Source of the DNA: a virus
DNA length: 25,615 nucleotides
Virus record (IMG/VR): IMGVR_UViG_3300038701_000353
Coordinates: 1 to 25,615 of that record
Reading direction: 5' to 3' (one strand)
The notes beneath the pieces were generated by a model that was not told the origin of the DNA, made no database searches, and saw nothing but the letters and a program-made list of their open reading frames with translations. A program made the position numbers and the translations under genes. This document shows positions 1 through 25,615 of this stretch, piece by piece; position 1 is the stretch's first letter, and each line of letters opens with the position of its first letter.

Positions 1-2034
1 CGTGCCCGTCAGATCGCGCGCAACGATGATGATTTCACCAACATTGCCCGCATAAGTCGAGCCGCCGCCAATCAAGCCACCAATCACCGCCTCCGTCACA
101 GTCACCGCCGATAGATCAACATCGGTGCTTTCCGTGGTATCCACGCCGTCGATCCAGAGCGTCATGTCGGTGCCGTCATACTGCCATGTGATGGCGTGCA
201 AGGACGTATCCGCCGCGCCCATGTCTGAACTGGTCCCCGTGCTGGTGATAACACGGTAATTGCCGTTCGATCTGTGACCAAAGGCCAGCAGGTTGTCCTC
301 CGCGCCATTCGTCAGGTGGCACAGATAATAGTTGCGGTCTGTCCTGAGTACGTCACCGTAGAACGTGAACGAAAAGCCCGTATCCGGCATGACGGTGTGC
401 AGGCTGGTGTGAGATAGCACGTCACTGGCCAACGCCAGCGCTGTGTGGCCGTTGATCGTGGTCGTGGTCACATCGCCGCTTGTGACGGACAGGTCATAGC
501 CGTTGGTAGACAGGTCTTCCACGCTGCCCGATCCGCCTGTGACGATGGTGCTGGATTGGCCATCGTACCAAGCGCCCGTGCCAATGTCGGTAATGCCTGC
601 GGGCCATGTCGGGCCGGAGGTGGGCGTACCTTCGCCCGTGGCGTTCTGTTCCGTCGATCCGCTGGCGTTTGTCGCCGTCACGTCACAATCAACAACGGAC
701 CCTTCATCCGCAACGACAAGCGTGTATGTGCTGGACGTGGCCCCGGAAATGTCCGCGCCGCCCCGAGTCCACTGATAGCTGTAGCTGGACGGGCTGTTGG
801 TCCAAGTGCCGTTGGATACAGTGAGCGTCTGCCCGGTGTTGAATGTGCCCGTGATGGCCGGGGCCGCAGTATTGACCGGTGTCCCGTCATCCGTGGTGAT
901 TGTCCATGTGTCGGACACGCCGCCAACCGTAACCGACACGTCGGTTGTTCCCGCCGCTGTGGCGTTGGCCGTGCCGCGCAACTCGATGGTCTGGTACGGG
1001 TGGACAATCCCCGCAGATGTCGTCCAATCAATCTGCGTGGTGTCGTCCAGGTCGTTGATTGTGCGGTACTCGCCACCGGTCACGGTGATAGCCGCGCCAC
1101 GGTTGATACCTGTAATCGCCTCGGTCATCGAGACGGTTACAGTCGCAGAGGCGGTTTGCCCGTCTGCATCAACAAACGTCAGATTCGTCGGGGTGACGTC
1201 CGTCAATTCATCGTAATTCGCGGAATAGGTGCCGTTCCAGCGATGGAAGGCCCGGGCCCCAAGGCCATCAATCCAGTCTACATCCGGGTGCAGGCTGTTG
1301 AACGTGCCTTCAAAGTCGGCGTCGATGATTCCAAACCATGCATTCGAGTCGGCCCACAATTCATCGAGCTCACGCAGTTGGAACGCCCACGACACAGAGG
1401 TGTTGCCGGTGTATGGCCGGATACGCACCGTGATAAAGTCGCCGTCGTCATCAATCCGCGACCGCCAAGCGCTGATGAAGTCGGCCCAGGTGCCGTCTGT
1501 GCCGTCCGTGCCGTAATAGGCATCAAACTTAGTCTGGTTCTTGCTATCGGCCTCGCCCTGGTTCCAGACGCTGACGGTCTGATAGGCAACGCTTGCGCCA
1601 TCCAGAAGACCCCTTGCCGCTGTTACCTGATCTTCCAGCGTTTCGAACAATTCATTTGTGCTTGCCGGATCCCAGTCGGTGCCTGGGCCGCTTTCAACCG
1701 AAGACCCACCTTCAGCCAGCTTGACGATATAAAGGGCCCGCGACGGAAATGCCTGCCGGTATTGATAGGCAAACTCTGCCTCTGGCCCCCACAACGTAGC
1801 TGTGCCGTCAGGGTTGGCGTTGGTGCCGGGTGTGTAACTGAGCCAAGCGTTGCCTGCGGTGTTCAGGATATACACGTTTGACAAAGACGCATATCGCGCC
1901 GGAACCGTCTCCCCGTCGGTGCCGCTTGCCGCCATGTTGCTTTGACCAGCGAAGATGGCCAAGAGCGGGTCTGTCGATCTGGGCACGCCGAAGCCTGTGC
2001 CGGAGCCAATCGAAATGCTGATGTTGATTTGCAT
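1..2034 (-). CDS. Tail spike with SGNH acetylesterase-like domain, Ig-like and LamG-like domains (3' end outside window)
   Basis: 678 codons are visible and the frame is still open at the left edge, so the C-terminus is missing. Residues about 25-265 look like the sialate O-acetylesterase/CE6 branch of SGNH hydrolases: block I GQSNM at 30-34 (nucleophile Ser32), block III VWNQGEAD at 156-163, and a C-terminal block with SLHPD around His249. The usual DxxH is NSLH here (Asn246), so the acid of the triad may be absent or elsewhere. Residues about 389-465 form a bacterial Ig-like repeat (APAITG, YQW, DEG, VTATN pattern), and about 480-678 resemble a concanavalin/LamG fold. Such proteins de-acetylate host surface polysaccharide during adsorption, so this is probably the receptor-degrading spike. 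It is the most promoter-distal gene in view, 7 nt after the preceding stop. The ribosome site is weak. Fold call fairly confident; substrate unknown. Confidence 0.8.
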   Translation of the reverse strand, partial: MQINISISIGSGTGFGVPRSTDPLLAIFAGQSNMAASGTDGETVPARYASLSNVYILNTAGNAWLSYTPGTNANPDGTATLWGPEAEFAYQYRQAFPSRALYIVKLAEGGSSVESGPGTDWDPASTNELFETLEDQVTAARGLLDGASVAYQTVSVWNQGEADSKNQTKFDAYYGTDGTDGTWADFISAWRSRIDDDGDFITVRIRPYTGNTSVSWAFQLRELDELWADSNAWFGIIDADFEGTFNSLHPDVDWIDGLGARAFHRWNGTYSANYDELTDVTPTNLTFVDADGQTASATVTVSMTEAITGINRGAAITVTGGEYRTINDLDDTTQIDWTTSAGIVHPYQTIELRGTANATAAGTTDVSVTVGGVSDTWTITTDDGTPVNTAAPAITGTFNTGQTLTVSNGTWTNSPSSYSYQWTRGGADISGATSSTYTLVVADEGSVVDCDVTATNASGSTEQNATGEGTPTSGPTWPAGITDIGTGAWYDGQSSTIVTGGSGSVEDLSTNGYDLSVTSGDVTTTTINGHTALALASDVLSHTSLHTVMPDTGFSFTFYGDVLRTDRNYYLCHLTNGAEDNLLAFGHRSNGNYRVITSTGTSSDMGAADTSLHAITWQYDGTDMTLWIDGVDTTESTDVDLSAVTVTEAVIGGLIGGGSTYAGNVGEIIIVARDLTGT

Positions 2035-2041
2035 GGTGGCC

Positions 2042-2338
2042 CTATTCGCTGAACGCAGGCAAGGTGATGGTGCCGTTGGACACCGTCACCGGAGACGGGA
2101 AGCGCGTGGCCTGCGGGGCGTTCGCGCCGTGGGGCAGTTTGAGGGTGACGTTGATAACGCCGCTTGCGCGGGTCACATCCGCAACGACAAAATCGTTGTT
2201 GATGGTTTCAGCCGTCATAACCTCACCCTCAGTGAGGCCGCTAAAGTCATAGCTTGCGCCGTTGATGGTCAGCACGTCGCCCGATTTCGAGTAAACGGGG
2301 ATGGTGTCGGACCTGACGGGGGAATAGGTAATGCGCAT
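2042..2338 (-). CDS. Small conserved-type phage protein between fibre and spike genes
   Basis: 98 residues, start ATG at 2338 with an AGGAG site about 7 nt upstream. Part of that site is made by the TAG stop of the preceding fibre gene, so the two are tightly coupled. The sequence is acidic and rich in predicted beta strands (repeated T, V and N, GEVMTAETINNDF), with no Cys, no signal peptide and no membrane helix. I do not recognise the family. Its position between a tail fibre and a spike suggests a small virion component such as a fibre connector or an attachment or assembly factor; this is inference from order only. Confidence 0.75.
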   Translation of the reverse strand: MRITYSPVRSDTIPVYSKSGDVLTINGASYDFSGLTEGEVMTAETINNDFVVADVTRASGVINVTLKLPHGANAPQATRFPSPVTVSNGTITLPAFSE

Positions 2339-2347
2339 GTGGATCTC

Positions 2348-3031
2348 CTAGAACCATCGCCCAACGGCAGTGACGTGATTGTTTGACACGGTCACAGTGT
2401 CGGCCCCGCTGATGAAGAAAAAGCCGACCGTCGCCGCGTTTGCCGTCACCGTGAACGGCCCGCATCCTGCCACGTCAGACCGCAGCACTGCGTCTGTCCA
2501 ATCAGCGGACTTGAGTGACAGGTTGAACACCGCCGTCGGGACCGCTGAAAACTGCGCTGGAAACGTCCAAATGCCGCTGCAAAGCGTGGCCGCCGATGCC
2601 GTGACCGCGTGCCCGTCATGCCAGCAAATCTGGGTGCCGTCCGCAAACCGCACATATTCGCCATTGGCGTTTGAACCCTGCTCGATCAAGGCCCCCGTGG
2701 GCACGCCTGACGACTCGGATACCGTTCCGATGGTGTCGCGGTACGCAAACGCCCCCGCCCCGCTTGCCGCGATAATTTTTCCGGCTGCTGACGCCGCCCC
2801 CAAGGTGTTCAGGTCGTCCAGCACGTCGCCTTGCTCTTGAGCGCTGAGGTTTCCCCTCGCGCCGCTTGCGGTTGTTGCCCCCGTGCCCCCGTAAGCCACT
2901 GGTCGTGCTGTATTCGCGTCCTGCGCCAAGTCTTGAAGCGGCGTGTTGTGCTGGGAGGCAGTCGCGGTTGCCCCGCTGACCGCAGTGCTGCCCGAAGGCA
3001 GGCTGTATGATCCGTCACCGGCTCTAGGCAT
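2348..3031 (-). CDS. Tail fibre protein
   Basis: 227 residues. The N-terminus (about 1-60) has the low-complexity SLPSGSTAVSG / ATASQHN / DLAQDAN / PVAYGGTGATTASGAR pattern common in phage tail-fibre N-terminal or shaft regions. The C-terminus (about 120-227) carries the GEYVRFADGTQICWH and WTFPAQFSAVPTAVFNL pattern, a receptor-binding tip domain found at the ends of many fibres, with beta-rich sequence throughout. Ribosome site AAGGAGG lies 8 nt upstream of ATG 3031. This site and the start codon can pair in a short hairpin (listed separately). It is probably a homotrimer acting in host recognition beside the spike. The family call rests on recognised motifs only. Confidence 0.85.
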   Translation of the reverse strand: MPRAGDGSYSLPSGSTAVSGATATASQHNTPLQDLAQDANTARPVAYGGTGATTASGARGNLSAQEQGDVLDDLNTLGAASAAGKIIAASGAGAFAYRDTIGTVSESSGVPTGALIEQGSNANGEYVRFADGTQICWHDGHAVTASAATLCSGIWTFPAQFSAVPTAVFNLSLKSADWTDAVLRSDVAGCGPFTVTANAATVGFFFISGADTVTVSNNHVTAVGRWF

Positions 3032-3041
3032 AAGAATGCCT
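3026..3041 (-). promoter_or_regulatory. Short hairpin over the fibre gene's ribosome site and start codon
   Basis: On the minus strand AGGCAT-TCTT-ATGCCT is a perfect 6-bp stem with a 4-nt loop. One arm contains the end of the AAGGAGG ribosome site and the other contains the fibre ATG (3031-3029). It could tune translation initiation, but a 6-bp stem this short can also arise by chance. Confidence 0.3.
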
Positions 3042-3054
3042 CCTTGTAATTCTC

Positions 3055-3273
3055 ATGGGGGATGCCAAAGTCAATTGCATGACTACTGTGCAAGAGTTCT
3101 ATTTCATCATGAGCGCTGTCATCAGCGCCAACTTCCTGACAATCATGTTTGTCTATTGCCTGCATCAGGCCAGCACCGCCGAAAAGGCAGGGAGGCCGAT
3201 CAAGATCAGGCATTATGCGGGGTTGGTATTCTTCCCGTTCATGGCCCTGGTGGGCATGAGATACATGTTTTAG
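3055..3273 (+). CDS. Small two-helix membrane protein, the only plus-strand gene
   Basis: 72 residues from ATG 3055, or 64 from ATG 3079; neither has a clear ribosome site. Two hydrophobic segments are visible: FYFIMSAVISANFLTIMFVYCL and, near the C-terminus, YAGLVFFPFMALVGM, joined by a short basic loop (KAGRPIKIRH). It fills exactly the 238-nt gap that has no minus-strand gene, and its stop overlaps the stop of the convergent ejection gene by 4 nt. Codon third positions are GC-rich, as in the neighbours. It could be a moron-type inner-membrane protein (for example superinfection exclusion) or a holin-like protein, but no family is recognised. The lack of an obvious plus-strand promoter keeps confidence moderate. 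Confidence 0.5.
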   Translation: MGDAKVNCMTTVQEFYFIMSAVISANFLTIMFVYCLHQASTAEKAGRPIKIRHYAGLVFFPFMALVGMRYMF

Positions 3274-5291
3274 GGCGCAACCGCCGCCGCAGCGGGTTCA
3301 CGGCCCGTGTTGCGCATCAACGCCTCCATCAGGCGCTTTTTTACTTCCGAGTAGTCGTGTTGACGCATGGCGTTGACGACTGGTGCCGCATCATTGGACA
3401 TCAGGATTTTGGCGATTGCCGACCGTGTCGCTTCGTTTTCGCCTTTTACAATCGGCCTGACCGCCTCTGCAAGGTTGCCCAGCATTCCCACCGGGTTCAG
3501 TGTGGCCACGTTTGCCGCCGCCGATGCAGCTTGTGTGATCTGGTCGGTGTCCACCATATCCGCGAGGTTGGTTGCCGTCGCAGATCCCCCCGTCACGCGG
3601 CGTGATGTCTCGTACATCTCCCGCTCACGCTCAAGGCGACGCTTCAGCAAGCCTGGGTCATCCGCCAACTCAGACGATAGCGCATCCGCTTTTGTGCTGT
3701 TGAATGGTCGCGTTGCATTTGCACCCATGGCCTTGTTGTTCTGCAAGTCCGTGATGATGTTATCCCCGAACCCGATCTGAGCGCCTCTTTGCTGTTGGGC
3801 TGGAAGGCTGTGGAATGCCGCAAGCGCGTCCTCGACGCGGGTCTTTTTCAGCAGGTCGCCGCCAGTCGTCATGGACTTGAGCACATCAGACCCCGCGCTG
3901 AAATTCTGATTGGCCCCATAGAAAATATCGCTGGATTCCTCAAGCTGCGATTTCAGCCGTTCGACATACGGCTTCACAGCGTTCGCCAAGCCACGTTTTT
4001 GGTCCTTATAGAACCCATCAACCTTTTCGCGGTATTCGATCCACACATCACGCACCCGGCCAAAGTCAGACAGGTACGCATCGCTGCCATCCGGAGTCTT
4101 CCCCGCAAGCCGCGCCCGCATCTTCTTGAGTTCGGCCATGGGTGCACTGTCCTTGATGCCCGCCGACGGGGCTTTGTTCGCCGCCAAGAAGGTGTCGATC
4201 TCGGCAATCAGCGGGGTCACGTCCACCGGGTCCGCGTCCCGCGCCGCCCGCTTGATCAGCGCGTCAAAGACTTCGCCGCGATTGGTTTTGACGGTTTTTT
4301 CGATCTCGGCCCTGGTCTTGCCGCCAAGGTTAAAGGCTTCGTCAGAAAACCGGATAACCCTGTCTTTTGCGTCGGATTGTCGATCCCGGAGATATTCCGC
4401 AATGTCGTCCCCCGGCTGACCACCAGCGCGCGAAAGACCGTTCGCCCGTGCCTGACCGGCTGTGCCAAGGGCATCCATTAGACGGAATTCCGGCTGCCCG
4501 TCCTGCTTGGCTCGCATGAGCGCTTCGACAATGTCCGTCCGGTCTTTACCTGACCGCTCAAGGGTCTCGATGATTGCGTTGTTGGCCCGCCGCTCACTTG
4601 GGGTCTTTCGGATGGCCGAGACAGCCCCGCCGAGAATATCCGTGATTTTGCGCCCCGCTGCCGATCCCAGCCCCACCGCCGCAGGGGCGATAGTTCCGAG
4701 GCCTGCGCCGACCGGCCCATACTTCACAGCGCCTGCAAGTCGTGACGCGTTGTCGGTGCCCATGCCTCCGCCGTACAATGTTCCCTCACCGCCACCGACA
4801 GCGAACCCCGCGCCCATTTGGCCCCATATTGACGGCCCTCCAAGGTTGCGCGTGGCAAGGGCCGTGGCAAGCCCCGTACCGGTTGCCCCCGCCGTCCGAC
4901 CGGCTGCGAACTGACCCGGAAACGCTTGTTCCGCAGCCGCGTCCTTAGCCCGCATGGTGTCACGGTATTCATCACCTTTGACCATGCCGCCAATTTCATC
5001 AGCCCAATTGAGGGTTGCGCCTTGTTGCAAGCCCCTCATGCTTGCGCCGAATTCGCCGGTTACGATTTCATTAGCGGGCTGAGCCGCCTGCAACCGCTGC
5101 AACTCTGCTGCCTCGGCAGGGCGCAGATCGGTCAAGCCCTCAAGGACTGCCCGCGCGTTTTCGTCCTGCGCAGCTTGCCCGTAGGACGGGGCATAGCGCT
5201 TGGCACGGTCACGAAGAACCCGCGCCATTTCAAGGTCGCCCGCAGCCGCCGCGTCCTTGGCAAGGCGCATGATTTGCTCATAGTCTGCCAT
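3270..5291 (-). CDS. Ejection-type internal virion protein with Gly/Ala-rich segment
   Basis: 673 residues, mostly predicted helical and charged. The N-terminal about 35 residues (YEQIMRLAKDAAAAGDLEMA) form a short amphipathic helical unit also seen at the start of other podoviral internal proteins. Residues about 129-224 are Gly/Ala-rich with many small-xxx-small spacings (GRTAGATGTG, GAGFAVGGGEG, GPVGAGLG), as expected for a segment that enters a membrane. Residues about 230-600 are long helices. The start at 5291 lies one base after the stop of the large muralytic protein, with a GGAAAG site upstream. Its position among three large virion proteins downstream of the nozzle gene suggests a DNA-ejection protein of the P22 gp7/gp16/gp20 or T7 gp14-16 kind; this is inference from order and composition, not homology. 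Confidence 0.75.
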   Translation of the reverse strand: MADYEQIMRLAKDAAAAGDLEMARVLRDRAKRYAPSYGQAAQDENARAVLEGLTDLRPAEAAELQRLQAAQPANEIVTGEFGASMRGLQQGATLNWADEIGGMVKGDEYRDTMRAKDAAAEQAFPGQFAAGRTAGATGTGLATALATRNLGGPSIWGQMGAGFAVGGGEGTLYGGGMGTDNASRLAGAVKYGPVGAGLGTIAPAAVGLGSAAGRKITDILGGAVSAIRKTPSERRANNAIIETLERSGKDRTDIVEALMRAKQDGQPEFRLMDALGTAGQARANGLSRAGGQPGDDIAEYLRDRQSDAKDRVIRFSDEAFNLGGKTRAEIEKTVKTNRGEVFDALIKRAARDADPVDVTPLIAEIDTFLAANKAPSAGIKDSAPMAELKKMRARLAGKTPDGSDAYLSDFGRVRDVWIEYREKVDGFYKDQKRGLANAVKPYVERLKSQLEESSDIFYGANQNFSAGSDVLKSMTTGGDLLKKTRVEDALAAFHSLPAQQQRGAQIGFGDNIITDLQNNKAMGANATRPFNSTKADALSSELADDPGLLKRRLEREREMYETSRRVTGGSATATNLADMVDTDQITQAASAAANVATLNPVGMLGNLAEAVRPIVKGENEATRSAIAKILMSNDAAPVVNAMRQHDYSEVKKRLMEALMRNTGREPAAAAVAP

Positions 5292-5292
5292 G

Positions 5293-8200
5293 TCAGCGCG
5301 CTTTCCTTTTGTCTTCTTGCATTTTCAAATACATATCAAACTGCTCGTCGGTCATCGCCCCGATTTGCGCAGGGGAAAAGATACCGTCTGGGAGTTCAGG
5401 AACCGGCATTTCAACGCCGCCTGTCGGCTCAGCAGGCGGCCTGACCGAGTCAACCGCGTCCTGCACCCGTTGCAAGGATTCGGCCTCTGGCGCTGGTGTC
5501 GCTGGCGCAGCCGGAGCTTGACCCAAGTTATCGGGCCGCGCCTTGGGACGCGGGCTTTCCTTGATTGCGTCTTTGCCGTAAAATTTCTGCGTCCCGTAGA
5601 ACAGCGGGTCGGGCATTTCCGCGTTGATGTCGCCAGCAAGCGTGGCTTCAAGCACGCCCATATAGCCCTTGCGCATATTCGCCTTGAATTTGATTGTCTC
5701 CAAGCTGTCGCCCGCTTGCGCGAAGTACATGTTGACGATGCGGTCAAATTCCTCTGGCGTGGCTGCCGCGCCGGTAGACAGGCGCAACGCGCCCTCAGCC
5801 CAAGCACCGGATGCGGCCTTGTACATCTGGGCTTCCTCAGACTTGACCCAGTTCCCCCCAAGCACGCCGTCAGCAAACCTGTCCTTGAGGTTGGACGGAT
5901 CGAACCCCTTAGCCTCAATCAGGTCGATGGTTGGAGAGGTCTTCTTCTGGACGTTGTTGAACATAAAGATTTTACGTTCAGCCTCCGTCATGTCGTTTTT
6001 GTCACCCGTCGCGACCTCAAGGTCGGGATTGACCAAACGGGGGCTTTCCTGCCCGGTCGGGTCAACGTAATACAGCCGCCCGTCTGCCAGCTTTTCGGTC
6101 TTATATTCCTTGGCCGCAGGCTCCATGACGCCAGCAATCGCACGCGCGACTTGATTGTATTCAGGCGTACCTTGCTCAAGTCCAAGCCGCTGAGTGATTG
6201 CGTCGATCTCCTGCGCCACTTTTGGCAATTCAGCGGGCTTATTCGGTTCACGAATAACCTTGCCGCTCAAGTCGTAAACGCCGCTCGGATCAAGCCCAAG
6301 CTGACGTTCCATGTCGTCGGTCATAAAGCGCGCCGTCGGGTCTTGCTTGGGCTGCCAACCAATCATCTTGGCGTATTCCTGACGCAGCATCATGCGCTGG
6401 CGCGGGTCTTCCCATGCCTCGGCCTTCTTGAGTTGCTGAACAGCGTAGGACTTGGACACCGGGTCAAGGCCGCGCTGGTGTTGGGTCAGGAAGGCCCTGA
6501 TCTGATCCGCAGAGGGGCCGCTGTACTGCCATTCCGGCGGTAGCTGGGGCATGTCGCCCAGTGGATCAGGAGCGCCTTGTCCGGTTAGCTGTGGGGCCTG
6601 CTGGGGCGCGAAGGCATTGTTGCCGCCGCCGCCTGCAATCACATCACCACCCTGCCCGCCGATCACGCCTTGCGGTTGCGGCTGGGCAAACGGTGCCGTC
6701 GGCGCATTGGCCATGATGTCGGTCAACTCGCCTCGAACCGCGCCAGCGTGCGCGCCCCATGTCGGGGCCTGACCGGACGAATAGTCTTTGTGCGGAACCA
6801 TATCCATATGGAAGGCAACGCCGCCCATATAACCCTTGCCCGCGCCGATGCCTTTGGCACCAGCCCGCGCCGCAGCCCGCATGAACCGCATGGCCTCCGG
6901 CGTGCCGGGTTTGACAAGCCCGTCTTTTGTCTGGACGCGAATATCCGCCGCAAGGCCGGTCCCGTGCCGGTTGCTGCCGTGCCGTGGCTTGTCGCCCTCC
7001 TGACCGCTGAACACGGTGATCCGCGCGCCGGGGCCGAAGGCCTCAGCCGCCGCGACGTCCAGCGCCGCCAAGATTTCAGGATTTGGCGAATAGGGGCGTT
7101 TCTTGCCTTCTAGGTCAAAGTCGAATTTGGTGTATTTGGGTTGGAACGGCGTGATGCCGGGGTCTGCACTGCCCTGCGTCGAAACGGTCGGCGTGCGGCC
7201 AATCAGCGCCAGCGCCTTTTCCCGATGCCCCGCCATCTGCTTTTCGACCTTGTCGCGGACTGTGCCCGGTGCCCCGCCGTTATTCGCATCCGATCGGTTG
7301 TAGAGGCCCGGCGCGCCTGCGTTGATGGTGCTGTAGATGTCGAGAAGCCCCATGCCGGGCTTTACGCCGTTATCTCGCAGGTATTTCACGATAGCGCCGT
7401 CTGCCCCAAGCTGAGAACCCGCTGGGTTTGACCAGTCCACACCGTATTTTTTCGCCTGGGGGACGCCGAATTGAATCAAGCCGCGATGCTGGCCCCATTG
7501 CGTTGTTGGGCCTTTCTTCGTCGGGTCAAACGTGCCTGCGGTTTCGTAGCTGATAGCCGTGGCCAGATCGACCGGATCGACGCCCAATTCCGTCGCCGCC
7601 TCAATGATACCTGACGCAATCGGGTCACCGCCTTGACCACCGACTTGCGTATCATCGCCAAGCGGAAGCGTGTCATTCCCCGACCCGCCCAGCGGATCGG
7701 GCGATGCTAAAGGGGGCAAAGCCGCCGCGTTCTGGATCGGAGGCAGGCCCAGCGGATCAGCAGCCGGGGCCGCCGGAAACGCACCCGCGTTGTCCATCGA
7801 CACGCCGAATTCCGGTGCCGGGGCCTTTGGTGTGACCGGGTTCGCTCCGAACGTGTCCAGCATGGCCCCAGCAGAGGCCGTAGGACCGCCGCCCATGATC
7901 AAGGCGTCCTGTGAGGTCATCGGGCCATTGATAGACGGTTCAAGCGCCGCAGGAGCGCTATAGAGCGGGTCTGTGCCGCTGCTGCCGGTCTGCCCCCCAT
8001 ACCCGCCGCTCGCGGGGGCGCTTGAGCCACCACCGCCCGGAGCCGCGAAAGGATTACCGCCACCGGTGCTGCCACCGAACAAACCCGCAAAGGCCTCGGT
8101 CGCCGCGCTCTGGTCATCTATGTAGGCAATTGATCCGGGGTCAGCCATGCGGTTGGCATTGGCCGCGCCCATTTTCTCTTGTTGCTTGAGAAGCAAGGCT

Positions 8201-8364
8201 CCCATGATCGACCGGGATGCCGCGTCCAGGCCTTCCCCGACATTCTTCGGGGAACCTGTGCGTTTCATCATGGCCGATGCGAGTTCACGCCGCTTTTTCA
8301 ACGCCTCGGGGGTCAACTGGGTGTCCCCGCCGAATGCGTATTTCATGAAATCCTTGAGCGCCAT
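5293..8364 (-). CDS. Large virion-associated muralytic ejection protein (transglycosylase-like plus M15 peptidase-like)
   Basis: 1023 residues. The ATG at 8364 overlaps the preceding TAA by one base and has GGAGG upstream; the longer open frame to 8421 is not used. The layout has four parts. First, a helical N-terminus (ALKDFMKYAFGGD). Second, a Gly/Pro/Ala linker with repeated DPLG motifs (about 95-245). Third, a lysozyme-like domain (about 249-390) with SYETAGTFDP, whose Glu274 is the likely catalytic acid, and HRGLIQFG. Fourth, an M15-like zinc peptidase domain (about 420-540) with NRHGTGLAADI (His467, Asp474) and FHMD (His519) as probable zinc ligands. After a second linker, a helical C-terminal half contains LSTGAAATPEEFDRIV and GDSLETIKFKANMR, typical of phage internal virion proteins. 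Probable role: cut glycan and peptide bonds of the cell wall during DNA ejection. Two different wall-degrading domains in one virion protein are notable. Confidence 0.85.
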   Translation of the reverse strand: MALKDFMKYAFGGDTQLTPEALKKRRELASAMMKRTGSPKNVGEGLDAASRSIMGALLLKQQEKMGAANANRMADPGSIAYIDDQSAATEAFAGLFGGSTGGGNPFAAPGGGGSSAPASGGYGGQTGSSGTDPLYSAPAALEPSINGPMTSQDALIMGGGPTASAGAMLDTFGANPVTPKAPAPEFGVSMDNAGAFPAAPAADPLGLPPIQNAAALPPLASPDPLGGSGNDTLPLGDDTQVGGQGGDPIASGIIEAATELGVDPVDLATAISYETAGTFDPTKKGPTTQWGQHRGLIQFGVPQAKKYGVDWSNPAGSQLGADGAIVKYLRDNGVKPGMGLLDIYSTINAGAPGLYNRSDANNGGAPGTVRDKVEKQMAGHREKALALIGRTPTVSTQGSADPGITPFQPKYTKFDFDLEGKKRPYSPNPEILAALDVAAAEAFGPGARITVFSGQEGDKPRHGSNRHGTGLAADIRVQTKDGLVKPGTPEAMRFMRAAARAGAKGIGAGKGYMGGVAFHMDMVPHKDYSSGQAPTWGAHAGAVRGELTDIMANAPTAPFAQPQPQGVIGGQGGDVIAGGGGNNAFAPQQAPQLTGQGAPDPLGDMPQLPPEWQYSGPSADQIRAFLTQHQRGLDPVSKSYAVQQLKKAEAWEDPRQRMMLRQEYAKMIGWQPKQDPTARFMTDDMERQLGLDPSGVYDLSGKVIREPNKPAELPKVAQEIDAITQRLGLEQGTPEYNQVARAIAGVMEPAAKEYKTEKLADGRLYYVDPTGQESPRLVNPDLEVATGDKNDMTEAERKIFMFNNVQKKTSPTIDLIEAKGFDPSNLKDRFADGVLGGNWVKSEEAQMYKAASGAWAEGALRLSTGAAATPEEFDRIVNMYFAQAGDSLETIKFKANMRKGYMGVLEATLAGDINAEMPDPLFYGTQKFYGKDAIKESPRPKARPDNLGQAPAAPATPAPEAESLQRVQDAVDSVRPPAEPTGGVEMPVPELPDGIFSPAQIGAMTDEQFDMYLKMQEDKRKAR

Positions 8365-11171
8365 TATGCGGCCTCCATCGCTTTGCCGTAATCGACCGCT
8401 GCGTACCCGCCCGGGCCCCAAACAATTGCCTCGGGTGCAATCGCCTGCACGTCCTGCGCCATGAACCCGACTCGGTCGCCCGCTTCGCCCTTGTAGCGAT
8501 ACCGGTAGACAGGCAATCGACCGTAATCGCCGATCTGCACGACATCCTCTTTCAAGCGCCGGTCAGACATGAGGATGCCGCCGCCCGCGATGTTGCCCAC
8601 GGTGCCCAAAACTCCGCCCATAAGTGAATTGCGCTGTGCGGTATTGGCCTGCCACGCCGCAAGCTGCTGGTTATAGGCGTCCATTTCCAAACCCGCCCGG
8701 TCCGTTGTCGGAATGGAGGGCATGTTTGTGTTGACGAAATTGGGCTGTGTGACCTGACCAGTGCCGAGAAGCGCGCCGATCTCGTTTAGAGGCTGGTTGC
8801 GCAAGGCAAACGCCTCCTGCATCGCTACGCTGCGGTCTGCGTCCCTGCGGCCTTGGATGGCGGCCTGCTGTGCGAAGTCCTGTTGACCAGCTGCGTTGTT
8901 GAACCCGGCTTGCGCCGCTACCGCCGCGTTGTTCTGGGCAAGCGCCGAATTCGCCATCTGCGTTTGCGCCGCATTCTGGCCAAACCGCTGGGCCTGTGCC
9001 GCGTTGGCGAATTGTGCCGCCTGCTGCGATTGAGCGTTTGCCTGAGCCTGTGCGTTGTTGCGGAATGCGCCCTGCTGCATGTTCTGGTCAAACGCCTGCG
9101 CTGCCGCCGCATTGGCAAACTGGCCACGGGCCAGATCGCTATTCTGCTGCATTTGCGCCGCCGCATTGGTCGCATTCATCTGTGCCGCGTTCTGGGCAAA
9201 CTGCTGGGCCTGTGCCGCGTTGTTGAAGCCCGCCGCACGCTCTTGTTGATCGAACCGCTGGCCCGCCGCCGCGTTGTTGAATTGACCCGCCGCAAGCTGG
9301 TCCTGAAACCCGCGCGCCTGTTGATCCGCACCGAATTGAGCCGCCTGCAATCCCTGCCCGAAGCGTTGTGCCTGCGCCGAATTGTTCAGCGCCGCGCTTT
9401 GCGCCCCCTGCGAGAAGGCCTGCGCCTGCGCCGCATTGCCAAAGGCCGCGTTTTGCTGACGTTGTGCGAATTGCTGGCCAAGGGCTTGGTTTTGGAACGT
9501 ACCCGCCCGGATGGCCGCGTCCTGCTCCGCAAGCCGCGCATCGTTCTGGAACGTCTGGCGCTGCAAGCCTTGGTCAAATGCCTGCTGTTGCGCGCTGTTG
9601 TTGAATGCCGCCGCTTCTGCGTCTTGTGCAAATCGCTGGGCCGCCGCGTTGTTGCGGAATTGGCCCGCAGCCAAGCCTTGCCCGAAGCGCTGCCCGACAA
9701 CCGAGTTTTCAAACGCCGCCCGCTGGGATTCAAGACCGACAAGGCGCGATTGTTCCTGACCACCCGCAAGAATGGCCTGCATCCGTGCGTCGTTGGCTTG
9801 CTCATTGAACCGGTTCATGGCCCGGTCGAAAGCCTCAGACCCTTCCCGAACGCCTTGGTTGAGCAGCTGCGTGCGCAATGCCTCTTTGTCGCGGCCTAGC
9901 TGGGGATTCATGCGCGACATCAACGCTTCCTCGACCCGCTGCCGATCTTCGGAAAAGTCGGTGTTGTAGGACTTGGTCAGGCGACCGCCCATACTGACGC
10001 CGTTCTGGACGTTCTGGGTCCGCAGGTTGCGCTCGATGTTGCCCTTGGCCCCGAACGTGTCGCCCAGCTGGACGCCATCCACGCCGGTTGTGATCCGGTT
10101 GGAATTATCCGCAAAGTCGCGCTGCACATTGCCGACGCCACCGACCCGGTCCGTGATGCGGCCCGCATTGCCGAGCGATTGGTTGTAGTCACGGGCTTGG
10201 ATGTTGCCTTGAATGCCCCGCGTGCCATCGCCAAGGGACTGGTTGATCCGCCCGGAATCGTCAATTGTGCCGTCGAATTGCTGACCGCCGACCGACCGCT
10301 GCACCCGCTCACCAGACACGCCGCGCTGAATGCCACCACCAGCGGCATAGCCGCTTTTGACATTGCCAGCGCCTGCGATTTGCCCTGATGCAGTCGCACT
10401 TTGCTGGATGCGCTCGCCCGGCGTGTATTGCAGATTGTCGGCGCTACCGCCCTGCGGGAACACAGACGGGTCGATGCTTTGCGACAAGTGCTCTGAAATG
10501 CGCTCGGATTGGTCCGCAGCCATCCCCGCCATATTCGTTTGCGCGCGAACCTGCTGGTCAAAGATGGCCTGCATTTCCGGACTGAATTCCTGAACAGCCG
10601 TGTATTGCGGGATGTTGTAGACCTTGTTGCCGTTCTTGCTATTGGGGTCTACCCACGTCAGCCCGCCTGTGGTCATGCCGTCAGGCGCTTGCGCGCCCGC
10701 TGCGGAATACCCTGTCGGCGCGGCTGTACGGCTGTATGCCGCCCGTGCGGGGTCACTTGGCTGACGCCGGAACATGTCCACGCCGGTCGATCCGCCGCTG
10801 CCTGCGCCGAATTGAACCCGAGGAACCTGACCGCCTGCATAAGGGGTGCCTTCCGGTGTGTTTCGGACAACGCCATCCGCCTCGTTCAGGTAAGTGCCAT
10901 TCTGGCCGACATTCACCTGAAGGTCATCGGGGTTGCCGGTGCCACCAGATCCACCAGACCCGCTATTGGCGTATGTGCCTGCGGGGGACGGCGGGGCCGG
11001 TTGCGCGCCCTGTGGGGCATCGGTCCGATAATAGGTCAGAGACCCGTAGGGCGTGACTTGGTTCACATTCCCCAAGACGCTGTTCGCAACGGCAGTGCCG
11101 ATATTGTTGGCGGTCTGTGCCGATGCGGTTTTTGCGGGGTCAGGAGGTGCCGGGGCTGACGGTGCTTGCAT
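8364..11171 (-). CDS. Repeat-rich virion protein ending in an S74 intramolecular chaperone
   Basis: 935 residues, ATG 11171, overlapping the upstream GNAT gene by 32 nt, with a weak ribosome site. The N-terminus is Ala/Pro/Gly-rich (1-160). Residues about 252-391 are irregular 10-20-residue beta-type pseudo-repeats (GRINQSLG, GRITDRVGG, GNVQRDF). Residues 400-486 are helical. Residues 487-774 are sixteen gapless 18-residue repeats with Phe at positions 1 and 10, rich in Asn, Ala and Gln. The C-terminus (867-935) matches the peptidase S74 chaperone: SDRRLKED (Ser869, Asp870), VYRYRYKGE, VGFMAQDVQ and VDYGK. In known cases this domain drives trimerisation and is then self-cleaved. It lies between nozzle/GNAT and ejection genes, so it may be a needle or ejection component rather than an ordinary fibre. 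Domain call strong; role uncertain. Confidence 0.85.
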   Translation of the reverse strand: MQAPSAPAPPDPAKTASAQTANNIGTAVANSVLGNVNQVTPYGSLTYYRTDAPQGAQPAPPSPAGTYANSGSGGSGGTGNPDDLQVNVGQNGTYLNEADGVVRNTPEGTPYAGGQVPRVQFGAGSGGSTGVDMFRRQPSDPARAAYSRTAAPTGYSAAGAQAPDGMTTGGLTWVDPNSKNGNKVYNIPQYTAVQEFSPEMQAIFDQQVRAQTNMAGMAADQSERISEHLSQSIDPSVFPQGGSADNLQYTPGERIQQSATASGQIAGAGNVKSGYAAGGGIQRGVSGERVQRSVGGQQFDGTIDDSGRINQSLGDGTRGIQGNIQARDYNQSLGNAGRITDRVGGVGNVQRDFADNSNRITTGVDGVQLGDTFGAKGNIERNLRTQNVQNGVSMGGRLTKSYNTDFSEDRQRVEEALMSRMNPQLGRDKEALRTQLLNQGVREGSEAFDRAMNRFNEQANDARMQAILAGGQEQSRLVGLESQRAAFENSVVGQRFGQGLAAGQFRNNAAAQRFAQDAEAAAFNNSAQQQAFDQGLQRQTFQNDARLAEQDAAIRAGTFQNQALGQQFAQRQQNAAFGNAAQAQAFSQGAQSAALNNSAQAQRFGQGLQAAQFGADQQARGFQDQLAAGQFNNAAAGQRFDQQERAAGFNNAAQAQQFAQNAAQMNATNAAAQMQQNSDLARGQFANAAAAQAFDQNMQQGAFRNNAQAQANAQSQQAAQFANAAQAQRFGQNAAQTQMANSALAQNNAAVAAQAGFNNAAGQQDFAQQAAIQGRRDADRSVAMQEAFALRNQPLNEIGALLGTGQVTQPNFVNTNMPSIPTTDRAGLEMDAYNQQLAAWQANTAQRNSLMGGVLGTVGNIAGGGILMSDRRLKEDVVQIGDYGRLPVYRYRYKGEAGDRVGFMAQDVQAIAPEAIVWGPGGYAAVDYGKAMEAA
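8850..9713 (-). repeat. Sixteen tandem 54-bp units coding for 18-residue repeats
   Basis: Within the S74-chaperone virion protein, residues 487-774 split exactly into 16 units of 18 residues with no insertion or deletion. Typical units are FNNSAQQQAFDQGLQRQT, FGNAAQAQAFSQGAQSAA and FNNAAQAQQFAQNAAQMN. Consensus: F-x-N-x-A-x-x-Q-x-F-x-Q-x-x-x-x-x-x. DNA copies have diverged in codon and residue, so expansion is old. Eighteen residues equal five alpha-helical turns, putting positions 1 and 10 on opposite faces. Confidence 0.9.
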
Positions 11172-11592
11172 GTCTGTTCATTCGTGACTGCTGCCACGCC
11201 TCTGATGTGATGATGTTCAAGGCTTCTGAGGCCGCGCGCCCCCGCATTCGGGGAATGATGTATTCTTTGGCCCCCAGTGCAGCGACAAGCCGCCGGGCCG
11301 GGCTGTTCTTCGCGTCGATGCGCAGAATGGCCGCTTGGCAGCCCATTTCGTGGAAAACGTAATCGTAGACCTCTTGCGCAGCGCGACGGAAATACCGGGG
11401 CCGGATCGCAATCCCGGAGACCTCTACGGTCTCTGCCTCGGTGTTCCAATTATGGACAATCACCCCGCCAATCAGCGCCCCGTCTTCGATTATCGCCAAA
11501 GCCTGCATCGGGCCGAAGTCGCGCGGGGTGCCGCCCATTACGTCAATCGCAAGCGCTGCGACCCGCTCGGGACATTCCCAGCTGAGGATCAA
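11140..11592 (-). CDS. GNAT-family N-acetyltransferase
   Basis: 150 residues. The core shows the GNAT pattern: beta strand ALAIIEDGALIGGVIVHNW, strand VEVSGIAIRPRY, a helix, then AILRIDAKNSPARRLVAALGAKE, which is motif B near the acetyl-CoA site with the N-x-x-A-x-x-L-x-x-x-G signature. The canonical Q/RxxGxG/A loop is not obvious (RPRYFRRAAQEV), as in several phage members. The start is TTG at 11592 within a TTGA overlap with the nozzle stop; no ATG or GTG gives a full domain. It sits between nozzle and ejection genes, a place where phages of this type often carry such an enzyme. It may modify a virion or host protein or a small molecule; the substrate cannot be told. Its C-terminus overlaps the next gene by 32 nt. 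Confidence 0.8.
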   Translation of the reverse strand: MILSWECPERVAALAIDVMGGTPRDFGPMQALAIIEDGALIGGVIVHNWNTEAETVEVSGIAIRPRYFRRAAQEVYDYVFHEMGCQAAILRIDAKNSPARRLVAALGAKEYIIPRMRGRAASEALNIITSEAWQQSRMNRHASTVSPGTS

Positions 11593-13382
11593 GCAGCCCG
11601 CCCGCCATTGGCCAGGATCAGATCAATCGAGATTAGTTCGACATTCAGCCGAGACGCCGCGCCGCTGGCAATCTGCACCATCGGGGCCAGTGCCTGACCG
11701 GTGCCGGATACCGCCCGCCAATTATCGACGCGGCCTTCCCGCGCAAATGTCGCATCATCGGCCCACGAATTGCCGCCCCATGTTCCGGTGCCCCAGACAA
11801 GCACGTCGGAGCCATCCGCAACCGCACTCGGGGCCGCTGGGAAATTGACGCGATAGTCTTTGGCGATGGAAAGCTGATAAGCGAATTGCGTGCCCGCGCC
11901 AGCGAAGAACGCGGCACGCATCATGGATGCACGCTTGTATCCGACCGGCGCGCCGTAATCGCCAAAAGCAAAGCACGCCGATGCCGAGAAGGCCGCGCCG
12001 TCGTCGGTGCCGCCGCTGTCGATCTGATAGACGTAGTTGTCGGACCTGCCGACATAGCCGTTGCCGTCAAAGAGGCCCGCACAGTCGCCGCACCATCCGC
12101 TCTGCGTTGCCCATGCCCCGGTAACAAGGTTGGCAGTGTAAAGCCGCTCTGAGCCGGGGAAAACCGCAAGCATCAGCGCTTCATCCACCCATTTGATCAA
12201 CTGGACGCCGCTGAACACTTCATCGACCTGCAAGCGCCACGTTTCGCGGATTTGCGACGTGACCGCCGCAAGGTCCAGTACCGAAGGGTCGCGATTGATT
12301 GCCGCCGATACCGGAACAACACCCTCCACCGTGGCAATCAGCAGATCGCCGCCTGCGGTTATGGTGCCGGTCTTTCCAATCGGCTTGCCGATGTCATACC
12401 GGCCCTCAAGTCCCCATGTGCTTGCGTTTGATGGGTCTGTGCCCGCGTAAATCGCGACCTCGCCCTCGGTTGAGACAAAAACGCATTTATCATCCAGCCC
12501 GTCGCCGCTATCAATCGCCCATGTCGCGCCGAACAGCAGCGAACCGCCGCGCCGGAACACGCCAGCCAGGCTAACGTCATTCAGCGCGCCGCCGACAGAA
12601 CCGGCTGGCAGGTAATGGGCCGTCAGGCTGTCCTTTTCCACGAAAAACAGGCGGTTTCGGAATAGCCAGACATGGGAAAGGGTGTTTGTCGCCTGCCCGG
12701 TGATAGTCAGGGCCGAAGCCGCGCTCACCGTGCCGTCTGCCGTTGCGGATCCACCCGCGCTGGTGATTGTTTCGTTGTCCTGGAAGGGACCGCCGGTCAC
12801 TGTGCCGATCTTGAGCGTGCCGGTCGTCGCGTCGGTCTTGACCATGCCAAGGATTGTCGCCGTTGCGCCCGATGTCCCGCCGGTCAGAGTCTCGCCAACA
12901 GCAAAATCAGCCGTCAAAGCGTCGTAATCAAGGTCACTGATGGCCTCAGCCGCAATCGGCTGCCATGATGTGCCGTCGTAAATCTGGGTGTAGTCCGCGC
13001 CGTTGGTCGCAAGCAGGTAATCCCCGCCGGATGTGCCGATCTGCTGAACCGACCAATCGCCCGCCGTGAAGCCGTCCGCAATCGTTGCGGATACGTTGTC
13101 AGGATTGGCGCTGGTGATGTTGTAAATGGCCGATGCCGTGGCCGCGAAGAACGCCGAGGCCGATGGCACAACGTAGGAAAACAGCGATTTGACCGCACCA
13201 TCCAGTTGCGCCGCTTTGGTAATGCCGCCCCGAACGCGAATGCCGCGCTGCGTCGGAATAAAGCCGTCCAGCCATTCCGCGCCCAGACCATCAGCATTGA
13301 CAGGCTGGCTGTCCATGAGGCCCTTGATCGGCGCAGGCAGTTTGAGCGTTTGGCCCTGCGATTGGCGGACGGCGCGTCTCAA
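11589..13382 (-). CDS. Tail nozzle / packaged-DNA stabilisation protein (P22 gp10 or T7 gp12-like role)
   Basis: 597 residues, almost wholly beta-type. The N-terminus (about 1-45) has the LPAPIKGLMDSQPV and GAEWLDGFIPTQRGIRVRGG pattern typical of the nozzle or tail-tube B family in podoviruses. WD-propeller-like repeats follow (LSHVWLFRNRLFFVEKDS, GDLLIATVEGVVPV, GYVGRSDNYVYQID). Residues about 165-230 hold a compact Gly/Thr insertion (VGETLTGGTSG). The start is TTG at 13382 inside a TTGA overlap with the adaptor stop, with GAGG about 8 nt upstream. The protein would bind under the adaptor and close the portal channel after packaging. The gene order terminase-portal-scaffold-capsid-adaptor-nozzle supports this. 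Recognition is by pattern and order. Confidence 0.8.
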   Translation of the reverse strand: MRRAVRQSQGQTLKLPAPIKGLMDSQPVNADGLGAEWLDGFIPTQRGIRVRGGITKAAQLDGAVKSLFSYVVPSASAFFAATASAIYNITSANPDNVSATIADGFTAGDWSVQQIGTSGGDYLLATNGADYTQIYDGTSWQPIAAEAISDLDYDALTADFAVGETLTGGTSGATATILGMVKTDATTGTLKIGTVTGGPFQDNETITSAGGSATADGTVSAASALTITGQATNTLSHVWLFRNRLFFVEKDSLTAHYLPAGSVGGALNDVSLAGVFRRGGSLLFGATWAIDSGDGLDDKCVFVSTEGEVAIYAGTDPSNASTWGLEGRYDIGKPIGKTGTITAGGDLLIATVEGVVPVSAAINRDPSVLDLAAVTSQIRETWRLQVDEVFSGVQLIKWVDEALMLAVFPGSERLYTANLVTGAWATQSGWCGDCAGLFDGNGYVGRSDNYVYQIDSGGTDDGAAFSASACFAFGDYGAPVGYKRASMMRAAFFAGAGTQFAYQLSIAKDYRVNFPAAPSAVADGSDVLVWGTGTWGGNSWADDATFAREGRVDNWRAVSGTGQALAPMVQIASGAASRLNVELISIDLILANGGRAA

Positions 13383-14074
13383 GGTGTGACCTCAAACGGG
13401 AATGACATTTCAGCGCCGAAGTCACGCCGCGCGCCGGGCCGCAAGATGCGTGCCCCTTTGTCCTTGGAGATTTCACGCGCCAGCGCCATGTTGGCGGTCA
13501 TCATGTCCTCGGAATAATCCAACTCTTTCTGCTGACGCCAAACCCAAATCAGGGTGAATTCCAGCACCCGGTCATCAAGTCGGAACGTGTCGTCATCCGC
13601 TGTGAATTCGGCCTTGGCCGTGGCATCTGCCGCCGCACAGCAATTCTCAGACACGTAGAAGAATTTGGCGGTCTCGGTCGACGCAAGCGCGGGCTTGTAG
13701 ACGAAATTGCCGCCGAAGATCGTCCAGGAACCATGCACGACGTTGTAGTCCCGCACATCCAGCATAAGCCACTGTTCAGGCTCTACCCGCGTCAGGGGGC
13801 GCTCCCAGCGGCTTGACCACAATTCCGCGTCCTTGGGCATCCGCAGATAGTCGGACGGGAACGCATATTCGGTTGTGGTGCCGTCGCCCGTATGGGTCTC
13901 GACACCTTTTAGCAGTTGCCAGTCATGGGCGCGGACGATCTGGTCCGCTGCCTCAATCAACGCCCGGCGCAATTCCATCGCCGTGCGGTCCGTGGACGCG
14001 AACAACTCTGTCGGGACGTCGATACCCAATTTTAGGGCAGCGTCTTGCACAATTTTCAAAGCTGTTCGCGACAT
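13379..14074 (-). CDS. Head-to-tail adaptor (T7 gp11 / P22 gp4-like role)
   Basis: 231 residues, ATG 14074, 3 nt after the previous stop; the nearest purine-rich site (AAGG) is about 13 nt upstream. The N-terminal helical part (MSRTALKIVQDAALKLGIDVP, then ALIEAADQIVRAHDWQLLK) followed by the YAFPSDYLRMPKDAELW and beta-rich PLTRVEPEQW segment is the hallmark of podoviral adaptor proteins that form a ring below the portal. A helical C-terminal part contains LEFTLIWVWRQQKELDYSEDM. Its stop overlaps the nozzle start. The size matches the family (about 190-230 residues). Confidence 0.8.
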   Translation of the reverse strand: MSRTALKIVQDAALKLGIDVPTELFASTDRTAMELRRALIEAADQIVRAHDWQLLKGVETHTGDGTTTEYAFPSDYLRMPKDAELWSSRWERPLTRVEPEQWLMLDVRDYNVVHGSWTIFGGNFVYKPALASTETAKFFYVSENCCAAADATAKAEFTADDDTFRLDDRVLEFTLIWVWRQQKELDYSEDMMTANMALAREISKDKGARILRPGARRDFGAEMSFPFEVTP

Positions 14075-14077
14075 GGG

Positions 14078-14731
14078 TTAGGCTGCCTTTTCGGCCAGGT
14101 CATCAAGCCGCGCAATCAGGGTCGCACGGGATGCAGCGCCGCGCGGCACGTCGCCGCCAGCGTCTCGGATCATGTTTTTCAGGTCGTCGTCGGAATAGCC
14201 CGCGAATTTGTCGTCAACCGGCTTTGCCTCGCCTTTGAGTTCAGCAATCTGGGCTTTCAAGGCCTCGATTTCCTTCAAGGTCGCAGCCGCGCCAGTGGTC
14301 GAATCAACAAATGCCCGCGCCTTGTTAACCAAATCACGTGTGCCGTGGCCCATGCGGGAAATATTGGTGTCCGACATGCCCGCCAGATGCTCGACCGTGC
14401 GAACGCTCTTGGCGTGTAATTCGGCGATTTGGGCGGTGTTCAGCCCTAGCACAGTGAGGGGCGACCCGGATTGCATTTCAGCCGTGCCGCGCTTGAAGGC
14501 TCCATATGCCTCGGCAAAGCGGGCCTTGTAGGTCACGGACCGGCTGTTGTTGCCGTCCCAGTGGAAGTCCCCCGCCGGAGCGTTGTGAACGGTCTTGTTG
14601 TTGCCAGGGGTCTGAATCGAAACCATTTCGATTTCGTCATAAATCTCGCGGCCCGCGTCCTTCGTTTTCCGGGGGTTCAGGCGGGGATGCAGGAAAAACT
14701 TAACGGATAGAGACTTATCAGCGTCGTGCAT
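14078..14731 (-). CDS. Helical head-region protein with HeH/LEM-like C-terminus
   Basis: 217 residues. The N-terminal half has FFLHPRLNPRKTKDAGRE and EMVSIQTPGNNKT, a pattern seen in proteins encoded next to capsid genes of similar phages. Residues about 145-175 form a likely coiled coil (LKEIEALKAQIAELKG). Residues about 178-215 (YSDDDLKNMIRDAGGDVPRG and the following helix ATLIARLDDL) resemble an HeH/SAP-like helix-extended-helix fold that can bind DNA or protein. The ribosome site AGAAGGA lies in a leader nearly identical to that of the scaffold gene. It may be a minor head protein; function not known. Confidence 0.7.
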   Translation of the reverse strand: MHDADKSLSVKFFLHPRLNPRKTKDAGREIYDEIEMVSIQTPGNNKTVHNAPAGDFHWDGNNSRSVTYKARFAEAYGAFKRGTAEMQSGSPLTVLGLNTAQIAELHAKSVRTVEHLAGMSDTNISRMGHGTRDLVNKARAFVDSTTGAAATLKEIEALKAQIAELKGEAKPVDDKFAGYSDDDLKNMIRDAGGDVPRGAASRATLIARLDDLAEKAA

Positions 14732-14756
14732 CGGGGGTGTCCTTCTGAGGGATGTG
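14732..14756 (-). promoter_or_regulatory. Leader with ribosome site, copy 1 of a duplicated sequence
   Basis: Minus strand CATCCCTCAGAAGGACACCC lies directly upstream of the start at 14731. It differs at one base from the leader upstream of the scaffold gene (17278-17300) over about 22 nt. It contains the AGAAGGA ribosome site. Confidence 0.55.
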
Positions 14757-14761
14757 TAAGA

Positions 14762-14785
14762 GGGACGGGCCGCGAAGCCCGCCCC
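14762..14785 (-). terminator. GC-rich hairpin downstream of the decoration-like gene
   Basis: The minus-strand stem GGGGCGGGC / GCCCGTCCC pairs over 9 bp (one G-U) around a TTCGCG loop, followed by TCTTAC rather than a U-run. It lies in the 61-nt gap between the decoration-like gene and the helical head-region gene. It could be a weak terminator, a processing site or a barrier that protects the abundant capsid mRNA from 3' decay. Confidence 0.4.
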
Positions 14786-14792
14786 AGCGTCG

Positions 14793-15275
14793 TTAGAGCG
14801 TTGCGCCGACTGTCGGGTAGTTCAGGTACGCGGCGGCAGTGTTGCTCGCCTCGGCTGCCGTTGTGACAAGACCGGACACGACCTCAGCGCCGGACGTGGC
14901 GTCATCATCAATGCGCCCCGCCGTGGCTGTGCTGTTCAGCGCGGTGTTCGCCGCACAGGACGTGGCAACGTTGACGGTGCAAGGGCCGTAGATCTGAACC
15001 CAGCCATATTCGTTATCGGCAAGCGTGGCTGCGGCAACGCCACAGCGCAGGCCAAAGCCCGATCCTGAATTGGTTGTGTCCAGTTGGTCCGCTTGATTGG
15101 ACGCGTCCACCAGGCAAACGTCGTTTGCTGTGATGGCACCGTCCGCTTGTGCGAAGATATAGGCCTTTTCGTTGATATGGCGGATGTCGCCGAGGCTGTG
15201 AGGCATGGAAACCACGCCCCGCGTCCCTGCGGCATACACCTCGGTCGGCGAAAAGCCTGCTGCAATTCCAGACAT
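14793..15275 (-). CDS. Capsid decoration/stabilisation-like protein
   Basis: 160 residues, immediately after the capsid gene (12-nt gap) with a strong AAGGAGG site. It is Ala/Thr/Gly-rich and beta-type: VYAAGTRGVVSMPHSLGD, AYIFAQADGAITANDVCLVD, GVAAATLADNEYGWVQIYG, LVTTAAEASNTAAAYL. The repeated short strands and the place next to the major capsid protein suggest a decoration protein that clips onto the outer shell, in the style of proteins such as DUF2190 or lambda gpD. No specific family is certain. Two Cys pairs near the middle (LRCGV, GPCTVNVATSCAA) are unusual for such a protein. Confidence 0.7.
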   Translation of the reverse strand: MSGIAAGFSPTEVYAAGTRGVVSMPHSLGDIRHINEKAYIFAQADGAITANDVCLVDASNQADQLDTTNSGSGFGLRCGVAAATLADNEYGWVQIYGPCTVNVATSCAANTALNSTATAGRIDDDATSGAEVVSGLVTTAAEASNTAAAYLNYPTVGATL

Positions 15276-15287
15276 TTTTTGCCCTCC

Positions 15288-16295
15288 TTAGAACAGCTTG
15301 GAAAGGTGCTGCGGGTCGCGCATGGTCATTTCGCCCATGAAACCCAACTGCTGCACGATGGCGTCTTGATTGATCGGACGCTGCTTGCCACCCATCTTCG
15401 AGAAGTTCCGCTGCGGGTGGTGGCGCATACAGATGCTGTTTGAATCCAGCATGTATGTGATGTCATCCGGCATGTAGGAGCCGATACCGCCTTCCAAGAC
15501 CACGTCGATAGAACGTCCGCCGCCGTAGAATTTCAGCGATGGGAAGCCCAACTTGCCTTTGCCGCCGCCGTCGGTGATGCGCTGCTTGTCCTGCAACGCA
15601 GCCTCGAACGCGCCAAAGTGGCTTTCAGACGACAAGATCAAGTCCGCGCCCTTGCGGCCTTTGGACGTCTCGCGCACGACTTGGCTAAACATGGCGTGAA
15701 CACCAGCCGCATTGACTGCGGTTTCCGATGTGTGGTCCCACGAATAGGACGACACGTCGTAGGCATTTGGACGCCACGCCGCCACGGTCGCACGGTTGAT
15801 GCCGCCATATGTGCCCGTGGTCGGGTCAGACGGGATAATCAACTGCATACCGCCGATCTGCTTGCCGCCGTCGGCTGTGCCGTCGGAATGGATGTCTTCC
15901 GTCACCTTGTTCTGAAGTTCCATTTCGGACGCTTCCATGTGGGTGGCGAACACATCCAGCAACTGCGAGTCGGAACCGCTGTTTGCCAGTATTTCTTCCA
16001 TGGACAGGCTGAACACGGTGGCTGCCTGCTTGGGAACAAACTCGGCATCGCTGATCAATTCAGCGTGTACAGGCGTCAGGTAGTCAAAGCCCGAATAACG
16101 GACGTAAGACCCGTGAAGCTGGTACATCAAGCGCTCGCGGATTGTCGGGCCGCTGTAGGACTTCCAATTGCCCTTGCGCTTCATGACGTCGAGAATGACG
16201 TTGGACTCCGAAACAAGGTCAACGTAGGACGCCGACCGATCTTCCGTAGCCATCGAAAGACGCTCCTGGAGCGCCTCAACACTGGTGATGGTCAT
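15288..16295 (-). CDS. Major capsid protein
   Basis: 335 residues. ATG 16295 is preceded by AAGGAG; an open frame to 16403 extends into the scaffold gene and is not the start. Recognised pattern: DLVSESNVILDVMKRKGNWK, then TPVHAELISDAEFVP, DIHSDGTADGGKQIGGMQLI and PTTGTYGGINRA, ending in VQQLGFMGEMTMRDPQHLSKL. This is the signature of an HK97-fold capsid protein in podoviruses and related phages with a separate scaffold. It comes straight after the scaffold gene (22-nt gap). I see no prohead protease gene, so maturation probably proceeds without proteolysis. Self-assembles into the icosahedral head. Confidence 0.9.
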   Translation of the reverse strand: MTITSVEALQERLSMATEDRSASYVDLVSESNVILDVMKRKGNWKSYSGPTIRERLMYQLHGSYVRYSGFDYLTPVHAELISDAEFVPKQAATVFSLSMEEILANSGSDSQLLDVFATHMEASEMELQNKVTEDIHSDGTADGGKQIGGMQLIIPSDPTTGTYGGINRATVAAWRPNAYDVSSYSWDHTSETAVNAAGVHAMFSQVVRETSKGRKGADLILSSESHFGAFEAALQDKQRITDGGGKGKLGFPSLKFYGGGRSIDVVLEGGIGSYMPDDITYMLDSNSICMRHHPQRNFSKMGGKQRPINQDAIVQQLGFMGEMTMRDPQHLSKLF

Positions 16296-16317
16296 GGGAC
16301 CAATCTCCTTGATGGTT

Positions 16318-17277
16318 TTAACTGCTGAAAGCGCGTTCAAGCGCTTCCCTAGCTGAGGTGGACCGAGGCGACGTTCCTGGGTTTGAGCCAGAAGACGGGG
16401 CACCGATCACGGAGCGGGTCGGCTTGCGGGTTTGAGCCACAGGCGCGGGGTCTGGCGGCAACGGGTTCATCCGCACCGCAAGATCGTATGCGGATTGCAG
16501 ATCCGGGGCCTTGCCCAGATCCAGAATAGCCGCGATGTCACTTTGCAATTCTTCAAAGCGGGGATTAGCCGCTGCAAACTGCTCAAGCTGGCCTAGTACG
16601 GCCTGCTCTTGTTGCTGCTGAAAATTGCCGGATAGCTGCTGAACCTGTTGCGTCAGCTGCTGGATTTGTTGGTCGCGCGGGTCGGGCTGGCCCGGTGTCT
16701 GACCGGTCAACAGCGCCCCCAATTGCGTCGGCGTGGTGCCGAGATTCTGTGCCAGCGCCGCAAGACCGCTGTAAAGGTCTTGCCGCAGCAGGTTTTCCAT
16801 ATTCGTGTATGCCGACAATGCGTCAGCCAGTTTTGCGGGGTCGCCTGCCATGTCAATGAATGGCTTGATCGGCTCAATGACCGCGTCTTTTTGCGCCAAG
16901 CCGCCTTCCATTTCCGTGATGGCCCGATGGATCTCGCCACGCACATGCTCAGGGGCCTGCGCCCATGCCGCTTTTGCCTCAGCAGAAAAGCGCACAGGGG
17001 CCTCAGCCATGTTGGGGGCGGGGGTTGCCTCCTCTACGGCTTCTGGCTCCTGTGCGGGCTGTTCTGCCGCCTCCTTGGCGACAAAACGACCATCGGGTCC
17101 GCGCTCTTGGCCTAGCGCCTCTTGCGGGGCCTCGCCATCTTCGGGCGTATCAGCAGCGAAGGCCTTTTCCAGCGATTCCCGGATAGACGGACGGGGCGCG
17201 TCCTCTTGTTCGGGGGCCTCTGTTGGCGCGTCAATAGACGGCTCTACCGCTGGCGCGGCGTCCTGTTCGAATTCCAT
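16318..17277 (-). CDS. Capsid scaffold protein
   Basis: 319 residues, strongly acidic in the first about 85 (many Glu, Pro and Ala). It contains EALGQERGPDGRFVAKEAAE (about 52-71) and helices APVRFSAEAKAAWAQAPEHVRGEIHRAITEM (about 92-122), a pattern recognised from scaffold proteins of similar phages. A Gln-rich coiled coil (QQIQQLTQQVQQLSG) lies around 205-220 and a basic, Ser-rich tail (RKPTRSVIG) near the C-terminus, the part that usually contacts capsid subunits. ATG 17277 has an AGAAGGA site in the duplicated leader. It directs capsid assembly and is probably expelled before packaging. Confidence 0.85.
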   Translation of the reverse strand: MEFEQDAAPAVEPSIDAPTEAPEQEDAPRPSIRESLEKAFAADTPEDGEAPQEALGQERGPDGRFVAKEAAEQPAQEPEAVEEATPAPNMAEAPVRFSAEAKAAWAQAPEHVRGEIHRAITEMEGGLAQKDAVIEPIKPFIDMAGDPAKLADALSAYTNMENLLRQDLYSGLAALAQNLGTTPTQLGALLTGQTPGQPDPRDQQIQQLTQQVQQLSGNFQQQQEQAVLGQLEQFAAANPRFEELQSDIAAILDLGKAPDLQSAYDLAVRMNPLPPDPAPVAQTRKPTRSVIGAPSSGSNPGTSPRSTSAREALERAFSS

Positions 17278-17300
17278 GGGGGTATCCTTCTGAGGGATGC
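17278..17300 (-). promoter_or_regulatory. Leader with ribosome site, copy 2 of a duplicated sequence
   Basis: Minus strand CATCCCTCAGAAGGATACCC precedes the scaffold start. It is the near-identical partner of 14732-14756 and lies in the only sizeable gap (27 nt) between the two genes here. Confidence 0.55.
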
Positions 17301-17304
17301 GTGA

Positions 17305-17634
17305 TTATGGCGCGCCAAAGCCCATTTGCGAGTGCGCGCGATACAAAGAAGCCTTGATAGCCTCCTTGTGCTTGGCCTTGGCCTCTTTCGACCGTGGGCC
17401 TTTTGGCTTGATCTTCTCGGTGCCGACTTCCTCGACTCCTGCCCGCTTATATTCTTTCGTCATTTCGGACTTGCTGTCGTAAATGACGCCGTTGGTCTGG
17501 CTTTGCAGCGGGGCTTGTGTGTCGCTGATAACCATGGGCGCGGTCGGCTCTGCGGCGCGTTCAGCCTGATTGAGCATCGGCAGTCCGTCAGGCCCGACAA
17601 CCTGCCCGCCACGGTATCTGTACGTGGTCCGCAT
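17305..17634 (-). CDS. Small basic protein between portal and scaffold genes
   Basis: 109 residues. ATG 17634 overlaps the previous TAA by one base (TAATG). N-terminal MRTTYRYRGGQVV, a middle part with MVISDTQAPLQSQTNGVIYDSKSEM, and a basic helical C-terminus (KIKPKGPRSKEAKAKHKEAIKA). The 'YRYR-G-V' start and the 'ISD...DG/NG..YDSKS' centre are common in small proteins at this place in podoviral genomes, whose role is unknown. The basic, lysine-rich end could bind DNA or RNA, or the acidic scaffold. No Cys, no membrane segment. Confidence 0.8.
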   Translation of the reverse strand: MRTTYRYRGGQVVGPDGLPMLNQAERAAEPTAPMVISDTQAPLQSQTNGVIYDSKSEMTKEYKRAGVEEVGTEKIKPKGPRSKEAKAKHKEAIKASLYRAHSQMGFGAP

Positions 17635-17879
17635 TAGCCTTTGAGCAGCAGTGCGTGGATGCCGGTTGCGGTCGATGACGCCTGAAAGCTGTCAACCCGC
17701 GCGGGGTATGGCAGGCCAGCGGATACTGATGGCGTCACGGCTGTGCCGCCGCTGGTGAAATTGACGGTGCCTGCGACCTCAGCGACAAAACCGACGCAGG
17801 TATATCCGGCGGGGATGGTATAGGCCCCGTCGCCGGTTTCGCGCCACACAGGGGCGACGCCGTTGCTGTAATGGCTCAT
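17634..17879 (-). CDS. Small beta-rich protein downstream of portal
   Basis: 81 residues, start ATG 17879 with GGAGA upstream, 3 nt after the portal stop. Short strands and turns (YTIPAGYTCVGFVAEVAGTVNFTSGGTAV, SVSAGLPYPARV) suggest one small beta-sandwich. No family recognised. Its place between portal and capsid genes makes a head-associated role likely but unproved. Confidence 0.75.
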   Translation of the reverse strand: MSHYSNGVAPVWRETGDGAYTIPAGYTCVGFVAEVAGTVNFTSGGTAVTPSVSAGLPYPARVDSFQASSTATGIHALLLKG

Positions 17880-17882
17880 GAT

Positions 17883-19925
17883 TTAGTCTCCGATGCCTAC
17901 GGGACGCTCTTGCGTCGCCTCTAGTTCGATTTCTGCGGCATCTTTGAGGGTGTTGATCTCAACCTCGCGCTCGGCGAGGGTTTGAGCGTCAACCTTGATG
18001 CCTAGCTCGCGCATTTTGATGGCTTGGTCCTGCTGACGTAGCGTGCTGTCCAAGTCCATTTTGTAGCGGTCATTCTGGATACGAGCCTGCTCAATGGCCT
18101 GCTTGCCCGCCATCTCCTGCTGTCGCACCTGCATCTCCTGGATGCGGATCTGTGTGTTCGTGTCCAACTCGCGTTGGCGAAACTCAATATCAGCTTGGGC
18201 TTTCGCCTGCTCGGCTTGCGCCTTGGCCTGCTCGGCCTGCATCGCGGGGTCTGGCCCCTGCTGCTGCTGACCTTGTGCTTGTTGTTCCACCAGTTCCGTG
18301 AATTGGTCGATGGCCCCGCCAAGGTCACGCCCTGCCCTAAAGCCACCAGCGCCAAACCGCATCAACTCAGCCATGAACGGTGCAGATTGCGGGAATGCCT
18401 CTACCGCGCCCTGTGCTTGGCCGATAAACGACCCGATGGCTTGGAGGAATTCGATCCGGTTTTGCTTCTCGGCCATTTCATTCGGCGCGATGGTGCTGTC
18501 GGTCTCGACCTCCATTGCGAAAGGCCGCATCCGCTGGTCTTGCAGTAGCTGCGCGATGCTTTCCAATGGCACGTCGTCAACCTTCTGGCCTTGCGCCTGC
18601 GCCGACTGGATTTCTTGCATGGTCGGGAACCGCATCCCCGCCATGGCCATCAATTCTTGGATGTCGCGCGTCTCGGCGTAGATTTCCGCCTTCATGGACA
18701 GCACGTCCAGCCCGATGCGGACCATCTCCTGCTGTTTCGACCGGACACGGACGCTGCCAAACTCTGCCTTGAGGTTTTGCGCCCCTAGCGTTTCTTGCGC
18801 GTCCGTCACGCCACGCATGATGTCGCTGAGGCCGGTGATTTCGTACACGTCCTCGATCAACTGCTTGCGCAACTGGATCAGGTCACTGATGACCCCGGCA
18901 ATCTCTTGCACCGGCAGCCAGATAATGCTGTCCTTGAGCGATTGACCGCCCAAGGCGGCAAGGTTGCTGATCGGCACAAGATTGGACCGGTTGTCGGTCT
19001 GCTTCATCGCCGTCTCAATGGCCTCGCCAACTTCCGACGTGCCCGACGCATAGAACCCTTTCATCCGCAGGGACTCGGTCAGCGACGATATGCGATCCGT
19101 CAGTTCGTGGATTTCGTCCGCTTGGTCGCGGTAATAGACGTAGTCGGGAACAGGCTTGAGTGTTGACGGCTCCAAGGTGCCATAAGCGGGCTTGGGGCAC
19201 GGGAAGAAGCCCTTGACGTCAAACAGCGGGTCCGCTTCGTCAAGGACGTCATCAACGCCCTCGGTCACCCAGTAGACGCGGTTGTCGGGCTTGGACCAGA
19301 TTTCCCACACCGCGACCTTCTTATCTGTGGTCTTGTAATCGTCGTTACGCTCTTTGCCGACCTGTTCGGCCTCGGCCTCTGCCCATTTGTCGGCCTTGTC
19401 GGGGAAGCGCTCCTTGAAAGGCTTTTTCGCCAGATACGCACGACGCGCCACCCAGCTTACTTCCTTCCAGCGCCGCGCCGGGTCATGCACGAAGTCAGCC
19501 CTATCGACGTGGATGGCGGATCCGTCATCCAGCACCCAGACAACGCCGCGTGAGAACAAGCCGAGGTCATCACGGACCTCAAGCAGCGTCTCGTGCAGGT
19601 CATCGTCCTCAACGTCAAACTCAAGCGTCCGCTCAACCAGTTCCGACGCTTTGCGGACCACTTCGCCTGTGTCGCTGTGGCGTGGCATCACGACGGGGAC
19701 CGGGGGCCGCTGATAGACTGCGGGCAACATGACCTGCATATTCGACCAGAAAATCTGCAACTCGCGCTTGCCACCGGCATCGCCCAGCTTTTTCAGGCTG
19801 GCGTATTTGTCGGACACGTTCTTGCATGACCTCTGCCAGCCCTCGAACGCCTTTTCGGCGTCCTTGATGGCCTGGAGCCAAGGCTTGGCAGTGCCTGTCA
19901 GCTTTGGCTTGTCGTCTTCGGTCAT
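17883..19925 (-). CDS. Portal protein
   Basis: 680 residues. ATG 19925 overlaps the terminase stop (ATGA) and has an AGGAG site. Motifs: N-terminal helices with KDAEKAFEGWQRSCKNVSDK; ELQIFWSNMQVMLPAVYQRPP (about 55-75); RGVVWVLDDGSAIHVDRADFVHDPARRWKEVSWVARR (about 125-165); DYVYYRDQADEIHELTDRISSLTESLRMKGFYA; and EITGLSDIMRGVTDAQETLGAQNLK (about 365-390). These are the usual portal sequence of P22-like and related podoviruses. The C-terminal 150 residues are a Gln-rich helical barrel-like coiled coil (QAEQAKAQAEQAK, IQEMQVRQQEMAGKQ), as in the long-barrel portals. Forms the dodecamer through which DNA is packaged and ejected. Confidence 0.92.
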   Translation of the reverse strand: MTEDDKPKLTGTAKPWLQAIKDAEKAFEGWQRSCKNVSDKYASLKKLGDAGGKRELQIFWSNMQVMLPAVYQRPPVPVVMPRHSDTGEVVRKASELVERTLEFDVEDDDLHETLLEVRDDLGLFSRGVVWVLDDGSAIHVDRADFVHDPARRWKEVSWVARRAYLAKKPFKERFPDKADKWAEAEAEQVGKERNDDYKTTDKKVAVWEIWSKPDNRVYWVTEGVDDVLDEADPLFDVKGFFPCPKPAYGTLEPSTLKPVPDYVYYRDQADEIHELTDRISSLTESLRMKGFYASGTSEVGEAIETAMKQTDNRSNLVPISNLAALGGQSLKDSIIWLPVQEIAGVISDLIQLRKQLIEDVYEITGLSDIMRGVTDAQETLGAQNLKAEFGSVRVRSKQQEMVRIGLDVLSMKAEIYAETRDIQELMAMAGMRFPTMQEIQSAQAQGQKVDDVPLESIAQLLQDQRMRPFAMEVETDSTIAPNEMAEKQNRIEFLQAIGSFIGQAQGAVEAFPQSAPFMAELMRFGAGGFRAGRDLGGAIDQFTELVEQQAQGQQQQGPDPAMQAEQAKAQAEQAKAQADIEFRQRELDTNTQIRIQEMQVRQQEMAGKQAIEQARIQNDRYKMDLDSTLRQQDQAIKMRELGIKVDAQTLAEREVEINTLKDAAEIELEATQERPVGIGD

Positions 19926-21286
19926 ATGCCTGATCTCCTGCCGGTTTCTTCCGGCTGAGGCGGTCCAGCCAGCATGATCTGGCCGGGCTTGGGCTTCGCA
20001 ATCTCTTGGACCTTCTTGATGGCGAGGTCCCGATAGCCTTGTGCGGCGTATCTCATGGCGTCAGCGCAGTGGCTGGCCCAGTTGTGCAGGGGCTTGTTCT
20101 TAAAAATCTGCGCGCCCTCATCATACTCGGTGCGGTAGTTGCGCAATGCCTCAAGGCCATATTCACACCGGGTGCCGTCGAACCACATGCGCGGCATTAG
20201 CTGGCGAACCCCGTTGATGCCGTCGTCTAGAGACGATGCCGGGAGAAGCACAGGCTTGCGCCCCAGCGACACCAGCGTTTCCAGCCGCGATCTGCCCGTG
20301 TCCAGGCTGCGAACCTTGGCGTCATGCGGAACGTAGTCATATCCGCCACGGTAGCCACGGGTTTCAAGTTCCGTGACGTAGTGGCCGAGTGTCATGCCAT
20401 GGTCTTCCAAGTAATCGATGAGGCGCATACCCTCAGGGCCAGCCTGGAAAACCCATATTGCCATACTGTCGCCGATGCCCAGATCCCACGCCGTATGGAT
20501 TGGGAGGTCGTGGCTCAAGTCAACGCTTGTGATGCGGCCTCCCCGCTTCGCGTCGTTGAGCAAGGCAACATAATACGCGCCTGCGACTACAGCCCCGTAT
20601 CCGCCTTCCCAGATATGATCATAACTATCCGGGTCGGACGTTAGGCAATATTGCCGCTCTGCCTCAAGGACCTTCGGGAAGCGGTGATTATCCGACCAAT
20701 TGGCCTCAACAACAATTGACGACTGCGGCGGGCTGTCGCCCCTCAACAGCTTGTCCACCGCGTCAAATTTACTTCTAGGGTTCCAGCCGAACCACAGTTC
20801 AGACTCAAGGCCTCTGTGGGTATCTTCCCAGCGGATTGTGGGCCGCAGTAGGCTCATCGAATGGGCGGTTATCGATTGCGCCTCTTCCCCCCAGGCGCGA
20901 TGAAAGCCCTCATAAGACTTGACGCTGTCTGCGGTGTGGTCCTGCATCCCGGTAAATGCAATAACGCCGTCACCCGGCGTTGATATGCGGTCCGTGTAGA
21001 CCCTGAACCCGTCTTGTTCGCCCAACCCAAATTTGTGCAGCTTGGATTCCAGCAGAAACTTGGCGCTTTGCTTCAGCGACTTCTGGACCTCGCGAAAACT
21101 GAGAAGCCGCAAGCCCTCGCCCGCATCACCCGGCCATCTTAGCGCGTCCTCAATGCCCAATTCAGCGAAGAAGTGCGACTTGCCCGACCCGCGCCCGCCA
21201 TACGCGCCCTTGTAGCGCGCTGGCTCAAGTAGCGGGTAAAAGACCTCACTTGTCTCAATCTGAAGGTCGAACAATAACCCGCTCAA
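19922..21286 (-). CDS. terL: Terminase large subunit (PBSX/Terminase_3 type)
   Basis: 454 residues. Walker A GGRGSGKS at 30-37; Walker B region FHRAWGEEA at 128-136 with catalytic Glu134/Glu135; coupling-motif-like FGWNP at 166-170. The nuclease domain begins with TAWDLGIGDSMAIW (Asp268), continues with PHDAK (Asp322) and ends at HCADAMRY (Asp409). The start is TTG at 21286, or TTG at 21274; no ATG precedes the Walker A in a sensible place. It overlaps the small-terminase-like gene by 32 nt. It cuts concatemeric DNA and pumps it into the head through the portal encoded next. The type predicts nothing certain about cos or pac packaging without the ends. Confidence 0.93.
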   Translation of the reverse strand: MSGLLFDLQIETSEVFYPLLEPARYKGAYGGRGSGKSHFFAELGIEDALRWPGDAGEGLRLLSFREVQKSLKQSAKFLLESKLHKFGLGEQDGFRVYTDRISTPGDGVIAFTGMQDHTADSVKSYEGFHRAWGEEAQSITAHSMSLLRPTIRWEDTHRGLESELWFGWNPRSKFDAVDKLLRGDSPPQSSIVVEANWSDNHRFPKVLEAERQYCLTSDPDSYDHIWEGGYGAVVAGAYYVALLNDAKRGGRITSVDLSHDLPIHTAWDLGIGDSMAIWVFQAGPEGMRLIDYLEDHGMTLGHYVTELETRGYRGGYDYVPHDAKVRSLDTGRSRLETLVSLGRKPVLLPASSLDDGINGVRQLMPRMWFDGTRCEYGLEALRNYRTEYDEGAQIFKNKPLHNWASHCADAMRYAAQGYRDLAIKKVQEIAKPKPGQIMLAGPPQPEETGRRSGI

Positions 21287-21521
21287 TTCGCTGGATTACA
21301 GGCTTTTCAGGGTCGCCGCTGTGCTCGATTGCCTTGAGGTCAGGCAGCGTTTTCTTGAGCAGAATTTCAATCGCGCGCAGCCTTTGTGGGTCAATTTCAA
21401 CGACTTGGCCCCCTTCGTCCTCTTCCTCAAAAGCAAACTGCTGCAATCGCTTAACAAGCTGTGTAGTCTTGATTGCGTCGCGCGACCGCTGCTCCTGCTT
21501 TGGATTAAGCCTTGCTGCCAT
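21255..21521 (-). CDS. Small terminase-like protein
   Basis: 88 residues, ATG 21521. It is helical and charged: MAARLNPKQEQRSRDAIKTT, LVKRLQQFAFEEEDEGGQVV, EIDPQRLRAIEILLKKTLPDL. Similar short proteins lie just upstream of terL in many alphaproteobacterial phages and prophages. Position, size and the RLRAIEILLKKTLPDLKAIE helix support a DNA-binding terminase partner, but no helix-turn-helix is obvious, so a regulatory role is possible. No strong ribosome site. Confidence 0.65.
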   Translation of the reverse strand: MAARLNPKQEQRSRDAIKTTQLVKRLQQFAFEEEDEGGQVVEIDPQRLRAIEILLKKTLPDLKAIEHSGDPEKPVIQRIERVIVRPSD

Positions 21522-21576
21522 AGATATTCACGCCCGGTTTGAGCGGTGCGTGCCTCTGGATGTGTGATTGGTGGAC

Positions 21577-21708
21577 CTACGCCCCGCAGTAATCGCAATC
21601 ACAGCCGCGACGGGGTGCGCCGCAATTGGTGCAGTTTGTGGGCTTCGGGGCCTGTGCGAGTAGCCCCATGTCGTAACGCAGTTGCGATTGAGCCTGGGAC
21701 AGATCCAT
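21577..21708 (-). CDS. Small zinc-ribbon protein
   Basis: 43 residues from ATG 21708. The C-terminus has NCTNCGAPRRGCDCDYCGA, giving CxxC, a spacer and CxC/CxxC, a probable four-Cys zinc site. The frame is open 5' of ATG 21708 (SAASTELNVASRVHRN) with no further ATG, GTG or TTG that I can see before it, and ATG 21708 lacks a ribosome site. Small CPNCGAP-type proteins next to terminase genes are common in this kind of phage. Function unknown. Confidence 0.5.
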   Translation of the reverse strand: MDLSQAQSQLRYDMGLLAQAPKPTNCTNCGAPRRGCDCDYCGA

Positions 21709-21794
21709 ATTGCGATGAACGCGGCTCGCGACGTTCAGCTCGGTGCTGGCCGCTGAATAGCGATAGAGGCCGAAGATGTTTGGCGGATGGAGTC

Positions 21795-22088
21795 CTATTG
21801 GACCTCTCCCAGTTCTTCTGGCTCGGTCAGCTCGTCTTCCCTGCCATCAAAGAACGCATCGACAATCTCGCAAAGCACACGCTTAGTGCTTTCGCGGACC
21901 ACTTCACGGTCCACACCGGCAACAACGCCGATATTCCCACCGCCGCTGGCCAACCAAAGACCGTCTTCATATTCTATGTCGATCTTCATCCCACCCCACA
22001 TTGCGACATAGACGAAGCCATCAAGCCCCGCCTGTTCCCGGTTATCCCGCCGGGTACGCCGCCCGTGCCGCACAAATCGGGGCAACAT
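21795..22088 (-). CDS. Hypothetical small protein, first gene after the late promoter
   Basis: 97 residues from ATG 22088; later ATGs at 22001 and 21989 are possible. The N-terminal about 25 residues are Arg-rich. The central part (MKIDIEYEDGLWLASGGGNIGVVAG) looks like a small beta-structured domain, followed by a helix (REVVRESTKRVLCEIVDAFF) and an acidic tail (DELTEPEELGE). There is no ribosome site at 22088, which lies only about 17 nt below the predicted start point of the promoter at 22112-22140. Not recognised. Confidence 0.5.
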   Translation of the reverse strand: MLPRFVRHGRRTRRDNREQAGLDGFVYVAMWGGMKIDIEYEDGLWLASGGGNIGVVAGVDREVVRESTKRVLCEIVDAFFDGREDELTEPEELGEVQ

Positions 22089-22111
22089 GGCGCAATTCGG
22101 TCTTGACAGAC

Positions 22112-22140
22112 TATTTAGCCGATTTTGTCGGGGGAATCAA
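22112..22140 (-). promoter_or_regulatory. Predicted sigma70-like promoter for the late genes
   Basis: Minus strand: TTGATT at 22140-22135, 17-bp spacer, TAAATA at 22117-22112. The spacer contains CCGACAAAATCGG, a 4-bp inverted repeat. It reads toward the first late gene and lies after the terminator at 22157-22196. Confidence 0.5.
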
Positions 22141-22156
22141 TGGGGGTGGGTGCGCT

Positions 22157-22196
22157 GAAAGAAAAGCCCCGGCGCGCTGGCAGGCGCGACCGGGGC
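22157..22196 (-). terminator. Rho-independent terminator at the end of the early region
   Basis: Minus strand: stem GCCCCGG(T)CGCGC, loop CTGCCA, stem GCGCGCCGGGGC, followed by TTTTCTTTC. The stem is 12 bp with one bulged base, very GC-rich, with a 9-nt pyrimidine tail that is mostly U. It lies between the promoter at 22234-22262 and the late genes, and could end both early transcripts and transcripts from that promoter. Confidence 0.8.
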
Positions 22197-22226
22197 GGGT
22201 GAACCTATCCATGCGACAGCGGAAGG

Positions 22227-22257
22227 CCTGCAAACTATAGCACGTCATTCTTGCAGG
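22227..22257. repeat. 7-bp inverted repeat around a -10 box, possible operator
   Basis: CCTGCAA (22227-22233) and TTGCAGG (22251-22257) are perfect inverted copies separated by 17 bp. The space holds the predicted -10 box. A regulator dimer or a pause-related factor could bind here. Confidence 0.4.
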
Positions 22258-22262
22258 TACAA
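22234..22262 (-). promoter_or_regulatory. Predicted sigma70-like promoter upstream of the terminator
   Basis: Minus strand: TTGTAC at 22262-22257, 17-bp spacer, TATAGT at 22239-22234 (-10 matches five of six consensus bases, -35 three of six). It starts just after the NusG-like gene. The predicted RNA would reach the terminator stem after about 30 nt and stop after roughly 70 nt unless read-through occurs. Confidence 0.5.
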
Positions 22263-22279
22263 CGGGGGGCAATCGCCCA

Positions 22280-22864
22280 TCACGCTACCCTCTCCACCCA
22301 ATCAATCGCCGTCGCCAGCTTTACCCTGTCCACGGTCATAATCACGGACCCCTCGCGGACTTCATCGACAACGCCGACCTTGCCCGCGAGTGCCCCCTCA
22401 ACGATTTTTGCCTTGCCGCCGACATAGGGCTGCTTTGCCTGTCGTGCGGCGATCTGTTCAGCCTTGATCTTGTCGGCCAGTTCTTTGACGCGTTCGGGTT
22501 GCTGCTGCATGTATGCGATTTCCGCCTCCGTGATGATGCGCGGCACGTCGCCAACTTTGACCACATCCAGAACAACGCGGCGGTTTTTGATGATGTGCCA
22601 CTGCGGGGCCCGATCCACCTGAATGAAAAGATACCCGCTCGGGTCTGCGATCTTCGTCCGCTTACGGTCTCGCTTTTGACCCGGCTTTGCTTTGCGGGGC
22701 GGGTCGCGACGCCAGCGATGCGGATACCATGCGTCTAATGTGCCTGCGTTGGCGAATAGGGCCTCAGCGACGCTCTCCTGCCCGCTGAGTACGGTCATGA
22801 TGTACCAGCGGGGGTCACAGGGGATCCCGAGCAGACGGCTCTGTGTGGGGCTTTTTGGGGTCAC
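22280..22864 (-). CDS. Phage-encoded NusG/RfaH paralogue (transcription antitermination factor)
   Basis: 194 residues. The NGN domain spans about 18-118: RWYIMTVLSGQESVAEALFANAG, then AWYPHRWRR, DPSGYLFIQVD, WHIIKNRRVVLDVVKVGDVP. A long charged helix (about 118-146) follows, then a KOW domain (147-178): YVGGKAKIVEGALAGKVGVV. A basic insertion (RKAKPGQKRDRKRTK, about 57-71) sits between the NGN strands. The start is GTG at 22864 in a GTGA overlap with the upstream stop. It binds RNA polymerase and alters pausing or termination. It is the last early gene, directly before the terminator/promoter region, so it probably controls late transcription. Host NusG is elsewhere; this copy is phage-specific. 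Domain call strong; target inferred. Confidence 0.88.
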   Translation of the reverse strand: MTPKSPTQSRLLGIPCDPRWYIMTVLSGQESVAEALFANAGTLDAWYPHRWRRDPPRKAKPGQKRDRKRTKIADPSGYLFIQVDRAPQWHIIKNRRVVLDVVKVGDVPRIITEAEIAYMQQQPERVKELADKIKAEQIAARQAKQPYVGGKAKIVEGALAGKVGVVDEVREGSVIMTVDRVKLATAIDWVERVA

Positions 22865-23133
22865 TCGGTGGCCTCGCCCGACAATTCTGAAAGCGTCATC
22901 ATGTATCCGGACGGCACTGTCTCGAAGCTATGCACAGTGGCCCATGCCGCCGCCTTGCAGGCCTCGAAGTGGTTCCAGATTTCCGCCCAACCATTGGCTA
23001 CGATATGGCCCTTATAACTTATCGTCCATTCAGACAGGTCTCCATCAAAGTCCGTCACTTCGATTCGAAAATCGCCGACACTAGCGCGCGCATACTCACA
23101 ATCGCGTGTCTCTTCATGCTCCCAAATATCCAT
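22861..23133 (-). CDS. Small acidic hypothetical protein upstream of the NusG-like gene
   Basis: 90 residues. ATG 23133 shares one base with the previous TGA (TGATG) and has GAGGTGG about 8 nt upstream, so the longer frame to 23151 is not preferred. Sequence features: EHEETRDCEYARASVGDFRIEVTDFDGDLSEWTI, then IWNHFEACKAAAWATVHSFE. Acidic, with alternating strands and one helix. Its stop overlaps the NusG start, so the two are coupled. Unrecognised; possibly a partner of the transcription factor or an early host-takeover protein. Confidence 0.7.
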   Translation of the reverse strand: MDIWEHEETRDCEYARASVGDFRIEVTDFDGDLSEWTISYKGHIVANGWAEIWNHFEACKAAAWATVHSFETVPSGYMMTLSELSGEATE

Positions 23134-23378
23134 CACCCATCCACCTCGCAATCAGGGTTCCTGCACTGCGTCTTGCCGGGCCTGACGACCTCACACCATG
23201 CGCCGCAGTCTCCGCATTGTTCGCCGTAGCCGCCGTTGAACTTGTCCCTTGCCCATGTCGGCGGGTCTTTTGCGAATAGGTCGCTGTCTGCGGCCTCGCT
23301 CTTGTCGCTATTGAGAGGTTCGACAATCTGCATCTGGCACGCCGCCCCAAAAATCTCTTTTGCACTTACAGCCATCAT
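23133..23378 (-). CDS. Small zinc-ribbon protein of the early operon
   Basis: 81 residues (or 80 from the second ATG). The C-terminal half holds CGDCGAWCEVVRPG and QCRNPDC, a CxxCxxxC and CxxxxC arrangement that could hold one zinc ion. The N-terminal half (AKEIFGAACQMQIVEPLNSD) is unremarkable. Site GAAGG lies just before ATG 23378; the upstream stop is adjacent. Probably binds nucleic acid or a polymerase; not recognised. Confidence 0.7.
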   Translation of the reverse strand: MMAVSAKEIFGAACQMQIVEPLNSDKSEAADSDLFAKDPPTWARDKFNGGYGEQCGDCGAWCEVVRPGKTQCRNPDCEVDG

Positions 23379-23555
23379 TCACCTTCGCTTTTGTGCAGCC
23401 GCCATAGCGGCCAAGATAGCCATGCTTTGCCCGGCTAGGCCCACGCTATGAACCGGATCGATCATCATGACACGCTGACGCTTTGGCTTTGACTGTTCCG
23501 CCTCTGCCTTCTGCTTTGCCTGCCGATCCTTCCTTTTGTTCTTTTTTCTGGGCAT
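23379..23555 (-). CDS. Very small, strongly basic protein
   Basis: 58 residues. ATG 23555 overlaps the previous TGA by one base and has a GGAGAGGGGG site. The N-terminal 29 residues are almost all Lys, Arg and Gln (MPRKKNKRKDRQAKQKAEAE, then PKRQR). The C-terminus is more hydrophobic (GLAGQSMAILAAMAAAQ), probably a short helix. It may be a nucleic-acid-binding or host-takeover peptide, but no family is recognised. Confidence 0.65.
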   Translation of the reverse strand: MPRKKNKRKDRQAKQKAEAEQSKPKRQRVMMIDPVHSVGLAGQSMAILAAMAAAQKRR

Positions 23556-23779
23556 CACTCCCCCTCTCCATTGAGAAGATCGACAATCTGCTTTGCTATG
23601 CTATCGCAGTAGTCACCGTGGACCTCGATCTGCGCTGGATGGCTTGGGCCGTCGATGAGTTGCGTGGGCATCGTGTCCATGGCGTGTGACCCGGCTATGA
23701 GGGGCCCGAGCTCCCATTTTTCGGGGCGTGGGAATTCGACCCCGTATGCCTCATGAAGGGCTTTGCTTGTCAGGGCCAT
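23555..23779 (-). CDS. Small acidic hypothetical protein
   Basis: 74 residues. ATG 23779 shares one base with the previous TGA (TGATG); a GTG one codon earlier is less likely. Sequence features: ALTSKALHEAYGVEFPRPEKW, then HPAQIEVHGDYCDSIAKQIVDLLNGEGE. The C-terminal amphipathic helix and high acidity are the only visible traits. Its stop overlaps the next gene. Not recognised; early operon member. Confidence 0.65.
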   Translation of the reverse strand: MALTSKALHEAYGVEFPRPEKWELGPLIAGSHAMDTMPTQLIDGPSHPAQIEVHGDYCDSIAKQIVDLLNGEGE

Positions 23780-23937
23780 CACTCATCCACCTCTTCAAAA
23801 GCCGCATTGATTGCCGCGATGTCCCAGCCATCAACCAGCAGTGCGCCGCGTATCGTGCCGTCTGCGTGTCCGCCGTGGCGCATGTTGCGGGTCAGGGTCT
23901 TGCAGTCGGCGATCTGTTTTAGCTGGTCAGGGGTCAT
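23779..23937 (-). CDS. Very small early protein, 52 residues
   Basis: ATG 23937 lies in an ATGA overlap with the preceding winged-helix-like gene. Sequence: TPDQLKQIADCKTLTRNMRHGG, then TIRGALLVDGWDIAAINAAFEEVDE. It has two predicted helices around a short basic segment with HGGH. Overlaps at both ends give strong support for translation. Function not recognised. Confidence 0.6.
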   Translation of the reverse strand: MTPDQLKQIADCKTLTRNMRHGGHADGTIRGALLVDGWDIAAINAAFEEVDE

Positions 23938-24269
23938 ACCGGCATCCCCGCAAGCGTGATCCGGTTGACGCGCGTGCCGTGCAGACCGCCCTTGGTGTGG
24001 GACGTGTTCTTTTCGATCTTCGTGACTTGATACCGTCCGAGTCGCGCCAGCTTTTCTTCACGGGTCTCGGTCTGAGGCGGCACGTATGGCTTGTCCGTGC
24101 GGGAATAGTACCGCGAATTGGTTGACGTGACCCGCCGGATGACATGGCCCGACTCAATCAGCGCGTTCAGCCGTGGAGCCATCGCGCGGGCTGTTGTCCC
24201 GAAATGCTTGGCGATCAGGATTGGCGCACGTTCTTCGGACAGGTAGTCGAGAATTTCAGCGTCAGTCAT
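23934..24269 (-). CDS. Winged-helix-like DNA-binding protein, second paralogue
   Basis: 111 residues, ATG 24269, GGAGG upstream. Residues about 3-50 form an H-x-H-x-H array (AEILDYLSEERAPILIAKHF, GTTARAMAPRLNALIESGHV) followed by a wing (IRRVTSTNSRYYSRTDKPYVPP), as in winged-helix replication or repressor domains. It is clearly related to the preceding gene (24266-24592): both share the LxALIESGxVxR / LRAEGYVERL recognition and wing pattern and the KPYxPP motif. The C-terminal part (about 70-111) is basic (RYQVTKIEKNTSHTKGG) and different. Coupled by overlaps at both ends. May regulate early transcription or assist replication. Confidence 0.75.
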   Translation of the reverse strand: MTDAEILDYLSEERAPILIAKHFGTTARAMAPRLNALIESGHVIRRVTSTNSRYYSRTDKPYVPPQTETREEKLARLGRYQVTKIEKNTSHTKGGLHGTRVNRITLAGMPV

Positions 24270-24592
24270 TGCAAGGCCTCCGGCATCTTGGGCAGGGTTA
24301 CGTTGCGGTCGTGGATGTACCCTCCGGTGCAGTGCTCGCTTCTTGTGCGGACCGTGGTCCAGCCGCGCTCCCTATTGATTTCGTCCTTGGTCTTTGGCGG
24401 GGTGTAGGGCTTGGAGGTCCGGACGTACCGGGCACCAGCGCGGCCCGACACCAGCCGCTCGACATAGCCCTCTGCCCGCAGATCCACCATCATGCGGCTC
24501 AATGCGCCTGGGGTGATGACAAAGCGGTTGCAAATCTCGTAGGCAAAGCGAGGTTCAGAAATGAAGTCGAACAGATCCGTGTGGTCAGTCAT
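24266..24592 (-). CDS. Winged-helix-like DNA-binding protein, first paralogue
   Basis: 108 residues, ATG 24592 with GGAGG upstream, overlapping the DnaA-like gene by 8 nt and the next paralogue by 4 nt (ATGA). N-terminal winged-helix pattern: DLFDFISEPRFAYEICNRFV, TPGALSRMMVDLRAEGYVER, then a wing LVSGRAGARYVRTSKPYTPP. The C-terminal part (about 65-108) is basic and carries RTRSEHCTGGYIHDRNVTL. The tandem pair looks like an old duplication. Role not certain; candidate early regulator or helper of the DnaA-like protein. Confidence 0.75.
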   Translation of the reverse strand: MTDHTDLFDFISEPRFAYEICNRFVITPGALSRMMVDLRAEGYVERLVSGRAGARYVRTSKPYTPPKTKDEINRERGWTTVRTRSEHCTGGYIHDRNVTLPKMPEALQ

Positions 24593-24935
24593 GCGATGCC
24601 TCCAAGCTGCCGTGGCGGTGAAAGCTGGGGAGGGTTGAGATTACCGCGACAAGCGCCCGGTTACGGGACTTCGCCAGCAATCCCCGGTATTCGAAACTTT
24701 GGTCGGCCATTTCCGACGCCCTGCGTTCAGCGTTCAAAATCGTGGTGTGGTCCCTGCCGCCCAACTCCCTGCCGATCACGGGCAGACTCTTGTCGGTCAT
24801 CTCCCGAGAAAGGTACACCGCAGCGAACCGGGCTGGCATCAACCGACCCTCTTTGCACGGGCCGGTGATCTCATGCTCTGGAACCCCGAAGGCGTCAGAG
24901 ACTGCGCCGATGATTTGGTTGATTGACGGGTTCAT
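24585..24935 (-). CDS. Stand-alone DnaA domain IV (DnaA-box-binding) protein
   Basis: 116 residues. ATG 24935 has GGAGG 8 nt upstream and an ATGA overlap with the previous stop; the longer frame to 25046 is not preferred. Residues about 5-78 are the DnaA C-terminal domain: INQIIGAVSDAFGVPEHEIT, then RLMPARFAAVYLSREMTDKS, then the signature GGRDHTTILNAERRA (59-73). There is no AAA+ ATPase domain and no N-terminal domain I, so it can bind DNA but not form a DnaA filament alone. It may mark the phage origin, recruit the host machinery or compete with host DnaA. Sits in the replication module. Confidence 0.88.
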   Translation of the reverse strand: MNPSINQIIGAVSDAFGVPEHEITGPCKEGRLMPARFAAVYLSREMTDKSLPVIGRELGGRDHTTILNAERRASEMADQSFEYRGLLAKSRNRALVAVISTLPSFHRHGSLEASHD

Positions 24936-25306
24936 TCTGCTGCCTCCAGTCTCGGGTTTTTGCGAAGAAAGGCCCCTCGGGCCGCAATGATCAAAGCGCG
25001 AATGTCGCCCTCGTTCGGCATCTTGCGGGGATTCTTTTCGACCCATTCACGGCAGGCCTGCTTGACCTCGGGCAACGGGTAGTCGCAAAGCACGTCCATC
25101 CAGTCCTCGACCATCCGGTCATGCGCCATGGTGCCCCTGTCCCGGTCCCAGCCGAACCGATCCATCTTCTTCGCCATGACCTCCAGTTCAACCGCAACCA
25201 TGGCCTTGTGCTGCGCCAAGTCCTGCGAGCCTAGCGATTTGCTCAAGAGCAGGGTCAGGCCGGTTTTCGGGTCTCGGGGTAGGTCGTTGAGCGTGGTTAG
25301 GTTCAT
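24932..25306 (-). CDS. Replication-module protein, possibly helicase-loader-like
   Basis: 124 residues. ATG 25306 has a strong AGGAGG site; the longer frame to 25405 is not preferred. Helical, with DLAQHKAMVAVELEVMAKKM, MVEDWMDVLCDYPLPEVKQACREWVEKNP (about 67-95) and MPNEGDIRALIIAARG. The pattern W-x(3)-L-x-D-YP-x(3)-V-x-x-A-x-x-x-W ... P-x-x-G-x-I recalls the N-terminal part of phage helicase-loader/inhibitor proteins such as SPP1 G39P. This is a weak likeness from memory. Its position between a replication protein and the DnaA-like protein supports a replication role. Confidence 0.7.
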   Translation of the reverse strand: MNLTTLNDLPRDPKTGLTLLLSKSLGSQDLAQHKAMVAVELEVMAKKMDRFGWDRDRGTMAHDRMVEDWMDVLCDYPLPEVKQACREWVEKNPRKMPNEGDIRALIIAARGAFLRKNPRLEAAE

Positions 25307-25615
25307 ATCGGCCTCCTGGTGGCGTGCGGTCGTCGTAATTGCCTTCGAGAAGTTTGGTGAAAGACGACTGGCGGGTGAGAAAATCGAAACTTGCGGTCCA
25401 GCCACGGTCGTTCTGACCGCAGCAATGACTGGACCCTTGGGCTTTGGCTAACGCGGCCTGCCATCCGGCAAGCCCCCCGCTGTCCCTCAGGCGTGCCGCC
25501 AAGGCCGACCGTCGGGCCTTGCTGAGAACCTGGCAACGTGGCCAGCCGCTTTCCGTCGCCGCAGCGTTGTACGCACTGACAGCTTGGGCGATTTGGTCGA
25601 TAGGCTTGGCAGGCG
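25188..25615 (-). CDS. C-terminal part of a phage replication protein (5' end outside window)
   Basis: The frame is open to the right edge; 141 residues are visible. Sequence features: IAQAVSAYNAAATESGWPRC, then LSKARRSALAARLRDSGGLAGWQAALAKA, then NDRGWTASFDFLTRQSSFTKLLEGNYDD. This is a familiar ending of phage replication proteins of the helix-turn-helix/O-like class: a helical tail with the W-x-x-x-F-D-F-L and LEG-x-Y motif. The frame continues 119 nt into the next gene, adding a Pro/Arg-rich tail (RPTPRPENRP), an unusually long overlap for this otherwise 1-8-nt operon. Probable role: origin binding or replication initiation. Confidence 0.8.
   Translation of the reverse strand, partial: PAKPIDQIAQAVSAYNAAATESGWPRCQVLSKARRSALAARLRDSGGLAGWQAALAKAQGSSHCCGQNDRGWTASFDFLTRQSSFTKLLEGNYDDRTPPGGRYEPNHAQRPTPRPENRPDPALEQIARLAGLGAAQGHGCG

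Follow-up and report, generated by a model that had tools for sequence, protein, structure and literature searches.

A NusG-paralogue gene, an intrinsic terminator and a conserved leader block ahead of the terminase genes of a virus: a candidate module for late-gene control

Most known late switches of phages rely on Q, N, put RNA or a phage polymerase. NusG paralogues have also been found on phage DNA: RfaH-like genes on prophages have already been mentioned (PMC7593976), the NusG-like gene of Helicobacter pylori prophages has been suggested to accelerate elongation across a set of genes that includes the lysis cassette (PMC11321410), and the RfaH/NusG gene of Sulfitobacter phage phiGT1, already annotated, is like the one described here phage-borne and placed just before the terminase genes. 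The literature searched held no promoter, leader, terminator or ops analysis for either the phiGT1 or the H. pylori prophage gene. Among the better described paralogues, LoaP reads through leader terminators (PMC12691694), and RfaH, unlike LoaP, is described as having little efficiency against intrinsic terminators (PMC7819879).

The stretch analysed here, referred to as the window, comprises the 25,615 bases of IMG/VR record IMGVR_UViG_3300038701_000353, where every recognisable gene is encoded by the minus strand. Genes of replication type and small genes occupy its right end, followed leftward by the NusG-like gene, a TerS-like gene, the terminase large subunit (TerL), portal, capsid and further virion genes. 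Along the minus strand the order is the NusG-family gene, a first promoter-like string (P1), a terminator, a second promoter-like string (P2) and the terminase and head genes, and all coordinates given below for these elements refer to that strand. The product of the TerS-like gene (21255..21521) has a C-terminus (IERVIVRPSD) similar to that of other TerS proteins, and TerL (19922..21286), identified by profile matches, is the first recognisable late gene, with its best-scoring relatives in phiGT1 and EBPR podovirus 2. A small ORF of 64 aa (21795..21988) was defined by sequence reading, with an ATG in the 21989-21987 region preceded by GGGGUGGG; this ATG at about 21989 is a more likely start than the one further upstream at 22088, which falls inside the conserved block discussed below. 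The early region also encodes, at 24585-25046, a protein with a DnaA C-terminal DNA-binding domain, one of which is present in phiGT1 as well, and two adjacent look-alike small ORFs of ~110 aa (23934-24269 and 24266-24592) which may be winged-helix duplicates.

The product of the NusG-like gene (22280..22864, GTG start) has 194 aa and is predicted to contain NGN and KOW domains. It scores 32.3 bits against Pfam NusG (PF02357; cut-off 22.2) and matches phrog_6386 'transcription antiterminator' at 1.1e-15, and its AlphaFold model combines an N-terminal NGN domain similar to RfaH (Z 10.7; 3.1 A over 100 residues) with a C-terminal KOW barrel (0.8 A). By profile cut-off and by NGN/KOW fold the protein is a member of the NusG/Spt5 family, and the sequence-only reading of this DNA was right in placing a NusG-like gene ahead of the late genes, TerS-like, TerL, portal and capsid genes being found downstream. 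The protein falls below the NCBIfam models for housekeeping NusG (TIGR00922; 29.4 bits, cut-off 135.7), RfaH (25.3 bits, cut-off 144.5) and LoaP (17.5 bits, cut-off 125), and residue K10 of RfaH, which has a DNA-binding role (PMC7593976), is without equivalent in it, the aligned residue being L26. Its C-terminal domain was modelled as a beta-barrel KOW and not as alpha-helical, in a single model built on 16 sequences with a second fold still possible. Pfam, PHROG and NCBIfam profiles reported no Q-family match to this regulator. The gene is probably the last of an early operon, because its GTG start overlaps the stop of the upstream ORF. Close relatives of the protein were restricted to one contig in IMG/VR; the search of named phages, even at E 10, gave only unrelated weak matches, genome_contigs gave none, and a plasmid search retrieved nothing resembling the gap between this gene and the late genes.

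Within this gap the best-supported DNA element is the intrinsic terminator (22157..22196), consisting of a GC stem at 22196-22166 with one bulge and a U-tract at 22165-22157. Its folding energy is -25.8, its tail reads TTTTCTTT, none of 400 dinucleotide shuffles reached -20, and no other terminator on this strand, anywhere in the window, is as strong. We regard it as real; a consensus terminator scanner omits it, probably because of the bulge. The hairpin follows the presumed start point of P1 by ~31 nt, a correct spacing, and the strong terminator that had been claimed about 30 nt past that start is thus borne out. P1 itself (TTGTAC-17-TATAGT, with the TG of an extended -10; 22234..22262) is a sigma70-like string 17 nt past the NusG stop. 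It lies where it had been read by eye, but 14.6% of shuffles contain a site that scores as high, so that it is indistinguishable from chance; its core was absent from other IMG/VR contigs, and together with P2 it fails a 9-of-12 consensus promoter scan. A promoter-like string followed by a strong terminator could also specify a small RNA gene of ~70 nt, similar in size to lambda 6S and with a separate function. An Rfam scan gave nothing above threshold, and the sub-threshold match to a Burkholderia sRNA over 22252-22161, which would favour such a gene, scores 23.4 bits against a gathering value of 40; with a score that far under threshold and no conservation of the region, we consider a small RNA very improbable. 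On inspection, the predicted fold of the P1 leader showed no UNCG hairpin of the LoaP type.

The sequence-only reading had combined these elements into a switch resembling PR'/tR' of lambda, in which P1 would give an RNA of ~70 nt ending at the terminator and, late in infection, the NusG paralogue would load at P1 and read through as Q does. The order of regulator, promoter, terminator and late genes is indeed present, other groups of phages have promoter-like sites at the position of P1 behind their NusG genes (the L017 type, pCB2047 and L075), and LoaP offers a precedent for read-through of a leader terminator. Against it stand the chance-level score and singularity of P1 and the sole close relative of the window, a single contig (L002/L008) whose NusG is 89% identical as protein and 87% as DNA and which lacks both P1 and the terminator, two small ORFs taking their place. 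At the position of the DnaA-domain protein this contig encodes a protein with the same N-terminus and a different C-terminal half.

Homology between the window and L008 resumes at 22152, six nt past the U-tract, and ends at 22013. These 140 nt (22013..22152) are 97.9% identical (137/140, three mismatches) between unrelated flanks, and the late side differs, L008 carrying a TerS and a TerL other than those of the window. P2 (TTGATT-17-TAAATA; 22112..22140), our candidate late promoter, lies within this block. The claim of a second promoter hence keeps its position and gains the conservation of the surrounding DNA, but P2 is poor by consensus, weaker still than P1; its GCTAAAT is also similar to the -10 box of alphaproteobacterial housekeeping promoters. 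The exact P2 core is confined in IMG/VR to the window and L008, and when the block served as query in a distant DNA search of phages, the matches were no more than partial and did not convince. The block probably does not code for protein, because L008 fails to preserve the long ORF running through it and because a start at ~21989 has a good ribosome site; an ORF at 22088-21795 was considered as a conserved gene and rejected, since its frame is lost in L002 beyond the block. Compared with the 13% divergence of nusG the identity of the block is significant (P 6e-6), whereas against the segment in which the window and L008 are most alike (4% divergence) it is not (P 0.16), and a recent exchange of the block is therefore possible.

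The leader downstream of P2 contains a GC-rich foldable part (22025..22083), with a GCCCCG...CGGGGC closing stem around a CCCGG/CCGGG hairpin, whose stability is no greater than that of shuffled sequences. A hairpin motif common to several leaders (outer stem, inner hairpin and a bulge ending in ACA) was seen post hoc and is not claimed: the fold z-scores are not significant and covariation amounts to one compensatory pair. The ops element GGCGGTAGNNTG has no exact match in the window, and with up to two mismatches it has 26 against 28 expected, so that the presence of ops in the window was rejected.

The order of NusG paralogue and terminase extends well beyond this pair. Among 50 viral records sharing a TerL relative and having upstream DNA, six (L014, L017, L038, L056, L058 and L075) contain a NusG-family gene, in every case ahead of TerL and in its orientation; Pfam Phage_antitermQ had no match above cut-off in these 50 TerL-related records. 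The same arrangement was found in L111 and L113, in L127-L134, in the Sulfitobacter phages phiGT1 and, of pCB2047 type, pCB2047-A, -C and NYA-2014a, and in the prophages L147, L166, L177 and L224, the prophage assemblies being named Brevundimonas, Bradyrhizobium and Rhizobium, and one a MAG labelled Blastopirellula. In the TerL-centred loci the local HMM search never placed a NusG match behind TerL or in the opposite orientation. Altogether some twelve groups of phages or prophages, not all of them independent, show this order, which suggests that control of late genes by NusG paralogues is a recurring phage arrangement. In the Brevundimonas prophage L166 a tRNA-Gly gene (tcc; 5379-5452) is located between the NusG-like gene and TerS.

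Several of these groups also have a conserved block behind the NusG gene. In the L017 type the gene is followed by a promoter-like site, TTGC..-16-TATCAT with an extended -10, then by 45 to 90 conserved nt and by any of three TerL families; phiGT1 and pCB2047 share a similar promoter-like site and a 76-nt leader block at 83% identity, and L075 has a comparable promoter-like site after NusG. As read from alignments, and not as a tested motif, the leader blocks are loosely alike, with TTG at -35, an A-rich stretch and (T)GGTA. In L144 (IMGVR_UViG_3300038701_003261) a 4-kb insert parts NusG from the leader block, which stays with the late genes. This insert, at the 3' end of the NusG gene (about 664-4600 of the reverse complement), carries an IS1-like transposase and an ORF named by eye as PemK/MazF-like. 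A conserved promoter-like block behind NusG with exchanged late genes, as in window/L008, the L017 type and phiGT1/pCB2047, supports a late-control role. The block of the window (22152-22013) could alternatively be a module-exchange junction or a packaging site instead of a promoter and leader, as its position exactly at the switch between late modules and beside the terminase genes might suggest. Nevertheless, the block is kept by the window and L008 despite their differing terminases, as is the L017-type block among three TerL families, which argues against a TerS-specific site, and in three groups such blocks start promoter-like; we therefore find a junction or packaging site quite improbable.

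A single scanner, applied throughout, placed a strong terminator between NusG and TerS in three groups only, namely the window, L132 and L056, and most phages with a NusG gene have no terminator there. EBPR podovirus 2 and Bradyrhizobium phage ppBeUSDA76-2, which lack NusG, have a strong terminator before TerS; both (gp13 in the former) had been considered as NusG cases and were rejected, the gene before the terminator being without a NusG-family match. Strong terminators stand directly behind a non-NusG gene and ahead of TerS in related phages (L003 5903-5957; L005 5452-5478), suggesting that an early-operon terminator is common at the early/late boundary whatever gene precedes it. The terminator of L132 lies upstream of the conserved late promoter, a position that suits the end of an early operon better than a gate in the late leader. 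Related phages thus keep the order of NusG and terminase, whereas P1 and the terminator are not conserved. At this locus a switch working strictly by PR'/tR'-like read-through finds no support and is unlikely as proposed. Read-through at 22196-22157 by the NusG paralogue is not indicated by the comparison; it is possible, given that RfaH is weak but LoaP active against intrinsic terminators.

The best independent support for late control by a NusG paralogue comes from phages other than the window. The L014 protein exceeds the NCBIfam RfaH cut-off (147.5 vs 124), and the 63-nt gap between its gene and TerS holds an extended ops without mismatch, CAGGGGCGGTAGCGTG. When IMG/VR was scanned for this 16-mer, 23 contigs were returned, near the chance number, and in four of them (L014, L103, L113 and L111) the RfaH stop is 40-60 nt upstream of ops and TerS follows directly. 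Three of the four are of one type and L111 has a divergent RfaH and another TerL, so that RfaH, exact ops and TerS/TerL occur together in two lineages (L014 3473-4031; L103 11644-12200; L113 3075-3629, reverse complement; L111 5127-5672). No description of ops ahead of phage late genes was found in the open-access literature searched. The proposal that a NusG paralogue acts in place of Q or N is thus favoured by the gene order in all relatives having one and by exact ops in two lineages, but the PR'/tR' mechanism attached to it is not.

As an architecture, the NusG-paralogue late-control module is well supported by the sequence comparisons; its function we infer. We see about even chances for the model as a whole, in which the whole block would be the early-to-late boundary of a podovirus, an early operon would have nusG and the terminator at its end, and a late one would run from P2 through a leader recruiting the paralogue. 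Early transcription would produce the NusG paralogue and be halted by the terminator at 22196-22157; late transcription would start from P2 (22140-22112), and during transcription of the leader the paralogue would bind RNA polymerase via a pause or hairpin signal in 22110-22013 and remain attached, preventing pausing and Rho termination across the ~20 kb of the late operon. Instead of being a gate to be opened, the terminator would insulate the early and late operons, and P1 would be either a look-alike without function or a short start subject to attenuation. We rate the PR'/tR' version, with loading at P1, as unlikely, and as hardly more probable than a further alternative in which the paralogue serves every phage transcript as a general elongation or anti-Rho factor, without a special site here, and the gap is an ordinary early end plus late promoter. 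The latter would fit the ops and Rfam scans, in which no recognised recruitment site was found, and the non-significant leader folds, but not the constant placement at the late operon, the conservation of leaders beyond the promoter or the ops sites of the RfaH-type relatives.

It is tempting to speculate further that specialised NusG paralogues form a separate class of late regulators that replaces Q in many prophages and temperate podoviruses. Each would have a leader signal of its own, which is ops in the RfaH type and some other leader here, and in the window the protein would read through the terminator as well, a combination that we consider rather doubtful. If NusG paralogues do serve as late switches, with a constant leader in front of late modules that can be exchanged, the occurrence of such genes in phages would be explained, new DNA or RNA loading signals would become available for testing, and the phage-borne RfaH/ops pairs would bear on the origin and spread of RfaH-type regulation.

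Among the known systems, LoaP/dfn of Bacillus resembles the window in pairing a NusG paralogue with a leader containing a hairpin and an intrinsic terminator; the window protein, however, fails the LoaP model, no UNCG hairpin was recognised and the terminator is missing in relatives. RfaH/ops shares with it a NusG paralogue with NGN and KOW domains, whereas the window protein fails the RfaH model and has neither a K10 equivalent nor ops, and RfaH of E. coli serves cell-surface and other host operons. With lambda Q and PR'/tR' the window has in common a regulator gene, a promoter-like leader and late genes, and Xanthomonas phage PBR31, which has a related terminase, carries a gene annotated as antiterminator Q a few genes ahead of that terminase. 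Unlike lambda, the window has a regulator of the NusG family, a terminator that is not conserved and, as its best candidate for a late promoter, a site located after that terminator.
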